A DNA stretch of 48,006 nt from an uncultured Bacilli bacterium (GTDB lineage: Bacteria; Bacillota_I; Bacilli_A; RF39; UBA660), in assembly GCA_944363605.1 (NCBI GenBank), contig CALVUM010000005.1:1-48006 (forward strand), in the 5' to 3' direction. The notes beneath the pieces are model-generated. The model ran no database searches, had not been told where the DNA came from, and worked only from the letters and a program-made list of their open reading frames with translations. The translations under genes were made by a program, and so were the position numbers. Below are positions 1-48,006 of this stretch, one piece after another. Each line of letters begins with the position of its first letter. Positions within the stretch are counted from its first letter, which is position 1.

Positions 1-131
1 GCAAAATAAAATAATAAAAAAAGAAAAATATTCGTCAAATTAATTTGTAGAATAAGAAAAGTGTATGATAAAATAAAACGCAAATTTCATGCACTTTTTT
101 GTATGTAGAAAGTAGATGAAGGCAAAAGAAA

Positions 132-151
132 GAAGAAGCGGTAACTTCTTC
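132..151 (+). repeat. Hairpin ahead of the transposon genes
   Basis: GAAGAAG (132-138), a 6-nt loop and CTTCTTC (145-151) form a perfect 7-bp stem 40 bp before the first transposon gene. Such hairpins in transposon leaders often limit read-in transcription or translation. That role is inferred; there is no T-tract for termination. Confidence 0.4.
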
Positions 152-190
152 CTTCGATAGTTTTAAATGCCCTTCATCAAGGCAATTACT

Positions 191-718
191 ATGATAGTTT
201 TAAATCCTTCAAATGTCAAGTTTAAATTTCAAGAAAAATTAGATATCTATAAAGATATGAATAACTTTGGTTGTTTAGAATGTCCATGTTGTCACTCAAA
301 AGAATATATTTTATGGGGACATTATGAACGTGGAGTTACTTATTTAAAAAATAACCAAATATATTCTGAGATCGTAAAAATTCAAAGAATTCGATGTCAA
401 AGCTGTGGAAGAACACATGCCATCTTACCCTTCGGCATCGTTCCTTATAAGCAACTGACAGATGAAATTCTTCTTCTTATTTTACTAGATGAAGAAAATG
501 CCAATCTTTTTACAGAAGAAACAAAAGAGACTTATAAAAAACAATTTACGAAAGATCATCTTCCCTATTTCATAACCATGTTGCAAATAAGAAATTTTAA
601 AAAAATGCTCCTTCTATTAAAAGAACAAAAAGAACAACTTCTATCTCAATATATTAAGAGGTATGAGAAATGTTTTATGCAAATTAAATTAGGATACTTA
701 GGATATTGCACCTTTTAA
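191..718 (+). CDS. DUF6431-type zinc-ribbon protein of the transposon
   Basis: A small protein of about 175 residues with two CxxC pairs near the N-terminus (CLECPCC and, about 40 residues later, CQSCGRTH), which together look like a zinc ribbon. The C-terminal half is charged and helical. Proteins of this type accompany integrase-type transposases in Bacillota, and the name DUF6431 is from memory of that family. A DNA-binding or target-recognition role is inferred. ATG 191 is preferred over ATG 167 because AAGG at 179-182 is correctly spaced and the resulting start (MIVLNPSN) looks family-like. The stop codon lies inside the palindrome at 708-725. Confidence 0.65.
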   Translation: MIVLNPSNVKFKFQEKLDIYKDMNNFGCLECPCCHSKEYILWGHYERGVTYLKNNQIYSEIVKIQRIRCQSCGRTHAILPFGIVPYKQLTDEILLLILLDEENANLFTEETKETYKKQFTKDHLPYFITMLQIRNFKKMLLLLKEQKEQLLSQYIKRYEKCFMQIKLGYLGYCTF

Positions 719-725
719 AAGGTGC
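708..725. repeat. Perfect 18-bp palindrome GCACCTTTTAAAAGGTGC
   Basis: A perfect palindrome covers the stop codon of the DUF6431-type gene, 66 bp before the transposase start. It could be a hairpin separating the two messages or a binding site for a transposon protein. No T-tract follows, so a terminator is unlikely. Confidence 0.5.
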
Positions 726-791
726 ACCAACATAAGGTATCCCTATTTCCTATTTTTCTTTCTGATAGACTAAAAGTCGGAGAGGAGGATT

Positions 792-2084
792 ATGGAAAAA
801 AAACAAGAGAAAGGGATTTTTCGGTTTAGTATTATAGCTCCACTTGTCAATCAAACACATGGATTTGATACAACAGAAGGCTATCTGGACTTTGTCTCGT
901 CTAAAACGTATTCCTTTGAAGGTGTAGAAAGAAAATATAGCAAGAGTTGCATCCGTTCTTGGTATACAAACTATAAAAAATATGGAATCGAAGGATTAGA
1001 AGGAAAAATAAGAAGTGATTGTAAAAGTTCTAGAAAGTTATCTTTAGAAGCTATAGAAAGAATTGAAGAATTAAGAAAACAATATCCTAAAATTACAGGA
1101 ACGGCTATTTACAAAAAACTTATAGAAGAAAGTTTTCTTTTAAAGCAAGATGTTTCTTTATCTACCATCCATCGTTATTTGAAAAAAAATCATTTAAAAG
1201 CTCAAGAAGGTTGTACAGTAGAAAGAAGAATGTTTGAAATGGAACATGTCAATGACTGTTGGCAAGCAGATACTTCCTATGGGCCTTATTTACGAATAGA
1301 CAACAAGAAATATCGTACGTATATTCTTATGTTTATTGATGATAAGTCTCGAATGATTATGGGATTTGATGTATTTCTTTCTGATACAGCCATTAATATG
1401 CAAAGTGTTTTCAAAAATGGCGTTAAAACTTATGGAAAACCCAAAAGGCTTTTTGTAGATAATGGTGGACCATATGAGAATAAACAGTTATCCTACATCT
1501 GTGCTACTTTAGGAATAGAACTTATTCATGCCAAACCTTACACACCAGAAGCAAAGGCTAAACAAGAAAGACTTTTTCGAACCATTAAGGATGGGTGGAT
1601 GAATTGTACAAATTGGAATGAATTTACCTCTTTAGAAGATGTGAAAAAAAGTTTATCAAACTTTTTACAGAAAGAATATATAAATAAAAAGCATTCTGTA
1701 ACGAAAGAAACGCCTAATGAAAGATGGCATCAAGAATTTAAGAAGGTTACCTTTTTATCTGAAACATTTATTGAAGAATCTTTTTTACATCGAGAACATC
1801 ATAAAGTAAGAAATGATCGGACCATTAAATTTAAAAATGAATTTTATGAAGTTCCATTTAAATATGTAGGACAAACCATAGAAACTAGATATGATCCGAT
1901 GAATTTGGAAATTCTATATTTATATGAAGGAAACCAAAAGATTTGTGAAATCAAAAAAGTAGATAAAGTGGCCAATAGTAAAAGCAAAAGAAAAGATCGA
2001 ATTGATTATTCACTTGTAGTAAACGATGAAAAGGATGTACTAGAAATGGAGGAAGAAAAATGTATCAAACTTACTATGCAATGA
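792..2084 (+). CDS. Integrase-fold (rve) D,D-35-E transposase
   Basis: A 430-residue transposase that would cut and join the element ends. An N-terminal helix-turn-helix region (about 45-140, including a segment around IRSWYTNYKKYG) precedes a retroviral-integrase-type core. The acidic triad is visible: D160 in WQADTS, D223 in FVDNGGPYEN and E259 in AKAKQERLFRTI, giving exactly 35 residues between the last two. A beta-rich C-terminal domain follows (about 330-400). GGAGG precedes ATG 792. The last 25 nt overlap the ATPase gene. The layout resembles IS481/TniA-like transposases, and no disruption is seen, so it may be active. Confidence 0.85.
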   Translation: MEKKQEKGIFRFSIIAPLVNQTHGFDTTEGYLDFVSSKTYSFEGVERKYSKSCIRSWYTNYKKYGIEGLEGKIRSDCKSSRKLSLEAIERIEELRKQYPKITGTAIYKKLIEESFLLKQDVSLSTIHRYLKKNHLKAQEGCTVERRMFEMEHVNDCWQADTSYGPYLRIDNKKYRTYILMFIDDKSRMIMGFDVFLSDTAINMQSVFKNGVKTYGKPKRLFVDNGGPYENKQLSYICATLGIELIHAKPYTPEAKAKQERLFRTIKDGWMNCTNWNEFTSLEDVKKSLSNFLQKEYINKKHSVTKETPNERWHQEFKKVTFLSETFIEESFLHREHHKVRNDRTIKFKNEFYEVPFKYVGQTIETRYDPMNLEILYLYEGNQKICEIKKVDKVANSKSKRKDRIDYSLVVNDEKDVLEMEEEKCIKLTMQ

Positions 2085-2869
2085 GTTGTAATCCATTTTC
2101 TAAAGAAATGGATACACATCATCCATATGAAAGTAGAGATTTTAAAGAACTGATCTATCGATTTACCTATTTAACAGAAATTAAAGGAATTGGAGTGTTT
2201 ACAGGAAGCCCAGGATTAGGAAAAACCTTTGCTTTAAGAAGTTTCTCAGAAAAATTAAATCCAGACCTATATAAAATTATTTATATATCTGCAGTAAAGA
2301 ACATGACTTCTTTTGATTTTTTTAAGGAAATCGGAGATGCCTTTCGTATTGATACAGGATCTTGTTATAAAACGGATTTATATCATACAATTCAAAAAGA
2401 AATTCGACTTTTAGTAGAACAAGAAAAAAGAATGCCAATCCTTATTATTGATGATGCTCATAATTTATCAAGGGAAATTTTCTTAAATTTAAAAGTATTA
2501 TATGAATTTGATATGGATAGTAAAGATTATATTACGTTATTCTTAGTTGGGAAACCTGAATTAAAAACAGAACTATCCAAAAATGTTTATGACTATTTAA
2601 AACAAAGAGTATTGGTAAATTATACATTAGAAGGATTAACAAGAGAAGAAGTAAAAGAATATATTGAAACGAGATTACAATTAGCCAATGCCCATCACGA
2701 ATTATTTAGTGAAGATGCTTTAAACGCTTTGTATTCTTGTAGTAAATCTTCTCTAAGAAAGTTAAACACGTTGCTTGTAAATTGTTTGTTATTAGGGTAT
2801 CAAAATCAAAAACAAAGGATAGATTCAGAAATCGTCATGATTGCGAAGGGAGAAATGGATTTTGAATGA
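2060..2869 (+). CDS. AAA ATPase of the transposon (ExeA/TniB-like)
   Basis: A 269-residue ATPase with Walker A GSPGLGKT (residues 52-59) and Walker B ILIIDDAH near residue 130, followed by a sensor-like LFLVGKPEL segment. The start MYQTYYAMSCNPFSKE resembles the FxxNPF openings of ExeA/TniB-type ATPases. In related elements the ATPase loads on target DNA and recruits the transposase. The gene overlaps the transposase by 25 nt with its own GGAGG, suggesting coupled translation. It is full length with no frameshift. Confidence 0.8.
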   Translation: MYQTYYAMSCNPFSKEMDTHHPYESRDFKELIYRFTYLTEIKGIGVFTGSPGLGKTFALRSFSEKLNPDLYKIIYISAVKNMTSFDFFKEIGDAFRIDTGSCYKTDLYHTIQKEIRLLVEQEKRMPILIIDDAHNLSREIFLNLKVLYEFDMDSKDYITLFLVGKPELKTELSKNVYDYLKQRVLVNYTLEGLTREEVKEYIETRLQLANAHHELFSEDALNALYSCSKSSLRKLNTLLVNCLLLGYQNQKQRIDSEIVMIAKGEMDFE

Positions 2870-3102
2870 AATGTTATCATGAAAAAATAATAGATGAAAT
2901 CTTAGAAATACTAAAAAATAATTTAATACTTATATATAATTTTCACGATCATACTTTACCAAATATTCGGGAATATTGTTTGGATCATGTTCATACAAGA
3001 TACAAACATTTAGATTATGGAACTTTAATATATTTTACAGAAGAAGCTTTGACTGAACTCATTAATACGGATTACTTATATGATTTTAGGGATATAGAAT
3101 GA
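2866..3102 (+). CDS. Small 78-residue transposon-linked protein, unknown
   Basis: The ATG overlaps the ATPase stop (ATGA), so translation is probably coupled. The product is acidic and aromatic-rich (repeated Tyr/His, as in HTRYKHLDYGTL) with no motif I recognise and no membrane segment. Its position in the operon suggests it belongs to the transposon rather than to the host. It ends 28 bp before the 46-bp repeat that marks the right side of the element. Confidence 0.55.
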   Translation: MKCYHEKIIDEILEILKNNLILIYNFHDHTLPNIREYCLDHVHTRYKHLDYGTLIYFTEEALTELINTDYLYDFRDIE

Positions 3103-3129
3103 TCATCTATATCCCTTTTCTTTTTTTCT

Positions 3130-3175
3130 CTAAATTAATGTGCTGATTTCACTTCAAAATAAAATGCAGATCTAT
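3130..3175 (+). repeat. 46-bp long-range inverted repeat, copy A
   Basis: This stretch begins CTAAATTAATGTGC and ends GCAGATCTAT. It recurs reverse-complemented at 37746-37791 with 42 of 46 bases identical. Two related motifs, GCTGATTTCA and GCAGATCTAT, sit about 24 bp apart inside it, as expected for tandem transposase-binding sites. It lies directly behind the last transposon gene and is most likely part of the right end. Confidence 0.75.
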
Positions 3176-3189
3176 ACAAATATTTCTGA

Positions 3190-4185
3190 ATGTCAAAAAA
3201 TTATTGGGGGGGGGGGGCATTTTCGTTTAGCTATTTAACTAGTTTACTTGAATTTAGCTTGTTAACAGAAGAAGATAAAATTGATGTTTTAAGTAAAGTT
3301 GTTTATGAAAGTAGCCCGAAAGCTTTGAAAAAAGATACTAAAGATTTTTCTTTACCTAGTGTTCCAGAATCCTTTTCTGTAGAAGAATTATTAAATGAAT
3401 ATCAGTTACTATTAACTAAAGGAAATTTTCTTGCGCAGAAATATTATTTCTTGTTAGAAGGAAAAAATGAAAGTCAAATAAATTATATGAAAACGGTTGT
3501 ATCTTGTTTAAAAGAAGAGAAAGATTTAAAAAATTCTTTTCAATATAAAGATGAAAATATGGCTGTTTTGCTTTTAGAATTTTTTGATATAAAAGAATTA
3601 CTTAGTGACTTTGTCTCTAAAATTGAAGATCCTAAAAATGTTTCGGAAGAAACACGAGATATGGTTACGTTATATATAGATTCATTAAAAGAATGTATTC
3701 AAAATATTTTACAGTTAGAACCGGCATTTGAAAAATCTCAAAAATCTTCTCAGCCTGTAGATACTCTTTTATTTTTGCTTGATGAAAATAATCAGCCTTT
3801 ATTTCAGCTTAATAAATTTTCTTTAGAAGAGAGAAACCGAATTGCTAATTTAATTCGGGGACTTCTTTCAGGAAAAAAAGATTTTGAAAGAGGGATAAAA
3901 CATTCGAAATTATTGACAAGACAAGATTTAGATATTGATGTGTTTTTAAATAAAAATGGGGATATGGTCGTTTCTTATATACTGCTTTCAGATAATTCTT
4001 TTTTACTTTTAACTTTTGATCGAAAGAAAAATATTTATGATGTATCTGAATCTATAGTAAGAAAGTATAAATCAAAAATTTCATCTTTAAATTCTTCTAA
4101 TCTTGGTATGCTTTTAGATACACAAAAAGAGTTTAAAGAAAATTTATATAAGGATTTAGGAATTGAAAGGGAGCTAAAATTATGA
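3190..4185 (+). CDS. Unrecognised 331-residue protein with a poly-G tract at its start
   Basis: I do not recognise this protein. It is acidic, rich in Leu/Lys/Ser and mostly helical, with no signal peptide or membrane segment. The frame opens at ATG 3190, just after an in-frame TGA, and reads through twelve G (3206-3217) as Trp-Gly-Gly-Gly-Ala. No Shine-Dalgarno sequence precedes the ATG and the transposon end lies 15 bp upstream. The true N-terminus may therefore have been replaced by the insertion, or the tract may switch the gene on and off. Its stop overlaps the next start (ATGA). It heads a four-gene overlapping cluster. Confidence 0.6.
   Translation: MSKNYWGGGAFSFSYLTSLLEFSLLTEEDKIDVLSKVVYESSPKALKKDTKDFSLPSVPESFSVEELLNEYQLLLTKGNFLAQKYYFLLEGKNESQINYMKTVVSCLKEEKDLKNSFQYKDENMAVLLLEFFDIKELLSDFVSKIEDPKNVSEETRDMVTLYIDSLKECIQNILQLEPAFEKSQKSSQPVDTLLFLLDENNQPLFQLNKFSLEERNRIANLIRGLLSGKKDFERGIKHSKLLTRQDLDIDVFLNKNGDMVVSYILLSDNSFLLLTFDRKKNIYDVSESIVRKYKSKISSLNSSNLGMLLDTQKEFKENLYKDLGIERELKL
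3206..3217 (+). repeat. Poly-G tract of 12
   Basis: Twelve consecutive G in an AT-rich genome, inside the first ten codons of the gene at 3190. With 12 G the frame is open for 331 residues. With 13 it stops at TAG four codons later, and with 11 it also stops within a few codons. Tracts like this change length by slippage and are classic phase-variation switches. Confidence 0.9.
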
Positions 4186-4385
4186 GTAAAGAGAAACATA
4201 CTTTTTTTCAAAATATCCGTAAAGAGTGTTTTGACTTGATTTCTTTAAAAAAAGTTGATGTACAAGAACTTTCCTTTTTGCTTGGAATTAAGGAAGAAGA
4301 GTTTTATCAAAATTTTTCTTCTTGTATAAATGATCTTACATTTTATTTGAAAACATATAATTTGTTAGTTGAATGGAGTGAGTAG
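4182..4385 (+). CDS. Small 67-residue protein, possible helix-turn-helix, unknown
   Basis: The start overlaps the previous stop by 4 nt (ATGA) and GGGAG lies 7-11 nt upstream, so it is part of a coupled operon. The middle (KKVDVQELSFLLGIKEEEFY) has the pattern of a helix-turn-helix, but the protein is too short to be sure. No membrane segment is seen. The function is unknown; it probably works with its two large neighbours. Confidence 0.6.
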   Translation: MSKEKHTFFQNIRKECFDLISLKKVDVQELSFLLGIKEEEFYQNFSSCINDLTFYLKTYNLLVEWSE

Positions 4386-4386
4386 A

Positions 4387-6258
4387 GTGGAAGAGGTTAT
4401 TAGAATCCATTTAGAGAGTCTTTATAAAGAGTCTGATACTTTTACTTTAGAAGAAGATTTGGAAAGAATTAAAGAAAAACATAAAGAGTTAGATATTTTA
4501 AAAGAGTTTATAGATGATTTAGAAAAAAGTTTGGAAAATATTGCTTATTTAAAAATAGAATCTATTTTACCTAGTATGTTTTCATCTTTAGAAATAATGC
4601 ATATTAAAGAAACTGTTCGATTAATTCGTCTTGTTTTGCAAGCAAAGAATGAAAAAAAGTTTCCTGTAGAGCTATCTAATGAACAAAAAGAATTTTTAGA
4701 AAATTTGCTGTTAAAAATTAAAGAGCAAAAAAATTCTATGGAACAACAGCTTATTACTTTTGAAAATAAATTGAAAATGGATTGTGAACAGAAAGATGTA
4801 CTAGCGGATAAAATTATTGATTTATCTATTTTATTAGAAAAGATTTTGGATCCAAATGATTTAGATTTTTTAAATCAAGATGATTTTCTTGTTTTCTATG
4901 AATGTGTTTTAGATGAAGAAATTCCTTATGAGAAAAGAAAGGCCGCACTTGTTGCTTGGAAAAATTATAATGATAAGCATAATCTTTCTGATAAAAAAAT
5001 TATCGAAAAAGTTGATATGGCAAGTGTTCGTGAATGTTTTTCGGAATATGGTCTTTTAGATGTAATGGATAAGTATTTAAATAAATATGAATCAGAAATT
5101 GTATATCGGGCGGATATTGCCAATATACGAAGTATTTTAAAATATTTAAAAGAAGAAGATCCTGTGCATAATAAACCAAATTTATTACCACGTTTTGAGC
5201 CAATGGATTTGTTAACAATTTGTATTTATGGTACTTTGTCTTCTGTTCAAGCTCGTTTTGAAAAAATGTTGGAAAAAAATGAATTTTTTGATATTTATTT
5301 TGAAACACCTAGTATTTGGATAAGAAATCTTTTTCGAAAAAAGAAAGGTAAAACTGTTTTTTCCAATTCTTCTCGAACCTCTGGTAATGCTGGTAGTACT
5401 TTAGGGAAGGTAGCACATCTTATTAGTTTAGATGAAATGGAAGAAAACGAAAGATTTTTGCAAGGATTAGGGTTTGATGTTTCGATTCGTTCTTCTAAAA
5501 ATGTTGCGGCTATTAAAACTCCAAATTATAAATTAAAAGAAAATTTAAGAATTTTAGAACAATATAAAATATTTGATCCTCAAGATATTTCTCATTTTCC
5601 AGTCTCGACTTTAACATTTAGTGATTTGGCTTTGAAATGTGATAATTTAATAGAAGTTGGACTATTAAATTCATTAGATGGTAACATTAATTATATAAAT
5701 AATTATCCAAGCCGACTTCAAATGAATTCTTCTTTTTTAGCATTGCTTTATAAATTAAAAAATGAAATGGGTAGAGATGAATATTATCAGACGATTTTTT
5801 CAGAGAAACGTTTAAACACCCTTAATTCTGATTTTTATAGAACTGGTTTTAAAAAATATGCTGGAAAAGCTGATTTACAAGATTTTGTGACTACAAATTT
5901 TGTTGATTTTTCTTGTGAGTCAGAGATGCTCCATTATGATTTATTTAAGGAGTTAGTTACTAAAAATTTTGAATTAGAAATTGACTCATCTATATTTCAA
6001 GATGACCTTATTCAAAAACTTGAGAATTTTCATCGTGTAAATGGAGATGATTATCATTATGTTTTTGGTAGCGTTTCAATTTCAAGATTAAAAGTATTAC
6101 GAATATATTCTATTTTGAAAGGAAAAAATGTTTCTTTTTTACAAGAAGCTTTGTTGTTTGCTATTACGTATAATTCATTTTTAAATAAAGAAAGTTATCA
6201 ACTTATTCTGGATCAACTTGGATTTAAAAAGGGAGGTTTAACGAATGGATTATCTTAA
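4387..6258 (+). CDS. Unrecognised 623-residue helical protein
   Basis: A large intracellular-looking protein with no family I can name. Residues about 1-160 are rich in Glu/Lys/Leu heptads and probably coiled coil; the rest is mixed helical. No ATPase, nuclease or protease motif is visible. GTG 4387 is chosen because GGAG at 4375-4378 is 8 nt away; an in-frame TTG at 4369 would lie before that site. It follows the stop of the 67-residue gene by one base and overlaps the next gene by 14 nt, so all four genes look like one translational unit. It could be lineage-specific or structural. Confidence 0.65.
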   Translation: MEEVIRIHLESLYKESDTFTLEEDLERIKEKHKELDILKEFIDDLEKSLENIAYLKIESILPSMFSSLEIMHIKETVRLIRLVLQAKNEKKFPVELSNEQKEFLENLLLKIKEQKNSMEQQLITFENKLKMDCEQKDVLADKIIDLSILLEKILDPNDLDFLNQDDFLVFYECVLDEEIPYEKRKAALVAWKNYNDKHNLSDKKIIEKVDMASVRECFSEYGLLDVMDKYLNKYESEIVYRADIANIRSILKYLKEEDPVHNKPNLLPRFEPMDLLTICIYGTLSSVQARFEKMLEKNEFFDIYFETPSIWIRNLFRKKKGKTVFSNSSRTSGNAGSTLGKVAHLISLDEMEENERFLQGLGFDVSIRSSKNVAAIKTPNYKLKENLRILEQYKIFDPQDISHFPVSTLTFSDLALKCDNLIEVGLLNSLDGNINYINNYPSRLQMNSSFLALLYKLKNEMGRDEYYQTIFSEKRLNTLNSDFYRTGFKKYAGKADLQDFVTTNFVDFSCESEMLHYDLFKELVTKNFELEIDSSIFQDDLIQKLENFHRVNGDDYHYVFGSVSISRLKVLRIYSILKGKNVSFLQEALLFAITYNSFLNKESYQLILDQLGFKKGGLTNGLS

Positions 6259-6526
6259 GGAATTTATATCAGATGAAGAATATAATCAGTTTCTTTTAGG
6301 AATTGATGAAGAAAAAGAAGTTTTGTTTTTAACTCATGAGAGTGAAGTCCGAAAAATGCTTCAATATTTTCAAACTTTGGATTTTAATTTAATGGATATT
6401 TTGTTATATAAATCAACTCTTCTTTTTGATAATGTTGAATTTGTCAAACAAAAAATTCAAGAAAATAGCGATCTTTTACCAAGCATTCGAGAAGATGTAT
6501 GTACTTTTGATTTGATTGGGTTATAA
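6245..6526 (+). CDS. Unknown 93-residue acidic protein
   Basis: This is the last gene of the overlapping cluster. ATG 6245 is preceded by a good GGGAGG inside the end of the previous gene. The product is acidic and Leu/Phe-rich, with no motif or membrane helix recognised. The sequence then leaves a 136-bp gap before rpsF, so the cluster probably ends here, although no clear terminator hairpin is visible. Confidence 0.6.
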   Translation: MDYLKEFISDEEYNQFLLGIDEEKEVLFLTHESEVRKMLQYFQTLDFNLMDILLYKSTLLFDNVEFVKQKIQENSDLLPSIREDVCTFDLIGL

Positions 6527-6568
6527 AGTTGATTTGGTTAAATTAAGTAAAAAAGACTATTTACTTTG

Positions 6569-6647
6569 ATGGTTATAAATGGTAAAATATTTTGCGAGTA
6601 AGAAATTACTCCTTGCTTTTTGCGTAGACAAAAAGCCATTAGACCAT
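6569..6647 (+). promoter_or_regulatory. Structured 5' leader of the rpsF-ssb-rpsR operon (candidate autoregulatory RNA)
   Basis: Nested complementary segments are visible. ATGGT (6569-6573) pairs with ACCAT (6643-6647), ATGG (6579-6582) with CCAT (6636-6639), and TTTTG (6590-6594) with CAAAA (6629-6633). They enclose a perfect GAGTAA-GAAA-TTACTC hairpin with a GNRA tetraloop (6596-6611). The closing stem ends 3 nt before the rpsF Shine-Dalgarno, so folding could hide it. S6-S18 autoregulation of this operon is known in many bacteria, but I do not see the CCG trinucleotide of that motif. The assignment is therefore inference. Confidence 0.5.
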
Positions 6648-6662
6648 AAGGAGGTGTAGAAA

Positions 6663-6953
6663 ATGAACAAATACGAAATTATGTTTATTGTTAAAGCTAC
6701 TATGGAAAGTGCAGATATTAAAAAATGTGCTGAAAGTTTTAAATCTTTAATTTCTGATTTAAAAGGAAAAGTAGTGGAATACAAAGAACTAGGCGAGAAG
6801 AAACTTGCTTATCCAATTAAAAAAGAATTAAATGGATATTATTTTGTAATGCAAGTTGAAGCTGATAAGGAAGCTATTAGTGAATTTGATCGTAAAATTC
6901 GTTTAGATGAAAATGTTTTAAGACATTTAATCATTCGTCAAGAAGAGGAGTAA
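6663..6953 (+). CDS. rpsF: 30S ribosomal protein bS6
   Basis: A 96-residue protein starting MNKYEIMFIVKATM, the normal bS6 opening. The RKIRLDENVLRHLIIRQ segment is typical of the family C-terminal half. It binds the central domain of 16S rRNA together with bS18. AAGGAGGTG precedes the ATG. It is followed 3 nt later by ssb and then rpsR, the conserved rpsF-ssb-rpsR order. Length is normal. Confidence 0.97.
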   Translation: MNKYEIMFIVKATMESADIKKCAESFKSLISDLKGKVVEYKELGEKKLAYPIKKELNGYYFVMQVEADKEAISEFDRKIRLDENVLRHLIIRQEEE

Positions 6954-6956
6954 AAA

Positions 6957-7442
6957 ATGAATAAAGTTATTTTAATTGGTAGATTAGCAAGAGATCCTGA
7001 GATGCGTACAACGGGTAGTGGTATTGCTGTAACAAGATTTACGGTTGCAGTTTCTCGTCCTTTTAATCCTCAAAATGGACAACCACAAACAGATTTTATT
7101 AATTGTGTTGCTTGGAGAAGACAAGCTGAAAATATTGCAAAGTATTGCAGTAAAGGTTCTCAAGTTGCTGTTGAGGGAAGAATTCAAACTGGAAGTTATG
7201 ATGGAGCTGATGGACAGAAACGTTATACAACAGATATTGTTGCCGATAATGTGACTTTCTTAGGTTCTAGAAATACTTCAGGAGGAGACACGACTTCTTC
7301 AAATTATGATTCATCAAGTTTTGCACAACCAATGCCTAGTTATGAGGAAAGTCAAAGTATTCCAACAACAGATATGAGTGAAGATCCTTTTAAAGACTTT
7401 GGCGAAGAAATCGCTTTATCAGATGATGATCTACCATTCTAA
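6957..7442 (+). CDS. ssb: Single-stranded DNA-binding protein
   Basis: A 161-residue SSB. Residues 1-105 are the OB fold (MNKVILIGRLARDPEMR, then FINCVAWRRQAENIAKY and VEGRIQTGSYD). A disordered Ser/Thr/Asp linker follows, then the acidic tip DDDLPF, which docks replication and repair partners. It coats single-stranded DNA at forks. It is translated from the rpsF operon only 3 nt after rpsF, and its length and tip are typical for Bacillota. Confidence 0.97.
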   Translation: MNKVILIGRLARDPEMRTTGSGIAVTRFTVAVSRPFNPQNGQPQTDFINCVAWRRQAENIAKYCSKGSQVAVEGRIQTGSYDGADGQKRYTTDIVADNVTFLGSRNTSGGDTTSSNYDSSSFAQPMPSYEESQSIPTTDMSEDPFKDFGEEIALSDDDLPF

Positions 7443-7460
7443 AGAAAGGAGATTATAAAG

Positions 7461-7676
7461 ATGGCTGAATTTAGAAGAAAAAAGAAAAAAATATGTCAAA
7501 TGTGTGCTGGAAAAAGCGTTGATTATAAAGATGTTATGATTATTAACAAATACATCAGTGAAAAAGGTAAGATTTTACCTAGAAGAATGACTGGTGCATG
7601 TGCAAAACATCAAAGACATATTGCTGAACAAATTAAATATGCAAGATTTATGGCTTTAATACCATATGTAAAATAA
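7461..7676 (+). CDS. rpsR: 30S ribosomal protein bS18
   Basis: A 71-residue basic protein. The KKKICQMCAGKSVDYKDV start and the GKILPRRMTGACAKHQRHI core are diagnostic for bS18. It keeps Cys-x-x-Cys near the N-terminus, as in zinc-type forms. AAAGGAG precedes ATG 7461. It is the last gene of the rpsF operon and is followed by a hairpin with a T-tract. Confidence 0.97.
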   Translation: MAEFRRKKKKICQMCAGKSVDYKDVMIINKYISEKGKILPRRMTGACAKHQRHIAEQIKYARFMALIPYVK

Positions 7677-7677
7677 G

Positions 7678-7703
7678 GGTACTTTTGAAAGTATTCTTTT
7701 TTT
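7678..7703 (+). terminator. Terminator after rpsR
   Basis: GTACTT-TTGA-AAGTAT forms a short stem-loop, followed by TCTTTTTTT. The stem is AT-rich, so the strength is uncertain, but the position directly after rpsR fits. Confidence 0.5.
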
Positions 7704-7734
7704 GTTATACTGTATACTATATGGAGTGATTATT

Positions 7735-8598
7735 TTGGAAAGAGTAAATGGATATTTGATTTTAGATAATTTGAAAGTTTCACAAAAAATAAAAAGAAAT
7801 ACAAGTGGTGAAATTCTAAAATTCTTTTCGGGTGGCGAATTGTATTTTAAAGAATGTCCTTTATCTGTTCTTCTTTCACATCTTTTTTGTGAACAAGTTT
7901 TTCGTTCTTTAAATATTCCAGTAGTTCATTTTGATTTAGCTAAATATCAGGGAAAAACAGGTGTTGTTTCGACAAGTTATAATCCAAATCATTATAAGGA
8001 AATTCCTTTAAAAACTATTTTAGATAGATACTATTTAGATGTTGTTTTAAAACATAAGCATAAATCTTATATAAAGAATTCGTACAATCTTTATAATTTA
8101 GAAGATATAGAAAGAGCATTATTGTATTTTTATAAAAACGAAAAGAATTTTTCAGAAATCGTTTCTTCTTTAATGCAACAAATTACTACTTTGTTTTTTT
8201 CACAATTTTTGTCTGGAGATAATGACATGCATTATATGAATTTGGTTATTTTACAAGGAGAAAATCCTTATGTTGCACCTTATTTTGATTTTGATCATAG
8301 CTTTTATTTGCAGTATTTTAGTAATCGGACGGTCGTCGCTTTAGAAAAAGAAGGCCATGACGATAAAATAAAAAGGTATCCTATTGATGTATTAAAGGAT
8401 ATGTTACCTCTATATTTAGATGTTTTAAAAGAAATGCTTCAAGTTCTTCCTTCTAAAGAAGAGGTTCTTAATTCTATGGAAAAATCTTTAGGAATATCGT
8501 TACATCCTAATTTAGTAAGGCATATATGTTACGATACATATCTAAATTCTATAAATGAATTGGTAATAAGTTATGAAAAAGAGGTTTTAAAAAAATAA
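7735..8598 (+). CDS. HipA-like kinase-fold protein
   Basis: A 287-residue protein with the signature of the HipA/phosphatidylinositol-kinase-like fold. GDNDMHYMNLVIL (about 161-173) has the spacing of the catalytic-loop D-x-H-x-x-N, and APYFDFDHSF (about 181-190) that of the metal-binding D-x-D/S segment. The usual N-terminal HipA domain and a HipB partner are absent, so a classical toxin-antitoxin role is doubtful. TTG 7735 is preferred because GGAG at 7723-7726 is well placed; the longer frame from 7702 starts in the terminator. TTGAAA and TATACT (7685, 7706) may be its promoter. It sits between rpsR and rplI, genes that are usually close. Confidence 0.6.
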   Translation: MERVNGYLILDNLKVSQKIKRNTSGEILKFFSGGELYFKECPLSVLLSHLFCEQVFRSLNIPVVHFDLAKYQGKTGVVSTSYNPNHYKEIPLKTILDRYYLDVVLKHKHKSYIKNSYNLYNLEDIERALLYFYKNEKNFSEIVSSLMQQITTLFFSQFLSGDNDMHYMNLVILQGENPYVAPYFDFDHSFYLQYFSNRTVVALEKEGHDDKIKRYPIDVLKDMLPLYLDVLKEMLQVLPSKEEVLNSMEKSLGISLHPNLVRHICYDTYLNSINELVISYEKEVLKK

Positions 8599-8607
8599 AA
8601 AAATTGA

Positions 8608-8613
8608 TATAAT
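8608..8613 (+). promoter_or_regulatory. -10 element TATAAT ahead of rplI
   Basis: A consensus TATAAT lies 27 nt before the rplI start, in the short gap after the kinase-like gene. The -35 region is poor (TTTTAA at 8585-8590). Confidence 0.45.
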
Positions 8614-8639
8614 AAAACCGTTTTAAAGGAGGTCTTTTT

Positions 8640-9080
8640 GTGAAAGTTATTTTGTTAAAAGATGTTAAAGGTCAAGGAAAAAAAGATGACATTATTAACG
8701 TTAGTGATGGTTATGCAACAAATTATTTAATTAAAAATGGTTTAGCAGTTTTGGAAACTAAAAAAAGTAAAGAAGTTTTAGATCAATCTTTATTAGAGAG
8801 ACATTTAGAAGAAGAAGAACGGGTTAAAGATTTTCAAAATATTCAAAAAGAATTGGGAAAAAAACAAATTGTTTTTCAAGTGAAAACTGGGAAAGAAGAT
8901 AAAGTTTTTGGAGTGATTTCCACTAAACAAATAAGTGATGAACTAAAAAAAATGGGCTTTTCTATTGATAAAAAATGTATAAAGCTCGACCATCCAATTA
9001 GTTCGTTAGGAACTCATGAAGTTACAATTGAACTTCATAAAAGGGTTGTTTTTCCTTTAAAAGTTGTTTTGAAAAAGTAG
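8640..9080 (+). CDS. rplI: 50S ribosomal protein bL9
   Basis: A 146-residue bL9 with the typical N-terminal RNA-binding domain ([26 protein letters not shown]... NYLIKNGLA), a long connecting helix and a C-terminal domain containing [15 protein letters not shown] 8640 is the start, with AAAGGAGGT upstream. It binds 23S rRNA domain V near the L1 stalk. dnaC follows directly, the conserved rplI-dnaC arrangement of Bacillota. Confidence 0.97.
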
Positions 9081-9089
9081 GTGATTGTT

Positions 9090-10433
9090 ATGGCATCAAG
9101 AGTAATGCCTCAGAATTTGGAAGCAGAGATGAGTGTTTTAGGGGTAACTTTTTTAAATCCTTATGCGATGGAAAAAATTATGGAAAACTTAACGGAAGAT
9201 ATGTTTTTTAGTGACGCTCATAAAAAGATTTTTTCAGCTTTAGTTTCTTTATATAAAAGTAATACGCCTATTGATATTACGACTGTTAAAAATGAACTTG
9301 ATAAGCAAAAGAATTTAAATGCTATAGGTGGTATTGAATATTTAAGTGAGATTATTGATTCGGTTGCGACTAGTGCAAATTTGGATTATTACATGGATAT
9401 TGTGAAAGATAAAGCAACTAGAAGAAGACTAATTGACACAGCAACAAATATTGTGACCGATGCGTATGACGAAGAGGAAAATTTAACTAGTCTTTTAGAT
9501 ACTTCAGAACAGAAGCTTTTAAACGTTATAAGGACCCGTAAGACAAGTGAATTTAAACCGATTACGGAAGCTTTAAGAGAAGCTCATGAAAATTTGGAGA
9601 GAATGAGCAAGAATAAAAGTGCAGTTACTGGGTTGACTACTGGTTTTAAGGATTTGGATAAGGCAACTGCGGGACTTCATGAAGGAGAGCTTATCATTCT
9701 CGCTGCTCGTCCTGGTATGGGAAAAACAGCATTTGCTTTAAATATTGCAACAAATGCGGCGATGAGTACGGATAAGGCGGTGGCCATATTTAACTTAGAG
9801 ATGAGTGCTGAGCAACTTGTGAATCGAATGATTAGTTCGGTTGGGCAAATTGAAGGAGAAAAATTAAAAACGGGTATGCTTAATGATAATGATTGGAAGC
9901 GTTATACAGAAGCAATGAGTGAGCTTGCAGATACAAATATTTTTATTGAAGATGATGCTTCTGTTACTGCTCCTGAAATTAAAGCAAAATGTAGAAGATT
10001 AGCATCTAGCCCTAAGGGACTTGCTTTAGTTGTTATTGATTATTTGCAGTTAGTAACAACTGGTGGTCGGGTAGAATCTAGACAAGTTGAAGTTTCAGAA
10101 ATTTCTCGTGCTTTTAAAACCATGGCAATGGAATTAAAGGTTCCGGTTATTGCTTTAGCTCAGTTATCTCGTAATGCAGAAAGGCGGGAATCAAATCAAC
10201 CACGACTTGCCGATTTACGTGAATCTGGTTCGATTGAACAGGATGCTGATTTGGTTTTGTTTTTAAATCGTCAAGATTATTTTGAGAATAAATCAGCTGA
10301 AAATAAGAGTAATATCGTGCCAGTTGATGTGATTATCGCTAAACATAGACGTGGTAGTACAGGTTTATTTCAAATTTTGTTTGAGTTAAATAAAAGTTGT
10401 TTTAAAGCTTATACACCAATGGAAGAAATGTAG
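9090..10433 (+). CDS. dnaC: Replicative DNA helicase (DnaB family)
   Basis: A 447-residue hexameric fork helicase (DnaB of E. coli, DnaC of B. subtilis). The N-terminal primase-interacting domain begins MPQNLEAEMSVLG. The RecA-like motor carries Walker A ARPGMGKT (about 206-213), the Walker B stretch LALVVIDYLQL, and QLSRNAERRESNQPRLADLRESGSIEQDAD. ATG 9090 is preferred over GTG 9081 because AGGTG is spaced correctly and the alignment starts there. No intein or frameshift is seen. Confidence 0.97.
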   Translation: MASRVMPQNLEAEMSVLGVTFLNPYAMEKIMENLTEDMFFSDAHKKIFSALVSLYKSNTPIDITTVKNELDKQKNLNAIGGIEYLSEIIDSVATSANLDYYMDIVKDKATRRRLIDTATNIVTDAYDEEENLTSLLDTSEQKLLNVIRTRKTSEFKPITEALREAHENLERMSKNKSAVTGLTTGFKDLDKATAGLHEGELIILAARPGMGKTAFALNIATNAAMSTDKAVAIFNLEMSAEQLVNRMISSVGQIEGEKLKTGMLNDNDWKRYTEAMSELADTNIFIEDDASVTAPEIKAKCRRLASSPKGLALVVIDYLQLVTTGGRVESRQVEVSEISRAFKTMAMELKVPVIALAQLSRNAERRESNQPRLADLRESGSIEQDADLVLFLNRQDYFENKSAENKSNIVPVDVIIAKHRRGSTGLFQILFELNKSCFKAYTPMEEM

Positions 10434-10456
10434 TTGAAAATTAGGAGGTTTGGTTT

Positions 10457-11177
10457 ATGGAAAAAATAGAATTTGATGAAAAGGCAAAATTTACAGAAGA
10501 TGATTTTGGAAATTTTTCAAGATATTTGTTTATCAAGATCTTCTTTTTCTCATGAAGTAAATATAGATGATGGTTTATATCGCAAAAAATATTTTGGGGG
10601 AAATGTACTTTGGAATTCAAATAATTCTAATAAATTATTTTTAATGTACCCTTTAGATATTAATACTGCTATTTATGAGAAAAAATTGGGATGTGAAAAT
10701 TTTGGGTTAATGAATCAAATGGTTTTTGAGTTAGTGTTAAGAAATTATATTGAATCAAAAAGTTGGAAAAAACTTCTTATATATGGGTCAAATCCATTAT
10801 CAAAATATACTCTATTACAGGGTGAGGCTTACGAGAATCAAGTAGGTTTGGAACTTATTTCTGATGGAATAGTTAAATCAAAAAGATTTTTAGATCAAAA
10901 TACTTTTGGAAATTGTTTCTTTGATAGTCCATATTCTTTAGATGAAAAAATGCAGATTCAAGATTCATTAATGGCAGATGTGTTTGTAGAAAATGCTAGT
11001 TATGCTATTTTAAGAGGAATGGCTAATCAAGAAGTTCAACATGCTCGAGTTTGGACCAATATTTTAGATGAAAATAAATTGAGACAAATTTGTGAAATTG
11101 CCAATACTTCTTATAACTCTAGTGAAAATTTAGCTATGAAAGGTGAGCCTTTTGTGCGGAAGATCCGTTTGAAATAA
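10457..11177 (+). pseudogene. Unrecognised gene, probably frameshifted near its start
   Basis: AGGAGG (10443-10448) is ideally placed for ATG 10457, which opens MEKIEFDEKAKFTEDDFG and hits TGA at 10553 after 32 codons. A long open frame of about 230 residues runs in a different phase from TTG 10473 or ATG 10476 to 11177, but those starts lie 25 nt or more past the ribosome site. A one-base slip, for example in the T-rich stretch about 10541-10549, would join the two into one protein of about 240 residues. The long part has no motif I recognise and no membrane segment. Either the gene is broken, the sequence has an error, or the start is unusual. Confidence 0.55.
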
Positions 11178-11203
11178 AGTTCATTTTACGAACTTTTTTT
11201 TTT
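11177..11203 (+). terminator. Rho-independent terminator
   Basis: AAGTTC, a 7-nt loop and GAACTT form a perfect 6-bp stem followed by a run of T, overlapping the stop of the preceding gene. Confidence 0.75.
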
Positions 11204-11213
11204 GTGGTATAAT
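11185..11213 (+). promoter_or_regulatory. Promoter of the M23 peptidase-yycJ-rlmH operon
   Basis: TATAAT at 11208-11213 has a weak -35 (TTTACG, 11185-11190) at 17-bp spacing, overlapping the terminator just upstream. The first gene starts 24 bp later. Confidence 0.5.
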
Positions 11214-11237
11214 TGAGAAGATTTAAAAGGAGTGCTT

Positions 11238-12764
11238 ATGAAAACTAAAGATAAAATGCTTTTAGGAATCGTTACGATTTTTTTTGTCCTTCTTTTTGTT
11301 TGGATAGGGTTTCCAAATAAAAACTCTACTCCTCAAAATGTTTATCAAGTATATTTGGATGGCGAGAAGCTTGGTTTGATTCAAGATGAAGATGAACTTT
11401 TAAATTTAATAAATGAAGAACAACAAGATATTAAAGATACTTATAAGGTAGATCAAGTTTATCCACCAAATGGTTTTAATATTTTAGAATATGTTACTTA
11501 TAATGAGAATATTACGTCTGCAAATGATGTTTATGAAAAAATCAAAGAAAAAAGTGATTTTACCATTCAAGGATATTTGGTAACGATTACGCAACCGGCT
11601 TCAGAAAATGAGGAAGAAAAAGTAACTCAAATACAAATTCTAGATGATGATATTTATTATGAAGCAGAGCATAATTTTATAACGACTTTTGTGGATGAAC
11701 AAGATTATCAAGCTTATATTCATAATACGCAAGAAGAAATTACAGATGTTGGGTCTTTTATCAATCATATGGAATTTGAAGAAACTGTTACAATTAAAAA
11801 AGCTTATATTTCTGTTCATGATAAAATTTTTACGGACGCGGATGAACTTACTCAGTATTTACTTTATGGAACAACGGAACCTACTCAGAGTTATATTGTT
11901 CAAAAAGGAGATACACTTGCATCTATTGCTGAAGCTAGTAAATTAAACGTGCGAGAACTTTTAATTGCTAATCCAAAGTATCGTGGTGAAAATGCTGTTT
12001 TAGCTATTGGAGATACTTTATCAAACGGAATTATTAATCCGATTTTGACGTTATATCAAGAGGTTCGAATTACAGAAGATGTTGAACAAGCATTTACTAA
12101 AACAACGGTTGTTGATTATAATATGTCAAGGGGATCAAGTAAAGTTACCCAAGCAGGTGTAACAGGTTTAGAGCGAATTACTCAAGAAGTTCGAATAATT
12201 AATGGTGAGCGTGGTCAGGAAGCAAATGTTATTAGCAGTGTTACAATAAGAAATGCTGTGGAAGAAATTACTTCTGTAGGACCTTCTTATAGTTATAATA
12301 TTGGAAGTGCGCATGGAAATTATATTGATACTGGTATGAACTGGTCTTGGCCAACTTTGACTCCTTATATTATTACTACAGATTATGAATGGCGATGGGG
12401 AAGTTTCCATAATGCTTTGGATATTTCCGGTACTGGTTTTGGCTCTCCTATTTACGCTGCTCAAGATGGGACTGTTGTTGCAACTTATTCTAGTTGTGCT
12501 AATATAGGTTGGTATGGAAGTATGTGTGGAATGAGTTATGGTAATTATATTGTTGTTCAGCATGCGAATAATTTTTATACATTATACTCCCATGTAAAAT
12601 CTGATTTACTTGTTTCTGTAGGAAATCATGTTTCTAAAGGTCAACAAATTGCCTATATGGGAAGTAGTGGTTCTTCAACTGGAGCGCATTTGCATTTTGG
12701 TTTTTCACAAGGAGATCCATTACATGGTGGCAAGTGGTATAGTCCGTGGAGTTTATATCGATGA
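11238..12764 (+). CDS. Membrane-anchored LysM-G5-M23 cell-wall peptidase
   Basis: A 508-residue wall enzyme. An N-terminal anchor or uncleaved signal (about 8-27, LLGIVTIFFVLLFVWIGF) is followed by an extracytoplasmic region, a LysM domain (about 220-268, SYIVQKGDTLASIAEAS... GDTL), a G5 domain (about 280-350) and a C-terminal M23 metallopeptidase. Zinc-ligand motifs are visible: HNALDI and GAHLHFGF. M23 enzymes cut peptide crosslinks in peptidoglycan. AAAGGAG before ATG 11238 decides the start. The stop overlaps yycJ by 4 nt. It resembles spore or vegetative wall hydrolases, and the substrate is not determined. Confidence 0.9.
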   Translation: MKTKDKMLLGIVTIFFVLLFVWIGFPNKNSTPQNVYQVYLDGEKLGLIQDEDELLNLINEEQQDIKDTYKVDQVYPPNGFNILEYVTYNENITSANDVYEKIKEKSDFTIQGYLVTITQPASENEEEKVTQIQILDDDIYYEAEHNFITTFVDEQDYQAYIHNTQEEITDVGSFINHMEFEETVTIKKAYISVHDKIFTDADELTQYLLYGTTEPTQSYIVQKGDTLASIAEASKLNVRELLIANPKYRGENAVLAIGDTLSNGIINPILTLYQEVRITEDVEQAFTKTTVVDYNMSRGSSKVTQAGVTGLERITQEVRIINGERGQEANVISSVTIRNAVEEITSVGPSYSYNIGSAHGNYIDTGMNWSWPTLTPYIITTDYEWRWGSFHNALDISGTGFGSPIYAAQDGTVVATYSSCANIGWYGSMCGMSYGNYIVVQHANNFYTLYSHVKSDLLVSVGNHVSKGQQIAYMGSSGSSTGAHLHFGFSQGDPLHGGKWYSPWSLYR

Positions 12765-13543
12765 AAGCAGTTGTCTTGGCAAGTGGAAGTGAAGGAAATT
12801 CTACCTTCTTTTCAACTGGAAAAATTCATATTTTGATCGATATAGGAAAAAACGCAAAATATATTAAAGAAAGAATTTTAGAAATTGAAGAGGATCCAAC
12901 AAAAATTGATGCCATTTTAATTAGTCATACTCATGATGACCATGTAAGTGCTTTAAAAGTTTTTTTGAAAAAAATTCATCCTAAAGTCTATGTAACAGAA
13001 AAAATGTTTTATGATTTAGACTTTTTAAAAGATTATGAAAATGTTGTTATTTATGATGATGATTTTTATATCGATTCTGTTCGTGTACAAACGATTCGAA
13101 CAAGTCATGATGTGACTGATTCTAGGAATTTTATTTTGTCTGATGGATCTTTATCTCTTGTTTATTTAACAGATACAGGTTATTTGAATAGAAAGTATTT
13201 TCCTCTTTTAAAAAATAAGAATTATTATTTAATGGAAAGTAATCATGATATTGAAATGCTGATGAATGGTCCTTATCCTAAATGGCTTAAGCAAAGAGTT
13301 TTGGGAACACTTGGGCACTTGTCTAATAAAGATAGTAGTTTTTATTTAACAAAATTAGTTGGGGAAGATACCAAAAAAGTTGTGTTAATGCATTTATCAC
13401 AACATAATAATACAGAAGAAAAAGCTTTGGAAACTTTTTTTCAGACTTTTAAAGAATATGATCTAGATTTTAAAGAAGTCGTTTGTGCTAGACAAAACGA
13501 AGTAACGAAGGTGTGCGATGATAAAGATCTTGTGTGTCGGTAA
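12761..13543 (+). CDS. yycJ: YycJ/WalJ-type metallo-beta-lactamase-fold hydrolase
   Basis: A 260-residue soluble MBL-fold protein. ASGSEGNSTF near the N-terminus and SHTHDDHVSAL (HxHxDH metal site) are the YycJ hallmarks, with LTDTGY, ESNHD and LGHLSN further on. YycJ/WalJ proteins are 5'-3' exonuclease-like and are linked to DNA repair and wall homeostasis through the walRK locus, but no two-component genes are present here. ATG 12761 overlaps the M23 stop (ATGA) and GGAG lies upstream. Its last 26 nt overlap rlmH, the conserved yycJ-rlmH neighbourhood. Confidence 0.9.
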   Translation: MKAVVLASGSEGNSTFFSTGKIHILIDIGKNAKYIKERILEIEEDPTKIDAILISHTHDDHVSALKVFLKKIHPKVYVTEKMFYDLDFLKDYENVVIYDDDFYIDSVRVQTIRTSHDVTDSRNFILSDGSLSLVYLTDTGYLNRKYFPLLKNKNYYLMESNHDIEMLMNGPYPKWLKQRVLGTLGHLSNKDSSFYLTKLVGEDTKKVVLMHLSQHNNTEEKALETFFQTFKEYDLDFKEVVCARQNEVTKVCDDKDLVCR

Positions 13544-13955
13544 AATAAAAGAAAATTATTTAAAAGAGTTGATTTTGGATTATCAAAAGAGGATTTCAAA
13601 GTATCATAAAATAGAGATCGTGGAAATAAAAGAAGAAATTTCTTTAGAAAAAGAAGGCGAGCATTTGCTCTCTTTAATTGGGGCACGAGATTATGTAATT
13701 ACTTTGGAAATTTTGGGTAAAGCGATGACAAGTGAGGAAATGGCTCAAAAAATGGATGAAATATTTTTAACTCATTCGACAATTACGTTTGTAATAGGTA
13801 GTTCTTATGGCTTAGATGAACAAATAAAAAAGCGTGCAAATTTAGCACTTTCTTTTTCAAAAATGACTTTTCCGCATGGATTATTTCGGGGAATTTTGCT
13901 TGAACAAATTTATCGAAGTTTTAAGATTTTAGGTAATGAAACTTATCATAAATAA
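13518..13955 (+). CDS. rlmH: 23S rRNA pseudouridine-1915 N3-methyltransferase RlmH
   Basis: A 145-residue SPOUT methyltransferase. The start MIKILCVGKIKENYL, the SAM-binding knot segment TFVIGSSYGL, and the C-terminal MTFPHGLFRGILLEQIYRSF...YHK are diagnostic. It methylates pseudouridine 1915 of helix 69 on assembled 70S ribosomes. It is slightly shorter than the usual 155-160 residues, mainly in the middle. AAGGTG precedes the ATG and the gene overlaps yycJ by 26 nt. Confidence 0.95.
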   Translation: MIKILCVGKIKENYLKELILDYQKRISKYHKIEIVEIKEEISLEKEGEHLLSLIGARDYVITLEILGKAMTSEEMAQKMDEIFLTHSTITFVIGSSYGLDEQIKKRANLALSFSKMTFPHGLFRGILLEQIYRSFKILGNETYHK

Positions 13956-13984
13956 AGTTAAATGATATAGAAGAGGTAATAATA

Positions 13985-14650
13985 ATGATTGGTAATGATT
14001 GGGATGAAAAATTAAAAATTATTTGGGAAAGTGAAGGCTTTCATCGATTTATGAATGTTGTGGAAAATGAGTATGCGACAAAAACTATTTTTCCACCACA
14101 TGATCATATTTTTGAGGCTTTAAAATTGACGCCTTATAAAGATGTTAAAGTTGTTATAATGGGTCAAGATCCTTATCACGGAGAAGGAGAAGCGCATGGT
14201 CTTTCTTTTTCTGTTCAAAAAGGGGTAAAAGTACCGCCATCACTTCAAAATATTTATAAAGAGCTTTATGATGACTTAGGTATTTTACCTCGTAATGATG
14301 GCGATTTAAGTGGTTGGGCTAAGGAAGGTGTTTTGCTTTTAAATGCTGTTTTGACTGTTGTTAAAGATACTTCAGCTTCTCATCGAAAACTAGGTTGGGA
14401 ATTATTTACGGATTATATAATAAAGTTAGTTAATCAAAAAGATACACCGGTTGTTTTTATTTTATGGGGAAATTTTGCAAAAGAAAAAGCAAAATATATT
14501 ACAAATCCAATTCATCATATAATAGAGTCTCCACATCCTAGTCCTTTCTCAGCTCGATATGGTTTTTTTGGAAGTAGACCGTTTTCTAAAACCAATGCTT
14601 TTTTAAAAAATGCTGGTTTAAAGGAAATTGATTGGGGAAGAAAAGAGTAA
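13985..14650 (+). CDS. ung: Uracil-DNA glycosylase, family 1
   Basis: A 221-residue enzyme that removes uracil from DNA. The water-activating motif GQDPYHGEGEAHGLSFSV contains D62, and the DNA-intercalating motif HPSPFSARYGFFGSRPFSK has the catalytic His. The NAVLTV segment of family 1 is also present. GAGGT lies before ATG 13985. It sits 29 bp after rlmH and ends at a strong terminator shared with the convergent LemA-type gene. Confidence 0.97.
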   Translation: MIGNDWDEKLKIIWESEGFHRFMNVVENEYATKTIFPPHDHIFEALKLTPYKDVKVVIMGQDPYHGEGEAHGLSFSVQKGVKVPPSLQNIYKELYDDLGILPRNDGDLSGWAKEGVLLLNAVLTVVKDTSASHRKLGWELFTDYIIKLVNQKDTPVVFILWGNFAKEKAKYITNPIHHIIESPHPSPFSARYGFFGSRPFSKTNAFLKNAGLKEIDWGRKE

Positions 14651-14658
14651 AGAAAAAG

Positions 14659-14691
14659 CTCACATTTTATTATTTTGTGAGTCTTTTTTTT
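14659..14691. terminator. Terminator between ung and the LemA-type gene
   Basis: CTCACA (14659-14664) pairs with TGTGAG (14676-14681), followed by CTTTTTTTT. An A-rich side on the left gives a weaker T-run for the opposite strand, so it may act in both directions. Confidence 0.7.
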
Positions 14692-15235
14692 ATAATTTAA
14701 AATCGTTAATGTCAGTATCCGTCATATCTTTTCCGTCAAAAAATGTTTTAGGTTTCATGTGATGAATTTTGGCGATTAGATTATTAGGAAATCTTCTTAT
14801 ATAATTATTTATTTCAGTAACATGTTTGTTATAATAAGAAATTCCAGCGACAAGTTTTTCGTCAATGCTTTTAAATTCTTCATTAATTTCTTGCATAGTT
14901 TCATTTTGATTTAATTCTTTATTATCTTCGTAAAGAGTGTCAATAATATTTTTTGCTTCTTTCAATTTTCTTTCTAAATCAAAATCACTTATTTTTTCTT
15001 CTTTTAAATTTATATATTCTTTTAAGTAATCTTTTTTAGCTTTTAAATTATTTTTGATTACGGTGTCAGCTTTGACAATTAAATCATATTTTTCTCTTAA
15101 ATCTTCATCAATTTTTCCTTCAACTTTTTCGATTTTGGTTTTGCTAAATTGGATATGATTATAAATGTTTATATAAAGTACGGCAATAATTCCTAGAAGG
15201 ATAACTAATAATAAAATAATTGTTAATGATTCCAT
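14690..15235 (-). CDS. LemA-family membrane protein
   Basis: A 181-residue protein with one N-terminal membrane helix (LTIILLLVILLGIIAVLYI), a long coiled-coil helical bundle, and the LemA-like end YNKHVTEINNYIRRFPNNLIA. LemA proteins are N-out or N-in anchored helical bundles of unknown function. ATG 15235 is chosen because GAGG lies upstream; an in-frame TTG at 15250 lies before it. Convergent with ung and divergent from the hydrolase at 15325. Confidence 0.85.
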   Translation of the reverse strand: MESLTIILLLVILLGIIAVLYINIYNHIQFSKTKIEKVEGKIDEDLREKYDLIVKADTVIKNNLKAKKDYLKEYINLKEEKISDFDLERKLKEAKNIIDTLYEDNKELNQNETMQEINEEFKSIDEKLVAGISYYNKHVTEINNYIRRFPNNLIAKIHHMKPKTFFDGKDMTDTDINDFKL

Positions 15236-15324
15236 TTTTCTCAGCCTCAATTCTATAAGTATTGTACCATATTTTTGTCTCTTGTTTAACTACTTTTTTT
15301 ATGTTACATTTTAATTGGTGATAA

Positions 15325-15828
15325 ATGATGAAAGTATATACTTTAGTTGTTGGAGAGTTGCAAGAGAATTGTTATGTTCTTGTTAATGAAAAAAATGAAG
15401 CTATTGTTATTGATCCTGGAGATGAAGCGGGGAAGATTCTCGATTTTTTGAAACCTTTTAAAATGGTTGGCATTTTGGTTACGCATTTTCATTTTGATCA
15501 TGTTGGAGCTTTAAAAGAAATTGAAAATTTTTATAATCTAAAAGCAAACCAAAAAATTAAAGAGTTTGATTATGAAGTTTTTCAAAATCCTGGACATACA
15601 ATAGATTCTATTTCTTTTTATTTTCCAAAAGAAAAGAGCATGTTTGTAGGCGATTTTATTTTTTATCATACAATTGGTAGAACTGATTTAGGTGGTAGTG
15701 ATTCTTTAATGCAAGAGTCAATTCGAAAGGTTTTACAAGAGATTCCTTTAGATACGGTTTTGTATCCTGGGCATGGACCTAAAACTGTTTTAGGTAAAGA
15801 AAAATTCTTTTTAGAACAGTTTTTATAA
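15325..15828 (+). CDS. MBL-fold hydrolase, YqgX/glyoxalase-II-like
   Basis: A 167-residue protein with THFHFDHVGAL (HxHxDH), PGHT, GDFIFYHTIGRTDLGGSD and YPGHGPKT, all in the order of YqgX-type hydroxyacylglutathione-hydrolase-like enzymes. It is about 40 residues shorter than typical YqgX (about 210), mainly between the first and second metal motifs. The physiological substrate in Bacillota without glutathione is unclear. Two ATGs (15325 and 15328) are possible. Confidence 0.85.
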   Translation: MMKVYTLVVGELQENCYVLVNEKNEAIVIDPGDEAGKILDFLKPFKMVGILVTHFHFDHVGALKEIENFYNLKANQKIKEFDYEVFQNPGHTIDSISFYFPKEKSMFVGDFIFYHTIGRTDLGGSDSLMQESIRKVLQEIPLDTVLYPGHGPKTVLGKEKFFLEQFL

Positions 15829-15966
15829 AAAAACATATTTATGCTATTAACAATAGTAAAAATGATGTATTAAAGAAAAATAAGGATAAAGGATTATTAT
15901 AGATAATAATGATGAGGAATGGTATAATACACATATATTTTTTTGACTCTGAAGGAGGTAAGAAAA

Positions 15967-16116
15967 ATGGAAATAAGTAAAATAAAAAAGGTGCTAATTG
16001 AACAAAGAAATATTGGTTTATCGGGGAATCTTTATCATAAGACACAACTAGATTTTGCCTATAATACGAATCATATTGAAGGCTCAACTATAACTCCTGA
16101 TGAAACAGCTAGATAG
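15967..16116 (+). pseudogene. Fic-family N-terminal fragment
   Basis: A 49-residue frame with a perfect AAGGAGGT at 15953-15960 and TATAAT at 15923-15928. It encodes the conserved Fic N-terminal region (LYHKTQLDFAYNTNHIEGST, then TPDET) and ends at TAG 16114-16116. The whole catalytic Fic domain is missing, so only a stump remains. The Sel1-repeat gene begins 13 bp later. It may still be transcribed and drive that gene. The missing part resembles the Fic sequence entering the window from its right end (47547-48006), suggesting two related Fic loci. Confidence 0.75.
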
Positions 16117-16129
16117 GGAGAAATGCTTT

Positions 16130-16723
16130 ATGAAAATAATCAAATTTGATTTAAAAACATTAGAAAATCAAAATGAAGGTTTTGCTTATTATGTGTTAGG
16201 TAGAAGCTACGACTTAGAAGAAAATGGTGTAGAGCAAGATTATAATAAAGCTTTATATTATTATCAAAAAGGATTTGATATAGATTATCCATTATGCATC
16301 TATTCTTTAGGTATTTCCTATGAACTAGGGTTAGGTCAAGTAATAGAAATTGATAAGGATAAAGCAAAAAAACTTTTAATTAATGCTTATCCTAAAATTA
16401 TTAAATTAATTAACAGGCAAAATATTACTGAAACAGAAAGAATTTACGCTAAATTTGTAATTGGTGCATATTATTATTTTGGACTTGGAGAGATTGAAAA
16501 AGATTATAACAAAGCATTTAAGATTATTAAAGAATGCGCTATGAAAGGACATATTGCTGCAATTTATGATTTAGGTGCTAATTTTTATTTTAATGGAAAT
16601 GGTACTGCTATTAATTATGAATTAGCAAATTATTACCTAAACATTGCTAAAGAAAATGGTCTAAAAAGAGCTATAGATTTATGGGATTCAAGAAATAATA
16701 TGAAAAAATGGAATTTAATTTGA
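16130..16723 (+). CDS. Sel1-like repeat (TPR-type) protein
   Basis: A 197-residue protein of three to four Sel1-type repeats: YYVLGRSYDLEENGVEQDYNKALYYY, a CIYSLGISYELGLGQ unit, AKFVIGAYYYFGLG...DYNKAFKII, and AIYDLGANFYFNGNG...YELANYYL. Such solenoids mediate protein-protein contacts. No signal peptide, so probably cytoplasmic. ATG 16130 is chosen with GGGAG at 16116-16120; the longer frame from 16100 overlaps the Fic stump. It lies in an accessory island and may be a partner of the lost Fic protein or of the AbiE genes, which is speculation. Confidence 0.75.
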   Translation: MKIIKFDLKTLENQNEGFAYYVLGRSYDLEENGVEQDYNKALYYYQKGFDIDYPLCIYSLGISYELGLGQVIEIDKDKAKKLLINAYPKIIKLINRQNITETERIYAKFVIGAYYYFGLGEIEKDYNKAFKIIKECAMKGHIAAIYDLGANFYFNGNGTAINYELANYYLNIAKENGLKRAIDLWDSRNNMKKWNLI

Positions 16724-16768
16724 AGTGGTAAAAGATAATGTTATGAATTTTATTAAGGTGGGAAAATA

Positions 16769-16969
16769 ATGATTATTACTAAAAATATTTTAGATGAGCG
16801 CATTCTAAAAGAAATGCTACCTACTAGACTTGATAGTGCTATGAATTTATACACTAATGTTAGTTACAATGGGAAAACAGGAATTATTGTGTACAATACT
16901 AATCCTGATACTTGGAACTGCCTTTATCTTTCTAACGAGAAATTTAACATTTTTTCGGTTATAGAATAA
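16769..16969 (+). CDS. Small unknown 66-residue protein
   Basis: ATG 16769 is preceded by AAGGTGGG. The product (MIITKNILDERILKEMLPTR at the start) has no recognised motif, signal or membrane segment. Its stop codon lies within a 10-bp palindrome (AACAATTGTT, 16968-16977) next to the AbiE promoter. Part of the accessory island. Confidence 0.5.
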   Translation: MIITKNILDERILKEMLPTRLDSAMNLYTNVSYNGKTGIIVYNTNPDTWNCLYLSNEKFNIFSVIE

Positions 16970-17028
16970 CAATTGTTACAATTTGACAATTACACTGAAA
17001 AATGCTATTATTTCAGTGTAATTGTCAA
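16968..17028 (+). promoter_or_regulatory. AbiE promoter embedded in a long palindromic operator
   Basis: A perfect consensus promoter, TTGACA (16983-16988), 17 bp, TATTAT (17006-17011), lies inside an inverted repeat whose 18-nt arms (16983-17000 and 17011-17028) match perfectly. A second palindrome, AACAATTGTT, lies just upstream. AbiEi antitoxins are known to bind inverted repeats in their own promoter, and this placement (operator covering -35 and -10) fits tight negative autoregulation. The arms could also form a hairpin in the 5' leader. Confidence 0.8.
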
Positions 17029-17044
17029 TGAAGGGTGATAAAGT

Positions 17045-17917
17045 ATGAAACAAAATCTTGAAGAAAAATATAAAATTGATTCAAATATTGTTAGAAATTT
17101 TGTTGGCGCACTTAATTCTATAACTGAACCAATGAGTCAAATTAGAGCACAAATAAAAGATTTATCGGATTTGTCTAAACAATCTAGTAACGCACTCAAT
17201 AAAATAGCAAAATCTGTAAAAAAAACTACAAATCAAGTGCTCAAGCAATCTGTTTATGATAGCATAAATCAAATGAAAGAAGAAATAAAAAAACTGACAT
17301 CTGCATATCCAAATGAACACTCAAAAATATTGGCAAATTCAATTAAACAAATAATGAAAGAAAATAATGGTATAATTTCTTCAAGAATGATTGGACCACT
17401 TGGGATAAATAGACAATATCTTTCTATACTTGAAAGTAACAATGAAATTGAAAGAGTATCTAGAGGGATATATCAATCACCAAATGTTTTTGAAGATAGC
17501 TTTTTTTCATTTCAATCTAAATATAAGAAAGTGATATTTTCACATATGAATGCACTTTATTTCTATGGAATGACAGAGGAATTTCCTTATAGTTATACTG
17601 TTACAGTACCCCAACGCTATCATGTAAATGTTGTAAATGAAAAATGTAATGTGTTTTATGTCTCTGATGATATGTTGGAATTAGGGATTTGCGAGGTTGA
17701 AACTCCAAATGGAAATAAAGTTAGAGCATATGATCTTGAAAGAAGTATTTGTGATATTATTCGATCAAAAAATAGAATGGATTTAGAGCAGGTTAAGAAA
17801 GCAATTAGAAAATATATGAAAAATAAAAATAAGGACATGAGTAAACTTTCAGAATATTCTAAAAAAATGGGAATAAACGAACAGGTAATGGAAATGGTAG
17901 GAATGTTTAATGATTAA
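17045..17917 (+). CDS. abiEi: AbiEi-type antitoxin with an N-terminal helical extension
   Basis: A 290-residue type IV antitoxin-like protein. The AbiEi core starts near residue 100 with a winged-helix (IMKENNGIISSRMIGPLGIN... RVSRGIYQSP), then the AbiEi_4-like C-terminal domain (SHMNALYFYGMTEEFP, RAYDLERSICDIIR). The first about 95 residues are heptad-rich and probably coiled coil (SQIRAQIKDLSDLSKQSS...), making it about 90 residues longer than the usual AbiEi. AGGGTG precedes ATG 17045. It overlaps the toxin gene by 8 nt. It would repress the operon and neutralise AbiEii. Confidence 0.85.
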   Translation: MKQNLEEKYKIDSNIVRNFVGALNSITEPMSQIRAQIKDLSDLSKQSSNALNKIAKSVKKTTNQVLKQSVYDSINQMKEEIKKLTSAYPNEHSKILANSIKQIMKENNGIISSRMIGPLGINRQYLSILESNNEIERVSRGIYQSPNVFEDSFFSFQSKYKKVIFSHMNALYFYGMTEEFPYSYTVTVPQRYHVNVVNEKCNVFYVSDDMLELGICEVETPNGNKVRAYDLERSICDIIRSKNRMDLEQVKKAIRKYMKNKNKDMSKLSEYSKKMGINEQVMEMVGMFND

Positions 17918-18752
17918 ATCAATACAAGCAGTAAAGGATAAATTAAAAGTTATAGCTAAAGAAAAGAATATGGAATTTAACTCTGTTATGAGATTTTATA
18001 TGTATGATAGATTTATTGAACGTTTATCTAAAAGTAAATATAACAATAATTTTATTCTAAAAGGTGGTTTTTATTTAAGTACATTATTTGGAATTAATAA
18101 CAGAAGTACAATGGATATTGATACTGCAATAAGAAATGCTGATTTTACGGATAAAAATATAATTCAAATGATAAATGAAATTATAAAAGTTGATGTAGAT
18201 GATAATGTAATAATGAATATAGAAAAAACAGAAACAATTAGAGAAGAAGATGAATATGGTGGACTTAGAATAACTTTAAAATTCCGTTTGGATGAATATA
18301 GCGATAGTTTTCATATTGATATAGCAACAGGTGATCCGATACATCCGGGTCCAAATGATTATGGTTATAAATCACTAATTGGAAATGAAAAATATAAAGT
18401 ATGGGCTTATAGTATAGAAACAATTTTAGCTGAAAAAATAGAAACAATTTTTAGTAAATTAGAAGCAAGTAGTAGAATGAAAGATTATTACGATATATAT
18501 CTGATATATAATAATGAATTTGAAACATTAAATAAAGATAGTTTTAGAAAAGCTACTGAAAAAACATTTAAGAAAAGAAATTTTTCTGATAATATAGAAA
18601 ATTGTTTGAATATTGTAAAAAATAGTGAAAGGTTACATATTTATTGGAATTCTTATGCTAGAAAAAATAAATTTGTTAGAAATGTATCTTTTGAAGATGC
18701 TATAAATTGTCTTGAAAAATTTGTAGATATTTTAGTAGAAATTTCAGTATAG
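17910..18752 (+). CDS. abiEii: AbiEii-type nucleotidyltransferase toxin
   Basis: A 280-residue nucleotidyltransferase-fold protein. The motif KGGFYLSTLFGINNRSTMDID gives the Gly-rich strand and the D-x-D pair, and SIETILAEKIETIF plus RMKDYYDIY are the later conserved motifs of AbiEii (DUF1814). AbiEii toxins transfer nucleotides, with tRNA as the target in studied members, and cause growth arrest during phage infection. It is co-translated with the antitoxin by an 8-nt overlap. All motifs are intact, so the pair may be functional. Confidence 0.88.
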   Translation: MIKSIQAVKDKLKVIAKEKNMEFNSVMRFYMYDRFIERLSKSKYNNNFILKGGFYLSTLFGINNRSTMDIDTAIRNADFTDKNIIQMINEIIKVDVDDNVIMNIEKTETIREEDEYGGLRITLKFRLDEYSDSFHIDIATGDPIHPGPNDYGYKSLIGNEKYKVWAYSIETILAEKIETIFSKLEASSRMKDYYDIYLIYNNEFETLNKDSFRKATEKTFKKRNFSDNIENCLNIVKNSERLHIYWNSYARKNKFVRNVSFEDAINCLEKFVDILVEISV

Positions 18753-18848
18753 TAAAAAATGAGGAGATTATTTGAAAGTAGTTGTTAATTATTAAAATTA
18801 TCAATAAAATTAGGTGGAGCATTCACAGTATCAACTATATTATAAAAA

Positions 18849-18869
18849 AAGAAACAAAAACTGTTTCTT
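18849..18869 (-). terminator. Terminator of gerQ
   Basis: AAGAAACA (18849-18856) pairs with TGTTTCTT (18862-18869). Read on the minus strand the stem overlaps the gerQ stop codon and is followed by a run of T. Confidence 0.7.
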
Positions 18870-19221
18870 AATCAAAAGTATCAGAATAGTCTGGATTATA
18901 ATTGATTTTTTCTGGAAATTCTATGAAATTTATGTATAACATGCGAAGTAGAAACCAATTGCCAGTTGTTGGATCAGAAAGAATTAGATGATCTCTTCCT
19001 GACTGTTCAATAATTCCTTCATAAGTTCTGTCACGCCATTCATTCGAGTCAGGGTAAGATGCATAGACTTTTACTTTTTTTCCTTTGTTTAATCTTAAAA
19101 TATTTTCAATTAAACTTTGTTCTAACGGTAAGGAACTTTGGGCACTGATGTTTCCAGGTGGAGTCATCGGTGTTTTCCCAGTTCCAGGAAATGTTGGCGT
19201 ATTAAAAAAACTGCCGTTCAT
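18868..19221 (-). CDS. gerQ: Spore-coat protein GerQ
   Basis: A 117-residue protein whose second half matches GerQ: LPLEQSLIENILRLNKGKKV, GIIEQSGRDHLILSDPTTG and FLLRMLYINFIEF. GerQ sits in the inner spore coat, is crosslinked by transglutaminase and is needed for activity of the lytic enzyme CwlJ at germination. The N-terminal part is Pro/Gly/Thr-rich and shorter than in Bacillus. ATG 19221 is chosen because GAGGTG lies 9 nt upstream; a GTG at 19233 lies before it. With Spo0A it indicates sporulation. Confidence 0.88.
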   Translation of the reverse strand: MNGSFFNTPTFPGTGKTPMTPPGNISAQSSLPLEQSLIENILRLNKGKKVKVYASYPDSNEWRDRTYEGIIEQSGRDHLILSDPTTGNWFLLRMLYINFIEFPEKINYNPDYSDTFD

Positions 19222-19303
19222 TAAAATTATCACCTCGCTATATTGTATGTTTGTTGCTTTTCATTTAGAAGTTCGTTATAATTTAGTTGAGGATGGATGA
19301 TAT

Positions 19304-20197
19304 ATGGATATTCAGAAAATTAAAGATACTGTAATGAAAAAAGACTTTTTTAAACGGGTTTTAGTTATTTTGTTTGGCGTATTTTTACTTGCTTTAACTT
19401 ATAATTTATTTTTATATCCTTATAGTTTAGTTATTGGAGGAACTACAGGTTTATCGATTGTTGTTGAACCTTTATTTGGTTGGGATCCACAGATTTTTCT
19501 TTATGCGTGTGCTTGTATTTTGCTTATTATTAGTTTTTTGCTGTTAGGAGTTAAAAGAACGGGAATTTCGATTGTTGGTAGTTTAATATATCCGGTATTT
19601 GTTAGTTTAACAAAACCTTTAGCGGTATTTTTAAGTAATTATATTGTTTTAGATAATATGATTTTGGTGGTTTTAGCTAGTGGTTTATTATATGGGTTAG
19701 GATACGGCTTGGTTTATAAAATGGGATTTGATACAGGTGGGTCTGATATCGTCGTACGAATTTTAAATAAGTATTTTCATATGCCTGAAGGAAGATGTGC
19801 TTTACTTATTCAAGGAACTGTTGTTTTAGTCGGAGCTTTTGTTTTCGGTGTTAATCAAATGATTTATGCTATTTTGATTTTAGTCATTTATACAGGACTT
19901 ATGGACCGAATTATGATCGGGATTTCTAATTCTAAACTCTTTTTTATTCATACTAAAGAATTAGAGAAAGTGGAAACTTTTATTTTACACGAGCTTCATA
20001 CTGGGGTGACTATTTTAGATGTTGAAGGTGGTTATTCTAAAAAGAAAGGGACTATTTTGATGTGTGTTGTTCCTAATAAAGATTATTATTTGTTTAAAGA
20101 GGCTATTTTAGAAGTGGATCCTCAGGCTTTTTTTGTTATTAATGATTGCTATGAGGTTCATGGTGGTGTTAAAGTTCAAAAATTGCCATTTAATTAA
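19304..20197 (+). CDS. YitT-family membrane protein
   Basis: A 297-residue integral membrane protein with five or six helices in residues 15-205 (LVILFGVFLLALTYNLFLYP, NMILVVLASGLLYGLGYGL, and others) and a soluble C-terminal DUF2179 domain (VTILDVEGGYSKKKGTILM). SLVIGGTTGLSIV and KMGFDTGGSDIV are the typical YitT glycine motifs. The function is not established and a transport role is assumed. GAGG lies 12 nt before ATG 19304. Divergent from gerQ. Confidence 0.9.
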   Translation: MDIQKIKDTVMKKDFFKRVLVILFGVFLLALTYNLFLYPYSLVIGGTTGLSIVVEPLFGWDPQIFLYACACILLIISFLLLGVKRTGISIVGSLIYPVFVSLTKPLAVFLSNYIVLDNMILVVLASGLLYGLGYGLVYKMGFDTGGSDIVVRILNKYFHMPEGRCALLIQGTVVLVGAFVFGVNQMIYAILILVIYTGLMDRIMIGISNSKLFFIHTKELEKVETFILHELHTGVTILDVEGGYSKKKGTILMCVVPNKDYYLFKEAILEVDPQAFFVINDCYEVHGGVKVQKLPFN

Positions 20198-20211
20198 AGT
20201 TTTTTTTATGG

Positions 20212-20217
20212 TATAAT
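20212..20217 (+). promoter_or_regulatory. -10 element of the ftsEX operon
   Basis: TATAAT 24 bp before the ftsE start, behind a T-run that ends the yitT region. No good -35 is visible. Confidence 0.5.
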
Positions 20218-20241
20218 AGCTAATAATGCGAGGTGTAGTAA

Positions 20242-20955
20242 GTGAAGTTAATTAAGGTGGAACATGCTTATAAAATCTATAAGAACGGGACAACTGCGGT
20301 GGCTGATTTAAGCGTGTCTATTGATAAAGGGGAATTTGTTTTTGTTATTGGTTCGACTGGTTCAGGTAAGTCTACTTTTATTAAAATGCTTTATCGAGAA
20401 GAAAAACCAACTAAGGGAAGTGTCATTGTTGGAGGAATTGATGTTGCTAAATTACGAAATTCCAAGGTATATAAGTTAAGAAGAAAATTAGGCGTTGTTT
20501 TTCAAGATTTTAAATTGCTTCCTAAATTAAATGTTTATGAGAATGTGGCTTTTGCTTTGGAAACTTTGGGTTTGCCGGGTGATGAGATTCGGCCAAAAGT
20601 GTTAAAAGCAATTGAAGCAGTTGGTTTAAAAGAAAAAACAAGGAATTTACCAAGTGAGCTTTCAGGTGGAGAACAACAACGGGTAGCGATTGCTAGAGCT
20701 ATTGTTAATGATCCTAAGCTTTTAATTTGTGATGAGCCAACAGGTAATTTGGATCCGGAAACTTCAAAAGGAATTATGAAAATTTTAGATAAAATTAATC
20801 GCGAACTTGGCACGACAATTATTATGGCAACTCATGATAAGGAACTTGTGAATCGAATGAAAAAACGGGTTTTGGTTATTGAAAATGGCGTTTTAGCAAG
20901 CGATACAAAGAAAGGAAGTTATAAGGTACATGAGAGCATTAAGAATTCTGACTAG
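20242..20955 (+). CDS. ftsE: Cell-division ATP-binding protein FtsE
   Basis: A 237-residue ABC ATPase with Walker A GSTGSGKS (37-44), signature LSGGEQQR, Walker B LLICDEPTGNLD and the switch His in ATHDKE. The phrase FQDFKLLPKLNVYENVAFALE is typical of FtsE. With FtsX it controls a wall hydrolase at the division site instead of transporting a solute. GTG start with GAGGTG upstream. It overlaps ftsX by 26 nt. Confidence 0.95.
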   Translation: MKLIKVEHAYKIYKNGTTAVADLSVSIDKGEFVFVIGSTGSGKSTFIKMLYREEKPTKGSVIVGGIDVAKLRNSKVYKLRRKLGVVFQDFKLLPKLNVYENVAFALETLGLPGDEIRPKVLKAIEAVGLKEKTRNLPSELSGGEQQRVAIARAIVNDPKLLICDEPTGNLDPETSKGIMKILDKINRELGTTIIMATHDKELVNRMKKRVLVIENGVLASDTKKGSYKVHESIKNSD

Positions 20956-21823
20956 AAGCATTCGAGATTCTTTTAAAAGTGTTTTTCGAAATTTTTCTTT
21001 ATCGATGGCGTCTATTGCTTGTACAACGATTACTTTGATCTTGGTTGCGATTGCCATATGCTTAACTTATAATGTTCGGCAAGTTACTACTGATTTGGAG
21101 CATGAACTTACCATTGTTGCTTATTTAAGCAAAGATGTGACGGATGAACAAAAAACGGAAATCGAAAATGCTTTAAAGACAATGGATAATGTTGATTCGT
21201 ATCAAATGAAAAGTAAAGACGAATGGAAAGCTGAAATGAAAGAGGAAGACAAAAGTTTGGAAAATGCTTTAGATATTTTTGAAGAAAATCCTTTATTAGA
21301 TTCAGTTATTGTTAAAGTAGATGATGTAAAAAACTTAGGAGAAACAGCAAGTCGGTTACGTGAGTTTTCTTTTGTTACAAGCGCTGAATATGGCGAGGGC
21401 ATGGTCGAAAATGTTATTGGAATTTTTGATGCGATAAGTGTTGGGACTTTAGCTATTGTTATCGCGTTGGTTTTAGTTACAGCTTTTTTGATTAGCAATA
21501 CAATTAAATTGACGATTTTTTCTCGAAGAACGGAAATTGAAATTATGAGACTTGTTGGGGCATCAAATCCTTCTATTAAACTTCCTTTTGTGTTTGAAGG
21601 ATTTGTTTTAGGAATTTTTGGTAGTATTATTCCGATTTTGATTAGTATTTATGGTTATGTATTTTTATATAATCAAACGGGTGGTTATGTCTTTACCCAA
21701 ATTATTACTTTGGTAGAACCTTTTCCTTTTGTACTTATTGTTTCATTATTTTTATTAGTGGTTGGTTCTTTAGTGGGTATGTTAGGCTCTTGGCGAGCTG
21801 TCAAAAAATATTTGAAAATATAG
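20930..21823 (+). CDS. ftsX: Cell-division protein FtsX
   Basis: A 297-residue membrane protein: one N-terminal helix (MASIACTTITLILVAIAICL), a large extracytoplasmic loop (about 50-165, LTIVAYLSKDVTDEQK...), then three helices and the GSWRAVKKYLKI end. RTEIEIMRLVGASNPSIKLPFVFEG is the conserved FtsX cytoplasmic stretch. The outer loop touches the peptidoglycan hydrolase encoded next. AAGGT lies upstream of ATG 20930 and the start is inside ftsE. Confidence 0.95.
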   Translation: MRALRILTRSIRDSFKSVFRNFSLSMASIACTTITLILVAIAICLTYNVRQVTTDLEHELTIVAYLSKDVTDEQKTEIENALKTMDNVDSYQMKSKDEWKAEMKEEDKSLENALDIFEENPLLDSVIVKVDDVKNLGETASRLREFSFVTSAEYGEGMVENVIGIFDAISVGTLAIVIALVLVTAFLISNTIKLTIFSRRTEIEIMRLVGASNPSIKLPFVFEGFVLGIFGSIIPILISIYGYVFLYNQTGGYVFTQIITLVEPFPFVLIVSLFLLVVGSLVGMLGSWRAVKKYLKI

Positions 21824-21848
21824 TTTTTATGAAGGGTAGGTGTGGATA

Positions 21849-23075
21849 TTGAATTTTTTTCGAAAATTCATAAATTCTTTTTTTCTTCTTTTATTTTTAG
21901 GGTTTTCCTTTTTGCCTTCTGTTTCGGCAAAAGTTGATAATCCAAGGACATTAGGGGATTTACGGGAAAATTATAATGAGCTTTTACAAGAAAAAGCCGA
22001 GAATGATAGTTTAACCGAAGCGGCTAAAGCAGAAATTGCCCGTAAAGAGGCTTTAATTAAACAGGCAGAAGCAGACATTCATCAAGCTGAAGAAGATATG
22101 GAACAAGCTGAAGAGGATATTCGAATTTCTAATGAACGAATAGAAGAAATGAAAGCAAACGCTAGTGAAGTACTTTTATATTTACAACAAATGAAAGGAA
22201 CTAATGCTTATGTAGAGTATGTTTCTGGGGCAACAAGTATGACCGATATGATCATGCGAATCGCGGCAATTGAGCAATTATCTGATAAAATTTATGATAC
22301 TATTGGGGAACTTGAGGCTGAAATAAAACGAAATGAAGAATTAAAAATTGAACTTGAGCAAAAGAAAAAAAATTTAGAAGCTCAAGCAGCTGAGTATCAA
22401 AAGGTTATTGAGGCTAATTATGATAAAATTGAAGAATATGATAAATATGCTTTAGATATTGATACGCAAGTTAAAGCTGCGAAAGAGCAATTAGATATGT
22501 ATGTTGATAAGTGTTCGAATAATATTGGACGGACTGATGATGCTGTTGTCCTTACTGATTGCTCTAAAGTTCCATTAAATAGTGGATGGTTAAATCCTTT
22601 AAATTATGGAGTTGTAACTAGTACTATAGGCTATCGTTGGGGAAGTTATCATAATGCCTTAGATATTGGAGGCGCGAGTCCTTTTGAAGGTTCACCTGTT
22701 TATGCCGCGGCAGCTGGTGTTGTTTCTGGTATGATTTATGAATATAGTTGTGGTGGAAATATGCTTTATATTGATGTCAATGTTGGCGGGAAAGAGTATA
22801 CAACTTATTATTATCATTTGTTAAGTTTTAATGTTCGTTTAGGAGATGTTGTTACGCAAGACACAGTTATTGGGTATGTTGGAGGTTGGTCTACTAGTGT
22901 ACAACATGGTGGATATGATACTTGTACAACAGGTGCTCATTTACATTATGGTGTGGCTACTGGATATTATAATCCTAGAACTGGTATTGTTCGAAGTAAT
23001 GTTATCACACCACCAGGTTTTCCAAATTCAAAAGGGTATAGCTTTTATTCAAGAAATGATATGTGGAATGGATAG
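21849..23075 (+). CDS. Secreted coiled-coil M23 peptidase, probable FtsEX-controlled hydrolase (PcsB/CwlO/EnvC-like)
   Basis: A 408-residue exported protein. The signal peptide ends LPSVSA-KVD. Residues about 30-215 are a long Glu/Ala/Lys coiled coil (QAEADIHQAEEDMEQAEEDI), then an M23 domain with HNALDIGGA and GAHLHYGV as metal motifs. Coiled coil plus hydrolase next to ftsEX is the layout of PcsB, CwlO and EnvC partners, where ATP hydrolysis by FtsEX switches the enzyme or activator on. The metal residues are present, so this one should be catalytic itself. TTG 21849 with GGTAGGTG upstream is preferred over GTG 21840. Confidence 0.9.
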   Translation: MNFFRKFINSFFLLLFLGFSFLPSVSAKVDNPRTLGDLRENYNELLQEKAENDSLTEAAKAEIARKEALIKQAEADIHQAEEDMEQAEEDIRISNERIEEMKANASEVLLYLQQMKGTNAYVEYVSGATSMTDMIMRIAAIEQLSDKIYDTIGELEAEIKRNEELKIELEQKKKNLEAQAAEYQKVIEANYDKIEEYDKYALDIDTQVKAAKEQLDMYVDKCSNNIGRTDDAVVLTDCSKVPLNSGWLNPLNYGVVTSTIGYRWGSYHNALDIGGASPFEGSPVYAAAAGVVSGMIYEYSCGGNMLYIDVNVGGKEYTTYYYHLLSFNVRLGDVVTQDTVIGYVGGWSTSVQHGGYDTCTTGAHLHYGVATGYYNPRTGIVRSNVITPPGFPNSKGYSFYSRNDMWNG

Positions 23076-23094
23076 ATTTTTCATTCCTTTTTTT
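23065..23094 (+). terminator. Terminator of the ftsEX operon
   Basis: GGAATG (23065-23070) pairs with CATTCC (23082-23087), followed by TTTTTTT. The stem overlaps the last codons and the stop of the M23 gene. Confidence 0.75.
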
Positions 23095-23095
23095 G

Positions 23096-23101
23096 TATAA
23101 T
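23096..23101 (+). promoter_or_regulatory. -10 element of whiA
   Basis: TATAAT directly behind the terminator and 17 bp before the whiA start, giving a very short leader. Confidence 0.45.
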
Positions 23102-23118
23102 AAAAATCGGTGGTTTTT

Positions 23119-24048
23119 ATGACTTATTCAATGAAAGTTAAAGAAGAAATTTGTAGTCGTGAATTAAGTTCAGTAGAGATTTTAGCAGAATTAGCGGCGA
23201 TTATTCGATATGATGCAACTATTAAAGAAAATCATATTTCTTTATCTTTTGAAAATGCTCTTATAGCAAGACGAGTTTATAAAGACTTTAAAACTTTGTT
23301 TAATATCTCTTTACATGTAACAGTTCGAAATCAAAAAAGATTTCGAAATAAACAAATTTATATTTTAGATATTAAAGAAAATGCTGTTATGATTTTAGAA
23401 AGATTAAATATTTATAAGAATGGTGTTTTTTTAGAAATGAATCGAAACCATTTAGAAGATCCAGAGGAAATAATCGCTTTTGTCCAAGGTGCTTTTTTGG
23501 TTATTGGGTCTTTAAATGATCCTGCTACTGGTGGATATCATTTAGAATTTGTTTTTGTCAAAGAAAAAGATGCCAATTTCTTTAATCTTCTTCTTCATGA
23601 AATGAAGTTTGATACGAAAGTTTTGGAACGTAATGGTAAGTTTATGGTATATTTAAAAAATTCTGAAGAAATAAGTGATATGATTCGGATGTTTCAAGCA
23701 TCTAATGCTTTATTTTATTTTGAAGATATTCGAATTTATCGTGATCATAAAAATATGGTGAATCGGCTAAATAATTGTGAAATTGCAAATCAAGAAAAAA
23801 GTTTGCAAGCGGGAATGAAACAAATAAAAGATATTCTTTATTTACAAGAAAATGATTTAGTCGATTTATTAGATGAAAAAACAAAAGTTGTAATGGAATA
23901 TCGCCTAAAATATCCTGAGAGTTCTTATCAAGAACTCGCAAGTATTATTGGTTTAGAAACGGGATATATTATTGGAAAATCAGGAATAAATCATCATTTT
24001 ATTAAAATGAAAAAGTTAAGAGAAGTTCATGAAAATAAAAAAAATTGA
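23119..24048 (+). CDS. whiA: WhiA, DNA-binding regulator of division
   Basis: A 309-residue protein combining an N-terminal LAGLIDADG-like domain (VKEEICSRELSSVEILAELAA, FVQGAFLVIGSLNDPATGGYHLEF) with a C-terminal helix-turn-helix (RLKYPESSYQELASIIG). WhiA affects Z-ring assembly and chromosome segregation in Bacillota and sporulation genes in actinobacteria. ATG 23119 is preferred; GTG 23110 overlaps the weak Shine-Dalgarno. The usual partners yvcJ and yvcK are not next to it here. Confidence 0.95.
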   Translation: MTYSMKVKEEICSRELSSVEILAELAAIIRYDATIKENHISLSFENALIARRVYKDFKTLFNISLHVTVRNQKRFRNKQIYILDIKENAVMILERLNIYKNGVFLEMNRNHLEDPEEIIAFVQGAFLVIGSLNDPATGGYHLEFVFVKEKDANFFNLLLHEMKFDTKVLERNGKFMVYLKNSEEISDMIRMFQASNALFYFEDIRIYRDHKNMVNRLNNCEIANQEKSLQAGMKQIKDILYLQENDLVDLLDEKTKVVMEYRLKYPESSYQELASIIGLETGYIIGKSGINHHFIKMKKLREVHENKKN

Positions 24049-24070
24049 CATTTTATTTAATGTCTTTTTT
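24047..24070. terminator. Bidirectional terminator between whiA and clpP
   Basis: GACATT (24047-24052) pairs with AATGTC (24059-24064), with a T-run on the right and an A-run on the left, serving the two convergent genes. Confidence 0.75.
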
Positions 24071-24638
24071 ATATGATTTGGTCGATCAATCCATATTGTT
24101 TAGCTTCATTGCTAGATAAATAATAATCTCGATCAGTATCTTTTTTGATTTTTGCTAAAGATTGATTGGAGTTTTTGGCTAAAATTTTATTTAATTTTTC
24201 TTTCATTTTTAAAATTCTTTTACAGGCAATTTCCATATCAGATGCTTGTCCTTGCATGCCTCCTAGTGGTTGGTGAATCATGACATCAGCATTTTCTAAG
24301 GCAAATCTTTTCCCTTTTGTTCCAGAAGATAGTAAGAAGGCTGCCATGGATGCGGCAATTCCTACACAGATGGTTCTCACATCACTTTTAATATAATTCA
24401 TCGTGTCATATATAGCCATACCACTTGTGACAGATCCACCAGGGCTATTAATGTACATATAAATATCTTCATTACTTTTGGAATCTAAATAGAGTAGTTC
24501 GCTGATAATTAGATTGGCTGTTTGATCGGTTATTTCATCACTTAAAAAAATAATTCTGTCCTCTAATAATCTTGAGTATAAGTCATAAGCAACTTCGTGA
24601 TTGTTGTTTTTTTCTAAAACTGTTGGAATAATATTCAT
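24069..24638 (-). CDS. clpP: ATP-dependent Clp protease proteolytic subunit
   Basis: A 189-residue serine protease subunit. The catalytic triad is visible at S97 (GIAASMAAF), H122 (MIHQPLGG) and D171 (TDRDYYLS). The oxyanion segment [18 protein letters not shown] is present. Two stacked heptamers work with ClpX or ClpC. ATG 24638 has AGGTGAG upstream; an in-frame ATG at 24659 lies before it. Length is slightly below the usual 193-197. Confidence 0.97.
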
Positions 24639-24740
24639 TTTCTCACCTATTATTATCATAGTATGATATTGGAAAAACTATTCAAAAAATAGTAAATTTA
24701 TGTTAAAATGTTTTAAGAATAGAAAAGGCTAGGAGATATT

Positions 24741-26369
24741 ATGCAAGAGATTCAAGTTACTTATCAAGGTAGAGTTCTTAAGGTAAGTAAAGGAACAACT
24801 TATTATGAGGTTTCCAAAAAACTAGGTTTAGAAGATACATTGGCAGCTCAGGTTGGTAATGAAGTTTTTTCTTTAGATTCTAAAATTTCAGAAAATTGTG
24901 AAGTTTCTTTTTTAGATGTTACTTCTTTAAATGGCTATAAAATTTATCAAGGCGCTTTGAAGTTTTTATTTTATGTTGCTGTAGTAGAGCTTTATCCAGA
25001 TGCTGAGGTGCAATTTTTACATAGTGTTCCAAAAGGAATATTAAGTGAAGTACGAACGACTCATAATTTGACAAGTGATGATGTTTCTAAAATTAAAGGG
25101 TATATGGCTTCTCTTGTTGAAAAAGAGGAACGTTTTTATCGTTATCATTTAGATAATCAAGATGCTTTTCATTATTTTAAAAATAAAAAGGAAGATGAAA
25201 AAGCTTATAATATTCAAAATGTCAGTAAAGAAGTTGTCACAATGTATCGTTTGCGTAATCACTTAAATTATTTTTATACGATGATGCCTTATGATACAAA
25301 AGTGATTAATCGCTTTGAATTAGTTTTTTTAGGTAGAAATCGTATTGTTTTAGTATGTCCTAATGTGACAAGTGGTAATCGAATTCCAGAATACGTTCAT
25401 TATGAAAATATTGTGGCAAATTTTATGTCGACGAAAAAATGGTTACGAAATATGCAAGTTCCTTATTTATCAGATATGAATTATTTAGTGAGTACTTCAA
25501 AAATTCAAGATTTTATTTATTCTAATGAGATTTTGTATGAGGAAGATTTGATAAGAGCTTGTGATAAAGTAATTTCGATGAGAGATGCACGGTTGGTTTT
25601 GATTGCTGGACCTTCTTCCAGTGGAAAAACAACGACTATGAAAAGGATAAGTGCGATTTTACGAAGTCGAGGGTATGATCCAATCGGTTTATCGACAGAT
25701 GACTTTTTTGTAGATCGTAAGGATACTCCTAAAAATGATAAGGGAGAGTATGACTATGAGTGTTTGCAAGCTATTGATTTGGAATTGTTTAATAAGACTT
25801 TACAAGAACTCTTAAATGGGAAAACGGTTAATATTCCAGAATATGATTTTATAAATGGTGAAAAAGTTTTTAAAGGAAAAAATGCTTGTTTGAAAGAGAA
25901 TAGTATTTTACTTGTTGAAGGACTTCATTGTTTAAATGATGATTTAATTCCTTATATTGATTCTAAATATAAATTTAAGATTTATTTAAGTCCATTTATT
26001 CCGCTTAATATTGATCGACATAATTATATTTCGACTTTGGATTTACGTTTAATAAGGAGAATTGTTCGAGATAACCGAACTAGGGGAAAAAGAGTAGATC
26101 AAACAATTGCGGAATGGCAGGTTGTTCGTTCTGGAGAAGAAAAATACATTTTCCCTTATGTTTATCAAGCAGATATGATTATTAATACAGCTCTTGCTTA
26201 TGAAATTGGTGTTTTAAAAGTTTATGCCGACCCACTTTTGTTTTCGGTTGGTGTGGATAGTAAATATTATAGTGAATCAAGAAGGTTAATTGATTATTTA
26301 CAGGTGTTTTTTACCATTCCATCTGATTTTGTACCTAAAGATTCGGTTTTACGAGAATTTATTGGTTAA
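24741..26369 (+). CDS. Nucleoside (uridine) kinase with N-terminal TGS and tRNA-synthetase-like domains
   Basis: A 542-residue protein. The N-terminus is a TGS-like ubiquitin fold (MQEIQVTYQGRVLKVSKGTTY), the middle resembles the threonyl-tRNA-synthetase second domain, and the C-terminal half is a P-loop kinase: Walker A GPSSSGKTTT (about residue 290), STDDFFVDR and RRIVRDNRTRG. This fusion is common in Firmicutes as a nucleoside kinase and probably phosphorylates uridine or a related nucleoside. Why it carries synthetase-like domains is unknown. AGGAG precedes ATG 24741. Confidence 0.88.
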   Translation: MQEIQVTYQGRVLKVSKGTTYYEVSKKLGLEDTLAAQVGNEVFSLDSKISENCEVSFLDVTSLNGYKIYQGALKFLFYVAVVELYPDAEVQFLHSVPKGILSEVRTTHNLTSDDVSKIKGYMASLVEKEERFYRYHLDNQDAFHYFKNKKEDEKAYNIQNVSKEVVTMYRLRNHLNYFYTMMPYDTKVINRFELVFLGRNRIVLVCPNVTSGNRIPEYVHYENIVANFMSTKKWLRNMQVPYLSDMNYLVSTSKIQDFIYSNEILYEEDLIRACDKVISMRDARLVLIAGPSSSGKTTTMKRISAILRSRGYDPIGLSTDDFFVDRKDTPKNDKGEYDYECLQAIDLELFNKTLQELLNGKTVNIPEYDFINGEKVFKGKNACLKENSILLVEGLHCLNDDLIPYIDSKYKFKIYLSPFIPLNIDRHNYISTLDLRLIRRIVRDNRTRGKRVDQTIAEWQVVRSGEEKYIFPYVYQADMIINTALAYEIGVLKVYADPLLFSVGVDSKYYSESRRLIDYLQVFFTIPSDFVPKDSVLREFIG

Positions 26370-26408
26370 GCCTGTTATAATTAAATTAGGAAAAAGGAGA
26401 TAGATAAA

Positions 26409-27410
26409 ATGATTAAGGTTGCTATTAATGGGTTTGGAAGAATTGGAAGGCTTGCTTTTCGACAAATGATTACTGGAACGGATTTTGATGTTGTGGCGAT
26501 TAACGATTTAACAAGTGCAGAGGATTTAGCGTATTTGCTTAAATATGATACGAATCATCGAAGATTTCATGAAGATAAAATTTGGAGTGTGGATAACTGT
26601 TTGGTTATCAACAATGTTAAAAAGATTCCGGTTTATGCTGAAAAAGATCCAGCTAATTTACCTTGGAAAGAATTAGGTGTAGATCTAGTTTTAGAATGTA
26701 CGGGATTATTTACTAAGTTAGAGGATGCAAGAAAGCATATTGAAGCAGGCGCAAAAAAAGTGTTGATATCTGCTCCTGGTAAGGGTGAAATGAAGACGGT
26801 TGTCTATGGAGTAAATGATTCTATTTTAGATGGAACTGAAGATGTTGTTTCGGCTGCTTCTTGTACTACTAATTGTTTAGCGCCGGTTCTTTCTGTTTTA
26901 GATAAAGAATTCGGCATTGTTAAAGGATATATGAGTACGATTCATGCATATACCAATGATCAAGTTACTTTAGATATTGCTCATAAAAAAGGTTTTGCTT
27001 CTAGAAGAGGAAGAGCGTGTGCGATGAATATTATTCCTGCAAGTACCGGGGCTGCAAGCGCGATTGGAAAAGTTTTACCAAATTTAGAAGGAAAGTTAAA
27101 TGGAGTAGCGTATCGCGTTCCTGTTAGCGATGGGTCGATGATTGATTTGGTTTTGGAGCTTGATAAAAATGTTACTGTGGATGAAATTAATCGGATTTTA
27201 GAAAAAAACGCAAATGACACTTTGAAAGTTACGAATGATCCAATAGTATCTAGTGATGTTATTGGTGTGAAATGTGGTGCCTTAGTAGATATGCGTTTGA
27301 CTACTGTTTTAGAAGTAGATGGTAAGCAAATGATTAAAGTAGTTGCTTGGTATGATAATGAAATGGGTTATACAACTCAAATGATGAAAACGGCTAAAAA
27401 AATGTTTTAA
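26409..27410 (+). CDS. gap: Glyceraldehyde-3-phosphate dehydrogenase
   Basis: A 333-residue enzyme of glycolysis. The NAD fold starts KVAINGFGRIGRLAFRQM and the active-site motif ASCTTNC places the catalytic Cys at residue 152, with the base His in the following HAYTNDQ region. The VAWYDNEMGYT end is typical. AAGGAG lies before ATG 26409. pgk and tpi, usual neighbours, are 4 kb downstream beyond an ABC exporter and a broken repeat gene. Confidence 0.97.
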   Translation: MIKVAINGFGRIGRLAFRQMITGTDFDVVAINDLTSAEDLAYLLKYDTNHRRFHEDKIWSVDNCLVINNVKKIPVYAEKDPANLPWKELGVDLVLECTGLFTKLEDARKHIEAGAKKVLISAPGKGEMKTVVYGVNDSILDGTEDVVSAASCTTNCLAPVLSVLDKEFGIVKGYMSTIHAYTNDQVTLDIAHKKGFASRRGRACAMNIIPASTGAASAIGKVLPNLEGKLNGVAYRVPVSDGSMIDLVLELDKNVTVDEINRILEKNANDTLKVTNDPIVSSDVIGVKCGALVDMRLTTVLEVDGKQMIKVVAWYDNEMGYTTQMMKTAKKMF

Positions 27411-27427
27411 AAAAATGGGAGTTTGTT

Positions 27428-29074
27428 ATGGGGTATTCTATATATGTTTCTGATGTTACAAAGTATGTGAGAAAGAAAAAGAGAATTTTAAATAATGTTT
27501 GTTTATCTATTCCTCAAAATTCGTTTACAGCTATTGTAGGTATGTCTGGGGCTGGGAAGACAACGCTTTTAAATTTGTTAAGTGGTTATGATACAGAATA
27601 TTCTGGAGAAATTTTGTATCATAATTTTGATTTAAAAATCAATGATTTACGAAGTGATATTTCTTATGTTCCTCAAAAAGAAATATTACATAAGGATTTA
27701 ACTTTATGGGAAGAGCTTTGGTATAGTGCAAAATTAAAAATAAAGAATCTTTCTAATTCAGATTTAAAAGAACGAATAAAAACTATTATAGATTCTTTAG
27801 AATTAAATGGTTTAGAAAATGTTTTTATTAAAAATTTAAGTGGTGGTGAACAAAAAAGATTATCGATCGCTATTTTACTTATTACTAAACCTAAAGTGTT
27901 AATCTTAGATGAGCCTACGAGTGGTCTTGATTTAAATATTGCGAATAAGCTAATGAAGCTTTTGAAGAGGATTAGTCAAGATGGGACTACAATAATTATT
28001 TCAGCTCATACTGTTTCTGATTTAAAAGATTGTGATCAAGTAGTTTTTATGGGACAAAATGGAGCTATTTGTTACGTTGGGAAATATACAGATAGTTTTT
28101 CCTATTTTAAAGTGGAAGATTTTGTGGATATTTATGAACTTTTAAAAACGAAAACAGATATGTATAGTAAAAAGTATTTGAAAACATTTAAAAAAGAGCG
28201 AAGAGTTTTAGAAAAATATGTTAGAAAGGATGATGGGGTTTCTTTTTTTACCTTAGTATTTTATCAGGTTTTTCGATGTTTTAAAATTATATGGCATGAT
28301 AAATTGCTATTGTTTTTGAATTTTTTATTGGGGATAGTTATTGCTTTTTTAATTAATTTAGCTGTTCCAGTAGATGGGTTAATGCGCTACGATTCTGCTA
28401 AAATTGTTTTATTTGCAGTTATTTGTGCAAGTATGTGGATTGGGATTTTTAATTCGGTTCAAGAAATTGTTAAAGAAAAGGCATTGGTAAAACAGGAATA
28501 TATGGCTAATGTACATTTGTCTTCTTATATAACTTCTAAGATTGTTGTATATTTGTTAATAGCTATTTTTCAGGCTATTTCATTTATGATTGTTTTGTTG
28601 TTCCATTTTGAAACTTTTCAAGAAGGATTACTTTTTTCTTCTATTTTTTTGGAATATGTTTTGCATTTTGTTGTAATTAATTTTTCTTCTTGTATGTTGG
28701 GATTGTTTATTTCTACTATTTGTAAAAAACGAGAATATACTTTACTTATAGTTACTATTTATATGATGGCTCAGCTTATTTTTTCTGGAGTTTTATTACC
28801 TATCGAAGGAATGGGTAAATGTATTCAAATTTTTATTTTAAGTAAATATGCTATCTCAGGATTAGGAAGCACATCTAATTTGATTTATGTTTTAGAAAAT
28901 AGTACTTTTCATGGGGTTTCTCCGGTTTTACTTTTTGGCGAGGAAGCATATGATTTTTTTCAATATGAAATGAGTTTTGTGATAGAAAATATTGGGATTT
29001 TATTATTATTTGCTTTAGTTTTTGCTTTATTAACTTTTATAATTATTAAACCAATTATTAAACATTTTAAATAA
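27428..29074 (+). CDS. ABCG-like fused ABC exporter (ATPase plus permease)
   Basis: A 548-residue half-transporter. The N-terminal ATPase has Walker A GMSGAGKT (38-45), signature NLSGGEQKR and Walker B VLILDEPTSGLD. The C-terminal part (about 290-545) has six hydrophobic helices of the ABC-2/ABCG type (LLLFLNFLLGIVIAFLINLA, and others). Order ATPase-then-membrane matches White/ABCG half-transporters, which dimerise. The substrate is unknown. It starts 17 bp after gap and precedes a small membrane protein, which could be a partner. Confidence 0.87.
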   Translation: MGYSIYVSDVTKYVRKKKRILNNVCLSIPQNSFTAIVGMSGAGKTTLLNLLSGYDTEYSGEILYHNFDLKINDLRSDISYVPQKEILHKDLTLWEELWYSAKLKIKNLSNSDLKERIKTIIDSLELNGLENVFIKNLSGGEQKRLSIAILLITKPKVLILDEPTSGLDLNIANKLMKLLKRISQDGTTIIISAHTVSDLKDCDQVVFMGQNGAICYVGKYTDSFSYFKVEDFVDIYELLKTKTDMYSKKYLKTFKKERRVLEKYVRKDDGVSFFTLVFYQVFRCFKIIWHDKLLLFLNFLLGIVIAFLINLAVPVDGLMRYDSAKIVLFAVICASMWIGIFNSVQEIVKEKALVKQEYMANVHLSSYITSKIVVYLLIAIFQAISFMIVLLFHFETFQEGLLFSSIFLEYVLHFVVINFSSCMLGLFISTICKKREYTLLIVTIYMMAQLIFSGVLLPIEGMGKCIQIFILSKYAISGLGSTSNLIYVLENSTFHGVSPVLLFGEEAYDFFQYEMSFVIENIGILLLFALVFALLTFIIIKPIIKHFK

Positions 29075-29100
29075 TTTTTTAAAAGAATGGGTGATGATTT

Positions 29101-29454
29101 TTGGAAAAGTTGAAAATAAATATTGCTTGTGGAATTATAGATATTCTCGCATCTTTTTTTTATTTTTTTTCTTTGTTTTTAATTGGAACTTTTACTGGTG
29201 CTATTGGTGCTTCTGATGGAACTGAGGTTTTAAGTCAAATGCTTTTAATTTTTTCTATTATTGCGATTGTAATGCATTTTGTATCTTTTTTTCAATCTAA
29301 AAAAGTACATATTCGGTTAGTAGGTTCTATATTAGGTTTAATTGGTCATGGAATTTACTTGCTTTCGGGAGCATATTTTGGATGGCTAGCTATGATTTTT
29401 ACTATAATCTCTTCTGTTTTTCTTTTTAAAGATAATCATTATTCTGTTTTATAA
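29101..29454 (+). CDS. Small four-helix membrane protein
   Basis: A 117-residue protein made almost wholly of hydrophobic helices (IIDILASFFYFFSLFLIGTF, MLLIFSIIAIVMHFVSFF, LVGSILGLIGHGIYLLSG, WLAMIFTIISSVFLF). No family is recognised. TTG 29101 is the likely start, with GGGTGATG upstream. It lies 26 bp after the ABC exporter and may be co-transcribed. Confidence 0.65.
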   Translation: MEKLKINIACGIIDILASFFYFFSLFLIGTFTGAIGASDGTEVLSQMLLIFSIIAIVMHFVSFFQSKKVHIRLVGSILGLIGHGIYLLSGAYFGWLAMIFTIISSVFLFKDNHYSVL

Positions 29455-29521
29455 TAGTAAATTTAAATTTTTGTATATTTTTATATAAAGTATAACTTAA
29501 TTTTTAGTTATATTTTTTTTC

Positions 29522-29549
29522 TTGACTTATTTAGGATATTATATATAAT
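29522..29549 (+). promoter_or_regulatory. Promoter of the WG-repeat gene
   Basis: TTGACT (29522-29527), 16 bp, TATAAT (29544-29549), followed by GGAGG 9 nt before ATG 29573. A good sigma-A-type match. Confidence 0.65.
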
Positions 29550-29572
29550 ATATTGAAAATTGGAGGTAAATT

Positions 29573-31535
29573 ATGTTTTCGTTTAGAGATGTTGTAGTTT
29601 TAGAGAAAGATGATGAAATAAAAGAAATTGATGGAAAAAATTTTAAGGCTGAAGAAAATTTGGGTTGGCGTATAAAAAGTATGTTGTATAAAATAAAAAT
29701 TCAAGATGATTTTGTTTCTTTTTCATCGCCAATATCAGTTAACAGAATTAAATAAAAATGATGATCAAGAAAGAAGCTTTAAAAAAAAGAAAGGAATAGC
29801 TTTAAAAATAAATTGTCAAAGTATTTATGAAGACGTCGAACCACTTTCTTGTGGATTAACACAAGTTTGTAGAAATGGAAATTTTGGGGTGATAAATGAT
29901 AAATGCGAAGAAATCGTAAAATGTCAATATGATGAAGTTTGTGATTTTGAAAATGGCATGGCAGCAGTTTGTAGAGATGGTAAAAAGGGTTTTGTAAATA
30001 CTAAAGGCGAAGAAATTGTAAAATGCCAATATGATAAAGTTTCTGATTTTCATGGAGGCGTGGCACAGGTTTGCAGAGGTGATAAATGGGGTTTTGTAAA
30101 TACTAAAGGCGAAGAATTTGTAAAATGTCAATATGAGGAAGTTTGTGATTTTAAAAATGGTATGGCAGCAGTTTGTAGGGATGGTAAAAAGGGTTTTGTA
30201 AATACTAAAGGTGAAGAAATCGTAAAATGCCAATATGATCATGTTTTGAATTTTCATGAAGGTGTGGCAAGGGTTTACAGAGATGGTAAATGGGGTTTTG
30301 TAAATACTAAAGGCGAAGAATTTGTAAAATATCAATATGATGAAGTTTATAGTTTTTATAATGGCATGGCAGCAGTTTGTAGAGATGGTAAATGGGGTTT
30401 TGTAAATACCCAAGGTGAAGAAATCATAAAATGCCAATACGATAAAGTTAGGGATTTTTATAATGGCATAGCAGCTGTTTGTAAAAAAGGAAAATGGTAT
30501 TTTATAAATACAAAAAATGAGAAAGTCGTAAAACGTCAATACGATAAAGTTTGTGTTTTGGAAGATGGCATAGCAACGGTTTGTAAAAATGAAAAATGGG
30601 GTTTGGTAAATGATAAATGCGAAATAATCGTAAAATGCCAATGTGATAGAGTTTGTGTTTTGGAAGATGGCATAGTAGCGGTTTGTAAAAAAGGAAAATG
30701 GGGTTTTGTAAATATTCAAGGCGAAGAAATTGTAAAATGTCAATATGATATAGTTTGGGCTTTTGAAAATGGCATGTCAAAGGTTTGTAGAGATGGTAAA
30801 TGGGGTTTTGTAAATACTAAAGGTGAAGAAATCGTAAAATGCCAATATGATAGAGTTCGGGCTTTTGAAAATGGTATGGCAGCAGTTTGTAGAGATGGTA
30901 AATGGGGTTTTGTAAATATCCAAGGTGAAGAATTTGTAAAATGTCAATATGAGGAAGTTTCTGATTTTATAAATGGCATGGCAGAAGTTTGTAGGGATGG
31001 TAAAAAGGGTTTTGTAAATACTAAAAGCGAAGAATTTGTAAAATGTCAATATGATGAAGTTTTTGCTTTTGAAAATGGCATGGCACAGGTTCGCAGAGGT
31101 GATAAATGGGGTTTTGTAAATACCCAAGGTGAAGAAATCGTAAAATGTCAATGATGTGGTTTATGATTTTTATAAAGGCATGGCAGACGTTCTTAAAGAG
31201 GATAAATGGGGTATCGTAAATAAAAATGGAGTTTTGGTTCTTCCTTGTGTTTTTGACATGGTGTTAATTATAAATGAAAATCTGGTTGCTGGAGAAAAAA
31301 ATGGAAAATGGTGTTTTTATGATAAGAATGGTAATCAGTTTTTAAGAACTACTTATATTGAAAAAATAAAGGATTTACTTTATTTAGATAAAGAAATAAA
31401 AATTGATGAAACTCGTGAATGTTTGGTTTATCTTTCTATAATAATGATATTTGGTTTGATAAAGTGCAAGAAAGAGAAGATTTTGTTGAGCAGTTAAGTG
31501 TTGATCATGATTTTTCATTAAAGAGAGTTAGTTAA
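29573..31535 (+). pseudogene. WG-repeat protein gene broken by three frameshifts
   Basis: With a promoter and GGAGG, translation would start at ATG 29573, but three phase changes interrupt the frame. (1) Between 29706 and 29755 the N-terminal 60-codon frame ends at TAA while the repeat frame continues. (2) At about 31151 two bases are missing from a repeat, since CAATATGAT reads CAATGAT. (3) At about 31444 a missing base separates the last segment, which would end with TAA at 31533-31535. The repeat body has about 14 units of 34 residues (GKWGFVNTKGEEIVKCQYD-type, WG repeats). Such proteins often act in surface or interaction roles. No signal peptide is seen. Sequencing errors are an alternative explanation. 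Confidence 0.75.
29887..31240 (+). repeat. About 14 tandem 102-bp WG-repeat units
   Basis: GGTTTTGTAAATACTAAAGG or a close variant recurs every 102 bp (at about 29989, 30091, 30193, and so on to 31213). The units are very similar at DNA level, which points to recent homogenisation or duplication. Unit near 30499-30700 are the most diverged. There are no spacers, so this is not a CRISPR array. Confidence 0.85.
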
Positions 31536-31546
31536 ATTGTAAAGAA

Positions 31547-31575
31547 TTGCTAATTTCTTTTTTTTTGGGTATAAT
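31547..31575 (+). promoter_or_regulatory. Promoter of pgk-tpiA
   Basis: TTGCTA (31547-31552), 17 bp, TATAAT (31570-31575), 24 bp before the pgk start. Confidence 0.6.
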
Positions 31576-31599
31576 ATTTTTGGATAGTAGGGGATGAAA

Positions 31600-32811
31600 A
31601 TGAAAGTTTGTTTGCAAAATATGAATGTTCGAAATAAAAGAGTTGTTTTGCGGGTGGATTATAATGTTCCGGTTATGAACAATCAAATATTAGATGATTC
31701 AAAAATTAAAGAAACTTTGGAAACAATTTTTTATTTGCTTAATGAAAATTGTCAAATTGTGATATTAAGTCATTTTGGAAAGATTCGTAATGAATTTGAT
31801 AAGAAGAAATATTCTTTAGAAATCGTAGCTAAGAAATTACAAGAACTTATTCAGCAAGAAGTTTATTTTTCAAAAGTTAATTTTGGGCCAGAAGTTCTAG
31901 AAAGAGTTCAAGCGATGAAACCTAAAGAAGTTTTGATGTTAGAAAATACTCGATTTATGGATTATCCAAAAAAACTAGAAAGTAAATGTGATTCTCAACT
32001 TGCTTTGTTTTGGTCTAAGTTGGGAAGTGTTTTTGTAAATGATGCTTTTGCAACTGCTCATAGACGTCATGCTTCTACTTATGGTATATCAACTTATATT
32101 CCTAGTTGTATAGGATTTTTAATGCAAAAAGAAATTGGAATGTTGGATCGATTAGTTGTTCATGCGATTCATCCTTTTACTGTTATTATGGGTGGAGCTA
32201 AAATGGATGATAAAATTACTTTAATAGAGTCATTACTTCCCAAATGTGAACATTTATTATGTGGCGGTGGAATTGCTAATACTTGTCTAAAGGCGTTGGG
32301 ATTTAATGTTGGTGAATCGATTGTTTCTGAAAATCCTGAAGTGTTAGAAAAAGTAAAAAAAATTCTTTTAGAATATAAAGACAAAATTATGCTTCCTTTG
32401 GATGGTATTGTTGGAAGTACATATGATAAAAATTATGTGAAATATAAGTTGATTGATCAAGTGGAAGATAATGATATTATATATGATATTGGGATGAAAA
32501 CTTTACAAAAATATCAAAAAGTGATTGAGGATAGTCAGACCATTTTTTTAAATGGAACAGTTGGACTTTATGAGGATATGCGTTTTGCTAATGGCTCTAA
32601 AGAACTTTTGCGCATGATCACCCAATCTAAAGCTGTTAGTGTTTGTGGTGGAGGGGATTCTGCTTCAAGTGCTCGAAATTTTGGCTTTGGAAATAAATTT
32701 ACTTATATTTCATCTGGAGGAGGCGCGACACTTGAATATTTAGCTAGTGGACATTTAGTTGCGTTAGATGCAATAAGAGAGGAGAGTACCATTGAAACCC
32801 TTGATATGTAA
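31600..32811 (+). CDS. pgk: Phosphoglycerate kinase
   Basis: A 403-residue glycolytic kinase. The N-terminal substrate motifs RVDYNVP and ILSHFGK are present, as are VNDAFATAHRRHAST and the C-terminal nucleotide segment GGGDSASS. Two starts are possible (31594 and 31600); ATG 31600 has better spacing to AGGGG. It overlaps tpiA by 20 nt. Length is normal, but several motifs (HFGK for HLGR) are slightly diverged. Confidence 0.95.
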   Translation: MKVCLQNMNVRNKRVVLRVDYNVPVMNNQILDDSKIKETLETIFYLLNENCQIVILSHFGKIRNEFDKKKYSLEIVAKKLQELIQQEVYFSKVNFGPEVLERVQAMKPKEVLMLENTRFMDYPKKLESKCDSQLALFWSKLGSVFVNDAFATAHRRHASTYGISTYIPSCIGFLMQKEIGMLDRLVVHAIHPFTVIMGGAKMDDKITLIESLLPKCEHLLCGGGIANTCLKALGFNVGESIVSENPEVLEKVKKILLEYKDKIMLPLDGIVGSTYDKNYVKYKLIDQVEDNDIIYDIGMKTLQKYQKVIEDSQTIFLNGTVGLYEDMRFANGSKELLRMITQSKAVSVCGGGDSASSARNFGFGNKFTYISSGGGATLEYLASGHLVALDAIREESTIETLDM

Positions 32812-33529
32812 TTTAAAAATGGAACATAATTTACAAGATATTTTAAAATATAAAAAAGAATTAGAAAATTGTATTGGTAGTTTTTCTTTAGTTGTTTGTC
32901 CACCTTTTTGCTATTTACCTGTCATGCATTCTAGATATTATAAAATTGGTGCGCAGGATGTTTCTCCATATGGTAATGGAAGTTATACAGGAAAGATTTC
33001 GGCTGAAACTTTGAAAAGTTTAGATGTATATGGTGTTTTAATTGGCCATAGTGAGATAGAAGAATCTTTTGAAAATAAATTAAAAAAATTACGCCGAGTT
33101 GTTAGTGAAGGAATGTATGCATATGTGCTTATTAGTGATACAAAAGAAGAGCATGATTATCAATATACCTATGTAAAATTGATGGGAAAAATTCGTGCTT
33201 ATTTGTCACGAGTTTTGCCAAAAGATTATAAGAATATCACTTTTATTTATGAACCTTTTTGGTTAATTGGAGGAAATAATGCAATTGATTCTAAAGAGAT
33301 TGCTAATTTGTTTTATCAAATAAAGAAAGAATTACAATATGAATATCGTTTTAATTTTCCTTTGTTTTATGGTGGAGGGATTTCTTCTTCAAACATAAAA
33401 GAATTGTATGAAAATGATGTGATTGATGGTTTATTATTGGGAGGCTTTTGTAAAAGAGCGAAAAATGTTGTCAATTTTTTGCAAAGTGATGAGTTTTCGA
33501 CAAGATTAGACACAAGTATACATAACTAG
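32792..33529 (+). CDS. tpiA: Triose-phosphate isomerase, divergent
   Basis: A 245-residue TIM-barrel enzyme. The catalytic Lys in CNLKM, His in IGHSE and Glu in IYEPFW are all kept. Near them it is unusual: NWKM has become NLKM, GHSERR is GHSEIEE, loop 6 reads EPFWLIGGNNA, and the phosphate-binding YGGS is YGGG. TTG 32792 is the start, with GAGGAGAG upstream and a 20-nt overlap with pgk, so translation is probably coupled. Probably functional, though the changes may affect kinetics. Confidence 0.88.
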   Translation: MKPLICNLKMEHNLQDILKYKKELENCIGSFSLVVCPPFCYLPVMHSRYYKIGAQDVSPYGNGSYTGKISAETLKSLDVYGVLIGHSEIEESFENKLKKLRRVVSEGMYAYVLISDTKEEHDYQYTYVKLMGKIRAYLSRVLPKDYKNITFIYEPFWLIGGNNAIDSKEIANLFYQIKKELQYEYRFNFPLFYGGGISSSNIKELYENDVIDGLLLGGFCKRAKNVVNFLQSDEFSTRLDTSIHN

Positions 33530-33615
33530 ACAATATCTTCTCTAGTATTTTGACAAAATCTCTGTTACTATTAAGGTGCGTGTTGTAAAGAGGAAGTACT
33601 TAGAGGGAGAGAAAA

Positions 33616-34392
33616 ATGAAAGCAAAAATTAACGCATTAGTAGTAGATGACAGTATGGAGTTTACGAGTAGTGTTAAGGAGTATTTCAAAAACAACGCAG
33701 TTATTAATATTGTTGATGTAATATCAGATGGAGAGAAAGTAGCACCTTATCTTCAAGAACATCAAAATTCAGTTGATATTATTATTATGGATCTAATTAT
33801 GCCTGGCAAAGATGGTCTAGCTATATTAGAAGAATTACAAAAAATGAAAATAAAAAAGCATGTGATAATTTTATCTAGTTATCGAAAAGATTATACAATT
33901 CGGATGACAGCTCATTTTGATGTGGATTATTTTATGTTAAAACCATGTGATTTAGTATCTTTAGAAGCTAGAATTAAAGAAATTATGGTTGAAAATAAAA
34001 ATGAACTTTATGCTGAGAAGAAAGTTAGTCATGAGATTCAAATGCGTGTGACTGATTTATTACATACACTTGGGGTTCCATCACAAATTAAAGGATATCA
34101 ATATTTACGGGAAGGCATTTTAATGCTTTATCAGTCTACTGGTTTAATTGGTGGAATTACTAAAGAAGTTTATCCAGAAATTGCGCTTCGGTATAATACA
34201 ACTGCTTCTCGTGTGGAAAGAGCTATAAGACATGCGATTGAAGTTAGTTGGAATCGAGCTGATTATAATACCATGAATAAAATGTTTGGTCATAGTATTG
34301 ATTATGATCGTGCGAAACCTACAAATTCAGAATTTATGGTAACATTATCAGATGCTCTTCGTTTAGAGAATAATGCTTTATCTGTTTTTTAA
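33616..34392 (+). CDS. spo0A: Sporulation master regulator Spo0A
   Basis: A 258-residue response regulator. The receiver has D11-D12 and the phosphoacceptor D59 (IIIMDLIMPG). The C-terminal DNA-binding domain contains LHTLGVPSQIKGYQYLREGI, TKEVYPEIALRYNTTASRVERAIRHAIE and the NSEFMVTLSDALRL end, all diagnostic of Spo0A. It binds 0A boxes when phosphorylated. AGGGAG precedes ATG 33616. Usual neighbour spoIVB is absent; it sits between tpiA and an insertion sequence. Confidence 0.96.
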   Translation: MKAKINALVVDDSMEFTSSVKEYFKNNAVINIVDVISDGEKVAPYLQEHQNSVDIIIMDLIMPGKDGLAILEELQKMKIKKHVIILSSYRKDYTIRMTAHFDVDYFMLKPCDLVSLEARIKEIMVENKNELYAEKKVSHEIQMRVTDLLHTLGVPSQIKGYQYLREGILMLYQSTGLIGGITKEVYPEIALRYNTTASRVERAIRHAIEVSWNRADYNTMNKMFGHSIDYDRAKPTNSEFMVTLSDALRLENNALSVF

Positions 34393-34393
34393 T

Positions 34394-34416
34394 AAGTCCT
34401 AGTTGGACTTTTTTAC
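34394..34416 (+). terminator. Terminator of spo0A
   Basis: AAGTCC and GGACTT form a perfect 6-bp stem with a 5-nt loop, followed by a T-rich run. Confidence 0.75.
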
Positions 34417-34428
34417 TTTTTAGTAATT

Positions 34429-36010
34429 TTGTCAAATTTTTCTTTTTTTTTCAGAAAAAAAGAGTAAATATTCTTCGCAAAGAAATTTGATATAATGGTT
34501 ACACCATAAAAAGGTGATTGTAGTAAAATGAATCAAAAATTAGAAGAAGAAATAAAGAAATATCAGAATCTTCCTAGAAGAGAAAGAAAACAAAAAGAAA
34601 GAGAATTACAAAAAAAATATAAAGATAAAACTATTCGAATAAAATCTGGAAAAACTTTTACAAAAGGGGAATCTTTTTCGAGAAAACAACGACGAGTTTT
34701 CATGAAAGATAAAAATTTACTTCGTGAAACTTTGAAAATCCTCCATAAATATTTTCCAGATTTTCTTCCCTTAATATCTAAACTAACAGATAAACGTCAT
34801 AAAGGTTACATTACTTATAAAATGCGTACCATCATTATGACTAGACTTATGGGCTTACTATGTGGTATTACCTCTATGAATGAAATGTCTCGTAAATTTA
34901 ATACCGAAGAGTCCATCAAAAACTTATCTCAAATCTGTAATCAAGTTTTGGATGAAGTTCCTAACTGGCAAACCATTCAAGATGTTATTGAACAGTTAGA
35001 TATCAAAGAAATCGAAAATATAAGAAAAATGATGGTCAATGCTTTAGTTCGAAGCAAAATGTTTGAACGTTTTCGTTATGAGAAATGTTTCCAATTAATT
35101 GTAGATGCTACGGGTATTTCTTCTCATGACTACAATTTAAATGAAAACTGTATTTCTAGAACTTCTAAAGATGGGAAAACTACTTATTATAAATATGTTT
35201 TAGAAGCCAAATTACGAGTTGGAAACATGGTTATCAGTATTGATACAGAATGGATTGAAAATTCTACTCTCAATACAGAAACTGAAAAACAAGATTGTGA
35301 AGTCAATGCTTTCAAAAGAATGGCTCCTAGAATCAAAAAGAATTTTCCTAAGTTAAAATTTATTGTCACTGGAGATGCTTTATATGCTACCACTCCTATG
35401 ATTGATTTATGTAAAGATTTTAAATGGTATTATATATTTAATTTAAAAAAAGATCGATTAAAGAATGTTTATCAAGAATTTGAAGACAATATTTCTTATG
35501 AAAATGAAGTAACAAAACCCAGTTATTTTCTTTCTTCGAATATTGAGTTTAACGGAAATCTATTGAATGTTCTAAAATTTATTGATCAAGAAGATCAAAA
35601 AACTTTTCATTATATTTCCAATTTAAAAGTAGATAATGACAACATTGAAGAAATTGTTTCTTTGGGTAGAGCAAGGTGGAAAATTGAAAATTGTGGTTTT
35701 TATGTTCAAAAACATGGAACATTTTGCATCTCTCATTTATGTAGTAGAAATGAAAACGCTTTAAAAATTCATTATCTTTTTATTCAAATTGCTCATATCA
35801 TAAGGCAATTACTAGAATTTGGTTCTATCGTTTTAAGAGAAATGAGATTGACAACAAAAAAAGAAGTAAGTGAAAACATTACCCATTCTCTTACTTCTAC
35901 ATTCTCAACTCTTAACTGCTTTGAAAGCAATTTTCAATTAAGATTTGACGATTAAATTATAATATATTCTAGAAGAAAAATAAAGAGATTTTACACATGT
36001 TCTTTGACAA
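34429..36010 (+). mobile_element. IS4-like insertion sequence
   Basis: About 1.58 kb with a single transposase gene. Candidate 8-bp terminal inverted repeats are TTGTCAAA (34429-34436) and TTTGACAA (36003-36010). AATT lies next to both ends and could be part of a short target duplication. The boundaries are provisional because the repeats are short and AT-rich. It sits between spo0A and gpmI. Confidence 0.6.
34528..35955 (+). CDS. IS4-like DDE transposase
   Basis: A 475-residue transposase. The probable catalytic acidic residues are D193 (LIVDATG), D283 (VTGDALY) and E387 (ARWKIENCGFYVQKHG), the last lying in a YREK-like arrangement of IS4-type enzymes. The Lys/Arg-rich N-terminus (about 1-60) suits DNA binding. 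AAAGGTGAT lies before ATG 34528. No frameshift is seen, so it may still be active. Possible promoter TATAAT at 34490-34495. Confidence 0.8.
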   Translation: MNQKLEEEIKKYQNLPRRERKQKERELQKKYKDKTIRIKSGKTFTKGESFSRKQRRVFMKDKNLLRETLKILHKYFPDFLPLISKLTDKRHKGYITYKMRTIIMTRLMGLLCGITSMNEMSRKFNTEESIKNLSQICNQVLDEVPNWQTIQDVIEQLDIKEIENIRKMMVNALVRSKMFERFRYEKCFQLIVDATGISSHDYNLNENCISRTSKDGKTTYYKYVLEAKLRVGNMVISIDTEWIENSTLNTETEKQDCEVNAFKRMAPRIKKNFPKLKFIVTGDALYATTPMIDLCKDFKWYYIFNLKKDRLKNVYQEFEDNISYENEVTKPSYFLSSNIEFNGNLLNVLKFIDQEDQKTFHYISNLKVDNDNIEEIVSLGRARWKIENCGFYVQKHGTFCISHLCSRNENALKIHYLFIQIAHIIRQLLEFGSIVLREMRLTTKKEVSENITHSLTSTFSTLNCFESNFQLRFDD

Positions 36011-36227
36011 TTTATGGGTAATTTAAAAAAGTGTCTTTTGAACACTCTTTTTGGCGTGGTTTTTTATGCGAAAAAAATTTTCACGCATTTCTCTTTTTGC
36101 TTTTTTTCTTTCTTTTTTATCACTCAAACTTTTTTACTCTTAATTTCTGTTTTTTTTGAAGTGTTTTTTCGGTCTTAATAAAGACTTTTTGTTTGAATTT
36201 TGGTAAAATAATTTTGGAGAGAAATTT
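36011..36227. other. Noncoding gap with hairpins before gpmI
   Basis: No gene is seen. AGTGT (36030-36034) pairs with ACACT (36042-36046), followed by CTTTTT, a likely terminator. GCGTG (36054-36058) can pair with CACGC (36082-36086). GTCTT-AATA-AAGAC with a T-run lies near 36174-36192. TAAAAT about 20 bp before the gpmI start may be a -10 element. Confidence 0.5.
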
Positions 36228-37736
36228 ATGAAAAAAATTTTAACAGTAATATTAGATGGATTTGGATGGAGCGAGAATACACTTGGAAATGCTGTACAAA
36301 TGGCTCCACCAAATAATTTTTTGGAATTATGGAGAAAATATCCTCATACTTTGTTAGAGGCAAGTGAAGAAGCTGTTGGATTAGAACCTGGTCAATTTGG
36401 AAACAGTGAAGTTGGGCATATGACAATTGGAGCTGGAAGAAAGATTTTACAAAGTATTGCTTTAATTCGAGAATTTTTGAATGGTGATGTGGAATTAAAT
36501 GCTAATTTTTTAGATATGTTGGATTATTTACATGATCGTGATAAACCTTTACATATTGTTGGTCTTTTAAGTGAGGGTAAAGTCCATTCTAGTTTGGAAC
36601 ATTTTTTGCAATTAATTGATGTTTTATATAAAGAAAAAATTTCAAATGTTTATTTTCATGTTATTAGCGATGGGCGAGATACTGATCCTAAATCTTTATA
36701 CACTTATATTTCTAAATTAGAAGAAAAAATAAATGAAACAGGAGTAGGTTATATTGCTTCCATTTGTGGGCGTTATTATGCAATGGACCGAGATAAAAAT
36801 TTTGAGCGAACTAAGAGATATTATGATTTGCTTGTTAAAGGTGAAGGACTTTTTGCATCTAGTATTCCTTTAATGATTCAAAAGTGTTATGGGAATGATA
36901 TAACGGATGAGTTTTTACCTCCAATTAAAACGAAAGATTTTCAAGCTATTCGTGATGGAGATGCTGTTTTATGGATGAATTATCGGACTGATCGCGCGAA
37001 ACAAATTCTTAGTTCTTTTGTTCAATCTAATTTTGAAGATTTTGCAGTAGTACCTATGCCTAATTTACAGGTTTATTCTTTTCTGGCGATTGATCCAAAA
37101 ATTAAAACAAAGTATTTTTTAGAACGTGAAAAAATCACAAATCCTTTAGGAGTATATTTAGCAGACTTGGGTTTAAATCAAGCAAGAATTGCTGAGACAG
37201 AAAAATATGCTCACGTTACTTATTTTTTTGATGCGGAGAGTAATGCCTCTTTAGAAGGTTGTCAAAAATTTTTGATACCTTCTCCTAAAGTAGCTACGTA
37301 TGATTTAAAGCCAGAAATGAGCGCGATTGAAGTTACTAAAAAGTGTGTTGCTTGTATGGAAAAAGATTATGATTTTATTTTAGTGAATTATGCAAATCCA
37401 GATATGGTTGGACATACAGGAAATCTTGAAGCTACTGTTAAAGCTTGTATTACTGTTGATTTGTGTTTAAAGATGCTTTATGAAAAGGCTCAAGAAAATT
37501 TTTATACTTTAATTGTTTTAGCAGATCATGGTAATGCCGATCAAATGTTGGATGCTCAAGGGAATCCTGTTACTACCCATACTACAAGTTTGGTTCCTTT
37601 TCTTATTACTGATGAAAAGATTTCTTTGAAAGAAAAGGGAGATTTAACAAATGTTGCTTCAACAATTTTAGAATATATGGATATTACTGTACCAAAAGAA
37701 ATGAGAGATGCAGGTAGTTTATTAAAAAATAAATAA
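36228..37736 (+). CDS. gpmI: 2,3-bisphosphoglycerate-independent phosphoglycerate mutase
   Basis: A 502-residue alkaline-phosphatase-fold enzyme with D10 (VILDGFGW) and the phosphorylated Ser in GNSEVGH (residue 60) binding two Mn ions. The HVISDGRDTDPKS, NYRTDRAKQ, ADHGNADQM and VTTHTTSLVPF motifs follow in order. It interconverts 3- and 2-phosphoglycerate, and Mn dependence is linked to spore metabolism in Bacillus. GGAGAG precedes ATG 36228. Length is typical. Confidence 0.97.
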   Translation: MKKILTVILDGFGWSENTLGNAVQMAPPNNFLELWRKYPHTLLEASEEAVGLEPGQFGNSEVGHMTIGAGRKILQSIALIREFLNGDVELNANFLDMLDYLHDRDKPLHIVGLLSEGKVHSSLEHFLQLIDVLYKEKISNVYFHVISDGRDTDPKSLYTYISKLEEKINETGVGYIASICGRYYAMDRDKNFERTKRYYDLLVKGEGLFASSIPLMIQKCYGNDITDEFLPPIKTKDFQAIRDGDAVLWMNYRTDRAKQILSSFVQSNFEDFAVVPMPNLQVYSFLAIDPKIKTKYFLEREKITNPLGVYLADLGLNQARIAETEKYAHVTYFFDAESNASLEGCQKFLIPSPKVATYDLKPEMSAIEVTKKCVACMEKDYDFILVNYANPDMVGHTGNLEATVKACITVDLCLKMLYEKAQENFYTLIVLADHGNADQMLDAQGNPVTTHTTSLVPFLITDEKISLKEKGDLTNVASTILEYMDITVPKEMRDAGSLLKNK

Positions 37737-37745
37737 ATCTTTTTT

Positions 37746-37791
37746 ATAGATCTGTACTTTATTTTGAAATGAAATCTGCACATTAATTTAG
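37746..37791 (-). repeat. 46-bp long-range inverted repeat, copy B
   Basis: The reverse complement of this stretch matches 3130-3175 at 42 of 46 bases. It starts 9 bp after the gpmI stop, with no transposase gene nearby. It looks like a solo right end or a miniature derivative of the first transposon. Confidence 0.75.
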
Positions 37792-37805
37792 AAAAAATAT
37801 GTCGT

Positions 37806-37838
37806 GTCAAATAATTGTTAATTGACATAGGGGGGGGG
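37806..37838 (+). repeat. Imperfect TGTCAA palindrome followed by poly-G of 9
   Basis: TGTCAAATAA and TTAATTGACA form an almost perfect inverted repeat, followed by TA and nine G (37830-37838). TGTCAA is a common transposon-end sequence, so this may be a relic junction. There is no gene in this stretch. Confidence 0.55.
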
Positions 37839-37850
37839 TATCATGATAAG

Positions 37851-37882
37851 ATTATCTTAGGAAACTAAGATAATTTTTTTTG
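37851..37882 (+). terminator. Strong terminator downstream of gpmI
   Basis: ATTATCTTAG, loop GAAA, and CTAAGATAAT form a perfect 10-bp stem with a tetraloop, followed by eight T. Confidence 0.85.
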
Positions 37883-37904
37883 AATTTTTTAAAAGAAAAA
37901 ATGA

Positions 37905-37910
37905 TATAAT
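37905..37910 (+). promoter_or_regulatory. -10 element of the beta-helix gene
   Basis: TATAAT 65 bp before the gene at 37976. TTGAAT at 37880-37885 could be a -35 at a long 19-bp spacing. Confidence 0.45.
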
Positions 37911-37975
37911 GTATATGACATAATAAGTCATAAGTATGATAGCTCTTAATGAACCATAATAGAAGTAGGTGATAG

Positions 37976-39328
37976 ATGATGAAAAAACGTTTTCTGATTT
38001 TTTTATTAATTCTATGTATATCTGTATGTTTCATCAGCTTACTTCAAAAAGAAAAAGAGATAAAAGAATATTTTGAAAAAGAAAATGTTGAATTAGCTAT
38101 TTATTTAAATGACGAAGAAAGTTCAGCAATTCCTCTTAAAGATACAGGCTATATTTTTGATGAAGAAAAATCTAGTTGTACAAATAATGCAAATGTTTCT
38201 TGGGATAATGAGTCGTGGAGTCCAGTTGTTGAAAATATGAGTGAATATAAGACAAGATGTACGCTTGTTTTTCGGGATTATTATCGAGTTTCTGTAGTAG
38301 ATGATGGTAATACTCAGGTTTATGAATCTTTATTAAGTGAAGCATCCACCTCCATAATTGCAAATTCTGATCATACATTGCTTCAATGTAATCAAGGTGT
38401 AGAACTTGCAAATAATAATGGAAATATTTTTGTTAAGAATATTCAAAATGATATTACATGTCAATATTATGATAGTACAGTAGATGCTGTTAGTGAGTTA
38501 GATGATAGTGAAAATTATTTTATTTATTTAAAAGATGAGGAAGTAGTAAATGATATTATAATAAATGAAGATAAAATTTTAACTATGGATTTAAGTGGGC
38601 ATTCAATTAATGCAGAGGATGCTGCAAATACAGAAGAAACTGGTGTGATTCAAAATTATGGAAAATTAAATTTACTTTCTTCTTCGGATACTTGTGGTAC
38701 ATTACATTCCATTTTAGCTGTCGTATCTTCTTATGAAAGTTCGCGATTAGTATTTAAAAATATAGAAGTCTCTTCTTCAACACATACAGTGCATATATGG
38801 GATACCACAGATTTTTCAGCTTATGAATCGAGAATTTTATCGATAGATCCAAGTACGGCATCTAACTCTAGTTCCTCGCTTTGGTTGCATGGCGGGAATA
38901 CGACAACAAAAATTTTTAATTCATATATTGAGGGTCCATATGGAATAGGTGGACAAGGCGGAAAAACACTTATAGATTCTTCAGAAATTGTTGGTAATTC
39001 AAGAACTGCTTTGCAAGTAAATCGAAATTTTTATGGGGATGCGACGATTGTTGGTAATTCAAAATTAACTGGAGTTTTATCTGGTGTGCATATGTATGAA
39101 GGAACTCTAACCTTAGAGAGTGATGAAAATTCTTTAGCTCCAGTTATTAAAGGAACTAATAATAGAGGAATATCATTAGGAACGGTGCAAGAATCCGTAT
39201 TAAACTTTTATGCTGGTGATATTTATGGAAATTCTGAAATCTATGTAAATGGAACTATAAACGTTTTAACAGGAAAAACTCTGACTACTGTTCGCGAAAA
39301 TGAAATTTATCATACATATCTAAAATGA
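37976..39328 (+). CDS. Membrane-anchored or secreted beta-helix-like protein
   Basis: A 450-residue protein with an N-terminal signal or anchor (FLIFLLILCISVCFISLL). The rest is extracytoplasmic, Asn/Ser/Thr-rich, and arranged in short strand repeats (VIQNYGKLNLLSSSDT, KIFNSYIEGPYGIGGQGGK, TLIDSSEIVGNSRTALQVN), as in parallel beta helices. Several Cys residues are present in the first half. No enzyme motif or LPxTG anchor is seen. It may be a surface or adhesin-like protein. AGGTGAT lies before the two ATGs (37976 and 37979). Confidence 0.7.
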   Translation: MMKKRFLIFLLILCISVCFISLLQKEKEIKEYFEKENVELAIYLNDEESSAIPLKDTGYIFDEEKSSCTNNANVSWDNESWSPVVENMSEYKTRCTLVFRDYYRVSVVDDGNTQVYESLLSEASTSIIANSDHTLLQCNQGVELANNNGNIFVKNIQNDITCQYYDSTVDAVSELDDSENYFIYLKDEEVVNDIIINEDKILTMDLSGHSINAEDAANTEETGVIQNYGKLNLLSSSDTCGTLHSILAVVSSYESSRLVFKNIEVSSSTHTVHIWDTTDFSAYESRILSIDPSTASNSSSSLWLHGGNTTTKIFNSYIEGPYGIGGQGGKTLIDSSEIVGNSRTALQVNRNFYGDATIVGNSKLTGVLSGVHMYEGTLTLESDENSLAPVIKGTNNRGISLGTVQESVLNFYAGDIYGNSEIYVNGTINVLTGKTLTTVRENEIYHTYLK

Positions 39329-39356
39329 TTTTCTTTTCTTTTTTTTTTCTTTTTTG

Positions 39357-39362
39357 TATAAT
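39357..39362 (+). promoter_or_regulatory. -10 element of the pcrA-ligA operon
   Basis: TATAAT behind a T-rich stretch, 18 bp before the pcrA ATG. No clear -35. Confidence 0.5.
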
Positions 39363-39380
39363 GTTTATGAGGTAATAGAC

Positions 39381-41468
39381 ATGATTGATTTGACTAATTT
39401 AAATGATTTACAAAAAGAAGCAGTAATGCACAAAGATGGACCTTGCTTGGTTATTGCTGGTGCAGGTTCTGGAAAAACAAAGGTCTTAACGACAAGAATA
39501 GCTGAACTTATTGATAGTGGAGTAGATTCCTATCATATTTTGGCGATTACTTTTACGAATAAAGCGGCCAAAGAAATGAAAGAACGTTTATCTAAAATTA
39601 TTTTAGACAATGAAGCTTTTGTTGGAACATTTCATTCTTTTGGAATGCGTATTATAAGAGAAAATGTTTTGAAACTTGGAATGGAAAGAAATTTCACTAT
39701 TTTAGATAGTGATGATGTTTTAAGTTTGATTAAGAAAATTTTAAAAGAAAAAGGATATGATAGTAAAGAAGTTTCTCCTTCTTATATTCGAAATCGAATT
39801 AGCTTTATTAAAAATGAAATGTTAACGAATGCAGAAATCGAAAAGTTTTTTCAAAGTGATGTTGAGAAGATTGCTTATGAAGTGTATTTAGAATATAATT
39901 TAAAACTTAAGAAGAATAATTCGGTTGACTTTGATGATTTATTACGACTTCCAGTAATATTGTTTCAAGAACATCCTGAGGTTTTAGAACATTATCAAGA
40001 TAAGTTTCAATATATATTAATTGATGAATATCAAGATACGAATGAAGTACAATATAAGCTTGTTAAATTGTTAGCAAGAAAATATCAAAATTTGTTTGTT
40101 GTTGGAGATCCTGATCAATCTATATATCAGTTCCGTGGAGCTAATTATAAAAATATTTTGCATTTTGAAAAGGACTATCCAAATGCTAAAGTAGTTTCTT
40201 TAGAGGATAATTATCGAAGTACGAAAATGATTTTGGATGCCGCGAATAGCGTGATTAAAAATAATAAAGAAAGAAAAGAAAAAAATTTACGTAGTCATCA
40301 TGGTGATGGATTAAAACTTAAGTATATGCGGGCTTATGATGAAAAAAATGAAATTTCTTTGGTAATACAAGAAGTTAAAAGACTGTTTGATGAAGGATAT
40401 CAAAAGAAAGATATTGCTGTTTTTTATCGGACGAATGCACAGGCTCGTGTTGTTGAAGAACAATTTTTAAAAGCCAATATTCCTTATAAAGTTGTTGGTA
40501 GTTATTATTTTTATGCTCGAAAAGAAATTAAAGATTTGATTTGTTATTTAAGATTAATTTTAAATTCGAATGATAATGTATCTTTGGAAAGGGTTATCAA
40601 TGTTCCTAAAAGAGGTATTGGAGCGAGTAGTATTAGTAAGTTAGCTAGTAAAGCTACTTTAGAAAATACAAGTATGTTTGAAGTTTTAACTAGTCCAAAG
40701 GAATTAGAGTTTAAAAATTTGATTTTGGATTTGCAAAAGTCCAGTGAATCTTTATCTTTAACGGAATTAGTTGATGAGGTTTTAGAAAAATCGGGAATGA
40801 AAAGCGAATTGGAAAGTGACTCTTCTTTAGAAAGTGAACTACGGCTTGATAACTTAATGGAATTTCGAAGTATTACTAAGACTTATGAAGATACAACTGG
40901 CAGTGTTGATTTAGGAGATTTTTTAGAAGAAATTAGTTTAGTCGCGGATATTTCAGAACATAAAAATAATGACGATGTGGTTACTTTAATGACGATGCAT
41001 AGTGCGAAAGGTCTAGAATTTCCAATTGTTTTTTTAGTCGGTATGGAAGAGGGATTATTTCCTCATCAAAATAGTTTTAATGAGGAAGATGGTATTGAAG
41101 AAGAACGAAGACTTTGTTATGTTGCGATTACAAGAGCTAAAGAAAGACTTTATTTATTAAATGCGAAATCTCGGATGATGTATGGATCTACGAACATGAA
41201 TATCCCAAGCCGGTTTATTGAAGAAATTGATAGTCAGTTACTGGAAAAAGATTTTCCAGAAGTTCAAGAAAAATTTGTTAAAAAAGAAGAGATGTATTCC
41301 GATGAAGACGTTTCTTATAATATTGGCGATGTAGTTATGCATACGATCTATGGTAGAGGTGTCGTTATTGGTGTTGATAAATCTTTAGTGACTATTGCTT
41401 TTTCGAAACAATATGGGATTCGTAAATTGATGAAAAATCATAAAAGTATTCGAAAAATGAATTCATAA
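39381..41468 (+). CDS. pcrA: ATP-dependent 3'-5' DNA helicase PcrA (UvrD/Rep family)
   Basis: A 695-residue SF1 helicase with Walker A AGAGSGKT (26-33), TFTNKAAKEMKERL, GTFHSFGMRIIR, LIDEYQDTNEVQ, GDPDQSIYQFRGA, MTMHSAKGLEFPIVFLVG and VAITRAKERLYL in order. It removes RecA and unwinds repair intermediates. ATG 39381 is chosen because GAGGT is 7 nt upstream; the longer frame from 39354 would start in the promoter. pcrA-ligA adjacency is normal for Bacillota, here separated by a nucleotidyltransferase. Confidence 0.96.
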   Translation: MIDLTNLNDLQKEAVMHKDGPCLVIAGAGSGKTKVLTTRIAELIDSGVDSYHILAITFTNKAAKEMKERLSKIILDNEAFVGTFHSFGMRIIRENVLKLGMERNFTILDSDDVLSLIKKILKEKGYDSKEVSPSYIRNRISFIKNEMLTNAEIEKFFQSDVEKIAYEVYLEYNLKLKKNNSVDFDDLLRLPVILFQEHPEVLEHYQDKFQYILIDEYQDTNEVQYKLVKLLARKYQNLFVVGDPDQSIYQFRGANYKNILHFEKDYPNAKVVSLEDNYRSTKMILDAANSVIKNNKERKEKNLRSHHGDGLKLKYMRAYDEKNEISLVIQEVKRLFDEGYQKKDIAVFYRTNAQARVVEEQFLKANIPYKVVGSYYFYARKEIKDLICYLRLILNSNDNVSLERVINVPKRGIGASSISKLASKATLENTSMFEVLTSPKELEFKNLILDLQKSSESLSLTELVDEVLEKSGMKSELESDSSLESELRLDNLMEFRSITKTYEDTTGSVDLGDFLEEISLVADISEHKNNDDVVTLMTMHSAKGLEFPIVFLVGMEEGLFPHQNSFNEEDGIEEERRLCYVAITRAKERLYLLNAKSRMMYGSTNMNIPSRFIEEIDSQLLEKDFPEVQEKFVKKEEMYSDEDVSYNIGDVVMHTIYGRGVVIGVDKSLVTIAFSKQYGIRKLMKNHKSIRKMNS

Positions 41469-41495
41469 TATGTCTAAAATTTGAAAGGAAAAAAT

Positions 41496-44430
<2,935 letters not shown>

Positions 44431-44440
44431 AAGAATAAAA

Positions 44441-44473
44441 AAAGTTGATAACTTTATGCTTATCAACTTTTTA
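44441..44473 (+). terminator. Terminator of the pcrA-ligA operon
   Basis: AAAGTTGATAA (44441-44451) pairs perfectly with TTATCAACTTT (44460-44470), with T following. Confidence 0.85.
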
Positions 44474-44706
44474 GTTATTAAAAGATAATAACATTAACTA
44501 TTGCTTAGCATTTGGTGACATCTGATACCATTCGCTTCCAAGATATATTTTTATATGCATTTTTTTCATGCTATACATTTAAAAATAAAATTTATTTTGT
44601 ACTTACAAAATCCATCCTATTTCGTAGGTTGCTACAAAGGCTAAAATCTTTTTTATAAAATATTAAAGTATATAAAACAATTATTTTTGTAGGATGTTTA
44701 TCTTTT
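44474..44706. other. Noncoding AT-rich gap
   Basis: No convincing gene or structure. A 26-codon minus-strand frame (ends LGSEWYQMSPNAKQ) lacks a Shine-Dalgarno sequence. It separates the ligA terminator from the end of the broken Fic gene. Confidence 0.5.
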
Positions 44707-44952
44707 TTAATTATTTTCTTCTATTTTAAAATTTAATAATTCTTTACACATTTTTTCATATAGGTCTTGTTCATGTCCTATAGTATCAATTAAGAACATT
44801 TTATCGTTTTCATATTCTTTTAATCCTCTCATATAATAAGGTTTATCATCATTTAATACAATGAATGGCATAATGTTATTTCTTAAGCATTCTTTAAACA
44901 TTATAATTCTACCAACACGACCATTTCCATCTCTAAATGATACCTTAGTCAA
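44707..44952 (-). pseudogene. Fic-family C-terminal fragment, separated from its N-terminal half
   Basis: About 76 recognisable residues: FRDGNGRVGRIIMFKECLRN, then IMPFIVLNDDKPYYMRGLKEYENDKMFLID, the end of a Fic AMPylase-type domain. The helix after the catalytic loop is intact, including the DGNGR residues that bind nucleotide phosphates. The catalytic His is missing; it is in the other half (47547-48006). No good ribosome site lies before the TTG 44952 that opens the frame. In the interrupted gene the motif residue is Arg (FRDGN) rather than Ser. Confidence 0.85.
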
Positions 44953-44957
44953 AAATA

Positions 44958-45428
44958 TTAATCGATATTTTGTTTTAGTGTCAGCTCAGATTCAATAAAG
45001 CCATTTTTTTTATAAAAGTTAATTGCTTTTAAATTACCGTAACTCGCTATTACTTTTAATTCACTAATATTATTATCTTTACAAATTTCTTTAAACTTTA
45101 AAAACAATTGTTTACCAATGCCTAATTTTCTGCATTCCTCTAATATACACATATTATCTAATTCAGCTTGAGAACTTTTGTTATAAGAATATTCGGTATT
45201 TAAACTCCCAATAAGATAACCAACAACTTTGTTATTCAAAATAGCCACAAGTACGACATTATTATTTATAGCATTTTTAAAATACTCTGTACCTTCATTA
45301 GACATAGGCCAACTTATGTCTAATGTTGAATCAAAATTTTTGCTTTCCAATTCAAATAATACTTTATTTAATTCTTGGATACTTGTTAAATCATTTATAG
45401 TAGCAAATCTAATTATTAAATCTTCCAT
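44958..45428 (-). CDS. GNAT-family N-acetyltransferase
   Basis: A 156-residue protein with the GNAT order: N-terminal IIRFATINDLTSIQELN, the strand VVLVAILNNKVVGYLIG, the acetyl-CoA-binding loop ECRKLGIGKQLFLKF (R/Q-x-x-G-x-G/A type), and the C-terminal NLKAINFYKKNGF. The substrate cannot be told. ATG 45428 has GGAG 12 nt upstream, while TTG 45440 would overlap it. It lies 20 bp after the RhuM gene and its stop abuts the inverted repeat, so it is the last cargo gene. Confidence 0.82.
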   Translation of the reverse strand: MEDLIIRFATINDLTSIQELNKVLFELESKNFDSTLDISWPMSNEGTEYFKNAINNNVVLVAILNNKVVGYLIGSLNTEYSYNKSSQAELDNMCILEECRKLGIGKQLFLKFKEICKDNNISELKVIASYGNLKAINFYKKNGFIESELTLKQNID

Positions 45429-45448
45429 TTTATAGTTCAACTCCTATA

Positions 45449-46465
45449 TCAATTATCTATTTCTTCATTCTTTATTTCTATCATAAACTTATCAAAATCC
45501 GATTTAAATAATTTATCCTGAACTACTCTATATTTTTCAAATTCTGATAAAGCAAAAGATTCTGCCACTTTATGTGATACTTTACCGGGATTATCTAATA
45601 CCTCTCTTTCATTAAATTGTAGAAAAACATCCAATTTATTTTTCCAATCTTCCATAGTCATTGGAATATGTCTTTCAGCCTGATCTTCTGCATAATCTAG
45701 ATACATTGTAACAATTCTTTCTAAAGATTTAAGTTCATCTTTTGTTAAATAATTTTTAGCAATTACAACATCAGTTGCCATTATTTTACCATTCGGAGAA
45801 TTTTTCCAATTTGTAAGACCCATATGATTTTTGTTATGATCTGCACGCTTTACAATAACTTCTGCAGCTGTATTGCCATGAACTGAAAAATGCATTTTGT
45901 TCTGAACTGTTGAAAAGAATTCTTTTGTGAGAGGAGATGATACATTATAATCCATACTTGTTGCATATATATCGGTAATTTTTTGATAAAAGTTTCTTTC
46001 ACTAATTCTAATTTCACGAATTTCTTGCAATAATTCATCAAAATAATTTTCGTTCAAGAATGTTCCATTTTTAAGTCTTTCTTTATCTAGAACATATCCT
46101 TTAACTGAAAAATTCTTTAATATATTAATTGCCCATAATCTAAATGATATTGCTCTTTCTGAATTCACTTTAAAACCGACTGCTATTATAGCATCTAAAT
46201 TATAATATTTTGTTTTATAATTTTTACCATCTTCTGCAGTATGTAAGAAATCCTTACATACTGCATTTTCATTTAATTCTTTACTAAAAATATCCTTTAA
46301 ATGTATGGTAATATTATTTCTTGTTGTTCCAAATAGTTCTGCCATTAATTTTTGACTTAACCAAACTGATTCATCATCTACTATTACTTCAATTGTCTTT
46401 TCTTGATTTTGTTTTGTAAAAATTAAAAACTCGACTGTTGAATTTCTTATTTGTAAAGTTTGCAT
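45449..46465 (-). CDS. RhuM-family protein
   Basis: A 338-residue protein. The N-terminal region VDDESVWLSQKLMAELFGTTRNNI with NITIHLKDIF, then YNLDAIIAVGFKVNSERAISFRLWA, are hallmarks of RhuM (virulence-protein RhuM) family members. Their role is unknown, but the genes commonly travel on mobile islands. No membrane segment. AGGAGGTG lies before ATG 46465. It follows the phosphoesterase after a 307-bp gap and precedes the GNAT gene by 20 bp, so these two are probably one operon. Confidence 0.82.
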   Translation of the reverse strand: MQTLQIRNSTVEFLIFTKQNQEKTIEVIVDDESVWLSQKLMAELFGTTRNNITIHLKDIFSKELNENAVCKDFLHTAEDGKNYKTKYYNLDAIIAVGFKVNSERAISFRLWAINILKNFSVKGYVLDKERLKNGTFLNENYFDELLQEIREIRISERNFYQKITDIYATSMDYNVSSPLTKEFFSTVQNKMHFSVHGNTAAEVIVKRADHNKNHMGLTNWKNSPNGKIMATDVVIAKNYLTKDELKSLERIVTMYLDYAEDQAERHIPMTMEDWKNKLDVFLQFNEREVLDNPGKVSHKVAESFALSEFEKYRVVQDKLFKSDFDKFMIEIKNEEIDN

Positions 46466-46772
46466 TTTTTCACCTCCTGAATCATTTTCTGTGATAAAAC
46501 TTCTAATTAAATTATAGCTTAAATCTCAAATAATTACTATAATATTACAAAAATAGCTAAAAATTATACTATAACAGGATATGGGAATACACCACGAAAT
46601 TTTAAACAGCTTAGTTTTTAAGACCTTTTGAACTTTGTAGTTGCACCATCAACCATTTTTGCACTTGCAAAAACAACTATTTATTATCTTCTAAAAGTTG
46701 ACATTGTTTTAAAATATTATGTTATCACTTATAGTATATAAGTTCTTAATCAACCTTTTTTCAACTACATGA
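46466..46772. other. 307-bp gap between RhuM and phosphoesterase genes
   Basis: AT-rich with no ORF or obvious terminator. On the minus strand, near 46511-46516, TATAAT could be a -10 for the RhuM-GNAT genes, but no clear -35 is seen. TTTTTGCACTTGCAAAAAC near 46658-46676 is a short self-complementary stretch. Confidence 0.4.
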
Positions 46773-47465
46773 CTATTTAAACTTTTCTATATTATGAAAC
46801 ATAAAGATTATTTTATCAATTTCTTTATCAGTATGATAATGACCACAATACCATAAATCATAATCTACATTTGCTTCTATCTCATCTAAGAAGTATTCTG
46901 TAGAATTATCAACTGTACTTTGATCAATTCCCTCTAAAAACATTTCTCTTGGTAAACATTTATATGGACAAGTATGTGATAATATAACATCAATTTTATT
47001 ATCAAAATCTTTTAATACCTTTTTAACTTTATTTTTTATCTTAGTATTTGGTTGTTCACTTTCATACCAATTATATCCGTGAGCTAATCTAAAATATTTA
47101 TCCACACTATAAGCTCCTCCTATTACTAAAACTTTATGATTGTTAAAATCATATACTTCACCATCTTTAGCAAATAATATATTTGGATAATCTTCTTCAT
47201 AATATACAATTCCATTATGAAATTTTTTGGTTTTATAAGACTCAATATTTTCTGGTCTTTCTTCGTGATTACCATGAATACAAAAAAATGTTATTGGATA
47301 TTGTGATAGGCTATTTTTAAGAATATAATCTTTATCACTCGCATAATAATTTATTCCTGAATCTCCTAATACAATCAATGTATCTTCTAAAGTAGTTTCA
47401 TTAGCATAACAAAAATGAAATACCTCTCTAAAATCTGCATGTTTATCACCAGTTATATAAATCAT
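46773..47465 (-). CDS. Calcineurin-like metallophosphoesterase
   Basis: A 230-residue protein with the metallophosphatase motifs GDKHAD, GDSGINY, GNHEERPE, SHTCPYK and GHYHTDK, all in order, holding a dinuclear metal site. It is probably a cytoplasmic nuclease or phosphatase; the substrate cannot be told. GGTGGTGAG precedes ATG 47465. It is the first cargo gene of the insertion, and its start lies 127 bp inside the right inverted repeat. Confidence 0.88.
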   Translation of the reverse strand: MIYITGDKHADFREVFHFCYANETTLEDTLIVLGDSGINYYASDKDYILKNSLSQYPITFFCIHGNHEERPENIESYKTKKFHNGIVYYEEDYPNILFAKDGEVYDFNNHKVLVIGGAYSVDKYFRLAHGYNWYESEQPNTKIKNKVKKVLKDFDNKIDVILSHTCPYKCLPREMFLEGIDQSTVDNSTEYFLDEIEANVDYDLWYCGHYHTDKEIDKIIFMFHNIEKFK

Positions 47466-47528
47466 TTGTTATCTCACCACCTATAACATTATATCGCATA
47501 AAAATTTCTTTTTCAGCGTTATTTAAGT

Positions 47529-47558
47529 AAAAAAAGATTTTCTATCTTAGTTAGAAAA
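47529..47558 (-). terminator. Terminator at the end of the truncated Fic gene
   Basis: TTTTCTA (47538-47544) pairs with TAGAAAA (47552-47558). Read on the minus strand it is followed by a run of T, and the TAA of the truncated Fic frame lies in the loop. Confidence 0.65.
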
Positions 47559-48006
47559 CCCTAGTTTATAAGCATTTTGAGGGTATGTCGCATTTTTGAC
47601 TAAGGGTTCATTTCCATCACTAAATGGATGTATTCTTTCAAATCTAAAATGAAAATCGACAATATCTTCTAATGTTATATTCGTTTTAGAATTATATTCA
47701 GTTAATAATTCTTCTATTTCTTTTTCTACATTTTCTGGTGCAGTGGTATTAATAACATTGACTACGCCAATTATATTAGGAACAACTTTAAATCCACCAA
47801 CATTATATCTAGGATTTTCCTCATCACTAGTATTTCTCTTTAAAATCTTATTCATTTCAATTATCATATCTTTTGTTAATATTTCATCAACTTTATCTAA
47901 CATATAATCAAATAATTTAAAATGATTTTTAGATTCAGTTAGATCATCTAACTTAATTAAATCATCATTTTTAGGAATAAAAGATGATGTAACAAATATT
48001 GCTTCA
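47547..48006 (-). pseudogene. Fic-family gene, N-terminal part missing at window end, truncated by insertion
   Basis: An open frame enters from beyond 48006 on the minus strand and runs to TAA 47547-47549. It carries the Fic domain up to its active site (ESKNHFKLFDYMLDKVDEIL, NVGGFKVVPNIIG, LEDIVDFHFRFERIHPFSDGN). The catalytic His in HPFSDGN is present, but GRxGR is replaced by 20 codons from the insertion (EPLVKNATYPQNAYKLGFSN). Fic proteins AMPylate target proteins, and loss of the GR-binding helix should abolish this. The rest of the domain is at 44707-44952. Confidence 0.85.

Follow-up and report, generated by a model that had tools for sequence, protein, structure and literature searches.

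Transposons that seek particular targets are known to read a gene (glmS), a recombination site (dif, res) or a guide RNA, and insertion of phage Mu is nearly random. The retrotransposons Ty3 and Ty1 insert a short set distance upstream of tRNA genes, which tolerate insertion. Poly-G tracts are known as contingency loci in Campylobacter, Neisseria, Helicobacter and Bifidobacterium. The IS1202 family (ISAjo2 group) comprises dif-site hunters, single-protein insertion sequences of ~1.5 kb with 5-bp target duplications, which are placed in a single orientation 5 bp away from the XerC site (PMC10132070). For IS21, no dedicated target selector has been reported (PMC10293859). Our literature search found no paper linking transposon targets to poly-G or contingency tracts, and poly-G targeting by a transposon seems to be previously undescribed.

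The window analyzed here, 48,006 nucleotides long, is an entire contig (C5) of the 1.52-Mb draft genome (69.5% complete) of an uncultured Bacilli bacterium. It begins with a transposon copy (1-3176, forward strand) whose right end lies 29 bp before a run of 12 G (3206-3217, forward strand); that the tract neighbors a transposon end had been noted in the original prediction. We consider it likely that this run is a slippage-prone tract in a host gene, and that the lineage of the adjoining transposon inserts selectively about 25-45 bp 5' of G-runs, with either end facing the run and with a 6-bp duplication.

Organization of the transposon

The transposon carries four genes, encoding a DUF6431 zinc protein, a DDE transposase, a TnsC/MuB-like ATPase and a 78-residue acidic protein, all on the forward strand of the window. 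The first 9 bp of the left end (TATAGATAA) are missing from this copy, as the contig starts there, and the left end was read from contig C26; the right terminus, ..GCAGATCTATA, lies at 3176. The ends of this lineage read 5'-TATAGAT..ATCTATA-3' and those of a second lineage TGTAGAT..ATCTACA, and the target duplications measure 6 bp (CAAATA, TCTTTA, TTTTAA, TCTTTT).

The first gene (191-718) encodes a DUF6431 zinc-ribbon protein (Pfam PF20020, E 1.4e-11), a candidate target selector, in which CxxC, CxxC and H are invariant across 10 relatives; its predicted structure was a poor model with no PDB match, and we make no claim about its fold. DUF6431 reportedly appears in a paper on Ruminococcus gnavus strains. 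The transposase (792-2084) contains an rve and a Mu-transposase C-terminal domain (Mu-transpos_C) and is TnsB-like, its best PDB sequence matches being TnsB chains (E 1.2e-7). The third gene (2060-2869) encodes an AAA+ ATPase with a predicted TnsC/MuB fold (AlphaFold model, pLDDT 88), the best structural matches of the model being TnsC (Z 20.5, 3.6 A, 245 residues) and MuB (Z 20.3). The small acidic protein (2866-3102) has relatives in the same position: proteins ending in YD.R..E follow the ATPase gene in G115, G061, G351 and G183, and an unnamed 86-residue ORF occupies this place in a Metabacillus plasmid. A terminator-like hairpin followed by a T-run closes the operon (3088-3125, forward strand; self-complementary at 3088-3116). 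The gene order DUF6431-transposase-ATPase is common to relatives across the family and to Geobacillus and Metabacillus plasmids.

Distant copies share a hairpin-containing leader before the DUF6431 start codon (window 120-190; L100 4270-4360; L109), and an Rfam scan of five element-bearing loci returned nothing at gathering score. At another locus (L114 in G115:C49, ~1646-1687), the tips of two transposon ends face each other across 6 bp, which looks as if one copy had inserted at the end of another.

A poly-G frame switch in a split host gene

The G12 run lies in an AT-rich window (29% GC) and is far beyond chance: the window holds 7 overlapping G8 matches, from this tract and a G9 run at 37830, versus 0.12 expected in shuffles. 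A frame starting at ATG 3190 encodes 331 residues at 12 G, 15 at 11 G and 13 at 13 G, being open at 6, 9, 12 and 15 G, and it heads four overlapping ORFs (3190-4185, 4182-4382, 4369-6258, 6245-6526). As arithmetic from this ATG, the original prediction of a 331-residue frame that needs 12 G and is closed by one base more or less is confirmed, as is the overlapping cluster.

The gene itself begins elsewhere. It is cut by the transposon, and its 5' part lies on contig C26 behind the same 6-bp duplication, CAAATA, that follows the right end in the window (3177-3182); the final ORF of that contig (L089 6444-6821) supplies the N-terminal ~120 residues of the split protein. In the 3' part (3183-4185, forward strand), the native frame crosses the tract and stays open beyond it only at 7, 10 or 13 G. 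When joined across the duplication, the C26 and C5 parts align lengthwise with three uninterrupted orthologues of the genus (G010, G014, G005). The joined frame runs to completion at 7, 10 or 13 G; at 12 G it ends 6 codons past the tract, and at 10 G the joined gene has the exact orthologue length around the tract (IGGGAFSFSYLTSLL vs LEGNEYSFPYLTSLL). ATG 3190 has no evident ribosome-binding site by eye and lies outside the native frame; the native start is on C26, and this ATG is a by-product of the cut. The gene in the window is therefore split by a transposon insertion and off-frame at 12 G, and, as read from its frames, the tract is an internal frame switch, now off, in a physically split gene. 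No G-tract occurs at the corresponding place in the three orthologues, which argues that the tract arose in this species or close by and that the switch is not conserved.

These results revise the interpretation of the tract as a simple poly-G switch in the first codons of a 331-residue gene that toggles a four-gene cluster. Although the frame arithmetic fits and poly-G switching is widespread in this genome, we now regard that model as very unlikely: the orthologues lack the tract, its supposed place in the first ten codons is contradicted by a native start ~120 codons upstream on C26, and 12 G, taken to keep the gene on, is an off length, with 7, 10 or 13 G being on. With the gene split by the transposon, slippage in this genome can neither bring it back nor, through it, turn the cluster on and off, contrary to the original proposal. 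What stands of the phase-switch reading is that the tract lies within a gene and determines the frame by its length, that it neighbors a transposon end, and that the genome has clear cases of genes turned on and off by poly-G.

The rest of the cluster (4182-6526, forward strand) encodes proteins of 66, 629 and 93 residues, and the cluster proteins scanned gave no credible Pfam or PADLOC match; its first and third genes are conserved in G010, G014 and G005. The conserved cluster as a whole (3183-6526; about 453, 66, 629 and 93 residues) lies upstream of rpsF-ssb-rpsR-like genes, and its first gene was found in few genomes of the genus.

Poly-G tracts in the host genome and its relatives

The host genome contains ~20 distinct tracts of at least 9 G, compared with ~0.08 expected from base composition, which fall into two main groups. 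The first consists of paralogous genes for membrane proteins (MKKNRIILGILLTSLIVL[G]YLNKT), a family whose frames are kept open by 9 G and closed by 10 or 11: the longest frames seen at 9 G reach at least 679 and at least 548 residues, whereas members with 10 or 11 G stop after 22-24 codons. The second is an intergenic repeat, TTGACAT[G9-11]TAT.ATGATAARAT, in which a -35 box is followed by the tract, the layout of a promoter-spacer switch. The second G-tract of the window (37830-37838, forward strand) lies in an intergenic repeat, TTGACATA[G9]TATCATGATAAGAT. Beside this second poly-G promoter, sequence comparison revealed a 57-bp relic of the right end of the same transposon (37741-37797, reverse strand); the relic points away from the G9 tract, and a near-identical arrangement (37741-37838 in the window) is present on contig C84.

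In both the split gene and the paralogue family, tract length sets the on or off state of the gene by frame arithmetic. The copies compared are paralogous tracts of 9-12 G, with one genome per species, and their comparison supports real phase variation. Tract lengths come from draft assemblies and may be off by a base or more; that the tracts themselves are assembly or sequencing artefacts, such as two-colour poly-G calls in draft metagenomes, is extremely improbable, given that each has unique flanking sequence on either side, that they reappear in homologous promoters and in paralogous genes, and that the frames make sense at 9 G.

Four other genomes (G503, G193, G424, G418) hold 20-49 tracts of at least 8 G per 1.2-1.3 Mb. 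In each of the first three, a single promoter design accounts for most tracts, TTGACACC[G8]TATTATATAATTATCTTATA being an example. Nearly all tracts of G424 have exactly 8 G, so a tract may also be a fixed promoter element. Most tracts are promoter spacers of putative surface-protein genes and some lie within coding sequence, which leaves the G-run itself as their shared feature. The analysis thereby brings to light uncultured gut Bacilli that form a group in which each genome has 20-49 poly-G tracts, mostly in promoters of putative surface proteins; relatives are present in rabbit-gut samples.

Transposon ends facing G-tracts at a set distance

We read every end of the element in its own genome (11 sequenced ends). 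Five of these face a G9-G12 tract at 28-35 bp, with a chance of ~1e-16 given the number of tracts: four are right ends (C5, 29 bp; C83, 33; C6, 30; C53, 35) and one is a left end (C40, 28 bp). The other six face no G-tract. Two of the six (C26, C59) are the far sides of the C5 and C6 insertions, paired by matching 6-bp duplications (CAAATA and TCTTTA), so that both paired insertions have a tract on one side each; the remaining four have no visible partner. The tracts at the five targeted ends lie in coding sequence in two cases and in promoters in three. At C53, the element lies within one gene of a paralogous family, and the same tract is found in family members without an insertion, from which it follows that the tract preceded the insertion. 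Creation of the G-run by the transposon is ruled out, as uninterrupted paralogues and promoters carry the tract.

In other species, two pattern surveys covered 386 and 385 genomes in overlapping sets and were biased to positives by design. The ends were checked by eye for a repeated terminal motif, and a reversed-pattern control gave few matches. Pattern matches in G057, G267, G256, G264, G106 and G276 were dropped as not being transposon ends, and the status of a match in G098 is uncertain. In total, 24 ends in 14 genomes, each of a different species, have a G-run 23-67 bp away. Every genome is a draft assembly, and many ends fall at contig edges, where only one side is visible. In G418, where the transposase is 64% identical, a complete insertion is flanked on either side by TTTTAA, and its left end is 29 bp away from a G8 tract. 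G503 has a 249-bp non-autonomous copy with a perfect TCTTTT duplication and a tract at 24 bp, and at a second site (L247) it is the opposite end of this element that faces the tract, again at 24 bp.

To counter the choice of positives, a further survey started from the tracts. For 95 distinct tracts of at least 8 G in four genomes, 16 transposon ends were found on the 5' side, all 24-48 bp away, versus none on the 3' side within the 110 bp searched. Five of the 16 are in G424 with duplicated promoter cassettes and are probably copies of these cassettes, not independent events. Spacing depends on lineage, with TATA-type ends at 23-43 bp and ACA-type ends mostly at 45-46 bp. The association, its distance, its one-sidedness and its recurrence in 14 species are thus direct observations and extend to promoter and coding tracts alike.

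These observations bear on two explanations in which the G-run is not the target. Insertion might be widespread near promoters and persist only a short way upstream of the -35 box of surface genes that are dispensable, the poly-G being incidental. Most tracts are indeed promoter spacers with insertions upstream of TTGAC, and insertions within the promoter would be harmful; yet at C5 and C53 the coding tracts have the insertion on the same side, 29 and 35 bp away, though it destroys the gene. Moreover, the spacing of ACA-lineage ends varies less relative to the G-run (45-46) than relative to TTGAC, for which counting gives 37-39, and such survivorship leaves the upper limit of ~48 bp unexplained, so that we consider it unlikely. 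Alternatively, the target might be the intrinsic terminator hairpin that often precedes poly-G promoters, given that several insertions in G424 and G503 lie in the terminator of the upstream gene, within its loop, stem or T-run. This is highly improbable, since no hairpin was seen by eye at the C5/C26, C53, C40 and G418 sites, which keep the G distance.

Selective insertion near G-runs characterizes only part of the wider family, as indicated by at least one full copy (G068:C48) with no run of 6 or more G in the stretch examined and by the Geobacillus and Metabacillus plasmid relatives, which have the same gene order and no run of 7 or more G in the stretch examined. In other genomes, several of the ends linked to poly-G stand alone, with no transposase genes. 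Solo right ends of ~45-65 bp, often with two terminal repeats, occur upstream of poly-G promoters at L126, L169, L170, L174, L123 and other loci, and their persistence could reflect target immunity. Small non-autonomous elements of G503 and G197 (L195 7875-8130, reverse strand; L198) share an interior with hairpins and the string AATAGAGGAATTGGAATAA; this interior is possibly a structured RNA, and it has no Rfam match.

Proposed mechanism of target selection

The difference in spacing between transposon lineages points to the transposon machinery rather than to the host promoter. A transposon protein would recognize the G-run, the best candidate being the DUF6431 zinc protein, with its invariant putative zinc-binding cysteines. 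The TnsC/MuB-like ATPase may then span the ~30 bp between the run and the transposase, in the manner of TnsC in Tn7, possibly as a polar filament between the site-reading protein and the transposase; such a filament would fit the one-sidedness of the insertions. The element would benefit from a safe landing site, since a gene controlled by such a switch is for much of the time already dispensable.

The full proposal, namely that a transposon-encoded selector (DUF6431 with the TnsC-like ATPase) reads a bare G-run of at least ~8 and directs insertion 25-45 bp 5' of it, with phase-variation switches serving as safe landing sites throughout the genome, remains tentative, and we rate it as nearly, though not quite, an even prospect. 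Alternatively, the real signal could come from a host protein or from the unusual shape of G-run DNA. If the selector reading is true, solo ends beside switches may mark occupied sites and block new insertions. With a single short homopolymer as the whole target, the system would be directly testable.

Comparison with known systems

The NCBIfam models place the transposase below the cut-offs of two named families, with 176 bits against 224 for IS481, the name that RefSeq gives to a plasmid relative, and 39 bits against 160 for IS21. IS21 and Mu (IstAB, MuAB) resemble the element in pairing a transposase with an AAA+ ATPase, and MuB is among the nearest folds, but neither is tied to G-runs. The IS1202 family is similar in its TnsB-like transposase of comparable size, in its TGT..ACA ends (as in the ACA lineage here) and in a fixed position beside a special site; the present element falls outside this family, having four genes, 3.2 kb, a 6-bp duplication and a poly-G neighbor. 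Ty3 and Ty1 likewise insert a short set distance upstream of a repeated, tolerant feature, although their machinery and target are unrelated.

The likeness to Tn7 lies in a TnsB-like transposase, an ATPase of predicted TnsC fold, an extra zinc protein, and insertion at a set distance on one side of a recognized site. Unlike in Tn7, TnsA was not found among the element's genes and no TniQ match was obtained among its proteins, the DUF6431 protein taking the position of the TniQ/TnsD selector; the duplication is 6 bp instead of 5 bp, the target is a homopolymeric G-run with dozens of copies per genome, and either end of the element may face it. As in the contingency loci of other bacteria, G-runs in coding sequence and promoter spacers set on and off states. 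Here, however, they occur in uncultured gut Bacilli and appear to be exploited as transposon targets: a G-run-seeking lineage would use the bet-hedging switches of a bacterium as its landing sites, linking two fields that are normally separate.
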